Positions 1 through 64,000 of a DNA stretch of 64,000 nt are shown one piece after another. The position numbers and the translations under genes are program-made. The stretch is taken from the NCBI RefSeq assembly GCF_000004075.3, contig NC_026657.2, positions 6,758,001-6,822,000 of the forward strand. The letters are read 5' to 3'. Below the pieces are notes generated by a model that had not been told where the DNA came from, made no database searches, and saw only the letters and a list, made by a program, of their open reading frames with translations. Position 1 is the first letter of the stretch; the number at the start of each line of letters is the position of its first letter. This DNA comes from Cucumis sativus. Its lineage: Eukaryota > Streptophyta > Magnoliopsida > Cucurbitales > Cucurbitaceae.

Positions 1-118
1 CATTGAAACTAACCAATTCAAAGTTTAAGCCGCCAAAAAGAATCACCTGTTTCCAATTCAGTAACAACCCCATTTCCAAAAACAGTAACCCAAATTCTAC
101 GGATAGAAAAGTGCTCAC

Positions 119-594
119 CTGGCGCTTGGAACTCTGGTTGGCACCTCAGGTTCGAATTCTGTAGGCAAACCCAGAAACCCATTGAATCTATCAAAAGTAA
201 CATGAGAAACATGTCTCACATTCACAGGCGAGCTAATATCCATGGAAGAAACATCATCCGGTTCCACACTGCAAGTAACCAACGATTTCCTCAATGCCGT
301 TACCAAAATGTCAAGTATGGGAAACTGATTCCCGTTATTACTCTGCCTCGTAGCTCCTTCCTGCTTCTCCTCATCACTATCACACACTGAATTTCTCAAA
401 ACCAAGCCAAACCCATTTTCATTTACCTTAATCCCAACCCCATCTCCATAATAATCGTCATCTTCTTCCTCTTCCTCTTCTTCTTCTTCCTCCTCATCAT
501 CACTGTCGTAATAAGAGCTCGGCGGCGGTGGCGGTGGCTTGAATTCCGAAACTCTGACGTGTCCGCACGATTTGGATCGAAATAAGCGAGTCAT
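119..594 (-). CDS. Rho/ROP GTPase-activating protein (RopGAP), first coding exon, partial gene
   Basis: Plant RopGAPs switch off ROP (Rho-of-plants) GTPases and use an N-terminal CRIB motif to bind the active GTPase. This exon encodes about 158 residues. It starts MTRLFRSKSCG, then has a proline run (residues 20-25), a very acidic Asp/Glu stretch (about 30-48), a helix-like ILDILVTALRKSL segment, and a CRIB motif at about 120-135 (ISSPVNVRHVSHVTFD) followed by RFNGFLGLP, EFEPEVP and PSA, as in known RopGAPs. The exon ends in phase 2 at a CAG|GTGAG donor (119/118). The GAP catalytic domain must lie beyond the left edge of the window. I chose the ATG at 594 over an in-frame upstream ATG because MTRLFRSKSCG is the usual RopGAP start and the upstream residues look like 5' UTR. 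The family call is from remembered homologues; the truncation is due to the window, not mutation. Confidence 0.9.
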
Positions 595-850
595 TGATGA
601 TTGTTGCAAGAAAACAAGTAAATAGATGGAAAAACAAATTGTGGGTTGTTTTTGTTTGTTGAGAAAAACAACACACACAGAGAGAAGAAAGAAGGGTTTG
701 GTTTGGTTGGGAGTGAGAGGAAGAGGATGATGATGGATAAATGAATGAATGAATGAATGAACAAAAGATTTAATTGTGGGGGTGTGGGGGGGTGAGAGAG
801 AGAGAGAAGAGGAGCAAATGAAAGATAAAGACTGATGGTTTGCAAATGAG
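595..850 (-). promoter_or_regulatory. 5' UTR and proximal promoter of the RopGAP gene, with microsatellites
   Basis: Read on the minus strand this stretch is rich in C and T, typical of a plant 5' leader. It contains a GAAT tetranucleotide repeat at about 739-760 and a GA run at about 795-808 (plus-strand reading). No TATA box could be placed with confidence. Confidence 0.4.
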
Positions 851-3070
851 TAATGAAATTTCTTTTATTGGGTTTTGTTTAAATTTTGTTGGTGCAGTTT
901 GGTTGTGAATTGTTATACACAAGAGTGTGATTATGTTTTGGAAGCTTTATGAGTATACATTACAGAGTGGAAATGGAGGGGGCAGGGAAAGAAAATTAGC
1001 AGTATTTGGAATTGGGACCCTTTGCTTTGAATCATTGCATTTCATGTTCTTTTTTTTTTCTTTCTTTTTTTACATTTCTGATGCTATGGAATTCCAAGTA
1101 CAAACCTGTTGGCTGTCTCATTAATGGCTTTCTACAATATCTAAGAAGATAACTACATTTGTATACCCACTCCAAAACACTATACTATTCCCTTTTTTCT
1201 TCTTTTGATCTTCAACCTTTTAATCCAAGGACAATGTGAGTATTAAGTACTTCAATTCTAAATTTCTTCTAATCTTAAACATCGATTTTGCAATCTTACA
1301 AAAAAAAAAAAGTAAAGTCTTGTTATCATCTATTAACTCCCACCATCAAATTTACTTGGTGGTTGATAAAAGTGAAAGGTAAATACTAATACACTCTCCA
1401 AAAATTCAATGTCTTAATAGTTTTTTTTCAGTCAAATATCTTTAACCAATTGAGTTGAGCATATTCCACAAACTCATAGCTCAACGTTAAGTAAAGTATT
1501 GATTTTACTACTCATTCAAGTTATTTAAACTAGATTGATTAACTAAGTCAAGTACAAATTGATACCAAACATATTTAGAATTTAACATCAAAGTTTAGAA
1601 AAAAGATATTGTTTAAACAAAAAAGAAAAGGAAAAATAGAGGGGGATCCCACAAATATTGAATTAAGATATTAGAAGGGGGAATTTTTCTCTTAGGGGAT
1701 GAGACAGCAATGCATGAATTGTAAAAGAGGATTTGGATTTATTATGCATTAAGTGAATCTGAGTAAAGGTTTCATTGTTTTTGTAATTATATTTGGTTAG
1801 AGATTGTCACATGGCCACATGGGTTGTGGTCCTTTTGGACCCTTCCATTGTTCCCAGACCTCTAAACCCTAATTTCCAATGCCCTCTTTTCTATCCTAAA
1901 AATCAAATAACACTTTCAAATAAAAATAAAAATAAAAATTAATAAACCCCATAATTTCTCTATCTAAATTTGACCCCCACACACCTATATTTATTCGTCA
2001 TTTCTTAACTAACTTTAATGTCATGTGTCAATTAACTTTCTTTTGATGGAATTTAAATTAGATATATGATTGATAATTGCTTGTCAACCCTTTCTTCTTT
2101 TTTTCTTTTGCATGCATGTATATAATTTTACCCTTTTGTTTGTACTACTCAAATTCCATTGCTTAAACATTAAAAGTAATTGAAATGTCTTAATTAACTT
2201 TTTCTTGCATAAACAGGGGGACCCTATTCTTACATTGGATTAATATTTTGAAATCTTATATACCTTTAATTTAAAATGGATAGTATCATATGCTCATATA
2301 TAGAAATAAAGGGTTAGTTACCTAAATGCTTAATTAAATCCTTTTTAGGCTTAAGAGCCCAAAATGCAAACATGGATGTAAAAATACTTGTTTTTTCCTT
2401 TGGAGTTCGCAACAGCCATTTTTGCCCATTTTCCCTTTCTTGAAGAAAAAGGCAAAAACATATATTGTACTATTATGCAAGTATATAAAGTCAAAAATGT
2501 GTTTTTTTCTTAAAAAAGAAATAATAATAATAATAAAGATTTATAGTATAGAAATAACTTCAATCAAATAATAATACTAGATTTAACTATAAATGAGAGG
2601 TAAATCTAATTGAAGTTCAACTAATTAATTATAGTCCTATTAATTGAAACTAAATCATATGCCACATGGCATTCAGTTAGCTCCAATTGACTCACTAGTA
2701 TGTCATCAACTAATATTCATTCGCAATTTAAATGTTATATTTTGTATATATATTCATTCTCAATTGAAATGTATTAGTTTTTTCATTTTAAATTTTGAAA
2801 ACATATTGCTTAATGTATTTTTATTGTATACAAAAATATTGTCATATTTAGTCAAATTGATAAGTTTAATATTAAAATACTAAATTTAAGATTTATTAAA
2901 ATGATAAGAATCAAAACTATATTTAAAATATAGAGTTTTTACAATTAAATTATACGATGGAGATTGAGAGAGAAGTACAACACAAATATAAACTTTTAAT
3001 TTAATCTTTTTTCTGGAAATAAAATTAAATATAAAAAATAATAAATTTGACAAAATATTTACAACATATA

Positions 3071-3188
3071 GCAAAATTTTTAAATTCTATCAATAATAGA
3101 TATTGATAACCACTAGTATGTTCTATCACTAGATAGACATTGATAGAAGTTCATCAATAGTTATAACTGATAGAATTCAAAATTTTGC
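3071..3188. mobile_element. Small foldback (MITE-like) element with terminal inverted repeats
   Basis: The left end GCAAAATTTTTAAATTCTAT (from 3071) is the near-exact reverse complement of the right end at 3168-3188, apart from one mismatch and one missing base. The interior holds several TCTATCA/TGATAGA words that also pair. The element is 118 bp and has no coding capacity, so it would depend on a transposase elsewhere. A related element is at about 20637-20800. No clear target-site duplication was identified. Confidence 0.6.
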
Positions 3189-3714
3189 TAGGGTTTGTAG
3201 ATATTTTAATTTATTTTGTTATTTTTAAAAATACTCATTGTATATATATATACAACTATTTACATTTTATGACATAATTCACTAAATATAAATACTCATC
3301 ACACTTGTTTATCTAGGAGTTTTACAAAAATAGTAAAAAAAGAATTCATGTCCCAACATTTTATAAATTTGTAAAAATAACAGAATTAAAAATGATGAGT
3401 GCATGATAGTCTACCGTCTATAACATTAATTTTGCCATATTCATGTTATGAAAAAATATATATATTATATAATGAGCTTTTTATTTTTAATGTTTTCATC
3501 ACTTAATGGAATTGTCCTATTTATTTTCTCATTTTTGACTATTTTCCTATGTGGGGATTAATAATAATAATTATAATAGGAAGTGGGAAGTGGGAAGTGG
3601 GAAGTGATTGAGGGAATGAGAATAGTGGGGGCAGCGGGCAGAGTAGCAATTTTTCTTTGTTTAAAAAGAGGGGCAGATTGAGAATTAGTAGAGACATAAC
3701 ATTAAATATAGAAA

Positions 3715-3840
3715 TGATATTGACACGTGAACCCCGCCGGAAGTGTCACGAAATACGGTTACCTCTCACTCTCACTCCTCTCCTCCTCCGCCACCGCATG
3801 ATGTTGATCACACGCTCTCTTCTTCCCACGTGGTCCCTCT
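3715..3840. promoter_or_regulatory. GC-richer island with two G-boxes
   Basis: In very AT-rich surroundings this segment is markedly richer in G and C and carries two CACGTG cores, at 3724-3729 and 3827-3832. G-box/ABRE cores are bound by bZIP and bHLH factors in plants. No gene start is recognisable beside it. It lies about 3 kb upstream of the RopGAP start, so a distant regulatory role or a non-coding transcript is possible. Confidence 0.3.
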
Positions 3841-6800
3841 TAATTTCCTTTCTCTCTTTCTTTTCCCATTTTAATTTTCTAAATTTACTTTCTCTATTTT
3901 TAACCTCAAATCCCAAAAATAACCCTTCAAATCAAAATAGGTTTAACAGTAATCTTACTTTAATATTAGTTTACCGTGTAATTTTATTGATTATCACCTT
4001 TCTCTCTATCAATAATATTAATAGAGGAAGGTAATTTTTATTATCTTCAAAGTAAATATATATATATACACTTGTGACAGAGATGTGTGGAAGTTAATCA
4101 TGCCACAATATATTAATTGTAGGTAATAGCTAGCTTTTTTAAACATAATCTTAAGTTTATTATTATTTTAGTTACTACTACTATAGCCTTTAAATCATTA
4201 TTGGATTATGTTTTTGATAATATTATGAGAATCCTATGTAAGGAAATGTTGAATTCACAGTAAAAAGCATAATATGTTCAATCATATTTGTAACTCAAAG
4301 CTTCTTTCAATTGAACTCTCAAAATATTTATAAATATTTGTTTAAATACTACGTAGAAGATTGATAATATAAAATATTGTTTATTTAATTGGCTCCAAAT
4401 GTAGTTAATTATTCTTTAGTTTTATTATATATTATGCAGAAGATTTTGAAATTTGGACTTATGACTCAACCAAATTAAAGTTATTTATGGAGCAATATGT
4501 TTTATTTTGTTTATAATGTGTATAAAGGTTGATATAGTTTTATTATTACTGTGTAAAGATGAATTGGTGAGAGTGCAAAAGTGTCTTTAATGCAATGATG
4601 ATAAATTCCGATGGGTAAGGAAAGTGTTTGTACATTTATGATGATAAAAATAAGGGATGAGGAATTTAATCTTATAAAGAATGTTTGTCAACAAGTATGA
4701 TATAGAAATTGCTCCAAATATATGAACTCAACCATTTGATTGAATGTGTACCTCAGATAAATACAATAATATTATATCTTGATTTATTATATACTTTTTT
4801 AAATTGTTTTGAAAAATATGATTCTCTACAAAACTTGTCACCATAAGTTAAATATCAAAATTACAACTCTAATTGTTGTGTTGCTAGCCCCAGAAAAAAT
4901 ATTACAATAGGGAAAGACAGAATTTTAGAAAATCACCCAATTTGAAGTTTCTATATATTTCATTTGGGAAGAAAGAAACAAATTCTAAAACCCTTGAAAA
5001 CAACAAATCACAGTTTTATTTTATTTTATTTTTAATTTCGTTAGTATAACAATACAACAATACATCATAGTTGTTTTGATAATGATATCACATTAAAATA
5101 AAAATGATACATCATATTGCCAAGTGTTTGTCCTTTGCTTTGCTACATCGACCCAATTTTTAGCTTCCTCCAATATGTCTTCTTCAAACCTCAGGTTGCA
5201 TTATATTTAAATAATAATTAAAATTTTCAAAGTTTTAGACTAAAATCCATGTGGTCGATCTTATATTATATTTTAAATTAAATATCGTACACTAGTTTAT
5301 GTGCGACAATATTATTGTCCTAGGTATGCATTATTATATATCCTCACATTAATATCTATTCATATTTAATCAAAGTTTCAAGTTCGTGATCTATATATTT
5401 ATATATGAAAATTATGCTTTCAAGAATCATTTATTGGCAGTCTTGTTTTATATGGATGTGTGTAATAATATTTGATAAATTATCAAGATTTGTGTGGTAA
5501 ATATAATATATAGTATATAGAATAATTTAAACCATAAACCACAGAACATTCACGTTAAAATGTCTTTATAATAATTATATGGTTGAGTTGTGGTGATAAT
5601 ATTTAGACATAAATCCTTTCTACTATTAGTTATATTTGAAAGAAAGTGGATTCCCCTCTAATTAAGAAATTATGGCTCTACATTTATATATCCGATCATC
5701 TATTTTCTTATTTAGCTAATATGATTTATGAATTCTCTTTTTGTTATATTGAATTCTTGAAGTTATATTATTGGAAGTTAATTATAAGATTGAAAAATTC
5801 AATGAAATAATGATGTGATTTGGTTGCAAATCTCTTGAATAAATATATAAGTTGACACCACAACTCTTCTCATTAAAGTTGTTAAATGTTAGTGAAAACC
5901 TAACCACCAATTGGTTTGGTCATGAACAATGATTTTCTTCCTAATTAGGTAAAATAATAAAACGTGATTATCTTTTTAATTAATAAACATAATGTGATAA
6001 TTAAACTTATAAGATATGTTGTTAATATTTGTTATAACGTGTATATGTCCAAATTTCTTTGAATATTTACTCATAGACAATTAACTATTTAATTATTTGT
6101 TGATGTGTGTAGTATGGATCTTCTTGCACATGTTCAATGTTATTAGTTGTTATCCCATAATCTTCGACCAATTTTTTTTTGTTTAGTAGTCTCGTTTCTT
6201 TTCTTTTTGTCTCGAGATGAGCCTCTTCCTACATCAATGTTTATAGCTCCAAAAGGAATGTGAGAGCTTAACCAATCAATTGTGCTTGTATATAAAAATA
6301 ACATCACAATATAAAATGAAAGAAAATATGGTTTGGTCAAGTTGGTGAACATCATGTTAATTTGTACGTAGTAATAATAATGATAGGAGTGGTATTTTAC
6401 AAGAACTTTGACTTCGAATCGAGATGTTTAATTTCTAATTACTATATATTCACCAACTTTGGTTATATTAATAATAATAATAATAATAATATACCCTTTA
6501 CGACCCTTTAATATAAAGTTGTTGGGGGGAATATTGATATATTAATTTGTAATTTAAAGCATATAATAAAATAGTCAAATGCTTGGTTTCAAAGCATGCA
6601 TGTGGGAAGGTAAAATACAACATGCCATTCCATGCACAAGAAACAAGAAATCTTTTTGACATTATTTCATACACATATTATTATTCGTTCTTAATGTAAT
6701 TATCATCTTTTCTTTTTGGGTTTTCTTTCCAGTTTAGTTTACTTTAAAGCTACTCCAAGAACTTTAATTTATTGCATTTTCAGATATATATATATGGTGG

Positions 6801-9800
6801 AATGGTTAGATCAAAGACAGAGATGGTGGAATTGTTGGATATATATCATTTTATGTTAATGCCTAATTAACTAAATCTCACACCAACTTCTTTTTGAAAT
6901 CAATTGAATTTTAGAATTTTGTGAATTTGTTATTGAAGTTGTTAATTAGCTGTCTAAGTTTTATATAGTAATTAAATTTATATTTGACATATTTAAGATA
7001 ATGCAATACTATATATGTATATTTTCAATTAAAGTTTATTTATTTGTTCTTTTCAAGAGAAAATAAAAAGGCAATTATTACTATTTTTCTCTTTTTAATT
7101 TTTGGAATGTTTTGCTTGTACACATAACTTAAAAGAAAGAAAATGAAAAACAATGGAAAAGGTTATGCTTGTGGGTTGAGCTTCATGATCCAATGTGTTA
7201 TTTGTCCAATGGGCCAAAGCCCTTTTGATTTTTATCCTTCATTTTCTTTTGACAGATAACACGTACTTACAAAGCTTAGGTTACTTATTGTCTCGTTTTC
7301 CAAAATTTAGTTTTTAGTTTTTGAAAATTAGGTTTGTATGCGTAAATTCATACTCTAATTCTAAGAACAAAAAACGAGTATTTAACGTTTTTCTAAAACA
7401 AAAATTGGTTTGTATTTTGTATTTTGTTATAGTAAATAACTATGGATTCTCTTATTATTTCTCGCTTTAGTTTGTAATATATTTATTGTAACCAACAATT
7501 GTAATACACCTAGACTTTAACCTCTCGTAATATTCAACCTTAGTGTTTATTAGACTACGAGTTATTCACTCTCTCAATATATCTTATCCTACTATTGTTC
7601 GCAATTGGTGTTCTACACCTCATAGCAAAAAAACCACTAAATGATAAAAAAATTTAGACACACAAGAGATTTTAATGTGAAGTGCAAGTAGTTTGCATAA
7701 CAAAAATCTAATTAGGCACTAGAGAAATGAACAGCTTCCATAAATAGTTAAGTCACAGACAAAAACAAAACCCATTTTGAAATATAAATAAATTAGAAAA
7801 ATAATGAAGGGAAAAAGAAAGAGCACAAGGGTTGTTTGTGTGTATGAAGCACACAAAAGACAGAGATGTAGGGTTTGTAGTGACCCCATTCTTTAATGGC
7901 TGCACTCTACAAATCCAACCATTTCCAAACAACTCTCCCTATCATGTTTCCATTTTTTTCCCGTCAAACGGTTTAAAAAAATCTTCCTTGTTTAATATAC
8001 AATAATAGAGACCGATAAAAATCTATCAATGAAAAATAGTAAAATTAAGAAAAAAAAGAACAATTGTATAAGAACAAATCGTGGCTGTAAAAAATAGGAG
8101 TAGATTTTTAAAGATATTCTTTTATAGAAAAAAAGAATTTAAAGAATTTTTTCTTCACATATATATATATATAAAAGAATAAAGAATAAAGAAGGAAGGA
8201 ATTAAGTTAGTTTTGAAATTGTGATGGTTGAGATGGCAGCCAGGTGGGCGAAGTCCATTCACCTCACCTCACAGTCACATACCCATCTCTCTATCAATTT
8301 CTATAGTATATAATTATATATTCATAAGTTTATTAATATTACATGACAAAATTTTCATACTCAATTCGAAAACGATTGTTTTTTTCACCAACAAATAAAA
8401 TGAAACATATATTGACAACGATGCAAATCAGTCTCAATCAAAATGCTACACTTGGATCTAATTCAGTCAACTATACATGCAATATCTTTTGAGTTTTCCA
8501 TTCTTTTTCTATAAACTTCCACACACCCATTCTTATAGTTCCATTTATTTACTTTTAACAAAGTTATTATTGTTGTGGCTAAAAATTAACTAAATAGCAT
8601 CATCAATAATGGGTAACAATCGAATTAGAAGATAGCATTTCGAATCAAAATATGATTGGTAAGGAGTGTTTGAGCCCAAATTTACACGTTTGGACTAATT
8701 AGTCGTTGCTATTACACTTCAAATTAGTTGTTTATAAAGGTGAGCTGATTTGGCTTGTTTTAAACCTCATATAACATGTACAAGTAAATTTGTTATATTG
8801 TTGGTGGTGACTTTCTTCCTATTTGAACATATTTATCGACGTGTCGTGATAAGGTAGAGTGATGTGTATTTTTTTAAAATGAAAAGTTGAAATGTGGCAT
8901 AAACTAAATGAGTATAATTTATTAAGAATATTTGGAATGAAAAATTGGAAGGAGAAAAGGCAATAGTTACATGGAGTGATAAGGCAGAAGAAGTAAGAAG
9001 GTCATTTTTACAATTTAATAATACACATTTTTTAATTTTGAATTTTGAATAAGGAACAACCGTGGAATAATAAACTTTTTATTAACGAAAAGAAATTTAT
9101 TCCATCAGAATATGGTACCAACCAACACATTGCAAGTTCGCAACGTAACTTTTTCCAATTTTTATTGAGAATTTTTCTTTGGAGTATAACCGAAACTCGT
9201 AAGCATTTGGACCTCAAATCTGATAGACAAATAGATATCAATTAAGCTAAACTAAAAAAATTATAAAATTTATTTATTCCACCTCGAATTTCTTTGTTCA
9301 TAATATCCTTTAAGTAGATATTTTCAGTTTTTCATTTACTGTAATTTCTTCTTTTCTTTTCTATCTAATTTTTGTGAATATTTTTTAAAACAAGTCTAAA
9401 TTTGAAAATTTACTCCTTATAAATTTATTTGAAGATGTTAAGAGTCACATAACTCTATATAATATAAGAGATGAAATCTTATATTTATACTAACAAACAT
9501 GATATCAGAGTCTATTAAACCCAAATGGGTATTCGATACGAATATTTGATTAGGGGAGGTAAAGAGGGCACGATCTTAAAATATGTTGCAAAAATAGAGA
9601 AAGCAGACTCTTGAGTTAGGAAATGAAAAGGAAGGTAATTTAAGTTTAGAAAGGGAAAAAGGTGAATTTGGTTTAAAAGGCTTCTTTTTCACGGTTTTCA
9701 TTCTCTGGGCATCACAAGCGGATCCTCTAATGTGGTTGGAGAATGATTTTTGCAATTTTTATTTATGTATACACACACACACACAAACACGAGCCTCACG

Positions 9801-10064
9801 GTTGTTGGCTACAAAACTTTGGAATATATTTATTCTATCAATTATTTATTAAAGTTTTATATATTCTATAATGTCTTCCTATAGATTCTATAAAACACAG
9901 GGATATATTTCAAGTCTAGATATTAATATTTGTTCTCAAATTGTGATAAGATATAGATAATAAAACATGAACAAAAATTGAGGGGAAAAAGATAGATGTT
10001 CTGATGCCAATTTCCTTTTGAAAGTATAAGCACAACGAAGATGAACTAAAAATTGAAATATGAT

Positions 10065-10096
<32 letters not shown>
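10065..10096. repeat. Compound microsatellite (TA)8 (GA)8
   Basis: A run of TA repeats from 10065 to 10080 passes directly into GA repeats to 10096. It lies just beyond the SAUR stop codon, probably in its 3' UTR or flank. Confidence 0.9.
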
Positions 10097-10199
10097 TTGA
10101 AGTTTTGTTAGGATTACAGAGTGCAATATATTCCCAAAAAAGACCTAAAATAAAGAGAGAAATATACATAATTTTATTATTAATCGTGTAGGTTGATGA

Positions 10200-10535
10200 T
10201 TAGAAGGAAACCCGAAAGCAACCGAGGTGGTGGTGGTGGTGTTGTTGTTGGTGGTGGTGGTGGTTATGACGGCGGTGGAATGAATTTTCACGGTCAATCA
10301 TGCCTTGCACGTGCCGAAACTCTTCCACATGGCAAGGAATAGCGATGGTCCCCTTCTGATCAAATCCGTATTCTTCCTCTGCCTCCTTCAGTAATTGCAT
10401 GAACCGCGGGTGATTGAAATACATCACCGGCACCACAAATCTCTGTTGCTCTTCCCCTTTCTGCCCCACTTTCACCGCCAAACACCCTTTCGGCACGGTG
10501 GCGCTGGACTGCCGTCGTCTCTCTCCGCCGCCCAT
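10200..10535 (-). CDS. SAUR32-like small auxin-up RNA protein
   Basis: SAUR proteins are short plant proteins induced by auxin and other signals; many bind and inhibit PP2C.D phosphatases and so promote plasma-membrane H+-ATPase activity and cell expansion. This intronless gene encodes 111 residues. The SAUR core runs from about 14 to 82: VPKGCLAVKVG, then QRFVVPVMYFNHPRFMQLL, EAEEEYGFDQKG and IPCHVEEFRHVQGMID. A histidine-rich tail (about 88-103) and the ending GCFRVSF are features of the SAUR32 subgroup as I remember it. The lack of introns and the length fit the family. The start at 10535 gives the expected MGGG...VPKGC beginning. AT-rich TATA-like sequence lies about 20-40 bp upstream. 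Whether this member is auxin-inducible cannot be told from sequence. Confidence 0.93.
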   Translation of the reverse strand: MGGGERRRQSSATVPKGCLAVKVGQKGEEQQRFVVPVMYFNHPRFMQLLKEAEEEYGFDQKGTIAIPCHVEEFRHVQGMIDRENSFHRRHNHHHHQQQHHHHHLGCFRVSF

Positions 10536-13500
10536 TTCTACGACGACTCGATAAAATATATAAAGTATATATGTACGTGTGATTTGAAAGGATATATGAG
10601 AATTAAAAGGAGAGAGAGGGATTTGGAGGGGAATTTGAAGTTGAATTCAGAGATGGGGAAAAGGCCAGGGATCTGATGGAGTGAAGGGAGGAAGTGTGAG
10701 AGCGTAAAACGAGGTGGGATTGGGGGAGTAATTGGGAATGGCCATGAGACTGTGTTTGGTTTTAATTAGAATTAGATTTGTTGAGAGAGAAAGGGTTCCA
10801 ATTAGGGTTTGGTTATATAGGAATTTGGGAGTGAATTAAAAACCATAGAAAGTGGAAGTGGGTCTCCCCCTCCCTCTTTGTCTATGCCTTCCCATCAAAA
10901 AGCATCCACTTCTTTCATTTCATTTATAGATACTCTTCCCCTTTCCCCTTTCCCCTTTCCTCTTTCCTTTTCTTTTCTCCTTTTCCAATTCATTCAATTC
11001 CTTACACCAAATAATTCTCCAATTTATTCAAACTCTAAATTTCGTTTAATTGTAATTTATAAAACTGTTCAAACATGTTATTCAAAAGAAAGGTAAAAGT
11101 AAAAGGTGAAACTGAATAAGAGAGAAGGCAGAATATATAAAATGAAGGTGCGTGTGGGAGTAAATTTAAATTATTCGTTTGATTCTAAAACATCCGTAAT
11201 ACGGCGACGTATGAGGGTGATTAAGAAATGAGAAGACACGTGAAAAGAGAGCGCCCGTGTGGAAGGAAGGAGGACACGAAGAGAAAGGGAAGTGCCGACA
11301 TGAGACTGAGGTGTCGTTCAATGAAGGGAAGAGGAGAACGACAAGTCGACAGGAGAAAGAGGGAAGAAAGAGGGGAGCTCAGTGGTCTAACATTTAACAC
11401 AAAAACATTAATTGCTTCCCCAATTCATTCATTCATTTACCTTCTTCTTCTTTTTTTTTTTCTTTTTCCAATAGATTAAACTAAGAAAATCAAATTAACA
11501 TTGGTCATTTTGAACGATAGTTTGTGATGATGTTAGATTCCAACTTTTTTTTTTATTTGTCTCACTTGGGTATAATTTTGAAATGTTTACGAAAAGTATC
11601 GAAGAAAATGTGATTCAAATGAAAGATAAGGTTTAAGAGTTTTCTTCGACCTCAAATTTAATTATAATATTTCTACTTTATCTCATAGTAATATTTTTAT
11701 GAAAGAAAGGCTCTACGTTTGTTAATGTATTTTTAGGATTTATAAAGAAAATGCTAATATAGATTATTCTATTTTTTTATAAAAAAAATCAACATTTAAG
11801 AGGGGATGAATAATCAATAAAATAAAAAAAGAAAAAAGAAAAACTAAAATTGAAGGACGGAAATAAACCCATAATAAATAGGGACAATGTCCTTTATAGT
11901 ACCAATGGAGACGTTGTGTTTTACTTAGGAAATGTATGGATTGAAAACTTCGAATTAATTAAATTTAATATCATAACTAAATTTAAGTCAATGGTTTAAT
12001 TCACCTTTACAAGCAATAGAAAGGTTAATGAAATTAATTAGGGTCAAATTTAATCATTAGGTACTCTATCCTATGTTGATCATAGTTAATAATACCACTT
12101 TCTTCAATAGTATTTACACCAGGAAGAATCAACTAAACAACTTACTTAGATTGAAATAAGATATAGATGGAAAGAACACTAATTAATCTTAGCTTTAATA
12201 AAAGAGTTACAAGGATTGTTTAACTACAAACATATGATATTATTACGCTTTGATATGTTAATTATTCAAAAGCTAAACCCAATACATTGATTAAAAAATT
12301 TTGTATCGGAAGGCATGATTACATAGGTTAAAGAAGCATTATATTTGAAAAAAGATGCAAAGTGAGATTAGAATAAGGGGAAAAGAAGTAAGAAGGGGAA
12401 AGAACCACACAAAGTGGGAGAGATTGACTTCAAAATATACCTTTGCCATTATAACAAATACAACTCATTATTATGAAATTATATATATTATATGCAATGG
12501 GCATTATGTGTATATATGTTTTTATGTTTAAATTATATAAAATATTTCATATATTTTCCTTTTATTAAAAAAATAAACAAGTTTTTTTTTTCTTTTTTAA
12601 TTTCAAGTTATTATAATGAAGGATGATGGGCTTTGCGAGTGGGAGACGGGACCATTTGAGCTAATCATGGGATAGCTATTAGGCCGGCCCAACTAGGCAG
12701 AGTTTCACTCAGATAATTGGGCCAGCTAAAGGTCCAGTCTTTCTAACTCATCCCCACATTTTTCTCAACAAAAATTGAAGTGTTGAAATTTATTTAAGAT
12801 TTTGAAAGCATTTTTTAAGATCACACTTCAAAACAAAGAAAATTTCCAGCACAAAAATATGTGTTTCTTAAAATAGAACCCTAAACACAAACCTAAAACA
12901 TTTATCCAATTGAGCTTTAATTTAAATGATCATTTTGTATCTATATAATTTGTATAAATTACAAAAACATAGAGAGTTCACGATAGGTTAAAATTACAAA
13001 TCCATTGTTTCAATTTGATTTGGATATCTAATGTCTCCTCACTTTCAATTTCAATTTTGTGTCTAATACAAAATATCCATACCTACTAAAATCTTTAATC
13101 TATTCAATATATCTTTAACTATTGTAGATAGGACAAAAGTAAAAGTTTAAAACTCTATTAAACATAAAACTTAAACTTACATTAAATATAAAAAACAAAA
13201 AGCTATTTGACATAATGAAGTAATTAATATCAAACCAAAAGTGTTTTTATTATTATGCACTGGTGGATACAAGAAATGTATGAAACTACTTTCTTTAATT
13301 TCAAAAGCACTCTAAAAAGTTGGAAAGAAAAATTTGTTTAGTCAATATATATATATATATATATATATAATGAAGTAAGAGTTAAATTAAAAAAAATATA
13401 TATAAAAAAAGAAGCTGTGTTGAGTCTTTATTGGATTCACAAAATTGGAAGGACAGTGGTAGCCCTCCTCAAATGGGGAAAACTGCAAACTTTTTGTTGG

Positions 13501-13800
13501 AGAAGGCAACCTATAGGCACATAGTCTTACACTTCAAAACTTGACTTTTTACCTTTTCAATGAACAATCTCACAATTTTCAATATCCAAACACTGCTAAA
13601 AACAAACACAACACAATCACATTCCAAAGTCAATAACAAACGTCTCTCTCTTACCCACTAAAAATTAATAAAATTCAACCTTTAAATAATTAACTAAAGA
13701 ACCCCATATTTAAAATTCAAACTATGTTCCTCTTCATCAAGCTTCATGTTCATATTCCACAGATTCCAACCACAAACAAATGCTAAAAATCAAATATTTA
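10536..13800. other. Intergenic region upstream of the SAUR gene
   Basis: The first part (10536-10870) is the SAUR leader and promoter on the minus strand. A strongly purine-rich, GC-richer stretch at about 11190-11390 carries a CACGTG box at 11237-11242, roughly 700 bp before the SAUR ATG, and may be part of its promoter. At about 12625-12760 there are several GGCCCA/TGGGCC words, resembling TCP site II elements. An AT microsatellite lies at 13345-13369. No coding gene was recognised. Confidence 0.5.
13345..13369. repeat. (AT)n microsatellite
   Basis: An uninterrupted run of about 12 AT units in intergenic DNA. Confidence 0.9.
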
Positions 13801-13929
13801 TGAAGAGTACTTACCATCCGGGGCATCGTCATTGTCGTCGTCGTTGAAAGCGAGCTCATTTAATTACAAGAAAATGTCTTCGGAGGCTAGTATGAACATC
13901 AAGGAGACAGAGGTAAGAAAGTTTAAAGC

Positions 13930-15180
13930 TCGTCATCATTTGAGAAGTCAAGTCTTTTGCCTTTTTTTTTTTTTTTTTTCTTTTTCAAATCAAAAAACAC
14001 ATATAAACTTAGCAAACTTTTTAATTTTTGGATCATCGATGTGGCTCGCACTTAATAATGCATGATTTGTGGGTTAATCATTTTGTTTGTTTTTTGTTTT
14101 TTGAAATAAAAGAAAAGGCAAAGGGGTGTAAACGTGTGGGGATCAAAAAATGCCATAAAAAGCTTGATATATTTTAAATAATAAGAGGTAAAAAAGAAGC
14201 AGTTTTTTTTCTTTAATCAGACAGCATTTTCTTTTTTACTCTCCTTTACAACACTTCACTTTAAAAGGAACAAGCCTTGAATCAACAAAACCCTTTCTTG
14301 TTCAGTAAAATTTTGAAAAAGAACAAGAATATATATATACACACACACACAAACACACAGATATAACTATTCTTGCGTTCTGTACACAACTTAAAATCCG
14401 AAAAAGAAATGTATAATAATCAACGAATAACTAAAAGGTTTAGTATTTGAGGAGCTTTGGGTTACATTATATTTTAAAAGTTAAAATACATTTGTGGATT
14501 CTCTTTTCCTCTCTAGCTATCTCTCTAGATTCAGAAAAGATGATAAATTGAGCATAGATGATATAATATTATCAAATAAACACATAAAATATAATTAAGA
14601 GTCAAGAAATGATAATTAACTCAAGTGTCAACTATTTTGTCAAATGGGTTTCTTTTTTCCCTAACAAAAAATTTACCAAAAGATAAGTAAATCAATAAAT
14701 TACAGAGTTAAGAAATTACACAATTAGATCCTGTGACAGAGAATGTGAAGTTCATGATTAAGGATTGAAGTACTTAAAATGCAAATGTAAGAGAGAATAC
14801 TTGCATTAGTAGTGAAAACTCAAATGGGAAACATAGATATTAGTTAAATAAGAGAGTTTAAAAAAAGGATGTTTTTAAAATTTTGTTTTTAAATGTTGAG
14901 GCTAAACATTGAATTAGAGTGAAAGAAGAAGAGGAAATAGAAAAAGAGAGGGAAAAAAGAGAGAGAAATAATAATAATAATGTGTTCGAGGGAAGAAATT
15001 TGAAGAGAAGAGAAGGAGAGATCTGAGAAAAATGGCAGAAAGAGACAGATAAGATACTGAAAGCCATCATGAGAAAAATCTGTGTAATGATTATACAGAG
15101 GAAAAAGGGTCTACTAGAAACACTGACAACAAAAACACCATCATAGCTTAATTACAAACCCAACAACAACAACCAACCAA
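13930..15180. other. Region downstream of the MIR166 hairpin
   Basis: No protein-coding gene recognised. On the minus strand this is downstream of the MIR166 precursor and could hold the rest of its primary transcript. It contains T-rich and CA/TA tracts (for example TATATATACACACACACAC around 14330-14350). Short open frames are low-complexity. Confidence 0.4.
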
Positions 15181-15428
15181 CCCTCCCCCTAAAAAAAAAA
15201 GAAAAAGAAAAGAAACACAAGAACACATACACAACAGTCAAATAACTCCATCATTATAGCTATAAAGAAAATCTCCACACAACATAAGTCATAACTAACA
15301 ACTAATTGATATAAAAAATCAAAACTTGATGATTTAATTAAGTGAAAAACCCACAGCCAAGAGAAGAGAACAAACGAACCTTTCTGTGTGTGTTTTTGAA
15401 TGGGGGAAACTAAGGAGGAGGCAATTGG

Positions 15429-15449
15429 GGGGAATGAAGCCTGGTCCGA
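15429..15449 (-). ncRNA. Mature miR166 (3' arm)
   Basis: The plus strand reads as the reverse complement of the conserved 21-nt miR166, beginning 5'-TCGGACCAGG on the minus strand and ending in CCCC. All 21 positions fit the canonical sequence. Confidence 0.96.
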
Positions 15450-15492
15450 CGACACTAATGAATTCAAGAAATGGATGAAAAAGAACAAGTGT

Positions 15493-15513
15493 CCTCGAGC
15501 CAGACAACATTCC
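15493..15513 (-). ncRNA. miR166 star strand (5' arm)
   Basis: On the minus strand this 21-mer begins GGAATGTTGTCTGGCTCG, the usual miR166* sequence. It pairs with the mature strand, leaving the expected short mismatches. Confidence 0.93.
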
Positions 15514-15579
15514 CCTCAAAAGAAAATATGAGAGAAAAAAAAGCTTCTAGTTTTCTTCAGATCTTCAAATTAACTCCAG

Positions 15580-15960
15580 AAGAAACCCTAAAAACCCTAA
15601 AACCATGTTTGGCTTTGGGTCATTTCCTTATCTTCTATCCCCCCCCCCTAGAGTTTCGCCTTTCTTCAAGGGGGATGAGAAAGAGATAGGAGAAAAAAAG
15701 AATTGATAATTAAGACAGTGAGAAAGAGTTGAGCGTTTGGAAGGGTTATAAGAAGAGGGAAAAAATGAAAAGAAGTGAAAAAGGCAAGGGATGTAAAAGA
15801 CAAAAACATTGGGGGTGGACTTAGACCCCACCACCTGCCTCTCACTTTTCACTTCTAGACATGACCACGATTCCATGCATCTCTCTTCCTCTCTTAAACG
15901 CTCTCTTCTACTATCTACATCCAACCATTATTATAAAAATAACTAAGCTTGATACATGAA
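15580..15960 (-). promoter_or_regulatory. Probable 5' part of the MIR166 primary transcript and its promoter
   Basis: This lies just upstream of the hairpin on its strand. It contains two telo-box-like AAACCCTAA words at about 15583-15602, a motif common near plant transcription starts, a run of about ten C at about 15639-15648, and a GC-richer patch at about 15810-15870. The start site itself cannot be fixed from sequence. Confidence 0.35.
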
Positions 15961-17212
15961 TTAGACCAATCAAATTGAAGTCGGGTCAATGTAAAGTGAG
16001 GCCCAATCTGATGTACCTGAATCATGCATGTCCTAAGATCTTGCACTGATGTAGCCATATTTCTCATACATTTTGATTTTCGGTCAAAAGCAAAATTAGG
16101 TTTAATGTCCCTTAAATTCCAAGTTGTTTACCATGTTTTAGTGTTTGGGTCATGAAGCTATTGTCGGATATATATAATCAACTAAATGTGTTGAAAGTGA
16201 CGATAAATTAGGTTTGTGTGTTTTAATAATTTTTAGTTTGGGTGTTGTTGATGCGACAATATAATTAAAGTGAGATTCAATCCAATATGCTTGAAATACT
16301 TGGGAAGATCAATACATCCAACGTTAAACTTTAGTACGGTGCTTAAATTAGCATTTAATAAGGGTGTGATTGTGTTCTTCTTGCATTTTAACTTAGTGTT
16401 TGGGTATCAATAGTCTAGTGTTAGGTTTATGTGATGAATGACTATAAGTACTCTCGGAATGATCTATATCAAGTCAACAGACAGTTTTTTTCCTGTGTGT
16501 TAGGGCAAGTTGGGATGCATTTTTCAAGTTGATTTGTGGCCAAAACTTGAGAATTGTTGTCCATAGTAGAGATGTGAGCCAGATGCCAACAAATGGGCAT
16601 TTGAAGATGGTTGTATGAAAAGTGTTGAATGGTAAGATATTTAAGAATTGATATAGATCTAAATTGATGGGTACATGAAATGGAAAATGATAACATTGAA
16701 GGATGGAAGTGAAAGATGTAAGGATTGTGAGGAATAGAGACCGTTGGATGGATGGGATAATGTTGATGATATGGAAATGATGAAAGGATTGAAAGGAAGA
16801 GAGAGAGAGAGAGAGAGAGAGATAGAATTAATGTATTGAGAAAAGGAATCAAAAAGTAAAGAGGTTTTGAGAAGTCAGAGGAGTGGTTGAGTTTTATTGA
16901 GCTGCCCCCATAATCCAATTCCCATTTAATATTTTTGTCCACTTTTTTTTTTTTTCTTCTCTTTTTTGGTTATCAATCTCATTCAATTTTTTTTCAATTC
17001 CCCATTTCAGTTTCTAAAGTTTTTAAATATTCAAACCAAGGAATTAATTAAATAGAATTGAACTTTTTTAGGGTTGGAATTGTGTATGAAAATGAGGGAC
17101 CCTCGTATGCTGTGTTAGTGTTTAACTTTTTAGACAGTGCGAGGAATTCGAGGAGATGACCCACAAAATGCCCTTCACCTCCTCACACACAAACACCCAT
17201 ACCCAACACCCC

Positions 17213-17232
17213 CACACACACACACACACACA
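17213..17232. repeat. (CA)n microsatellite
   Basis: About ten CA units in a row within CT/CA-rich intergenic DNA. Confidence 0.9.
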
Positions 17233-17892
17233 TACACCATTTTCTACTATTTACCCTAATTTATATCTTCTCCCCACCATTAAGATTTCACATTGGGCTC
17301 TCCCATTTCTCGTCTGCATTTCACATTTAACCTCTACCCCCCTCCCCCATTCTCCTTGGTCTACTCTTGCTTTAGACATGCCTGTAAGATTCTTATATTA
17401 TATTATTCAACACAGATAATAATGAACAAAGACAATACCAAAATTCACTGATTACATACTCAAACTCTCTTTCTTCCTTTTTGAAAGTGTCAAGAATGGC
17501 TTTCTCTATCTTACTTTTCAAAATGTAAACTTAGTTAAAATGGTAAAGATGAGAGAGAGAGAGAGAGAGGGTCTACACTCTCAGCTTTCCCACCACTGTC
17601 TCATTCAAACTTCGCCAAAACTGACACACTTTCAATCCTTTTCCCTAATTCATCTCATCTCTCTCTTACAATATATTTACAATTACACACACATTCACAA
17701 ATACTTTTACATTTTTTATTCACACCCCACAATTACTTCATTTGATTAAGATACAGCAATAATATCTAAACATTAAGTATCTTTTTTCTTCTTTCTTTTT
17801 CTTCAACAGCTTATCAGGTATTAAAATTGAAAGTTTAAACACTTGTAGAAGAAACATAGAGAAAAAGGAAGATTTTGATGAGATGATGATGA

Positions 17893-17919
17893 AGAGAGAG
17901 AGAGAGAGAGAGAGAGAGA
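17893..17919. repeat. (GA)n microsatellite
   Basis: About 13 GA units. Two shorter GA runs are at 16799-16822 and 17551-17569. Confidence 0.9.
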
Positions 17920-20636
17920 AATTGAATTATTAAATAATAAATGAGGAAAGCCAAAGGCAAAGCCAAAGAGAGGGTGTGTGGCTATTGGGTTTGTTTTGTT
18001 TGATGGGTTGACAGAGACAAGGCATGGCCTCAAATCAAACACCCAAAAGTGGGTTTTGGTTTTGGAATTCAAAAGTTTCTTTTTTCTTTTAATAATAAAA
18101 AGTCTTTTGAATTTTTATTTTTCCCAATATCACGTGGGTCGGTTTTTTTTTAAATACATTTTTAAAAAAATCTTTCTGGAAATTACGTTTGTTTTGTTGT
18201 TTTGAATGAATCATAATTACATCCTTTTTTCTTTCTTTTCTTTTCCCCACTCTCAAAATCTTTTACACACATACCTAAATATGCTCAAATTATATTTTCT
18301 ACGCAAATATAAAAATATGTCAATGTCAAATTTTGATTACTTCCTATACAATTCAAATATTTAACTTTAGCGTTTATAAGTCAAAATTAATCCTTTAATA
18401 TTACTTTTTTTAAAAATATTCGTAAACATATATATTAACTATCAAATAAGTTTTATTCATGATATTTAAAAGAAAATTCATTCAAAATGAACTTAACTTT
18501 TATTTTTTCTTATCAATAATTGATTATAATTAGAAACACTCACCCTAGGATTCTAATTAATATCTTATACATTATCAAAATTTTAACAAAACTATCCTTG
18601 ACCTTTTTATTGAAGTTTCAAGATTATAATTGAATATACTATAAATCAATATGGAAGTCGTGAGATAGTAACTAATTAAGACATTTAGATTAAGTCTTAA
18701 ACAACGGCATTCAAACATATACTTTCCACCTAAGACTTCAACAAGATGAAAATTTGGAAATATTTTAAGAAAGAGTAAGTAAGCTTGATAAAAATAAGAG
18801 TATTTTCTTTAATAGAAAAATGGTAAAGTTAGAAGAATAAATTTTAAAATTAGAGCAATAATTTTAATGAGTAGAGACAGTGAGTAGGTGTAGGTTTTGA
18901 GAGTCCAATCATACCATGTGACCTCTGAAAATGAAAAGAGCAGCAAAAATGGGGAAGAGGTTTTCACTATTTCATCTGTTGAATGGAATTTTTTGAAAAA
19001 GTCAAAAGGACTCTCCAAAATTACCAATCATTTAATGTGAAAATTCAATCACAACTCTACAAAACACCCTAATTAATTCACGCCTCATTTTTACACATTC
19101 AAGTATCGAAAATCATAGAATGATTAATTGAAGTTCTTAAAAGTTCAAATAAATAGCTTTTATTGCATTATTAACATAAGAAGGATGTTGGGGGGAAGTT
19201 TTAGTGAGAAGGGAAGAAGAGGAGGAAAATGTCGGCTTCAAATTTCAATGATTTTCATAATCTTGAAAACTGTGTTTCTTTCTTTTTGACAGCAACCACT
19301 AAATTAACCACATGTCAAATACAACTATGTAATTTCACTTTTTGCTCCATTTTAAAAAATTAACAATCTTTTAGATTTGTATTAATTAAGTCTTTTTAAC
19401 TTTATGTAAATGCATTTCTTGTCAAAGAAAATTAGAGAATTTAGTTGAAGAAATTATAAGTGACAACTTAATTCTATACACAAAAGTTAAAAGTTTGAAC
19501 TAATGTGATTACTAAGTTTGATGTTTTAATTGATGAAATCCATGACGAAGCTCAAGTTTAAACAAATACAAATACAAGAGAACATATTAAAAGGTAGAGA
19601 AAATGAATAGGCAAATTTTTATTTGTTCAAGTCGGTGGAAATTGACTTTCTTACCAAAGAAAATCTATAAAATTGAATGAAAATGAATTATTGTTATGAT
19701 ATTTAAAACAAATTATTTTGAAGATGCAAATTCTTGTTTGATGTTAATGCTTAATTGTCTTATTTTAATTACTTATACCCCAATTAGTTCAAGTTGAATA
19801 AGAAACATCGCTTTTGTCCAACTACTACTTCATGATTGTTATATTTTCTTTAACTTTAATATTGAAACGTGATTGAACTAAAAAAGTTGTAATTTATAAA
19901 TATTAGTGTCAAAATCTTAAAATACAGTGTACGTTTAATGGTATTTTAACACACCAATCTTTAAAACCAGTTAAACTTGAAAATTCTCAATCCATCAAAA
20001 AAGATTTTTTTTGAAAAAAAGTTAAAAATATTTTCAATTTGTTAGGAAAAAAAATAACCTTACGAAAATATGTTACTGGCTATATAATAATCCAAATACT
20101 CAATTATTCACCTCACCATAACATAGTATATATCTTACAATACTTAAATGGAAAAAATAATTGAATTGTAAGATACCCTAATCTGATATTTAATTAGATT
20201 ACAAATACATGTTTGACCTACTCAAATATATATATATATAATAAGTGAAGTGAAAATAAAAAAATCAAAACTTGTAGGCATAAGAAATTGACCATTCAAT
20301 TAACAACAAAATTATTTTAATCAAACACTCAACTTCATTGTTTCTTGACTTCGATTTTTAATTGGGTACTACAGAAGAAAAAAAGAGTATATATTATTTG
20401 TGTAAAATAAATTTTAAATAGGACTATTTTTAAAAGATAATTTAAAGTGTGATTCATTGTTATGTTTGGTGTGACTTGCTCTCACCCGAAACTATTGGGT
20501 TGAATTTGGGCTTTTTCAAATGTTTTACAACATCTTTTGGGCTTTTGGCCCTTTTCCACTGTTTTCATAAAATTGGTTTTCTAAAAGATAGTTGCAAATT
20601 TAGCAATTAAATTCAAATTAATTAAGTATATAACAC

Positions 20637-20800
20637 AATTTTAAAAAATGTACAAATATAACAAAATTTGTCAAATTCTATCAACGATATAAGTTTATCA
20701 CTGATAGATCATGTTGCAAATATTGGTCTATCACTAATATACCATATAAAGTCTATCAGTGATAGTTTTGCTATATTTGTAATTTTTTAAAAATGTTATT
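20637..20800. mobile_element. MITE-like foldback element, relative of the one at 3071-3188
   Basis: ACAAATATAACAAAA at 20652-20666 is the reverse complement, with one mismatch, of TTTTGCTATATTTGT at 20766-20780. Flanking AT-rich words extend the pairing outward. The inside contains repeated TCTATCA, CTATCAGTGATAG and related words, as in the 3.1 kb element. There is no coding capacity. Confidence 0.6.
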
Positions 20801-22772
20801 ATATTCTTAATTATTATTGCTAAAATAGTCGTCCACTCCAATTTTACTTTTTTTATTATGTTTGAAACTTTTTTTTCTCTTAAATTGTTGTGTTTTCGTT
20901 TATTTGAGAGCAACTTTTAAATTGTCTAACTATACTCTACTAGAAGTTTTTATTAATTGAAAAGAGAGACATTATCACAAGGCAAAGAAAAAGGATATTT
21001 TAGGCCAAAATAAACGTAACTTAAGTAGCATAAAGTCTGTACCTCCACCACATATTGTAATCTTAAAAGAAAGAAAAAAATTCCATTTACCTTCAAGTTA
21101 AATTTTTGTTCTTTTTCTACAATGAAGGGAGAAGTCAGCCTCAAATCATACTTCAAGAAGGGTATATGACTCAACTCTTAAGCCAAATTGATTGAGAAAA
21201 AAGCTTTGATGGGAGAATGTAGGGGAACTTCCGATAGTTTTCAATTTTGAGTTTGATATGTCATTGGATTTTCTATTCTTACATTTAAAAGATTATGATA
21301 TCTTGTAAAATTCACAAACCTAATAGACTCAAAACCATTTAGTATTTTAATGCCTAATAGATTTAGAAAGTTTTTTTTAAAAAACAAGGTTATATTTGAC
21401 AATTTTTTAAAGTTAAACATCCATCAGACTTATTTTTAGGACAAAAAAAAAAAAAGTAAAAGGGCCCATTAGGGAAAAACATAAAAGTCTAGGGATTGCT
21501 AATAAATAATTTAAGCAAAAAATAAATTAATTAAAATTAAGAAAGAGGCATTTATGTGGTTTATAAAGTAAGTCGTAGACTAGACTAGTTTCCAAAGAAT
21601 GACTTAGTTGTCCTGTTTGGGTGAGAATGATTGCAAATTCTTTGTCCCAATTATTGGTTATTTATTGAAGCATTATGCCCTCAATGACTTCCCTTTTCCT
21701 CCATAAATAAAGTCCTCATGACAACTCCTTCTGGCTGCCAAAATTTTAAAACCTCCCCTACACATTCTCATCCAACCTTCATCTTATATACTTTTATAAT
21801 ATCAAGGACAAGGCAACTATGCTGAAGATAGTATAATATTATCCTATTTGTACTTAAATTTTCGTAATTTTGTTTTTAATTTCACTCAAAAATGTTACTT
21901 ATGTACTCATGATATTCTTTCACTTATACAGTCAGTAAGAAAACTTTAATTGCACTTTAAAAATCATCATATATATACATAAAAGTACCTGGTGAGTAAA
22001 TATGCTTTAGTCAAGTGAGTAATTCCAAATTTGACCTTGTACGCGTGTTCGAGCTGTAAGAAGGTTCACATAAGAAGAGAATGTATTAATTTGTTTCAAC
22101 AACTCAACCTTTATCTAAAGGTCATTCTAATTCAAAACTATACAATTCTAGACTTACACAACTTTTCCACAAGAAACGTCCTTTCTTAAACCATATCTAA
22201 CTATCACTTCACCAAAACATTATACATAAATCCTTAAACCACCTTTGCCATCATCGTAACACAACCCACAGTTTATAAAAGAAAAGTTTTTTTTGGAGAG
22301 AACTGTTACAATAGTGAAAAGAACATATCAAGATAAAAGTAACCAAACAAATAAACGACCAAAAACACAAAAACATTCAGATGAACTGAATGGTTTTTGA
22401 GGTATGGATGAGTTAAACATTATCATTTTCTACCGGTTAAATCCAAGACAAATTGATAGCAAACCAAGAGAGATGTAAGCCCCAAAAAGGCAACGCCTTC
22501 TCCCTTTACGCCATGAAACCTAATCAAATCCTTTTGGGGAGGGATTGTGGATGAAAGTTGAGGGGATGGGTTTTCAAGTGGCAATTTTTAATTGCATGTA
22601 ATCTCCAGCACACAAGTTTGACTTTTGTTTCAGATAAAATTGGTGTTTGCCACTCTGAGGTTTCAGATTGGTTGTTTTTGTTCTCAAATCTTACCTCAAA
22701 GCAAAAATAGGATAAGTTATGTGAATTTATCACAACCAAAGCAACCTAATACAAATAAAAACAAGCCTAATT

Positions 22773-22805
<33 letters not shown>

Positions 22806-23689
22806 CAAGAGCTGACAATTGGAGCGTGGAATATTGGAGAGAAGAAGAGGCACGGCCCTTGTGAAAATGAAAGATATACAATTACACTACACTTCAACTA
22901 TTGACATCAAGCTCTATTCGTCATTCAATATCGGACAACCTAGCTAAGCTTTTTAATGAGCCATGAGACTATGAGAGACATGGAGAGAAATGTTTTTTGT
23001 CTTGTTTATACTTATTGGATTTTTGTGCTGCTCACTCGCCAAAACTTGATACAAGCCTAGGTTGAAGTTTAGGCAAAATAATCCAAGGCTATGAATTCTT
23101 GGAATCTATCCCCACCCCCACAATATTGAGCAAAAATGAGTGAAGATTAAGAATTTTAGAGCCACACTATACAGTCGCACAGATAGGCGAGAAACCTTGG
23201 TGTAGTAGCAAGGACCAAGGAATGGATTGAAGCACTTTGTGAGGGCTTACTGTTTCTTCCAAGCCAACCTTTGTATTAGAGTTAGAATTGATAATTATTA
23301 TACGAGGGACAGTTGAAAAAGATTGGAGGGGCAATTGAAGGAGAGTGTTGGAGAAATCTTATGGTATATTTTTTAGTCGTCATATAGATGATGTAGTCAT
23401 TTTAAGAGTAGATGGAACTGTGTTATGCTCACTTTGATACAATTGCAAGATATTTTATTTTAACAGACTATAATGTAATTCATCTGTGAAATAAACTAAT
23501 CTAAATATGTTTCTATTAAACTTAAATATTAACTAATCCAATTCTAACCATAACAGAGTAAAAATTGATATGTACTCTTTTATTTAAAATTAAAGGTTAA
23601 TATTCACATATACTCACTTGTTGTACTTTTTTTTTAAAAAAATTTAATCTTGATTCAATTAAGATATAATCTCTCAAAATTATAGTTAA

Positions 23690-24105
23690 AATTCATTCTT
23701 GGTCCCAAACTTTTATAGAAGTAATAATTTAGTTCCTATTCTTCAACTTTGTCGCAATATAATCCATGAAATTTAGAATAAAACAATAACAAGTTAGTCC
23801 ATGTACTACCCTTATCGTGAAAATTATTATTAAGATTTCATGAGATTTCTTGCATAGATAGATAAATAAACTAATACGATATTTAACATGTTCATGAAAA
23901 AAAAACATACTTTAAAATGAAAAAAAAAATACAAAAAATCAAATTGTTATAAATTTAAATACAAAGACTAAATCATTACATACTAAAGTTTATAGACAAA
24001 ATTGTTATATTTTTATAAAAGCGCATGAGCTAAATTATTACAAACTAAATATTAGATACTAAAATATTATAGCAAACAAAAATTTAAGGACCAAAAATGT
24101 TTTTT
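23690..24105. mobile_element. Possible MITE-like element with imperfect inverted ends
   Basis: The left end reads ATTCTTGGTCCCAAACTTTT and the right end, near 24082-24102, reads AAATTTAAGGACCAAAAATG. These are imperfect reverse complements around GGACC/GGTCC. In between are repeated TTTAGTCC/GACTAAAT-type words. The interior is AT-rich and non-coding. The edges are approximate. Confidence 0.45.
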
Positions 24106-24968
24106 AACTTGTAAATATAATCTAATAACATGATTTACAATTTAATAACATGAGAAATGTTTGTTATTCTATCACCAACTTCATCTTCATAATGTCAAAG
24201 TGAGTTTAACTCGATAATAATATACTCGACTTTTTATACAGATTAAAGATTTAATTATCTACATTAAAGATCCATAGTGTAATAAAAAAGAACCTTCATC
24301 AACCTAACGAAACATGTAAAAGTTGCAGGAAACATGATTAATTCTAAATATATAAAAGTTTAGTATGATTTTGTCTTGTTTCATTTTTATTCATTTAATA
24401 AATGAATAAAACTCTCCTTACATATAATTTAGACACAATCACTTTTTTAGTCCACCATTTCACACACATCAGATTCCAATAAGGATGATGTCAATATCTT
24501 AAGAATTGGGATTAGTTGCATTGCGTCCATTGATACATACTGAACTATTCCCTAAGTTTTTCTTAATAAATTAAAAACAATCTACATCAAGTTATGGTTT
24601 TTATAATGTGGAAATTACAATAATAAATTGTTTTTATCTATAGGAGCTGAGTTGGTATGTAATTGAATTAATAAAAATTCCACATAGCACACAGTTTTCA
24701 ACTGTATTAGTTCAGGGAAAAAGAATGATTTGATCTATTGAAAGCAACTTCTGCAAAGAGTAGTTGCGTTGCTATTTTCTTCATTTTGTTTTTTTTATTA
24801 TTATTATTAAATTAACAAAATTAATTTCAAATTTAACATCCTGTATAGTAAAATTTTGAACTTATAAGAAAAAAGAATTAGAAAAAAAAAATCTAAATCT
24901 TAATTTTGTGTTTAATAAGACCCTAGAGTTTAAAAGTGTTTTTTAATATTTTGTTGTAAATTTTTAGG

Positions 24969-24994
24969 TTTTTTTTTTTTTTTTTTTTTTTTTT
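24969..24994. repeat. Poly(T) tract
   Basis: About 26 uninterrupted T followed by GTTTGTTTGTTTG. It may be the A tail of an old retro-insertion read on the minus strand, but no source element is recognisable. Confidence 0.8.
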
Positions 24995-25784
24995 GTTTGT
25001 TTGTTTGTAAATATTTAAAAATAAGTCTCGGTTATATTCATCCTTTGAAATTGACTATCATGCAAAATACAAAATACATTTTGTATATTTTATTCCTAAT
25101 ATATTTTCTTTTTATGTCTAATATATTCGTGTTGTTGGAAGAATGTTAATATAATAGAAGCTTATCAAGAATTTGTTTGAATTAACTAGGATAAATGTGT
25201 GTGTTTTTTTATTAAAAAAAGTGAATTTTATAAAATGGATAAGGCAGATATGTACAGCGAAAATCAAATCATTTTTACTCTAATTACATCTCATCCTATT
25301 AGAAATTATATTAAAAATTAACATGTATTTAACTAATTAAATTAAATTAGAGTTCTAAGAAACCATACCTTTAAAGCGCCTGCACCACACCAATCTCCAC
25401 TCGAACACGATTCAGATTACCACTATTGTTGACCTGTTATTCTTCGGATTTAGAACTGAGTTGTAAGACTTGATGAGTGAAGGATTTGAGAGAATATTTC
25501 AAAAGCCATTTTGAATTATTCATGAACACGTCTATTTTTTCCAAAGTGACCTATTTTCAAAATTAAACACAACGAGAGTTAAACAAACTCACTCTTAACA
25601 TAAAATTAAATTTCATTTGTCTATTAGACACTTTAAACTACATGAATGACATATTAGGCACAAAATCAATAACCATCTCTTACATGTTCAAAACATAGAT
25701 AATTTAGTTCCCATTTGATAACAAAATTTTTACTTGGAACTAATAACTAGTGATTCCACTTTTACCTACATGTATTTAAACTTT

Positions 25785-26345
25785 ATTAAGTAACCATTTT
25801 GTATTTTATTTTTATTTTTGAAAATTAAGTCTACTTCATTTTCATATTTTATAATCGTTTACATCTTTCTTAAATACAATAGTTGAATTCTCAAACAAGT
25901 TACATTAACAACTTTTTAAAAAGGGTTGTTTTTAGTTTTCAAAATTTAGCTTGGTTTTTTGAACCATTAGTAAAACGTAAATAACAAATAACGAAAGTTA
26001 GAGTTTAAAAAGGTGTTTATGAAAAGGAGAAAAGAAAAAAACAAAATGGTTATAAAACCAAGCCTAAAAAACTAAAGTCTTATTAGGTAACTATTTTACT
26101 TTTGTTTTTATTTTTAAAAATTAAGTTTAATTTCTTTTTCAGATCTTATAATAATTTTCATCTTTTTAAATACAAGATCGACCTTATTTAAATTCCAAAA
26201 TCTTAAATAATTTTTTCAAATTTACTCTTTAGTTTCTACTATTTGGATTGATCTTTTAAACCTTGGTAGAACAAAAAAGAAATATAGAAGTAAAAATAGT
26301 ATTTATAATTTTAATTTTTAAAAACAAAATAATTATCAAATTAGA
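25785..26345. repeat. Two diverged direct copies of an AT-rich repeat
   Basis: A unit beginning around 25785 (TAAGTAACCATTTTGTATTT, then TTTTTGAAAATTAAGTCTAC) recurs about 300 bp later around 26090 (TAGGTAACTATTTTACTTTT, then TTTTTAAAAATTAAGTTTAA). Each is followed by a similar TTATAAT...TTTACATC or TTTCATC stretch. Related text also appears at about 51700-51760. The repeat is non-coding and looks like an ancient dispersed element. Confidence 0.45.
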
Positions 26346-26416
26346 CCTTTCATAAAAGAAAAAACTAGAGAAAATATATGGACGAAAATAGTATTTAAAC
26401 CAAAAAGAATTTTAAA

Positions 26417-26712
26417 ACGTTGTTTTAACCAAAATAAGGGACAACAAAATATCGTAACGTGTATATCGAAAGGTCACGGTGCAAAATGATCCACGTGGCG
26501 AGGAGACAGAGGTTGCTTATGAAAAGGAGAAAAAATAAAGAAAAGAAAAGGAGAAAAGAAACACCAGCACTCCCAGTAAATTTATTACCTTACACGACTC
26601 GGAAGCTGATAAAGCAAGACGCCGAAACGTGTCCAAATATTACACAAAATGCGTAAATCTTCACCCACTCATAGTTGGCCACGTCACCGGACAACAAAAT
26701 GATAAACGACGT
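26417..26712 (+). promoter_or_regulatory. Cluster of ACGT-core motifs (ABRE/G-box like)
   Basis: Within 300 bp there are six ACGT cores: 26417, 26457, 26493 (inside the palindrome CCACGTGG, 26491-26498), 26627, 26681 (CCACGTCA) and 26709. ACGT cores bind ABF/bZIP factors in ABA-responsive promoters. The surrounding DNA is AT-rich, so the density is notable. The next gene downstream on plus is the ATHB-7/12-like HD-Zip gene, a class known for ABA induction, but its ATG is about 2.1 kb away, so the link is a guess. Confidence 0.35.
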
Positions 26713-28690
26713 GTTGAGACGCTATGTTTGACTTGGGATCATGTGGCAACATTCCATTGGCTACCATGTGACAGGTAAGGTGTACTTGTCCTTTGGCAAC
26801 TGATCTTATTGGTTTCTAATTTCTTATTGTTTTCTTATTCGAAAGAAATGTTTTCAATATTAAAGAATTTGTTTTTAAAAAAAAGCTAAAAGTGGGGTAC
26901 CATGCTATGGTGACTCGACCTAATCCTCACAATATTCTTTCTTTATTATTTTTTTAAAAATAAACCACGAAGCCCTAGAAACGATTTTTTTCTTTTCTTT
27001 TGATTATAAAAAAATATTAAACAGAAAATAATTTCGAGTCTAAGAATCAAGACAATGCTGCACTGAAAATAATACTTTTAAATTGATAATAATTTCCAGT
27101 TAAAACAGTATATCATAATATTAATATTAAAATAGGATCAGTGTGATAGAGAAGACATGAATGACATGATTCATGTAGATGATATTAATATTATTATAGA
27201 GATATGGACATGACTTACTGATGAAAATTATTTTCCTTTTCCAAAAAAATATCTATAAGAGATACTTTCAAATACCAAAAAATAAAAAAATTATAAAAAT
27301 TATAAAAAAATAGCTATCAATATAATATGAAATTTTGCTGTATTCTTGAATATTTTTGACATAATTGTCATTTACAATAACTTTTTTAAATATAAATTTT
27401 TATAATGAAGTATTAATTTATTTTATTTATTAAACAATTGTTAAGATATATTACCATTCAAAAGTTGATAATTCAATTCTCCACTAATATTTTATACACG
27501 CTTTGATTATCTTTAGTTTAAATTGAGAAATCTCTTAATAATGTTTTTGAACGAGTTATTATCATTCTCAAATTTAGAAGGTAAGAAAATACAACCATTT
27601 TTAAGTCCAACCAAATTCAAGCTTATGGGTAAATAAGTAATTTTTGCTAAGAACCTTTAGTTTTTTTTTTCTTTTTACAAAAATGTAGTTCCTATTTGTT
27701 CCTCAAATATGAAAATATGTTTATTTTATGGATTCGAGAAAGTTTCGTGCTTATGTTTTTATATTTGTAAAATCATATCCAACAATTTAAGTTATCAATT
27801 AAGTTTAGTCGAGTTGAGGTGTGCGTAAATTGATTTTTTTTTTTTTGTTAAGCTAAAAAAACACAATTTCATAAAAGAAAAATTAATAACTAATGACAAT
27901 TTACTTTTACGTCCATTTTATTTTCTAGAATTCTTTTACGGATTTGGCAAAAGAATTCACAAATAGAAAGTGTTAATGTTGCAGCCAAATCATGAATCTA
28001 TATATAAACAAGATTACGGAATGAAATACCTCTTTATCCTTTGCCCCAAGTTGTCTCACGATATGGTCTGCAGCCTGGTCTCAACTATCAGGTTTCTGAA
28101 TGAAAAGAAAAATGATCAATAAAATTGATAAAAATATTTATAAAATATAGTAAAATTTTAATATATTTTATAAATATTTTAAATCATTTAATTACATTTG
28201 AAAATGCTCAAAATGAAAAAGTTATAATAATATATTTTGAAACAAATTAGAAAAAAGAATTCTAATGTCGACCTAATTACATTCACACCCTAATCAGATC
28301 CCATCCTATTACCAAAAATGAAAACAAATTACAAATTCAACCTCACTCAACCGTCAAACAGTTCCCTGTCGAGTCTCTATCTTCTTGTTCTTATCTAAAA
28401 ATGTAAGACTTTATGAACCCTAAAGAAGAAATTGGTGTATCAACCATGGAAATTGATAATATCAGATGCATATGAATTTCATATCAAAAGATAAGAAGAT
28501 GGTCTGTTTTACGGTTCATGTAATTTTAAAATTAATGAGAAAAAAAATTAAGTAATTTCAAAAGTATGAAGAAAAAAAATCCGAGAAAGCAAAGCAAATG
28601 CCAAAAGAATTATCCGAAAGATAAAGGAAAATAATGAACTTCCCCAACCAAGAAAGAAATTCTCTCTTTCTCTCAAGGACCCCACAAGAC

Positions 28691-28703
28691 TTGGATATAT
28701 ATG
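28691..28703 (+). promoter_or_regulatory. Possible TATA box of the HD-Zip gene
   Basis: An ATATATATGAGG-type TATA-like sequence lies about 120 bp before the HD-Zip ATG, just after a CT-rich stretch. The placement is plausible but not unique in this AT-rich DNA. Confidence 0.35.
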
Positions 28704-28819
28704 AGGCATAAAATAAATGATCAAATATATTAATGTTAGTGTTAGTACAAATCATTCACTCTCGTAACACCTGGTTTAGGAATAAAGCCTTGTGATAACC
28801 AAACTGAATCTTAAGCAGC

Positions 28820-29594
28820 ATGCTAAATGAAGATGCTGAATATTCTCCCCCAGCATCCATGGCAGAGGCTTTTGCCATGAGAAAGAAGAGTATGAACAGA
28901 AGAAGGTTTAGCGAAGAACAAATCAAATCACTTGAGTCTATTTTCGAATCTGAGTCTAGGCTTGAGCCCAGAAAGAAGTTGCAGCTGGCGGGAGAGCTGG
29001 GTTTGCATCCACGCCAGGTTGCAATATGGTTTCAGAACAAGAGAGCTAGATGGAAGTCAAAGCAACTTGAACGAGACTACAGTGTTTTACGAGCTAATTA
29101 CAATACTCTAGCTTCCCGGTTTGAAGCTCTTAAGAAGGAAAAACAAGCCTTGACTATGCAGGTATGTGTTCTTTATTTCTCTAGGAAAAGACCCGCTGTT
29201 TCTTGAATTTTGCTAATCATTGTTGTTTCTTTTATTTGGGCAGTTGCAGAAGCTAAATAATCTGGTACAGCGGTCCATGGAGGAAACTGAGAGCTGCAGG
29301 GGAGTTCTCTCCATAGAAACCATTGATGGCAAGTCTGAAATTGACCACAGAACTAAGTACGAGTCTGAAGTAAAACCTTGTTTGTCAGCTGAAGAGAAAT
29401 CAGAACATGAATTAGAGGTTCTTTCCAACTACGGTAGTGGCGTAAAGGAAGCCTATATTGGATTAGAGGATCCCCAGCTCAGGGAATCTTCTCAAGGTTC
29501 CCTGATATCAACACCAAATTGGAGTAATCTAGACTCTGAAGGTCTTTTCAGTCAGTCTAATACCAATGGCCAGTGGTGGGACTTCTGGTCGTGA
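28820..29594 (+). CDS. HD-Zip class I transcription factor, ATHB-7/ATHB-12 type
   Basis: Class I HD-Zip proteins bind CAATNATTG-like DNA as dimers; the ATHB-7/12 group acts in ABA and drought responses and growth restraint. Two exons, 28820-29161 and 29244-29594, join in phase 0 (ATGCAG|GTATGT ... GGGCAG|TTGCAG) to give 230 residues, close to ATHB-12 in length as I recall. The homeodomain spans about 24-84 with [19 protein letters not shown] and the recognition helix [17 protein letters not shown]. The leucine zipper follows at about 85-125 ([20 protein letters not shown]) and crosses the intron. The C-terminus ends with the aromatic WWDFWS typical of the group. The ATG at 28820 gives the usual ...EYSPPAS... 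start; the second ATG at 28859 is also in frame. Possible AATAAA-like signal near 29638. Confidence 0.95.
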
Positions 29595-29599
29595 AAAGT

Positions 29600-32500
29600 C
29601 GAACCACCTAAAGAAACTATAGAGGATTTGTAAACAAATAAAATTCCAACCTTTTAAATAGATCATCCTAGCAATGATTTTGGCTCACAGGACGAGGAAG
29701 AGTTAAGAGCACAACGACTTCTATCAAGGACAGCAATGACTGAAATGTGGTGGTTTCAAGCACTGATGCTCCAAATTCACCACAATTTCAGATGGAATTC
29801 AGAAGAATTAGGTGAGCAACTCTAGGAAATACCGCCTGCAAAGGGTGTTGGCTTGGAAAACTGAAACAGTATGCTCGTATGCAGACAGGGTGCAGTTTGG
29901 AATGTTTTCAGTGTGTGAGAGTTCTTCTTCTTCTGTTTTTTCCCCTTTTTCTGTTTGGTTGGTTGGGGGTAGGGATGGGGGGCGACTATGAAACTCTATA
30001 TTTAAATGCTCAGTTATGAACTAGAAGTAGTGCTCATTTTTATACAAAATCAATCTCGGGTTTCTCGTGCTTCTTTTGATTACTCATTTAACAAAAGATT
30101 CAACACATCCCATTAGAAACCAGAGGAATAATATCAGTAAAATCTAGATTTTGAATGGTCGAATTTGATTTCATGAAGATTATTCCTCGGCTGAAAATAG
30201 CTTAAAGATGTCCATCTTTTTTGTTAGTGGTTCTCTCATAGATATTTTAATCATGTAAGATAACCTAAATATCATCTAATGAAACCAATAAAACGTAACT
30301 AGTAATAGGAAGTTTAACTCATTTTCGATTCGGGCAACCTAAGAACTAAAAGGATTAAGTAGCTAAAATATAACCAAACACTTTTCGTAAACTAAGGTGG
30401 ATAACTTTACCCTTCCATCTCATTTTATCTTGTCCACGACTCCCCTCTCCATCACTCTAGATAATTCTACATCTTACGCACTCTTCTCTTGTACACTTAA
30501 AAATGGAAATTTTTATGCTACACGAAGCAAGTATGAGAAGACACAAACAACATTAGAGACAGGTCATCAACGGTGAGATTCCATTTTGACTAACCGGCGA
30601 AAAACTCTAGGGTTGTGAATGCTAAAAAAGCAAATGATTGATTAGCATAAGGAATATAGGACGTGGAGATATAAAGTTTTGTTTTATATGAACAAAATGC
30701 AAAATTGTACTTGGCCATTTTGCCAGTGCACAGTTCATCTATTTTCTTAATTTTCTAACCCTCATATTTAATGGCCTGCCCTACATCGTCACTTCCATCT
30801 ACATTAACTGTTATTTATGAGCAGACATGATTTGTCCACTGGAAACATTTTTCTTCATTTTAAGCTTATTAGTCCCTTTTCTTCAAATTCGAATTCTCAA
30901 CTAGTTAAGTTCATGTTAGCCATAGATAAGAGAGTAAACATTACAGAATTACTTGAAAATAATATAATAAATCATGATCTTGAAAAACCAATTGCAGAAG
31001 TATGATTTTGAAACAAACTTTCTAAAATCTTAAACATTGAATAAGATTCAATTTTTGTTAACTACATTAATCGCGTGGAAAAGAACTCACGCTTGAAAAC
31101 AAATGGTATTAAACTATTCCTTTTTTCCCCCCTCCTGATTCCCTCCGATTCTCCCCCATCTCTATCTCTTAACCTCCGTCCCCCCCTTTCCTGTACCACT
31201 CTACTTCAATCTATATCAAGCTAGTCATGCCCACTGATAAGTTGTAAAAATGATGTATCATGTAACCAAAAAACAATGACAGCACAACAGAAACTTTGAA
31301 GGTGACAAAGGGCAGAAAAACAATTATTAAAGTTCGAAAAAGCAGCAGTCAAGCTTCGTTGCTGCTGCTACAAGCTAAGAACTAACCTAAAAAGAAACAG
31401 AGTCAAGTTCATCTAGAAGTTGGTTATACGCATGCTGGGATATCAGGAGGTAAAATCGATACTTGTAGAGTGATAATTTATAAAGTCGCGAGTACTGCTT
31501 CTATACAAACTCCGAGATTAATGTAAACAAAGTCAAATTAATCTGATAGCAGGAATTTTTTAATGAACTGTGATCAAGACTTTAGAGCTTTAAAGTACAA
31601 TTCTATCTGCAACTTTTTTCACTGATTAGTTTTCAACTGCCCAGTTCCATTAACAGCAGCAGCAGTCAATTTATCATAAATAGTTCACTACAATTCACAA
31701 GAAAGCATGCGTTCTCTTAATTTCATCAGTTCTAGAACAATTAAAAAAAGAAAAAAGACTCAATTCTTGAAGCAGAAGTTTATGAAGAATTCTACCATTC
31801 ACAGGCAATCCCCTCAACCGCCTATTCTTTTCTTTCACTTTTTCAGCTTTCGAAAAAAAAAAAAAAAAAAACAGAACGAAAGTAAGTCCAATGCAAGATG
31901 AAGCAATTTGAATTCAAAAACAATAAATGGATAGGGTTCTTTCAATGCGGATTTAATGCGATAAGTCAGACATCGCAAGTGGTACAGCAATATTAAGTGC
32001 TGTGCTCACTACCTATACTAAAACAAATTCTAATGAGCACAATTTCTAGGGGTGGTCACGGAGAACCACAATGAATGCAGTGTAAATCGCTATAGTAAGA
32101 TCAATTCTAGGATGAATTAAATGGCACATTATTCAGGGCCAAGATTCCAATCTCCCAATTGTATGAGAAGGATGGCGGCCTAAATCGGTATTTTCTAACA
32201 CTTAGATCATACTACATTTTGATCAGATTCTAAAGAAAATGCGGAAACGAAAATCAAAGCAACAATAAGAGTTAGACATAAGTTGATCGGTATACGTTAT
32301 ATAAATTTCATGATGTAAAGCTTGAACTGAGATTGAAAATGGTGGAAGAGGAGGATCGAACCTTTTGCATTTAAAACTTCTTTGATTTGGACGTCGGAAA
32401 GAGAAGGCGCCGAAGCTCCACGATTTCCCGCTGAATTTGGAATATGTAAGCGCGCCTTTGAACCTAATATACACAATCCCAAGGATACATCCGGAATTCT

Positions 32501-33660
32501 TTTTTTGAACAAAAAAATATAATAATAAAAACTACTCAATTATTCCACAAATATACCTTTTGCAAATTGAAATTTTGATAAACTATTTACTCAACAAAAT
32601 TCATTACATTTTCTAAATATTTTATCAAATGTTCTACTTTTTATAATTTTTCTTTCACAAATTTGAGTATAGTTTATTTTTTAAAAAAGTGTAAGCGATA
32701 ACACCAACACGATGAACATTACGTAATGGTAACTATGTACTCACAAAATGAGTTTAATTTAATAAGTTATACCAACTTCATCTAAAGGTGCAATATTTCA
32801 TTCATAACAATTGTACTTGTGCTCAATTACTCAATAGTTAATATATATAGTCAAACATTAAAATCGTTTTCAAATATAAACCACTAAAATCACAATTTAA
32901 TTTTTTTCAGAAATAATTTCACTTTTTCATTGAGAGCATAGAACCATCCGACTAATATAATTATAATTTCAAGAAGCTTCATAATCTTTTAAGCTAAATG
33001 TAGGTTGGACAAAAACACTAAAAATTATCTCGTGTCAGATAGTAAACTATGTAATTACACTAATTAGATAGATAGTACTTGTCATACATGTTAAGTTCAT
33101 CCACATTCTTTACTTAATGAAATATTGGTTGACGATTCATTGAGAGCATGGGTGACTAAAGTTTAAGTAAATATTGTACTAGAGGAAATTGATTTGTTAC
33201 GCTATTACAAACTTGTCTTTTACTAATATTTGGCTATACATAGCTAACACTTCTTAACGAAAAAGAGAGGGTGGTTTCAATTTACGCTCGAGTGTCTTAA
33301 AAGTACAAATAGTAATGCCTATACAATCTATATCTATCGTAATTGGTATTTCATATAAAGACGAAACTGATTGAATAGGACTCTTATCATAAGAGTATTT
33401 AAGTCGAACTCTCTGTATTGATATAAAACTAATCTTTTCTAATCAGAAAGGTTTAATTCAAACACTAAAGTATGAATATATGTAATGATTTTGATGTTTA
33501 ATGAAATTGAGAGGTTGGATTGAAAGTTTAAATCCTTTAGGATGGGACAAAAAAGGGTAATTTAAAGAGGGAGAAGAAAAGAAGGAGCCGTTTGAGTATG
33601 GTAGCACCAACTTCAAGTAAAGCGGTGGGTTACAGTGAGAGAGAGAGAGAGATAGAGGAG
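29600..33660. other. Region between the HD-Zip gene and the At1g16860-like gene
   Basis: 29595 to about 30060 is the HD-Zip 3' UTR and flank. From about 31300 to 32480 there is less AT-rich DNA with exon-like pieces on minus: a GC-rich patch at about 32362-32475 containing TTTCCCGC (E2F-site like) and ending in a possible AAAAG|GTTCG donor, and an open frame of about 37 codons ending near 31388. I could not join them into a gene. A poly(A) run is at 31852-31871. 32480-33540 is AT-rich with nothing recognised. 33545-33666 is the leader of the next gene, with a GA repeat. Confidence 0.4.
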
Positions 33661-33666
33661 TGAGTA

Positions 33667-36068
33667 ATGAGCAACCTCTCCTCCATTGAAGCTCCAACTG
33701 AAAAACACTACCACCATTACAGCGCCTGCAACCCCATTCCTTCTCCCGCTCTTTACATTCTCATTCCCCTTTTTATTTTGGGCTTTTCCGTTTCCATTTT
33801 CGTCCTCGTTGTCGTTCACAACGCCTTCTTCTTCATTTCTCTTCTCTTTCTATCCATCTTCCTCTCTGCTTTTGCCCTCTGGAATAGCCTCAACTTCTCC
33901 TCCAAAACCGCCATACTCTCATTTCTTCACTCCCTTCCTGACTCCGACCTCACACTTGCTCAAGAGGGTCAACTCGTTAAGATTTCAGGGGTATTCTTTT
34001 CCTTTTTCTTCAATCCCCATTTTTCCTTTTTTTTTCCCCTCTAATTTCTTTACCATTTTCAGTTTCATGGGTTGTATTTGCTCTTTTCAATTGGTATGAC
34101 TGATGGGTTTGGTTTGCTTCTGCATATTTTTTGTGTTTATTGCTATGAGAGGCTACTAAATTCTGCTTTGAAGTGTATATTGAGAGGACTTCTTCTTATT
34201 GTTCGTTTTGTTGACTTGATAATTGTTAATATGCTTTGGTATCCTAACTAGGTTTGCTTATCCCAATGTGAGTTTGCATTTTGAATACGATATGAGGCAG
34301 GCTGTTTCTTGTGTTTTTTAATGTGTTATCCCATCTGTGAAATGTATGCTTGTGACATTTTAATATTTTAAGAACCCAAAACTTTGAGTTAGGAATAGTT
34401 TTTGAAAGGCTGAAAAGTGTATTGAACTGATTGTAATCACTTTTTTTTTTTAAAAAAAAAATTATAATGTTTGATTAGATATTTAAAAGTCATTTAGCAA
34501 GTCTTAGAATACTTACACAATTCTTTGGAGGTGGTTCTTCAATGAAATTGTTCATGGGAGAAGTGTCATATTTTAGAGCATTTTCACGAGAAGTCATCTC
34601 GAACTCAATTTTAGTTATTGACCTACTACTTCGTAGGGAGAAAAATTGTTCCGAGTGGTAGTTTCTTGTGTTTGGAAGTACTTGCTATGCGGGCTTCATG
34701 TTACCTGTTTAGGATTTTATTCATTTTTGTTTTTAAATACATTCCAGGTATGTTTGAGGATTTATGTTTACTGCTTTTTTATATTCAGTTTGCTTCGTGC
34801 GGAACAGTATCCCTGGAATCATCCTATGAAAAAGCTACTGGGTGTGTTTATGCATCAACCTCTTTATATGAATATAGAGGAATGCCTATGATTTTTCAAA
34901 AGATAACTCAGCCTTACTGTGGTTGGAGGTTAGTATACAGTGAGGTATGCAAATTCTACTCCGAAGAAACGTATCATTTCTTTGTTTTTATTGTTCTTTT
35001 GCACCTATAAAGCAATGGAGATTTTGTTTTTTTCCTGACATTTTAACTTTTTTGCATACCTTTTCTTTCCCTTACTCAGTCGGTCACTTTATGTTGTTTG
35101 GAAGCTACTGCATGAAGTGAAAGAAGTGACATTTAGCTCCAATTTTCTTTATGAGTCAAATGTCTCCAGTTGTATTCATTATCTTGACATTCATTCTGTT
35201 CATTGACCTTATAGGTCTACAGTTCTTATCTGAAGAATCAAATTTGGGAGGATTAGCACAAGATTTTCAAACTAGTTTGCTACTGTTCTTCCTTTTTCTT
35301 TGAGCCATCAAATTCAATATTTATTATTCTAAAGAATACAGAACAAGAATCTTATAAAACATAACTTGTATTGCTAATCCTATACATCAATGATATCCCT
35401 TGATATCATTTTTCTTTTTCGACATCTAATGTAGGAATATCTGTCTATTCACATTTGGGAATCTAGACAGATTGCACCTTTTAGTTTTAAACATGGGTGT
35501 TATTTTAGATTTTTAATATCGTGTGCTCGTATTTCAACATGGCAGAGGTTTTCCACTGACTTCTACATAACTGATAGAAAAACTGGTATTAGAGCTATGG
35601 TAAGGGCCGGCCCCGGTAGTAAACTGGTTCCTCTTATTATTGAGAGTAAGCTTGTTAATACTACAAGACATCGGAAGATTCTGTCTCCTTCCTTGAGAAA
35701 ATGGCTGAGAGAAAAAAACATTTCTACTGAAGCTCGAATACTTCGACTTGAAGAAGGGTAACTCCGCTTATCGTGATAAGATCTATTTGTTTGACTTTGC
35801 TTGGCCATAATTTTAGAAGCTAATTCCATGTAATTTTAGCAGATATGTTCAAGAAGGCAGCTTTGTATCTGTATTCGGAATGTTGCATAGGAATAACGGT
35901 CAAATAACTATAGTTCAACCTCCAGATGTAATCTCAACTGGATGTGTATGGCGGAAATTTCTTCTTCCCATTTACATTGATGGACTAGTTCTTGGGGTTT
36001 CACAGGCAACTGGCCCTTTGCTCGGTCCAGGATCGTTATATCACCATGAACAGTTTGCTGACATATGA
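33667..36068 (+). CDS. Uncharacterised membrane protein, At1g16860 family
   Basis: Function is unknown; relatives are annotated only as plant membrane proteins. Four exons were assembled: 33667-33990, 34789-34944, 35546-35757 and 35843-36068, total 918 nt, 305 residues, with all junctions in frame and with GT-AG borders. Residues about 27-80 hold two hydrophobic segments (ALYILIPLFILGFSVSIFVL and a following FFISLLFLSIFLSAFAL), so the N-terminal part is membrane-bound. After them come blocks typical of the family: SCGTVSLESSYEKA, CVYASTSLYEYRG, RFSTDFYITDRKTGIRAMV, PSLRKWLREKN, GYVQEGSFVSVFGMLHRNN and IVQPPDVISTGC. The C-terminal part looks soluble. The start at 33667 is the first ATG after a GA-rich leader. 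Confidence 0.87.
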
Positions 36069-37120
36069 AGCTTAAATAGTATGTTGTAGATGGAAATTTT
36101 AGATGAAGGCCAAGTCCATTGGAATTACTAACCTTTTGCTTCTCATGAGTAACTTTAATCTTCTTGTAGTTCATCCATCCCTGCCCCTTCAGTTTCCGGA
36201 GTTACATTTACGCATGTCCATAGGATTCTGTTAACTTCAAATTCTACTTGAATGTACATTGAGTAATTTTATGGAAATCAACCATTGGTGCTTTAACCAG
36301 CCAAATCTTGCAGATGTTAACCAAAGACATTGCCAACTTGGTGGTGATATTGCTCCGGTAATGAGAATGTGCACTTGGAGGTTGTTTAAATTTCTAGACC
36401 TATCTTGTTTACTCTTGGATCGGGCTGGTTAATATAAGCCAGTTCAATTGTTTCACTTGGCGTGATTAAGTCCTATCAGTATAAAAAGTTTCTTCCAAAT
36501 TGTCTTAAACTCTAAAGCGTACATATGCTGCACCATTAAGTCTAGAAGAAGAGATGGAAATGTTGTTTTTATGCACTAAACTCTACCTAATTTATAAAGC
36601 TGAATAAAAATTTTAGATTGTTCATTTAAATGAAATGAAATGTCAATCTATGCATAGCAGAGAATACGCTTTCAAATTTTCACCCTTGCAATGATTGAAC
36701 TAGAAAAGAAAACAATATCATTTCAACCAGATCAATTTTCGATATCTCTAATCCTTTCCCAATCAGTAACGATGCTTGTCATTCTCATTTGTGTAATTAA
36801 AATTAAAACACACCTACTATAATTCCATGAAGAAGGGTTGGCAAGTGGGAAAGGACCAAATTTAGACAATCCAGTATTTCATCTACCTTCAACCTGATAT
36901 ATCTGGTGTGTTAAATCAGCACAGAAACTTGAATATTGTAAAACAAAAGACAGAGTAAAGCAGGATTATGAAACAAGAAACAAATGAAAATTCTCTACTC
37001 ACAAATTAGCAAGAGTCAAAAGGGCAGAGAAACCTAGATAAGAGTGTGTTCAACAGAATGTGATGAGGAGATGTCTGGCTTATTGCAAAACTCAAGGCAT
37101 CCATGATTTGAGAATGTCGA
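36069..37120. other. Intergenic, convergent gene ends
   Basis: Holds the 3' flank of the At1g16860-like gene (plus) and of the cytochrome b5 gene (minus), which point toward each other. No further gene, repeat or RNA was recognised. Confidence 0.6.
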
Positions 37121-38539
37121 TCACTGCTTTTTGCCATAGTATTGCAGATAAAATGCAACACCTATAATCAACAAAGGAATCAAAACTTGCAACACTTTTA
37201 TCAAAGATCCTGAAGATTGAGCCGACGATGTTTTTTCTGTTGCTGCTTCGGTTGCTGCCGATTCTGATTTGGATGCAGGTGGCCGATGATCAGCCGGCTT
37301 TGGAATCGTAGACATGTCAATATTGCCAATATAATATTTTTCCATTTCCTCTGTTGCATCTAAACTGTGACTCACAGTCTCAAAGTCTTCAGTTGCATCT
37401 TTCTCTGCACAGATTTAAAATTGTTTTTCCAATCATTCATAACTTGATGCAATCATCTTTGTTGGATGTCTTGAAATACAGTGACAAGTAGTCAATTTGG
37501 AGAAAACATGTTGACCCAAAAACTTACCAGTAGCTAATAATAAGACTTCATCACCTCCTGGATGATCTTCCAGAAAAGGAGTGACATCATAAACCTATCA
37601 TGGGAAATGCACAGGGACAAAGCAGTGAAACAGAATGACAATACGAATAAATAAGGAAAATATCTATATAAATTTGGACAGTCAAGTTAGAAAGGTCTGA
37701 TTATATGCATATCTGGTAGACGAGTACTGATATAACAACAGCAGAAACAATTTCAGAAGCTGTAATTTCATTCCACTCTCTAGTGATATGTTGTCATGGC
37801 TTACAATGTATCTTCCATTCCCAAGTTCCATGCTTGAAACTTAGACGTATAAAAGGGAGACCGAGAGACTTGTTGCATTAAACAGGCATCCCGACAATCC
37901 ATAAAAGCATTTCAATATTCTACATAGAATATGTTAGTCGAAGTTCTGAGATGTACTCTTCAAGTATTACTCTTAGTCTCTGCTCACCTAGACCTTCAGA
38001 GATAGACTCTGTGGGTAATAAAAATTAAGAGTTTCGAATCCTACACATACTAAGTAGCTAAACTCAATAATTTGGAAGCCCAAATTTTTCCTCTAGTGCT
38101 AAACAACAGCTTTTCTGTGCATTTAGTTTCCATTATACAAAGATCAGTGTCCTGTATCTCAACCTCTACAAGTTTCTTGAGCATCAAATGCCATGCAGTA
38201 AAGATGTATTTTACTTAGTTCCTGTACTTTCGAGAAACTGACACTTTAATCAAAGTTAAAAATTCGGTCAAAGTAGTGTTTAAACCGAATACCCAGTCTA
38301 TCAGTTTGTGAAGATGGGTAGAAGAAACAAAGAAACTTAATCTGCCATACCTCAATCTGGTCTCATATGAGTCTACTGTTCCAATGGGGAAGTACGATTG
38401 AGTTGTAAACATATAATTTCACAAAATACCAGAAAAACAAAATATATCAGACCTTTCCAGAGATTATAAGCCAACAATCCGCCTGGTGATTATGTTTAGC
38501 CACTTCATCGAAGACGAAAAGCTTAGGATCCGAAGCCAT
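37121..38539 (-). CDS. Cytochrome b5, tail-anchored (ER) form
   Basis: Cytochrome b5 passes electrons to fatty acid desaturases, hydroxylases and some P450s at the ER surface. Three exons on minus: 38453-38539, 37528-37594 and 37121-37404 (438 nt, 145 residues), joined at good GT-AG borders and in phase. The haem-binding fold is clear: MASDPKLFVFDEVAKHN at the start, [27 protein letters not shown] with the first axial His in HPGG at about 40, and the second axial His in VSHSLDA at about 64. YYIGNID follows. A Pro/Ser/Ala/Glu-rich linker (about 83-115) leads to a single C-terminal membrane helix, LIKVLQVLIPLLIIGVAFYL, ending YYGKKQ, which fits tail-anchored ER targeting. The linker is a little longer than usual. 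Expected haem ligands are present, so the protein should be functional. Confidence 0.94.
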
Positions 38540-39408
38540 TACTGCAACAATCAAGTGCAAACAAAAATGAAGCTCCAATTCAAAACTGATTGAAAATACA
38601 GAAGATGGGTTTCTTACAGATTAAAGTTTGAAAGAAAATGAAGAAAGGAGAAAATCAAATGAGCAAGGTATGTTGTCTTCTATATTTGACTAGAAGCACC
38701 ACCGGCCAAGCCATTTCTTGCGACTCTTATTTGGCAGGTTACGCTTGAAGACAACTCAGATGAATTTGTTGTTACAAACTATTTCATTTCAGTCCTTGTT
38801 TTCCCTCTCTTTTACAAACTCCCCCCCAAATCTTCCTTTATTTTCCCATCCCCACGTGATTCTTCATTTCAACGTTTTTTCTTTTTCTATTACATTTCTT
38901 TCCAATTTTTTCATATTTTCAAAAACAAAATTAAGACGTAAATCCATATTTTCATTTTGGTAAATATTTTAATTTTTTTTCATAATATTTCACATTTTAG
39001 GTGTTAAATGGTATAATTAAAAAATGATTTAAAGGTAAGAGGGTAGATTGTAAAATACCAAAACATATATTTGGTAGTTAGTATTTAATGAAATAACATA
39101 TATTTACCAATCTATTTAATTGTCTTTATGCTTAATTATTAGCCCTTCCCCACTCTAATGAAAACCTACATGGTAATAAGTATAATATTTTACCATTATA
39201 TCAATTTTTATTACGAATTGATAAATGGAAGATTTTACTTAGTTATAGGTCAGTAAGCTAATTAGAATCCAATATTTTCATAAGCTCTCTTTTAATTTTG
39301 ATGAATATTTTTCTAAAAGTTAAAAAGAACTAAAAATTACTGTCTCTTGAAAGCTTATTTTTAATTTAATTAATGGATTGATCTATAAAAAGACAGTAGA
39401 CGTGTGTA

Positions 39409-39454
<46 letters not shown>

Positions 39455-40313
39455 GCTATGTATCACATGGTTTGTTTATTTAAAATTTAAAGTCAATCTA
39501 CTATTTTAATATAAATTATATGGATTGTATATGCAATTATTTCCTTAAGTTCTGATGCTAATTAGCAATTTAATCTTCACTGTTAGAAAAGTTTAGAATT
39601 AGTCTCTTATATTTTAATATATTTCAACTACAACACTTCTCATGGGTGAATGTTAGAAAAAGAAATAGATGATAAGTAGGAGAGTAATGAAATTTGGATA
39701 TTGACCGAACAAAGGAAGTAATTAATCCAAAACTATACTCGAATTTAGATGACATATAGTGTTTATAATAACTTTATAACCTGAATTTGAATACTGTTTT
39801 GGAGTTTAATTAATAAAATCTTAAGTCTCACATGATGCTTATACAAACAAAAAAGATGTGCAAATTTATACAATAAAAGATGTTCATGATTTAAATTGAA
39901 GTTTGGAGTTTAAAATTGATAGAACGCTTGGAACTTTGAACTATTTAGATAAATAACATAATAAAGTTAAAATTTAATTTCACCAACTCCAACATTAGTT
40001 TTGTAAGTAAACTACAATGGAAGGTTAGATGGTTAGATGAAGGAGTCGTAAAAAGAGGATTTAAATTGAATGCAAGTTGACATAGGAGAGAGTAATTACG
40101 TATTTGAAGTCCAATTTGAATAAGGTAATCCATTCAATTTGGGTACCACCAAACTTTCATCAAATCAAGAAAAAGAAAACCCATAATGTTACATCAAAGC
40201 TTAAGAAAAGAGAAGACATGGCTTTCACATATATCACATCTACATTCTTGAAAATTAGAATATAAAATTCAACCACAGTTTTAGCAAATTCCATTGCTGC
40301 CAAATGATGAATC
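38540..40313. other. Cytochrome b5 leader and promoter, then intergenic DNA
   Basis: 38540 to about 38780 is the 5' region of the cytochrome b5 gene. The rest is AT-rich. A TA microsatellite at 39412-39442 runs into GTAT repeats to about 39454. No gene was recognised. Confidence 0.5.
39412..39454. repeat. Compound microsatellite (TA)n (GTAT)n
   Basis: About 15 TA units followed by about three GTAT units. Confidence 0.9.
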
Positions 40314-42605
40314 TCAAGCACAAGCAGCTGCAACCAAATACACAGCTAATTTTTTTATTTATTATTATTATAGTCTTTAATTTTAAGAACAATGATAGAA
40401 AGTGGAAAACCAAATAGAAATTTTATTGAATAAAATTTCATTGTTTGATCTGTATAGTGAAGTTTCTCCTATCACATTTTCAATTAATTAAACCTAACAT
40501 AGCTTTAGGGTGGTAAAGCAAGAAAGTACTAAACCTTTATAACTTGTTAGATTACATTATATATATAAAACTTTCCACTCTCTGTCATTGCATTAATGGG
40601 AAGTGCAGCAAACTGACATTATTTTGAATTTATTATCAGTCAGATGCATGAGATGAGACTATAATAAAGTGAAGTAATAAATTATGGTTCTTTTTGTAAG
40701 ATTTATATTCATCATATTTAGAAAATCAAAATATTTCTTGTGCTTTACATCCAATCTATATATTTTGATAATTAGTCTATGGTTATTTCTTCAAAGAAAC
40801 AAAAACAAAGACTAAAGAAAAATGTCAATCTTGCTGTTCATTAAAATAGTTTAAGGTTAGTTAATTTCTCTCAACTTCACAATTGTTAATCTATGAAAAA
40901 ATATCTATTAACTATTCTTTAAAATTCTAAAAAAATCGTAACATTGTGTGAAAGAAATATCTTTTTAATAATTTGAAACTACTCTCAATAAACCTTGAAA
41001 TCAGTACTTTACTAAGGGTAGAAAAGAAAAACTATGAAGTTAGATAGATTAAAAGTGAACAAATTCCAATGCAAAATGATGATTTAAGCTTTATGATTAA
41101 AAGTATACCTGGAAGAATACTAAGAAAGGTTGGATCAAGCAGCTGCTCGTTGTGCACCTTTGCATGAATCTTTCTCTTCATCATCTTCCCTATTAGCTAT
41201 ATTTTGATTTTAAATTAACGGATTACTATTCAATTTTCAAAATATATTCATATTTACTCAATTAAATATTTTTATTTAAAACAACTACCCAATATAAGAT
41301 TTCTTTCTTCTAGTATGAGTTCATTCTAAAAATGACATTGTTGTTTAAAAAAAATTACAAAGTGAAAAATAAGTAGAAAAATCCCCGTCCACATTTTCCA
41401 CCAAATGGCACCAAGTTCCACCCCTAATGCCACGTTATGGAAAGAAACTCATAGACCTGGTCTAACAAGGAACTCATAAACTCGATTTATATAAATTATG
41501 TTACCTGAAAAGTTTAAAAAGCGCTGTTAGTTTAGTTGTTTTTTTTCATTGGATCTTAGATGCAATCTCTTGTATACCTCAACTTATTTTTTCTTCTGCA
41601 ACTTATGTAGTTTTCACTTGTTGTTACATTCTCTCCCTCTTGGCAATATATCTTACAAAGTATTTATCTTTGTTTTCTTCAAGAAGAGTGCGTGAGATTT
41701 TACGGATCATTTGTTTTAAAACCAACAAAGCAGGTCCGCCAGCGTGACTCTCTGGCGGATTCTTTGAGCGACATGTCGTTGAATAGCCAAGACTACTTGA
41801 GACTTCTCGAATTCCGTACAAAATTCACCATTACTATCGTCAAAGTTGTTCTGAAATGTGGTCGACATTAATGGGATCAACTCATCATCATCCTCGTCCT
41901 CAGCATTATCAACAATAATAATATCTCCATTATCTCTCTTTCCCTCCTTCCTCAAATTGAAATAAGTTTTGGTTTTTGATGACTTCTCAAATCCCATAAA
42001 GAAAATGGTAAGACGGCGGCCATTGTTGATCCTCCAATCATCAACAAATTCATCGACTTGTTCTGCTAATAATCCTTGTGTTTTTGCCTCCTTCGTGATA
42101 GATTCGCCCTTCTTTCTTGACGTATTTCCATCTGTGTGATTATAAATGTTTAAGCTAATATAATTAGAGAGTGAAATTTAACCACCTCTAACTGTTAGCA
42201 AAATAACAACTTGATTGAACGAAAATATTAAAACTTTTAACTTAGAACTATTCGGAGTACTCTACTTTAATACACTTTCAAATAGGGTGAATATTGTCAC
42301 CTGAAAAACCAATCCGAACCAAAGACCCGATGATTGGTTTAATTAAAAATATGGTCGGTGGTCGATTTAATTAACACGTTACAAAAAAACCGACCAAAAT
42401 CAATACGTTGTCAGTTTCCCTCCATATAAACCGACGAATGATCACCTACTGTCAAAGTTCAATACAATCCACTTCTAAAAACTAGACAATATCATTAATT
42501 TCTATATGGATTTGAAGGCATAATTGTAACTTGTAAGTAATAATGGTTAAAAATCAAACCTTTAAGAGGGTTGTAGTGGAACTTCGTGTGAACCCAGTTG
42601 AACAT
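40314..42605 (-). pseudogene. TAC1-like (IGT/LAZY family) gene with degenerate IGT box and broken frame
   Basis: TAC1 proteins promote outward shoot angles and oppose LAZY1-type proteins. Exon 1 (42560-42605) encodes MFNWVHTKFHYNPLK, like the TAC1 start. Exon 2 begins at 42131 (phase 1) and holds DEFVDDWRINNGRRLTIFFM, at the place where TAC1 has DGW...GILTIGTFGF, so the IGT box is replaced. Then follow DDDELIPLMSTTF and QRVTLADLL, matching TAC1 blocks NPLM.TTF and R.TLADL. The frame then stops (TAA at 41716-41718, giving 153 residues). In the next frame, with no room for an intron, come LKQMIR, a donor at 41704/41703, and an exon at 41109-41189 reading KMMKRKIHAK, like the TAC1 C-terminus. 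A last 14-nt exon (40314-40327) fits. So about 45-50 codons and the frame are lost inside exon 2. It may still make a truncated protein; an assembly error is possible. Family assignment rests on remembered homologues. Confidence 0.65.
42290..42450. repeat. Possible repeat inside intron 1 of the TAC1-like locus
   Basis: Text rich in AACCGAC/CCGAACC words (for example AAACCGACC, GGTCGGTGGTCG), unlike the flanking intron. Similar wording occurs at about 44610-44875 (ATCGAGCCGATCGATC, AACCGACCGATG). This suggests two remnants of one dispersed non-coding element; the edges are unclear. Confidence 0.3.
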
Positions 42606-45600
42606 GGCTCTGAGAGAGATAGAAAAGTTATATTATATTTTAACAAAATAGGAAGCAAATTAAATTAGAAAGTGTGGGCGCCTCAGAAATTTGTGCAAAA
42701 CCTCAAATTTTTTTGAAGTGATACGAAAAGTGGAGCTAGTGTGCAATATATATACAAGAGAAAGGGGAAGATTTAAGTGGTGAAGACGACTCTGTAAAAG
42801 GGCAATGGGGCCTAACAAATCACACATATCTAATAAGACTTATTTCTGAGAATTGTTGTTTTATCACTAGGTTATTTTCCAGAGCATAGAGCAACGCCAT
42901 TTCATGATTACATAGGTGAAAACCGACATCAAGGAGAGAAAATGACCGTACAAAACTTAAACCAAAGAGTTACTATAAATTTAGTAGTATGAATAGTTAA
43001 CTGAGAATGAATATAGATTTGTAGTTGGTCTTTCTTATTATCTTGATGTTTTAAGATCATTCCTATAGTTTGAAGTGGGTAAATTTGACAATCACACCAA
43101 CTTTAGTTGAAGTTTGAGTATCAGAATCGTTGTCGGATCGAATTTAAATAATTGTGTTCGGGGTCCTTTTCTTCATTTTCTCCCATGGCCCCTAATTAAT
43201 AAGTTTTTTACAAAGAAAATTTTACAGCCACAACAGAACGAAAGTTGTAGACTTTTGATTCCACATGGGTTTGCGGTCCTGATCTCCTTGATTTTCTCCT
43301 ACGGTCTGCTATTACTTTCTTTTCCTTTTAAATTATATATGCCACTTGTCAAGGGGTGGGAGTTTTTTTAATGGTATTTTCTATGATATTTCATGTCCTA
43401 AACTTCAATTGCGAAACAATAAAAGATAAAATAAAAAAAGATAAACGACATGAAGAAATTAAGGGATAAGAAGAAAAAGGAATAAGTACTACTTGAGGTT
43501 GCAAGAAATTGGTAAAATAGAGCAGCAGAAGAATGAAATGAAAAACAGTGGTTTTCCTAGTTTGCTTGGAAAGCCCAAAACCCCACCCATTGCTTGCTTG
43601 CTTTTCTTCAAAATGTCTCTCACCTTTCTGGGTCCTATCCTTTATGCAAGAAAGCTGTATAAAAAGGGGCAAAAGAAAAAGGCTCCTGATCCTTCTCTTC
43701 AAAACTAAAAGGAAATATCTATGGCAAGCCAAGTGGAGGACTTTCTTCTATAGTTTCAAGAATACAAGGGAATTAATTTTTAAAGCTCAAAATACACTAC
43801 AATGCAATATTCTTCTAGAACTTAATCACAAGGCACCGAAAAGAAAAGAAAAAAATTAGTCATCATTTATAAATGCTGGTACAATTAGATCGCAAGTGTT
43901 TTGTAACCCAACAGCTTAAAGTTTTTGTGTTGATTAGTCATTATTTATCATTATTGAATAGAATGAGGCTCTTCTATATGATTATAATGGTTAGTAAGGT
44001 ATTATTCATTTTGGACATAGATTCACCTAATACAATCTAGTCAAGTGTACCTTCACATCAATTGAGAACCATCCATTTTTTTATTGAAGGGAGATGACTT
44101 TAGTATTGAATTTGACTATAATTATGGTGCAAATAAAGAAAAGAGGAAATTAATCAGTTTCGTGTATGCAGAACTTTATGAATGTAGTGCACATGATTAA
44201 AGCTTTTGGAGAGGATATAAAGAACCTGAAAGAAGTCTTTGGACCAAAATAAATAAAATTTGGAGAGGGTGCCAGAGGCTTTTCCTTTCTTTTTTGTTTT
44301 TGTTTTTTTTTTTTTTTTTTTTTCTTTTGGGGGGGGGGGTCTCCATTCTCTAAAAATCCATATGTACACTTGGCCGTGGCTTTGCAAATACTTTGGCAGC
44401 TCTTCAATACATGAAGAAAGTTCAAATCTTTTAGGACCAGATGGCATTGCCATCATATAAAATTAAAATTGAAACATATGGACCATAAAGTTAATTTCTC
44501 TATATGATCAATTTGCATTGCCATTATCTAAGATGGAAGGTAAAAGTCATAGGCACACTAGCTTCAATTTATATTATAAAATAGAAAACCAACAAACAAA
44601 ATCTTTAATTAGTAGGGATGAGCATGATAGATCGAAAAATCGAGCCGATCGATCAAACCGAAGTCGATCGGCAGGAGAACTAGAGGGATAGGTTTGGGTG
44701 GGTTTGAAAAGTTCCAAATCTAGAAATTTCAAAAAATATCTCAAAGAGTTAAACCAACTCAACCGACCGATGTATACTCATCAAATGTCAAGGTTGGTTT
44801 GAACACTTACTAAACCGACCATAGTTGATTCGGTGGCAGTTAGGTCGAAAAATCAACTCTGATTAATCGATGATCATAACTATTAATTAATTGATATGGT
44901 ACGTGCAGTGCAGTGTGTAAAGTCCATGTCGTTTTCTTGTGATTGTGTGAGAGAACTTATGAGAGAGAACGTCTAGTTTTCCTGAATTTTCAAATGATTT
45001 CATTTATGATTATTTCGTGAAGAGCATAAGGTCATAAAGATCTGGAGTTCATTTAGAGCCATAAATTGCAATGAGGCCTCCCCACAAAAGTGTTGAGTTG
45101 TCACATTTTTCAAAGGCACATGCAAAGGCTCAATTCACATAGCTACATAAAAAGTAAGAACCTCCTATCTTAAAGAGAAAGTAGGTTTAAAAATGATGGC
45201 TCAATTTTCATTTATAATATATAGGGAAATTCTTTTAGACCTTGAAATTTCACACCTTAATCACATCAGAATTACGAAACTCCTAGCAGGAAAATAAATG
45301 ATCTACATTATTCTTCTACTGTCTTTTTTAATTTAGTTTTCTTGAAAAAAACATTTACATTATATCTCATCTCAAGTTCTTGTAAACAAACATATTAGAA
45401 ATTTTATTCCAACTCCTCCAGCTTCCACATTTTAGTTAATCTTTGTTCTTCTATCTCGTTTTCACTTTTATCAGGTACCTTTATTAAAAGCTGAAGGTAT
45501 CAGGAGTGATTTTTATATTAATCATTGTTTACTGGCATTATGTGTCCACCCTTGTCCCTATTTGATTTACCAGTAGAAAATTAGAAAAAAATAGATTTTG

Positions 45601-48600
45601 CCAAGTGGATCACCGTAACATTTTTCACTCCTTCCCTTTAGTTGAACAAGTTGTTGTGAAGTTCAAATCTCTTAAATCTTAATTGTTTGCTACTAAATCA
45701 TTAATTCTACCATCTAACTTTTTCCACTGTTCCTATCACACAACGATATCCACAGTTAATTTTGATAATTCTAGAAAATTCCTTAACTCAAAGGTTAACA
45801 ACTTTTTTGTTAAAATTAAACCATTATTGATCTTAGTGCAGTTAATAACAATTTTTTTAACTTAAGAAACACATTTTTCGGTATTAAATAGTTAATTTAA
45901 ATGCAACTCTTCATTCTGATGAGGATCAAAACATTGATCTTTTAGATGACAATGATTTCTTTATCCGTTGAGCTATGCACGATATCAACTTTCTTCTTTT
46001 CTTTCTTTATTCACAATGACCACACTTTTTTGTACCTTGTGCTGCAGCTGCTGTGAGCCTTTTTTTTTTTTTTTTTACTTATGTTACTGCCCTTTCTAAC
46101 ATTTGTTGTAATTTTATACAAAAGAAAAATCTAATCGTTGACACTTTGAACCAAAATCAACTCCGATTGACCCATACTTACGTTAGTCAAAGTTCCAACT
46201 CACCTGCATTTGTCTCTTTTCTTTTCAGATTTTTTTTAATTTATTAAGATAAATTATATACTTGTAGGCTGAGTGGTAAATTTACAGAGTTTAAGCTTCC
46301 AATGGGATTAATTCGGACAATTTTCGTAAATTTAGAGACACGAGACATTTGTAAAATTTAGGTCTGTAACTGGACATTTCTTAATTTATACCTTTTTTTT
46401 CTTTAATACTCGCGTTGAACGCACAATTAGATGGATTTGGGCATTTATTTGATACATTCCAAGAGTTCTTAGCTACTGATTTTATATGTTAGGTTCGAGT
46501 GTTGGTTGGTTGATTTTGGACATTTATTTGAAACCGTTCAAGTGTTCTTTTAGTTGAATTTTTTTTATGATTTATTGTCTGGTTTATAGGAATTAAACTT
46601 CTGCTTTTCCCTAAAAACGAGTGGGAAGAAAAGTGAAAGTGAGAAATATAAGGAGAAAAGGAAAATTTTAAAAAAAGAGAAAATGCATTATACTCAAGAT
46701 TGTAAAACAGAGCTTAAAAAATAAAACAAAAGGGGAATGCAGTATGAACCTGGAACGGCCTCCATAAGCTTATTTAAGAAATATGCACCTGTTTTCATCC
46801 CTTATTTCCACTTGTTTTCTTTACCTGATAAATGAAAAGGACAAGTTTCTTCAAATGTTATTCATTTTAAGATTAAAAGCTCTTACGTACAAAAGATTTC
46901 AATGTGTGTATACAATTTGTAATAAACCCATAAAATGAATTTCAATCCTCATTTAAGTTTCGGAGTTATCTTCTCAAATTGATGTTTTAAGAAAAAAAAT
47001 TTGAGAGACAAATTTAGTAGGAAAATATGGATAAGAACTGTGGTGATGAGAATTTTGGTTATAAGAAGAAGAAAAATTCTCCACGTCGACATGAGTTCCA
47101 CCAATTCCAATCTGATCAATAAAAGAATGATGATTAAGACCTCAAGTTTAATAGCTTTGCATCTTTTAACACGTAAAATAATGCAGTACCGTATTCGTTG
47201 ACAGCAACATGTGACATATCAATTCTCCACATGTTTTGATAGTAATTAATTATAGTATTCTAGTGCTCATAATAAAAACAAAAGAAAATTGAAACAGAAG
47301 CTTAAAAAATGATGCTGCAGATATATAGTAATTGATTTAAGTAAATATATTTGTATTGGTCCGATTGATCCAATACCAATGACCTTTAGAAAACAAAAAA
47401 ACATGGCGTAACATGGAGAAACAAATCATCACATGCAGGAGAACACAACTGCATAATTAAAATGAACCAAACCGTTACCTGCTACACCTAACTGATTAGG
47501 ACGATTATGTGGAGTGTTCTTGTGCTCCTTGATAAATGATTCAACTGGTCTGAACAGTGAACGACCAAATAAAATTTTGGTCTTCTTTCACATCATGGCG
47601 TGCTTGAAGAATGGAAAGAGAGACTCTTTTAAATGTCTCGCATTTTCTCAACTAAATCTCTGTCATCCAGAGAAAAAGAAGCGTAAGTTTCTAATGACAT
47701 ATTCCTGCATTAACAGTATATGGAGATCATAAAGTCAGAAAATATCACAATTCCACTCGGTTCATAGAAATGGGCATATACGATATGAAAAGAAAAGGGC
47801 TAAAATAATTTCACACGTTGAATTTTAATCTATGTACTTTGAAATCTCAACGTGACTTCAGTTGGTGTAAACAATTCAGTTAGTAACCAGCTAGTTACTT
47901 AGTCACTAACTTTATATTAAATCTTCTATAAATAAAGCTCTACCCTCCCTTTGGGAGGCAGAATGATATTCATTCAAAATCCTTTGGTAGTTTACACCAT
48001 CACTGTTTTCTAATGAATCTTAATTTTCATTCTAGAAAAAATAAAACGTGAATTAGACTAATTTCTTTGAAAAAGTTATAGATGCTACGTTTAGATGTTT
48101 GAATGCATGGAAACTAAATTGGACAAGTGCCACAAATGACATTTTAAACCAACTAAAACTGACATCGTGACACTTGGACACCAGGACAATTATGATGAAC
48201 AAAAGCATTTTCAAATACATTTTAATAAAAGATGGCTTTCATTTTCGTCAAAAATAAAAGATGGCTTTCATGAAAATAAAATCAAAAGACTACAGAACCA
48301 GACCATACAAAAACAAAGGCCAAACATTCAAGAAAGCCACAAAAAGAATTACAACCACAGCGTATTAACTTCTAAGAATCTGAAAATATGTAGGAGCTGG
48401 ATGCAAGTATCTCTAGCCAGTGGAACAACATGATATGAAGGATTCAATCAACCGCAACAATTCAATTAGTGCAGAATACATTGATAAGCTCATTACCCAA
48501 TAAACTATGAGCATTTGAGAAAAAATAACAGAAGTCTTTTTACCTGCCAACCAAACCAACAACTCAGAAAAGTACATTACCAAATGGGTTGGGTTTTTCT

Positions 48601-48700
48601 TGTTCAGTTTAAGCTGCAATGTGAGAAAGCAGACATCAATGTAATTGACTATAATTGACGTCAAATTACTTAAAGACAGTATCCTATGCTGTACAGCCTG
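42606..48700. other. Intergenic region without a recognised gene
   Basis: About 6 kb. 42606 to about 42790 is the 5' flank of the TAC1-like locus. A TATAAAAAGGGG box on plus at about 43658 has no recognisable gene after it. 44312-44339 holds a T tract, TTTCTTTT and eleven G in a row. A dispersed-repeat remnant is at 44610-44875, and two similar 40-bp units lie at about 46434-46474 and 46513-46553. 47.0-48.7 kb has no recognised gene. Open frames here are short and low-complexity. Confidence 0.45.
44312..44339. repeat. Poly(T) followed by an 11-base G run
   Basis: A T tract (44312-44323) then CTTTT and eleven consecutive G (44329-44339). Such runs are prone to sequencing and assembly length error. 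Confidence 0.8.
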
Positions 48701-48721
48701 AGAAACTATAACAATCAAAAG

Positions 48722-48983
48722 ACATTAAACTTACTTGAACACGAAACCATTAAATCCGAGCAGAACAACGTGAAACCCCTAGGGTTCGACTTAGATTCTC
48801 ATGGAAACGGAATGGATACGTAATGCATCGGGATATAACACACAAAGAAAATGTACATTACCAACTAATTTCATCGTCTCCTCCACCTCCCAGAATAACA
48901 ATGGCAAATGGCATTTCCTAAACCTTAACTGCTTCTTCACCGTAGTTCCTAGTAAGCACCGGCCCACTACCATCTAGTGCACC
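48722..48983 (-). pseudogene. Decayed MAM33/p32-like mitochondrial glycoprotein gene fragment
   Basis: MAM33/p32-family proteins are acidic mitochondrial matrix proteins. On minus, one frame reads GALDGSGPVLTRNYGEEAVK, then V, a stop, and MPFAIV...GGGGDDEIS, resembling the family's LTR.Y.GEE..KV.VM start of the conserved domain. A second frame then gives VHFLCVLYPDALRIHSVSMR, like the family's FLCGLYPDALGIHSVSMR block, followed after two more stops (TAA, TAG) by GFHVVLLGFNGFVF, like GF.VV...NGPVF. The block order and spacing fit one domain with a frameshift, a deletion of about a dozen codons and three stops. The later part of the domain was not found. The assignment depends on remembered homologues. 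Confidence 0.5.
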
Positions 48984-49165
48984 TTTAACGACAGAAAAGG
49001 GAGAATGAGAGCTCACTTTCTGCTATGATAAAATAAATAAAACAAGTAGCCAAGTAAGACGAACAAACGACATTCGGATAGCTCGAAACCCTAATTCAAG
49101 GGCTTGGCGATTGCATACAGTTAAAACTCCAATCCAAACAGAGGACGAAGCAAAGAAAATCATAC

Positions 49166-49345
49166 CGGAGACAACGACATTTTAGATATATCTCGAGATA
49201 GTGTGCTTTGAGGGAGCCGAGGAGCAACGCATTGACGGCTGAGGGTCACGGTGCTCGAATGGTGATGAGCGGCCATGAGCCATAATCGGCGGCAACTTCG
49301 CACTTCGCAGTGACGCCCATGGCTTTCATCAACATTTTCTTTCTC
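49166..49345 (-). pseudogene. Possible first exon belonging to the MAM33-like locus
   Basis: A GC-richer segment ends at a CTCCG|GTATG donor (49166/49165). In the frame that would join the next exon (phase 1) it reads SLRSAKLPPIMAHGRSSPF onward, an Arg/Ser-rich composition like a mitochondrial presequence, but has a stop near its end and no in-frame ATG. Another frame (MAAHHHSSTVTLSRQ..., 37 codons to the donor) is open. This fits a disabled gene or a non-coding transcript. Confidence 0.3.
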
Positions 49346-49394
49346 CGATTTGGTAGTAAATGGTAGTGTCGAGTCTGAGCAAGAGACGTCGTGC

Positions 49395-49402
49395 TTTTTA
49401 TA
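49395..49402 (-). promoter_or_regulatory. TATA box of a minus-strand transcript
   Basis: On minus, GCTATAAAAAGCACGACG is a strong TATA context, about 50 bp before the GC-rich putative first exon. It suggests that the promoter of the decayed locus is still intact. Confidence 0.5.
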
Positions 49403-49419
49403 GCTAATTTACCGGTCCG

Positions 49420-51060
49420 ACCGAAAGCGGTTCGAGAAAGTATTGAAATTGAGACTTCGTCAATGAATGGGTCCTTAGACCGGCCCCGGGAAATTATTTT
49501 TGAAGTGAGAAAGAAATTCCCTTCTCGTATCTATTTTTCAAAATGTGCACCCATCGTTTCAATTTAAATCCCGATCACGAAGAGGTCTCATCGAACATGT
49601 TAATCTGTTCACACGATAATTTTTTAAGAAAATTAAATGGGTAAATTTTTCGTATCGATTTGAATATCATATTTTAAAAAAACAATTAAGTACAATATGT
49701 TTTATCTCATACAAAGTTTAAAACTTGTAGCTCCTCATCGTTAGAGAATATGTGAATTTAATATCTATTTGAGTTAAAATCTTCTACGTTCAAAAAGAAG
49801 TTTAACGTATTCAACTTTTAAGTTTCGAAGTTCAAATTCCTTGTTATCAAATTTTTTCGTCAACAAGTACTCTATTTAAATACATAACTTTCTTAGGCTT
49901 TATACACGAGTTTAGGCTCATTGACCCAAACTTTTCTTTGGTCAAAATTTCTCCATCATGGACTTGTATTGCGTCAGATTTTGGATGTAATCAATATAAT
50001 AAAGTTGGAATTTTCTTATACAATAATCGATGTACTTGTATTTAATCAGTCACAATTTATCGTTTGTTTCAAAATGTAACTTACTTACTTATCTTTGAGA
50101 TTCATGGTTTATTTCAATTTGATCCTTAAATTATTTCAGTTTACACACTTCGATCTTTCTATCTTTAGTTTTAAATTGTTAGTCAAAGTTTCATTTCATA
50201 ACTATTTTAAGTTAATTAATATCCACTTTCGTCAATAACTAAATAAATAAACAATCAAATGTGATAGGGTTAAGATCAAGATTTACAAATCATATATTAA
50301 AATGAAAGCAATCCTCTAATATGAGAGGAACAACACAAAGAGATGAAAAAACTTTAGTATGCAACGCATAGAAAGAATAATTGATGGTTTATTATCCGAT
50401 TTGTATCCACCTATCAATGGAATTCAACTATACAAATTTTGAAAATCTAAGAAGAAGTAACCAAAGTAGAAAGCTTGTTGAATGTTCTCAAAAATATATT
50501 CATACCTCACTCTCCTATCAAGCACAGTCAACTACAAGTCTTCTCATCAATATTCAAATTCTTTTCCCATGGGATTTCTCTTTTCAGAAAATTAGAAAAA
50601 AGGAAAGAAAAAAGAATCTTACATTTTCTTCCCGACAGAAACAAAAGCATTACTAAGTAATCTTTTGTAGTAAGAGATCATTAGCCATTAAAAAGCAAAA
50701 TTCCTTGCTGCTTTCTAAACAGAGACTTCAATCGTCTTCAAAATCAACACCAAATTCCAACTCATAATTCAATTTTTTTCAATAACTTATAAACACCCTT
50801 TTGAGGACACCCCATTATTATCATAATTCATATATATATATATGTTCACAGTTGAAAGCCATTATCGCTACCAACTTTTACTCCAAATATATAGTTTCAT
50901 CTCCTGCGACGTTAATATATAATTGATTCGATTAATATCAAATTTTTGGTGCTTTTGTTTACCATACGTGAGTTTTGAATCTGATACTTTTCTTCTAATC
51001 TTTTCCCTCTCTAGTAATCTTGTCTTCTGCTTTAATTGTTTTCTTCACAAATCCTCTCTT
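49420..51060. other. Intergenic region
   Basis: AT-rich, no gene recognised. At about 50095-50260 there are GATCCTTAAATT/TTAGTTTTAAATT words like those in the dispersed repeats elsewhere in the window. The right end is the promoter of the next gene. Confidence 0.5.
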
Positions 51061-51070
51061 TGTCTCTCAA

Positions 51071-51080
51071 TATAAATAAC
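51071..51080 (+). promoter_or_regulatory. TATA box of family gene A
   Basis: TATAAATAAC lies 104 bp before the ATG at 51175. The same nine bases, TATAAATAA, precede the three related genes on the minus strand. Confidence 0.7.
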
Positions 51081-51174
51081 CCTAAAATCACATTCACAAT
51101 ACATATATCTCACTACATTCATCATTTCTTTTTAAATTCTCATATAATATATTTACTGTAATTGTTCATTCATC

Positions 51175-52478
51175 ATGGCGGGTCGTAATTTTGGTCGTCT
51201 GTACCGTTTTTCTTCTGCCAACCGACCCTTAGCTCCCGTCACCAATACTTCAGGCCAAGATTCGGCTCAGTACGATGGCCGTCGGTATCCTTCGTCCGCC
51301 CGAGACACGTCGCTGGAACCCCGGTCGTCACCGCCACGAGTTGCACTGAGGAGAGATGATCAACCCCTTCCTGCTTCTCCCACGTACTCTATCAAGAAGG
51401 CCACTTCTCCCCCGTCTTCTCCGTCGTATAGGGCTCCGGCTGCTCGTGGGATCAGCTCGCCGACTAAGACGGTGGATGAATACCCCAAGTATAAACCTAA
51501 TACTCAACCCAGGTTGGTTAAACAAATTTAATAAGCTTGCTATTTTATTTTTATTTAGAAAGAAAACAAATTGAATTAATTTGTAGACAAATAATTTATT
51601 TTAATTAAGAACATAGATTAGATTTTTGAACTTGCAATTAAAACGTAATTAAATAGCAAAACAAAATTAAACAAGTGAAAACAAATGGAGTTTATAAACA
51701 TCATCTTGTAATCAATGTTTTGTTTCTAAAAATTAAGTTTAATTTCTCTTCAATTATAAATTAAACTTTTTCAAAAAAAAAAAAAAAAATATATGTTTTT
51801 AAAACTACTTTAATCATAAACAATTTTTAAAATATATAAAACACAGATGTTGAATCAAATAAATTTATAGAATTAGTTGTCAAAAACAAAAGTAGAGTTA
51901 CTCCTCAAAATAGCTATGAAACGAATCAAAATTTTGATGCTTTAATCATCGTTACACCAACTATTGCATGAATAACAACTATTTGTTCATATTTTTAATG
52001 AAGGTCACCGGAGGCCAAACAAAAACCAGGGATATTCCACAAGAGTACTGTCGAGAAGGTGACGAAATCGGACCGTTATCATGAATCGAGCAAAACGTTG
52101 TCATCCCACAAGGGGCAGCTGCAACCAAATGCAATTAACATCAAGGGAGAGAATGTTGGGGCAGTAATGGAAATTGTTGAGTCGTCAAAACGGGAAGGGG
52201 GGCATATGATAAAGAAGATCAAAGAGACAGCAAGAGGAATTTTAAACAACAACGACATGGCTAATGATCAAAACAACGAAGCTTCAAAAGCACCTAATTC
52301 CTCAATGCCAACAAACACTTTTCTAAATAGCAATTTTCAGAGTGTCAACAATTCCCTTCTTTACAATGCAAATTTGACTCACCGTGATCCCGGTTTACAC
52401 CTCGCTTTCTCTCGGAACCCGACTGGTGAGCGGTCTGGTGTTGATGATCACAAGAAACAACACCATACAAGATACTAG
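51175..52478 (+). CDS. Proline/serine-rich protein, tandem family copy A
   Basis: I do not recognise a named family. Two exons, 51175-51512 and 52004-52478, join in phase 2 (CCCAG|GTTGG ... GAAG|GTCACC) to give 270 residues. The N-terminus MAGRNFGRLYRFSSANRP is a basic, aromatic variant of the MANLPRxGR start in the other copies. The first exon is rich in Pro and Ser with SPP/SPS motifs, probably disordered and phosphorylated. The C-terminal exon carries box 1 at about 157-170 (INIKGENVGAVMEI) and box 2 at about 219-248 (FLNSNFQSVNNS then HRDPGLHLAF). No signal peptide or membrane segment is seen, so a cytosolic or nuclear location is inferred. This is the only copy on plus and the most divergent: it lacks the LALPRS block of the others. 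AATAAA at 52543. Confidence 0.82.
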
Positions 52479-54308
52479 AGAAAACACAGAGGATGGAGAT
52501 GAAACAAAATATGATATATTATATATTGTTATATTTTATGAGAATAAAATGAATTTTATATGCTGATTTTATGTAACGAAGAGAAAGATGAGGATTCAAG
52601 TTTTATTATTGTGTGGTTCAGTGGTTGGCTTTTGCCATTTCTTTACGTACCTTGAAATAATATATGAGTTTGGATATTCTATATTAGATTTCTCTTCTAC
52701 GTGTTTTTTCTAAAAAAAAATGATACAAGGAATATTAGATCATAGTCTTTCAACGAATAAATGACGTATATTTTAAATGGTTAAACTTCGTTTTGCTTGT
52801 AACGGGCTGGTATAGTATAATAAAAAGAGATTTAATGATATATAAGCATAACGCCATCAACACTTTTTATTTATTTATTTTACATTTACGTTCCTGTAAC
52901 ATAATATTCCAAGTTAAACCCTAGATACAATCTTAATTTATGTGTTACATCTAAACATTATGCTAATTTTAATATTAGAAAACTAAAATCAAACATTGTG
53001 AGTTTTTTATATTTCTTTTTCAAATATATATCAAATTATCAAATTATTATTATTATTATATGACATATAGACGACGATCTTGAATTTCATATTTATCAGA
53101 TGAATAATATTAAAGGACATATTTGAGTATATCTTAAAAAGAGGTGACAAAGACTTTCATCACTAGAATAGAGTTTTAATGTGGGCTTTTTTACCTATGA
53201 AATAAATTTAAACTAATTATATAATGAAAAATGGTTTAAAAATACTTTTAACAACCCATTTATATTTTTTAAAAAATGTACAACATTCTTTAAAGCGAAT
53301 CTAGCCATTGAAGTCAAAATGACATTGATTCGAAAGTTGTAAAGTTTAATTTCCTACCCTAGTTATAACCGTTGTAGTGAAAAAAGAATACATAATAGGT
53401 GGATGATTCCAAAGCTTTGAACATGGTTAGATGGATCATAAAGAAGATGGGTTGTGGGGGCATACAAAAAATTAGGAAAAAGTAAAGCAGAGAAAAATAA
53501 GCTTGAAAGTTTCATGTATCTTCTAATTCTTATTCTTTTCGTTATAAATCAATAATAAATGTTTTTTGGTCTTGAATTGATATTAATTTTTACTTTGTAA
53601 GTCTACCACCTTAATCATAATTTAGGTGTATATGCAATTATAGATTAAACCTTATTGTTAGTTTATGTTCTCTTTAATTTTCTCTCATCATAATTTAGAA
53701 GCTATATATATACATATAAACATGTAAACAAAAAGTACTTTTCACTTGTTTGAAAAGCATGTTCACAAGTGCTTTATCAAGTGTGATTTTGACGTAATTA
53801 AAGGATTAAATTTTGCTTTAATTTCTTAAAATTATATATGGATCATAAACATTACATTAACTATATATACATTAAACACACTGCTTTAATACCATATGAA
53901 TTTCTATACAATTTTGCTTTAAGTCAATTGAAAATTTCAGAAATTAAGAAGGAATGAAACATATACATATACACACTTTTCTAATTATAAGTAACAATAA
54001 TTGAAATCACAAGTCTTGATTAAACTAATACTGTTTTTTAACATTAGCATTAATATATCTCACCGTAGCTCTTTATTATTAACAACTCATTTTCCAAATA
54101 CTTAAGCCAACAATTACATAACTTTTATAGAGTGGAAATACATGTTCCATATGAAGATATAAATATAAATATCAACATAAAATGGTATAATAACTATTAT
54201 TATATTGTTGCTGTGATATTGTTGTTTTATTATATTTATGATTATTTTTTCAGCAGCTTAAATAATATATAAGTATATAGAATATATAATAACTGGTCCA
54301 TATATACT
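52479..54308. other. Intergenic, between family copies A and B (convergent)
   Basis: AT-rich spacer holding the 3' ends of two convergent genes. No further gene, pseudogene or RNA recognised. Confidence 0.55.
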
Positions 54309-55409
54309 TTAGTGCCTTGAATCATGAATTGAATCGCCATGTTTAGACTTCTTCGAGCCAAAAGCAAGGTGGAGACCTGGATCACGGTGGCTTAAAGAAG
54401 AATTGTAAAGAATAGAATTGTTAACGCCTTGAAAATTGCTGTTCATAAACGACTTCCCTGGATAATTTGAATTTGATTTGTTTGTTTTCTCTTCATTTTC
54501 TTTGCTTTGTCCAACGGTTGGCTTTTTCTTTATTACTTCTGAGCCATCAGATGATTGTGTGATGTGCATCACTGCCCCTACGTTCTCCCCTTTTATGTTT
54601 ATAACGTCACTCTGCAGCTGCTGATGCTGCTGCTTCTGCTGGGGTTTACTCGCGCCGTACTCATCGTTTTGGCGGTAATGATCGGTTTTTGTTGGCTTCT
54701 CGGTTGTTGTCGTCTGGTAAAGAATCTTTTTTTGTTCGATCTGTTTAGCGTTGATGTAAATAAAGTCATTAATCATCACTCTTAAGATCGATGGTTATGT
54801 TGCAATCTATTATAATATGGGTTACGATGAAATAAGTTTATTGTAATTAATTAAATATATGAAGAGACCATTGAGTGAGCTAGAAACTTTACGTTAATTA
54901 ATTTAACTAATTACCTCCGGCGGGCTCCGAGGTCGAAGGGAGTGTTCAGGTTCACGTCTCACCTGCGATCGCGGCAGAGCCAGAGGAGAGAGTGGTGCAA
55001 CAGCGGTGGGAACGGTAGAGTGTCTAGGCTTGGACGGAGACGGTGGGGGAGAGATATGGGTGGGTTTAAAAGTTTTGGGAGATGTTGTGGCACTAGTCCG
55101 ACGTTCACCTTCGTAACGGTTATGCACCGGAGGTGGAGATAGTGGTTTACGAGGCGAAACGGTGCCGGCGCCGCTATATTTTGGAGAAGACGGGGGCGAG
55201 GAAAATTTTTTAACCGGAGATGAAAGACGAGGGGTTCTTTGTTTTATAGGAGACGTTTGAAAAGTATTAGTGGTTGGTACAGCTGAGGGAAAAACTTCGG
55301 GCTCGGTGGCCGCCGTGAATGGTTGAGGTTCCGGGCGGGTGGCAGTACCAGGACGCGGCAGAGAAGAGAAGCGGTTCCATTGACGGCCGAAACGAGGAAG
55401 ATTTGACAT
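54309..55409 (-). CDS. Proline/serine-rich protein, tandem family copy B
   Basis: Same unnamed family as copies A, C and D. Exon 1 is 54915-55409 and exon 2 is 54309-54740; the junction CCGGAG|GTAATT ... AAACAG|ATCGAA is phase 0, giving 308 residues. The start is MSNLPRFGRQWNRFSSLPRP. The middle of exon 1 is dense in SSP, SPP and PSP motifs, with the block PLSPLALPRSQVR before the intron. Exon 2 has a Gln-rich stretch (about 198-208), box 1 at about 212-225 (INIKGENVGAVMHI) and box 2 near the end (FMNSNFQGVNNS then HRDPGLHLAF). An alternative donor at LPRSQ|V exists but would shift the frame. The intron sits at the same place as in A and C but in another phase, so its donor has probably moved. 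Confidence 0.83.
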
Positions 55410-57131
55410 TATTAATAAAAAATAATTAAAATTAAAAAGCTAAGTTTATTCCAATTTATAATAATAATAGGTAGAGATGGTGAAATGGAATTGAGCTTTG
55501 TGAGTTATTTATAGTGAGAATACAATGATGATAAAATTGAAGACACCATTGGAGAAGAAGAGAAGCATCAGATTCAAGAAGAGAGCAAATAGAAGAGGCC
55601 AACAAAAAACACTCCCAAAGCAAAGAATAATTTAATTTTGGTTTCAAAAGAGACATAATGGATTATTCTCATTCTTCTCACCCAAATCAAGCAATCCAAA
55701 TATTGTCAAAAACACTCCATGTTCTTTATGATCTCCTTATAGTTAATAATAATTCCTTAACATTTTATATATATTTCTAAATGACATTGATTTAAGTTGA
55801 CATGATCTCAATCATTTTAATGTTGGTAATTGTTACAAATATTTGGGCTATTTGAGATTATTGTATTAACTTTTAAGTGTTGAATATTGATATTTAAGTG
55901 TGATTCAATGAATAAGATTCCTTATTTATTTTCTACTTAAAGTCATCTCTAGTGTTGTCCAACAAAGAAAAAAAAGCCATCTATAGTCAATGATTTTGAA
56001 TCGTTGATTATAATTTAAAAGTAATATGTTTGGCCTAGGAACAAATAATAGCTATTGTATCATTAGGTGGATATCACTATCTTTAATGTGTTATTATTGG
56101 TGATCATCTAAAGATTAGTCAATTTAAATTTAAATATGATACTTTTTGGAATCACTTATAAAAATGATATCATGAAGTGGAGTATTTTGATTTCTTTCCC
56201 TTGAAGAAAATAGAGAATCGTTTTTGTATTTAGGATGGAACATGAAGAACATTAGGAACGTCCTTTTGCGCCACAAAGACTCCTCATAATGTGTTTTTCC
56301 ATATATAATTATTTGCCCGTAATTTTTTTTTTTTAAAAAAAGAATCCAAATATTAGGGTTCTTATTGGAAGTACAAAAAAAAATATTGTTTTTTTTTTCA
56401 ATACATAAATTTGAAACCTTCCGAAAGAAAATAACACATATCAATTATTGTTGGGTTATATATAGAGAGAGTATTTTTCTCTTCGATTTTTGTATACTTT
56501 TAACTCGTATAAATTTATTAGAAGAAAAAAAAAAGTAAAGGTTAGAGCTTAAACCATTTACATCAAGATAAAGTTATATGTCCATGCTCGATTTGAGAAA
56601 CTATAGATGTCTTGTAACCATTCTAGCTATCTCATTTCTTTTACCATAACCCAAGTTAGGGGTGTTAATTTTTCTTTCGAAAGTAATTCATGAATATTAT
56701 TTTAAACAAAGTATCACTGGAATTTAAAGAAAATAAATTTAATATCAATATTATATAATTTTTTGAAGAATTTAGTGAATTTTTTCTGGAAGGGACATTC
56801 CTCTAGTGACAAAAACAAAGAGTTGTATTGGGAAATATAATGTGAGTATTTTAATGAAAAATGTGAGTTTATGCCAATATCGAGATAACACGGAGTAGTA
56901 AACGGTGATTTGATTATTTTTCCATTCAACTAAACTCGAGTTTTTTACCATAATATTTTATTTTATTTTATTTCTTAAAAGAAAAAACCCTTTTTTTTAT
57001 TTTCTATAAACTAGCCTATACTTTTTAAGAGAAATTTCTTATAATATATAGTTTATTAATGGTTACATAAAATACCCATATAAATGGCTTATTTCATATA
57101 ATAAAATAGTAGTACTTCTCCGTCCATATCC
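55410..57131. other. Intergenic, between family copies B and C
   Basis: Begins with the promoter of copy B (minus). The remainder is AT-rich with T and A tracts near 56320-56400. No additional gene or remnant copy was recognised. Confidence 0.55.
55505..55513 (-). promoter_or_regulatory. TATA box of family gene B
   Basis: TATAAATAA on minus, about 100 bp upstream of the ATG at 55409. Confidence 0.7.
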
Positions 57132-58276
57132 TCACTGGCGCAGCTTGGGCTTGTAACTCTTATCGCCGTCAACAACGGCTCCACCGCCATCCGCCGCATT
57201 GGGAAACGAGAGATGCAGGCCGGGATCACGGTGTTGGCACGACGAGTCGAACAGAAGAGAATTGTTTACACTCTGAAAATTACTGTTCATAAATGCGCTT
57301 ATCGGCGGTTTCTTCTTTCTCCCCGTTTTCTTATCTTCATGTCCATATCCATCGACATCCCCGTCGTCTTCTGTTTCTTTCTTTTTTAAGGTTTCTCCGC
57401 CCAAACGGTAGCCAGCGGATGACTTGTTTACTTCCATGACGGCGCCAACGTTATGTCCTTTGAGTTTCATAACCCCCGGCTTCTGCTGCTTTTGGTGTAC
57501 TGACTTGCCGGAGCCGTGCTCCGACTGCCGGTTTGACTTTGATGGCTTCTCATCAGCGGCCTTGTTGTATACAATCCCTTTGGTCTCCACCTCCGGTTGA
57601 ACCCTGAATATTATTTCTAATAATCTAGTCATAATTTCTTTCAACAAATATCAAAGTGTTTTTAAGTATAATAAGTACATGTGTACTGAAGTTGAATCTT
57701 TGTGTATATAAGTCAAAGTTACTTAATTGGACTAACAAATGAGAAAAAGTTGAATAAATATACATTTGCAGAAGTGAGCTCAAGGATGAACAAAAAGAAA
57801 ACAAGGGTAATAGTAATAAATAAATACAAATATATTTAACTGATAATTAAATCAATATACCTGGGTTGAGCCGTCGTCCCGTTCCCGGTTATCACTTGGC
57901 TACGTGGCAGAGCAAGAGGAGATAGCGGCGACGTCTTTGCTGGCCGGGACTTGGCCGGCGTCAGAGGTGGGGTTGTTTCCCCATTCCTCCTCTCAAGATA
58001 TTTATCTCCAATCGAATCCGGAGGCGACCGTGTTGCCTTCGCCGCCGGCGAACTGTCCACACGTGATGCAAACGGTGACGTGGCTTTCTTCGACGGAGAA
58101 GAAAGCGGGCGAGGGGATTCTCTCCGGGGAGAAGCCGGGGCCGGCGTAGTGATGGACGTAGCATACGGCATAGTTTCATACTTGGGTTCCACAGCAGGCT
58201 GTGCTGCGGCGGGAACTGGCGGCGGTACCGAAGAAAGACGTTGGCGTGTACGGCCCAAGCGAGGAAGATTTGCCAT
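57132..58276 (-). CDS. Proline/serine-rich protein, tandem family copy C
   Basis: Exon 1 is 57861-58276 and exon 2 is 57132-57603; the junction CCCAG|GTATAT ... TTCAG|GGTTCA is phase 2, as in copy A, giving 295 residues. The start is MANLPRLGRTRQRLSS. Exon 1 is Pro/Ser/Ala-rich and carries SPLALPRSQV shortly before the intron, as in copy B. Exon 2 starts RVQPEVETKG, then basic and Gln-rich sequence, box 1 (KLKGHNVGAVMEV), a DDGDVDGYGHEDKK acidic stretch, and box 2 (FMNSNFQSVNNS then HRDPGLHLSF). No signal peptide or membrane segment. Function unknown; the conserved boxes point to a short binding motif, which is inference. Confidence 0.83.
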
Positions 58277-60041
58277 AGCAAAGAAAATGGAAATTGAAAA
58301 TAGAATTAAGCGATATATTGAAAAGGCTTATGTGTTGCCAATTTATTTATAATGTGGAAATTGAAAATTATGAGAGAAGATCATATGATTCTCTAAAAAC
58401 AAATAAAATTCTCACAATTTCTTTAATGGTAAGATGTGTGGTAGAGAATTTTTTTGAAGAAAAGAATATAATCGTACTTATTTGTTTAAGAATGATATAT
58501 ATAGCAAATTTAGTTGGAAGAAAAATCATAATTCAATCTTATAATTTAGGAAAATGAAGGGGAAATAATCAAACAAAACTCAAATTCTATCAATAATTTC
58601 ATCAATATGGAAAATTGCTATATTTTATATTTGAAAATTTCTCTATAATTTATAAAAATTTAGAATTGAATGTATGTGATTTTGGTATAAAAGAAAGCAT
58701 AGAAAATGGGAATAAAAAATCTTGTAGTTAAAGATGAATAATTTGATTGAAGTTGCCCTACATTTATTAGACCAAGGAATATTAATTTCATATATTCTTT
58801 AAGCAACATGCATTACAAGTCATCACTAGCAAATAAAACACAGCCAAAACAACACTTAAAATTTGATTTTATTTAACATAAAATAGGTAATCAAAATTAA
58901 AGGAATTATAAAACTATAGGGGATTTAAAGGCCATTATTATAAATAATTACACCTAATTGTGGATTCCCATCACTTTAATTTATTAGGGAATCTCATTCT
59001 CATGGAACCTACGGATTTGATTATTACTGATTTTTTTTTTATATATACATATGTTATTCATATCCAAGTTCTAAATTGGTTGTGTACGTCAAAATATATT
59101 TGTTAGTACTGTCAAATGCAAAATTAGAAGATTTTAGTGTCGATGTTGTGATGATTTGATATCTCATTTCAGAGACACAATGTTCTTTCGAGGACATCAC
59201 ACTGAAGTTTTGAATATCCTTTTAAAACATGAGTTTTATAAATTTTCATATTGATTGGAATAGACTAGATAGTTTTAAGCAATAGTTACCTACTTAAACC
59301 ATAGGAAGTCTAATCACGTCAAGACTTCAACCTATTTATTTTTTTATCAACAAAAATCTCTCAAATTCATTTTGATTTTTTAAATTCGATAATGGCAGTG
59401 TTAAAGAGGTGATCAATTGAGGTAAATGGCATGAGAATAGGAAACAATGAAACATACATAAACCTTAGCTTAAATTTCAGATTAAAATTCTATTGATCCT
59501 TAAATTTATATTTTGTTATCAAACAATTAAAAAGGTCTATAAATACAATTAGTTAAATTAATCGATGATGTAACTTATATATTTAGAAGATTAGACTATC
59601 TATGAACAAACAAACATGATCAAATAAACATAAATTAAAAACTATTTTATTGTGACAAACTTAAATTTCTTGTATCATTTTTCCCTCTTTACTTATTTAT
59701 TTTTAAAATAAAAAAAAACATTAAAATCCATTTGAATTCAATTAAAAAAATGTTTTAAAAAAACTCATTTTTATTTAAACTATTTTTTTATAAAAATGAT
59801 TTAAAATACATTTATTCCAAACACTTCTAATTTTTTTTTGGAAGAACTTCGAAATAACATACTTTATAAAGTAAAGAATTTAAACACATAAGTAGAATAA
59901 ATAAAATAACAATTATTGCGAATTTATTTGAGAGTCAGTTTTGATTTTTGCGAACGAGAAGATTAATTTCAAAGCATTAACAATTCATATAAATATAAAG
60001 CCTTTAAAATTATATAACCGATTCCTCCTCTCTCTTCCTCC
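58277..60041. other. Intergenic, between family copies C and D
   Basis: The first part is the promoter of copy C. A weak third relative of the TCTATCA foldback repeat may be present at about 58580-58640. Otherwise AT-rich with no recognised gene. Confidence 0.5.
58343..58351 (-). promoter_or_regulatory. TATA box of family gene C
   Basis: TATAAATAA on minus, 75 bp upstream of the ATG at 58276. Confidence 0.7.
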
Positions 60042-60887
60042 TTAGTATTTAGATTTCTTGTTGCCATCCACCGTGGCTGCTTCATCCTTCTGGCCGGAGA
60101 AATCAAGATGCAGTCCCGGATCACGGCCACTGCAAGACGAATTATACATAACTGAATTGTTCACTTCTTGGAAATTGCTGTTCGTGATTGGCGTCATCGG
60201 AAATTCGGTTTCTCTGCGACTTTTCTCCATGTCATTTTCTTGTTGGACGCCGGTTTTCGTTTCGATCTTCCTCGTGACTTCTCCGCCTGAAATTTTATCG
60301 GAGAATTGGTTAATTTTCATTACCGCGCCAATGTTATCTCCCGTGAGGTTTATAGCCTTCGCCTGTAGGCTCGGCGGCGGCTTAGCGGATACGTTATCTA
60401 CCTGCCGATCCGACTTCTTGAACGAATCTGTTTTCTGCTCCACCTCCGGCTTGATAGCGGATGGAACCGTCGTCACATCTGCGGATTTGGGTAGAGCCAG
60501 AGTGGAAAGTGATGGCCTCGTTGGCTTGAGGGGTTCTTGATACGAATTAGGGCTAATAGAGTGCCTTGGGTCAACGGATTTGCGTGGAGGGGACACCGGT
60601 GGTGATCGTGCGGGTTTCAGCGGAGGACTGGCTTCACGTATGACGGTAGCTTCATATTTTGGCGACGCGGCGGGGGGAGAAATGCGAGGAGTAGGTTCTC
60701 CTGGAGTGGAAGATGGGGGAGCCGCCGCCGCTGGCGGGGTGGGTTCAAAAGGTTGCAGAGTTTGGATGGTTGGAGCCAATGGCAGAATCTCCGGCTCTGG
60801 TTCTTGAACAGACTGTGTGGCAGTAGGAGCAAGGCGGGAGACTGTGGAAAGACGCCATCTCCGACCATAGCGCGGAAGATTAGCCAT
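60042..60887 (-). CDS. Proline/serine-rich protein, tandem family copy D (intronless)
   Basis: A single open frame of 281 residues holds both halves that copies A-C split over two exons. Start MANLPRYGRRWRLSTVSRL. The middle is very rich in Pro, Ser and Ala (for example PPAAAAPPSSTP, SPPRKSVDPRHSISP), with STLALPKSADV matching LALPRSQV of B and C. IKPEVEQKTD then matches VQPEVETKG at the start of exon 2 in C, so the intron position is closed cleanly. Box 1 is NLTGDNIGAVMKI (about 178-190) and box 2 is ITNSNFQEVNNS then GRDPGLHLDF. No signal peptide or membrane helix. The intact frame and conserved boxes argue for a working gene. Function unknown. Confidence 0.85.
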   Translation of the reverse strand: MANLPRYGRRWRLSTVSRLAPTATQSVQEPEPEILPLAPTIQTLQPFEPTPPAAAAPPSSTPGEPTPRISPPAASPKYEATVIREASPPLKPARSPPVSPPRKSVDPRHSISPNSYQEPLKPTRPSLSTLALPKSADVTTVPSAIKPEVEQKTDSFKKSDRQVDNVSAKPPPSLQAKAINLTGDNIGAVMKINQFSDKISGGEVTRKIETKTGVQQENDMEKSRRETEFPMTPITNSNFQEVNNSVMYNSSCSGRDPGLHLDFSGQKDEAATVDGNKKSKY

Positions 60888-61798
60888 CAGGAATCAAGAA
60901 AATATAAATACAGAGAATAGAAAGTTTGAGAATGGAATGATGACAGTGATCATTGAAGCTTTGTATATGCAATTATTTATAGTTGGAGAATGGAACCAGT
61001 GGATCTGTAAGAGAAAGCGTGAAGCAGAAAGTGATGGAGAATTCCTAGAGAAGAAGAGATTCTGAATGAAGGGAAACAAGAAAGCAATCGCAGTGAAAGA
61101 AAAAACTTGAAATGCTTCTTTGAATAACAAATACACAAATACTATATGAAGAAAAGGGTGAAAAACAAGGGAAAGGAAAGCATCCTCTTTGGATGTTACT
61201 ATTATTGCTAACATCATTGCCGTTTGAAATATGTGAACATGGAAGAAATCACAGTGACTCTAATGGACAGACTTCTTTCTGAATCTGAATACGCATTGTT
61301 CGTTGATAAAAATGAGGGAAGAAGGAGATGCTTCTGTTCCCTAGATAGCACTTTCTTCTGTGTGGTAGCTTGATTGCGCCAACTGACTGCAGGGTTGGGG
61401 CTGGTCCTTATTTAGTTTGGGCTGTTTAGAGGGCAAGTGGTTGATTTGAGTTGCGATGAAGATACAAACACAGTCTCACGTCAGTTTGAAGTACAAGGTA
61501 CTTGAATCTGCAGCATTTCTCTGTACCAGTGAGACTGCAGACTTTAAAAATGAACAAACTGAAACATAGAGCTATACCGGGAGATGGTTAAAAAATGCAT
61601 AGATTGAAACGTAATTCTTATAGACTTCAAGTGCTTGGGTAACAAGTCATACCTGAAGGGAAGAAAAATTGTAGGAGGCAAGAATTGGAAAATGGGAAAG
61701 TGGAAAGAAAAGGTCCAGACATGTACAGACTTAAGACAGAGAGAGACCTCAGACCATAAGGAAAAGGGGAAGGAAGTTTACATAGGAGTATCATTAAA
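60888..61798. other. Intergenic, between copy D and the DUF4079 gene
   Basis: Holds the promoter of copy D and the 3' flank of the DUF4079 gene (both minus). GC content is a little higher than in other spacers. No other feature recognised. Confidence 0.55.
60973..60981 (-). promoter_or_regulatory. TATA box of family gene D
   Basis: TATAAATAA on minus, 94 bp upstream of the ATG at 60887. Its presence argues against D being a promoterless retrocopy. Confidence 0.7.
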
Positions 61799-63877
61799 TC
61801 AAGGCCATTTTGTGAATTCAAAAACTTTGAGGACAATGTCAATTCCAGTGGGAATCTGCCATATAAAAAGTAGAACATTCAATGTATTCAACGCAATGTG
61901 AAGGTTTCTGGCTGTCTCGTTTCCCTTCTGCATTGCAGGTACAAGAGCAGCTGCCAGAGCCCAGAGAACAGTAATCCCTGCTCACAGGCAATAGCATAAA
62001 AGCAAAATGCATATCAGATCACAGTAACGACATAGAAATAGATCCTCTCATTTCATAGTTTGCCCGAAACTTATTTTGAATTCGGGTTGCGATGTTATCA
62101 ACAGTTGAAATCAGACTAAAGTACCAAAGTAGAGGGATCTGAGTGGAACTGAATGCAATGACATCACATTCATATGATAGGTCAATTTCTAAAAGAAAGC
62201 ATTCAGATGCAAAAGCTTTTGTTTTACCTGCTCCTGCAAACAAATGAGGGCCAGGAAAAAGCTTTCCTGTTCTAAACCAGGTATTTACGCCTCCACCAAT
62301 CGCTTCCAAAACTCCGAATCCTAATAATATGGAACCAGCATTGAAGTGCCTATCTCTGAAGGACCCTTTGATCAACTCTTTCCTCTCCTGAACTTCAAAA
62401 ACCAATGGCATCAGATATGTTCGGCAAGCATTCACTATACAGATTTGTCTATTTCTATTTTGATTCTAGAATTATCAGGACAAAGGGATCTGTCCCATTC
62501 TAAGAAAAAGAAAAGAACCAATCAAATTAGTCAGCTCTTCCGAGTTAGATTCCACCCACAATTTTTTTTTTTGCCTATATAGATACTGGGCTTATTTATA
62601 TAGCTATGATCTTTCTTTTTCACACCCTTAAAGCCTTGACAATCACTAACAAAGGACCACCTCCTTGTCTTCCTTCCAACAATATTCCCAAGAGAACTTA
62701 ACCACATGTCAGTTTTGTTAAGATTGTTGAAAGTTTAACCATAATCTTTACCACTTGAAGAGTTTACTTTTATTTGAGTTGACTCATTCACTCAATAGAA
62801 TAAAACTCAAATACAAATAGCATTGAGCAGCTGAGCTACAGAGGGTCCTCTGTACTATTTTTTATAGAAATTAACTTGGTGCAGTGTTCTAGTATCAGTA
62901 GTTTCTCTCCATGCCCATTAGAGTAATTAGGACATGGCTCTAATCAATCCCACTCATTTTCTTCTTGGAATGCTAATAAAAAGTTTAGTTATTGGAATGC
63001 TAAATTTACATCTCTTATATCTACACAGGAAGGTTTATGCCTTTTCTATTGCCCAAATCTCCAATTTTTTTGCTCTTCCCTAGACTCCCCCAAAAAATTC
63101 CCTTCAACAGAAACTATTCAAATTCCTTCTCCAATAATCAATCGTATACCCATCCATTCTACATATTCAACGCCTAACCATGTTAATTTACAACTCAAAT
63201 TTCAATGTCCAAGGAAAACACTTGTATCTTGTCTTTAATTTTTTGGGATAGACCCTAAACCTATATGTGTCACAAACACCATTTAGACTTGCCCATAATT
63301 CAGATTTTGATTGGGTTAAGAAGACAGTCATCATACCTCTGTGAGCTGCTGAATCTTCAATTCAGTGGGAGATGGAGGTGCTTCAACTGGCTTCCCATCT
63401 GGGGTTACAGCCGCAGGAGCCACTTGCTTCTTCAACTCATTAATTTCATTCTGAACCGTTCTGACCCGCCGCCATTGCCATCCCAAATAGCCAGCCCAGA
63501 GAGTGTAGACAAAAAGACCACCCATAACAAGAGGATGAATGAGGGCAAAGGACCTACCTTCCAAAATCCCAAACTCCCCTCCAACAGCAAGAGCATCCTG
63601 AAACCAATGAAATCGAATTCGAGAATCGCACAAACTAAAGCTGCAAATAAGATAGATAATAGAAACCGACCTGTGGATGAAGGAAGAAAGGCAATGTGAG
63701 AGCGGTGAGGGGAATGGTATAAGGTTTGAGATTTTGAACAGTCTGAATGAATAAATTGTTTGAGCATTTGGGGTTTTGAGATAAGACCAAGTTCGTTGGA
63801 ATGGAGGGAATGGGAAGCTTGGAAGAAGAAATGGGAGTTTTATGGGGAAGTTTTGGAAGGCTGAGAGTAATGGCCAT
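61799..63877 (-). CDS. Chloroplast DUF4079 membrane protein
   Basis: Plastid membrane protein of the DUF4079 family (relatives in cyanobacteria and plants, e.g. At3g61870); biochemical role unknown. Four exons: 63671-63877, 63337-63597, 62228-62387 and 61799-61977 (807 nt, 268 residues), all with GT-AG borders and matching phase. Residues 1 to about 50 are Ser/Pro-rich with few acids, like a transit peptide (MAITLSLPKLPHKTPISS). The mature part has several hydrophobic segments: SFALIHPLVMGGLFVYTLWA, HFNAGSILLGFGVLEAIGGG, ITVLWALAAALVPAM and LNTLNVLLFIWQIPTGIDIV. Between them is a basic, coiled-coil-like stretch (RRVRTVQNEINELKKQ). It ends VFEFTKWP, as in relatives I remember. Exon 3 opens ERKELIKGSFRDRHFNAG, also typical. 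The gene is complete, with about 120 bp of leader in the window. Confidence 0.93.
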
Positions 63878-64000
63878 CCTCTGATTCTTCTGATGGAAAC
63901 AGAGAGAGATGGGCTATGGAAGAAGAAGAAGAGGAAGAGAAAAGATAAGGTTTGTAATTTGGTGATGAAATGGCATTGGCTAATTTTGCTTTTGCTTTGG

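What the first reader, a model, noticed from the sequence alone, without database searches (positions are those of the whole stretch)
51175..60887. Tandem cluster of four genes of an unnamed proline/serine-rich plant family
Four genes about 3 kb apart share a start motif (M-[AS]-N-L-P-R-x-G-R in three, a variant in the fourth), a long disordered Pro/Ser-rich middle, and two C-terminal boxes: G-[EHD]-N-[VI]-G-A-V-M-x-[IV] and SNFQ-x-VNNS followed by RDPGLHL. The middles diverge heavily while the boxes stay almost fixed, which points to two short functional motifs under selection. I know no described function for the family. One gene (A) is inverted relative to the other three and is the most diverged.
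Basis: partly seen in the sequence, partly recalled or inferred. Interest (0 to 1): 0.75.

Follow-up and report, generated by a model that had tools for sequence, protein, structure and literature searches.

The report
Plant gene cluster with shared two-box tail
Four neighbouring plant genes, very probably from cucumber, and at least four more elsewhere in the same genome make otherwise different proteins that share one small, strongly preserved two-motif unit that matches no catalogued protein domain tested here and whose job is still unknown.

Summary
In detail: four intact genes (A-D, window 51175-60887) share an N-terminal box, a Pro/Ser-rich middle and two C-terminal boxes. Four more loci in the same genome (G000, size fits cucumber v3) carry both boxes in the same order, so 8 of the 8 loci found have them, 20-60 residues apart; about 5e-6 such pairs are expected by chance. 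The weakest, H, rests on motifs plus E 0.015-0.48. The boxes read best as one module, carried on Pro/Ser-rich, very long Ser-rich, compact and hydrophobic-tailed proteins. No convincing match in Pfam, NCBIfam, PHROGs, PDB, or the prokaryote, viral and plasmid collections at the sensitivity used. Gene order places the cluster where AT2G46630 ('unknown') lies; sequence membership could not be tested. In the middle region dS is 1.70-5.62 or saturated; box 2 has dN/dS 0.07-0.24 in 7 of 10 pairs (3 saturated). Best explanation: phospho-regulated disordered adaptors with a conserved partner-binding module; this mechanism is inferred. Two AlphaFold runs on four rows gave no fold. Real, uncharacterised, moderately interesting.

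The parts
51175..52478 (+). gene A, exons 51175-51512 and 52004-52478 (predicted), 270 aa; tail-to-tail with B
54309..55409 (-). gene B, exons 55409-54915 and 54740-54309 (predicted), 308 aa
57132..58276 (-). gene C, exons 58276-57861 and 57603-57132 (predicted), 295 aa
60042..60887 (-). gene D, one open frame, 281 aa
51175..51228 (+). N-box of A (variant)
55350..55409 (-). N-box of B
58217..58276 (-). N-box of C
60828..60887 (-). N-box of D
52146..52169 (+). box 1 core (GxNxGAxM) of A
54567..54590 (-). box 1 core of B
57435..57458 (-). box 1 core of C
60318..60341 (-). box 1 core of D
52326..52409 (+). box 2 (NSNFQxVNNS to HLxF) of A
54360..54443 (-). box 2 of B
57204..57287 (-). box 2 of C
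60099..60182 (-). box 2 of D
54972..54989 (-). SPLALP motif of B
57905..57922 (-). SPLALP motif of C
60489..60506 (-). STLALP motif of D

Best explanation
A family of largely disordered plant adaptor proteins. Shown: a C-terminal module of two boxes (GxNxG[AT]xM and NxNxQx[VI]NNS...PG), always paired and in order in the eight loci found, is kept while the rest of the proteins changes; in A-E it follows an Arg-rich N-box and a Pro/Ser-rich middle. Inferred: the two boxes act together as one partner-binding surface that folds on binding; the middle is a flexible arm switched by phosphorylation, both at proline-directed sites and at the R-x-x-[ST] site that ends the N-box; the four tandem genes are old, retained duplicates, co-orthologous to the single AT2G46630, that differ in timing or in their middles while binding the same kind of partner.
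For: Eight loci with both boxes in order, gap 20-60 aa, about 5e-6 pairs expected by chance. Box 2 dN/dS 0.07-0.24 in 7 of 10 pairs not saturated, against 0.24-0.52 in 7 of 10 for the middle and 0.36-0.79 in 6 of 10 for the linker. N-box ends in R[FL][SG][ST] in 5 of 5 N-box genes. Carriers of different build: Pro/Ser-rich (A-E), compact (F), 823-codon Ser-rich frame (G), hydrophobic C-terminal tail (H). No signal-peptide-like hydrophobic stretch at the start of A-E: best 13-residue Kyte-Doolittle mean -0.20 to 0.64. Microsynteny with the AT2G46630 neighbourhood; AT2G46630 is listed with pS102-pT105-pT111 in a phosphoproteome (passage seen).
Against: No partner, transcript or localisation data. 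Two AlphaFold runs gave no structure, mean pLDDT 50.2 and 52.1 with four rows, which neither supports nor excludes folding on binding. [ST]P enrichment over shuffles is clear only in C (p 0.0165) and E (p 0.0085), not in A, B, D (p 0.31, 0.13, 0.19), and F has none. Some N-box and box 1 pairs are not clearly constrained (N-box up to 0.75; box 1 0.17-0.53 in the 4 of 10 pairs not saturated). That AT2G46630 carries the boxes was not seen. The tree of the eight modules is unresolved (0 of 5 inner branches supported).
Confidence: 0.4

Rival explanations
1. The two-box unit is a self-assembly module: short beta segments with an Asn/Gln ladder stack between molecules, in the way of HET-s or RHIM amyloid motifs, and the proteins form signalling clusters or condensates; the hydrophobic-tailed member H would seed them at a membrane.
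For: Box 2 is an alternating Asn/Gln stretch (N-x-N-x-Q-x-[VI]-N-N-S) in 8 of 8; two boxes with a variable linker; carriers of different build, one with a hydrophobic tail, 17-residue mean 3.29.
Against: No PDB match to a six-row profile at E <= 10 and no Pfam match to amyloid motif families among the proteins scanned up to E 10; hhalign sees no box1-box2 repeat; no strands in either AlphaFold model.
Confidence: 0.12
2. The N-box is an organellar targeting sequence (a mitochondrial presequence cut at R-x / S-[ST]) and the proteins work inside an organelle.
For: A-E have no acidic residue before position 25-30, net charge +3 to +5 in the first 20 residues, and R[FL][SG][ST] at 11-16. The cleavage rule is recalled, not looked up.
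Against: The sequence itself is conserved (LPRxGR; E matches the N-box pattern, 4 of 200,000 shuffles of its first 25 residues do), which is unusual for a presequence. F and H lack it. The putative orthologue AT2G46630 is a multiply phosphorylated protein.
Confidence: 0.13
3. Cell-wall hydroxyproline-rich glycoproteins (extensin/PRP-like).
For: Pro 8.9-13.9% and Ser 11.2-13.9% in A-E.
Against: No hydrophobic signal peptide, no SPPPP in the 7 proteins tested; SPPP only in B and E. No Pfam extensin or PRP hit.
Confidence: 0.03

Closest known systems
AT2G46630 ('unknown protein', T3A4.1) of Arabidopsis and its Brassica napus counterpart BnaA09G0560000ZS
   Same: Same place in gene order: next to AT3G61870 and the AAA ATPase AT2G46620, on the side of RS31 AT3G61860, with SAUR33 AT3G61900 on the other side.
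   Different: One gene in the B. napus table against four in this window. CYP78A9 beside it in Brassica was not found here among open frames of 105 codons or more (by eye), and an HD-Zip gene lies between cluster and SAUR here.
VQ-motif proteins (analogy only)
   Same: Small, largely disordered plant proteins with one short invariant motif; this description is recalled.
   Different: No VQ motif in the 7 proteins tested, no Pfam VQ hit.
HET-s / RHIM amyloid signalling motifs (analogy only)
   Same: Asn/Gln-rich short motif, two segments with a flexible linker; recalled.
   Different: No sequence match, no internal repeat.

Membership tests
AT2G46630 orthologue group | conserved gene neighbourhood | tested here: met
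   Cucumber order RRM gene - OSCP - AAA (At3g28540-like lid) - DUF4079 - D C B A - HD-Zip - SAUR against B. napus RS31 - WD40 - AAA AT2G46620 - AT3G61870 - AT2G46630 - CYP78A9 - TPR - SAUR33. That AT3G61870 is the DUF4079 gene, and that the RRM gene is the RS31 one, is recalled or judged by eye; OSCP, WD40, CYP78A9, TPR and HD-Zip do not match.
AT2G46630 orthologue group | both boxes present in AT2G46630 | not testable with these tools
   No plant genome but the window's own is held.
Two-box module family (defined here) | GxNxG[AT]xM followed by NxNxQx[VI]NNS | tested here: met
   8 of 8 loci found, gap 20-60 aa.
VQ proteins | FxxxVQx[LFVI]TG | tested here: not met
   0 of 7 proteins (G not included).
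Extensin / hydroxyproline-rich glycoproteins | signal peptide | tested here: not met
   Hydropathy of the first 42 residues of A-E, best 13-residue mean -0.20 to 0.64; no dedicated predictor run.
Extensin / hydroxyproline-rich glycoproteins | SPPPP repeats | tested here: not met
   0 of 7 proteins.
EAR-motif repressors | LxLxL or DLNxxP | tested here: not met
   0 of 6 for A-F; H matches LxLxL only inside its hydrophobic tail.
HET-s / RHIM amyloid motifs | sequence or profile similarity | tested here: not met
   No PDB match at E <= 10 with six rows; no Pfam match of that kind.
HET-s / RHIM amyloid motifs | forms fibrils | not testable with these tools
   Bench test.

The most novel reading that the evidence does not exclude
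The two-box unit is an undescribed plant assembly module: an Asn/Gln-ladder signalling motif that works through homotypic stacking, shared by long soluble, compact and membrane-tailed proteins, so that different members could recruit one another.
Probability: 0.1. Interest if true: 0.8.

Novelty: new variant of a known kind. Interest (0 to 1): 0.42.

Why it matters
The two boxes define a small domain for which no curated profile was found here. A profile of the module would join at least eight genes of one genome that are otherwise unalignable, including very long, compact and hydrophobic-tailed ones, and give plant annotators a handle on proteins now called unknown, Pro-rich or Ser-rich. The box residues name exact mutations for pull-downs, and the four-copy cluster against the single B. 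napus gene offers a natural test of what the divergent middles do.

Tried and rejected
Curated families: Pfam for A-D and for E exon 2, F, a 631-residue piece of G, and H, E up to 10: only Hamartin (0.69, D) and Peptidase_MA_2 (0.024, F), both far under their cut-offs. NCBIfam on eight modules: one chance match, ribosomal L22, E 0.12. PHROGs: none at 0.01. PDB: none at E <= 10 for D and for a six-row profile. Prokaryote genomes: 13 pattern matches, none confirmed; viral contigs: 21, none confirmed; plasmids: none at E <= 1 with B's module. The contig scans used box 2 patterns only.

Box 1 as a repeat of box 2: hhalign probability 0.1%. Box 2 as an autophagy-type [FWY]xx[LIV] motif: the aromatic is absent in E and H and in G. 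Structure: two AlphaFold runs on the four window modules, mean pLDDT 50.2 and 52.1, no secondary structure; no fold search was run on such models. Tree of eight modules: 0 of 5 inner branches supported, so whether A-D form one clade is open.

Papers: motif strings gave none or only unrelated papers; genome coordinates gave two unrelated papers; AT3G61870/DUF4079 gave a listing only.

Full report
Where it is. The window is G000:C3:6758001-6822000 of a genome of 226,625,048 bases in 88 contigs. The size fits the cucumber v3 assembly (226.2 Mb, 85 super-scaffolds, N50 31.1 Mb; passages of PMC6582320): contig C6 here has 31,125,843 bases. The species is an inference from size.

The observation. 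Four intact genes lie at the stated coordinates. A is on the plus strand and faces B tail to tail; B, C and D are on the minus strand. A, B and C need one intron each, D needs none. The predicted junction of A and C is the same (CAACCCAG^GT, phase 2); B and E are phase 0; F is phase 1. These junctions were picked by hand from many frame-compatible ones, whose output was cut, and no transcript backs them.

More members. D as query finds A, B, C and two further loci, E (C6:7.189 Mb, E 1.8e-6) and F (C4:3.897 Mb, 7.6e-6). F's module finds G (C2:18.909 Mb, 1.3e-4) and H (C6:6.005 Mb, 0.21). E's module finds G at 7.3e-8, F at 0.003 and H at 0.055. G's module finds E at 4.9e-7 and F at 4.6e-4, but not H. 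H's module finds E at 0.015, F at 0.028, B at 0.083 and G at 0.48, but not A, C or D. H therefore rests mainly on having both motifs in order. In 8 of 8 loci the regular expressions GxNxG[AT]xM and NxNxQx[VI]NNS are found 20-60 residues apart. From six-frame residue frequencies of the window about 1.7 chance box 2 matches and 5e-6 chance pairs are expected in the genome; the expressions were drawn from the same eight sequences, so this is an illustration and not an independent test. The tool scores only its best candidates, so eight is a lower bound.

Architectures. A-E: an Arg-rich N-box ending in R[FL][SG][ST], a Pro/Ser-rich middle, SPLxLP (not in A), E[VIA][EK]xK, box 1, linker, box 2. E starts MASQLPRPWFRLGS; 4 of 200,000 shuffles of its first 25 residues match the N-box pattern. 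F: 162 residues, 1.2% Pro. G: open frame of 823 codons, Ser-rich (its start codon was not settled). H: 123 residues ending in a Leu-rich stretch with a 17-residue hydropathy mean of 3.29.

Selection (NG86, 10 pairs of A-E). Box 2 dN/dS is 0.07-0.24 in 7 pairs, 3 saturated. Box 1 is 0.17-0.53 in 4 pairs, 6 saturated. N-box is 0.16-0.75 in 9 pairs. The middle is 0.24-0.52 in 7 pairs, with dS 1.70-5.62. The linker is 0.36-0.79 in 6 pairs. The tail after box 2 is 0.22-3.34 in 5 pairs of 15-18 codons and is not readable. So the duplications are old and box 2 is the best-kept part. Segments are short and dS is near saturation, so single values are rough.

Known or not. No curated family, solved structure, prokaryote, viral or plasmid relative was found at the sensitivities used. 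Motif strings found no relevant paper. Neighbours identified by Pfam (8 of 10 proteins with hits): CRIB/PBD, SAUR, HD-Zip, DUF4079 (two exons), AAA with At3g28540-like lid, OSCP, RRM. A B. napus table (PMC9102059, passage seen) gives RS31 AT3G61860, a WD40 gene, AAA AT2G46620, AT3G61870, AT2G46630, CYP78A9, a TPR gene, SAUR33 AT3G61900. AT2G46630 thus takes the place of the cluster between the AAA/AT3G61870 side and SAUR. It is called 'unknown' in two further papers (passages seen): with pS102-pT105-pT111 in a table of force-stimulated phosphoproteins (PMC13054138; the meaning of its score 0.5 was not seen), and in a manganese-deficiency table with the values -16.73 and 0.6 (PMC5090222; column heads not seen).

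How it most likely works. Two segments far apart in sequence that always occur together, carried on unrelated backgrounds, and kept while the linker drifts, suggest a bipartite binding surface. The Arg-rich N-box with a conserved R-x-x-[ST], the Pro/Ser-rich arm, and a phosphorylated putative orthologue suggest control by kinases. [ST]P sites exceed shuffles only in C and E. AlphaFold on four rows was blank, compatible with disorder or with too shallow an alignment. The adaptor reading is inference at 0.4. The bolder reading, an Asn/Gln-ladder assembly motif, is not excluded but has only composition and architecture behind it.

Noticed in passing
window 60042-60887 against 51175-58276: D has no intron while A, B and C need one between arm and module; the predicted junction of A and C (phase 2, CAACCCAG^GT) differs from that of B and of E (phase 0), so intron loss and a shifted boundary seem to have happened within the cluster.
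   Followed up: partly
L038 2253-2624 (C6:6.005 Mb): The smallest carrier of the module (H) ends in a Leu-rich hydrophobic stretch, as in a tail-anchored membrane protein.
   Followed up: partly
L035 (C2:18.909 Mb), minus strand: An open frame of 823 codons with repeated Ser-rich segments (SPSHLSRKP.AQSTSQQP type) and the two-box module near its end.
   Followed up: partly
window 28808-29591 +, 10203-10646 -, 118-864 -: HD-Zip, SAUR and CRIB-motif genes; with AAA, OSCP and RRM genes in L039/L040 they help place the region in Brassicaceae gene order.
   Followed up: partly
L036 1819-2658 (C6:7.189 Mb): E holds three near-identical tandem copies of a segment reading SSVVGSPKGRSTS in its Ser/Pro-rich arm.
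   Followed up: no
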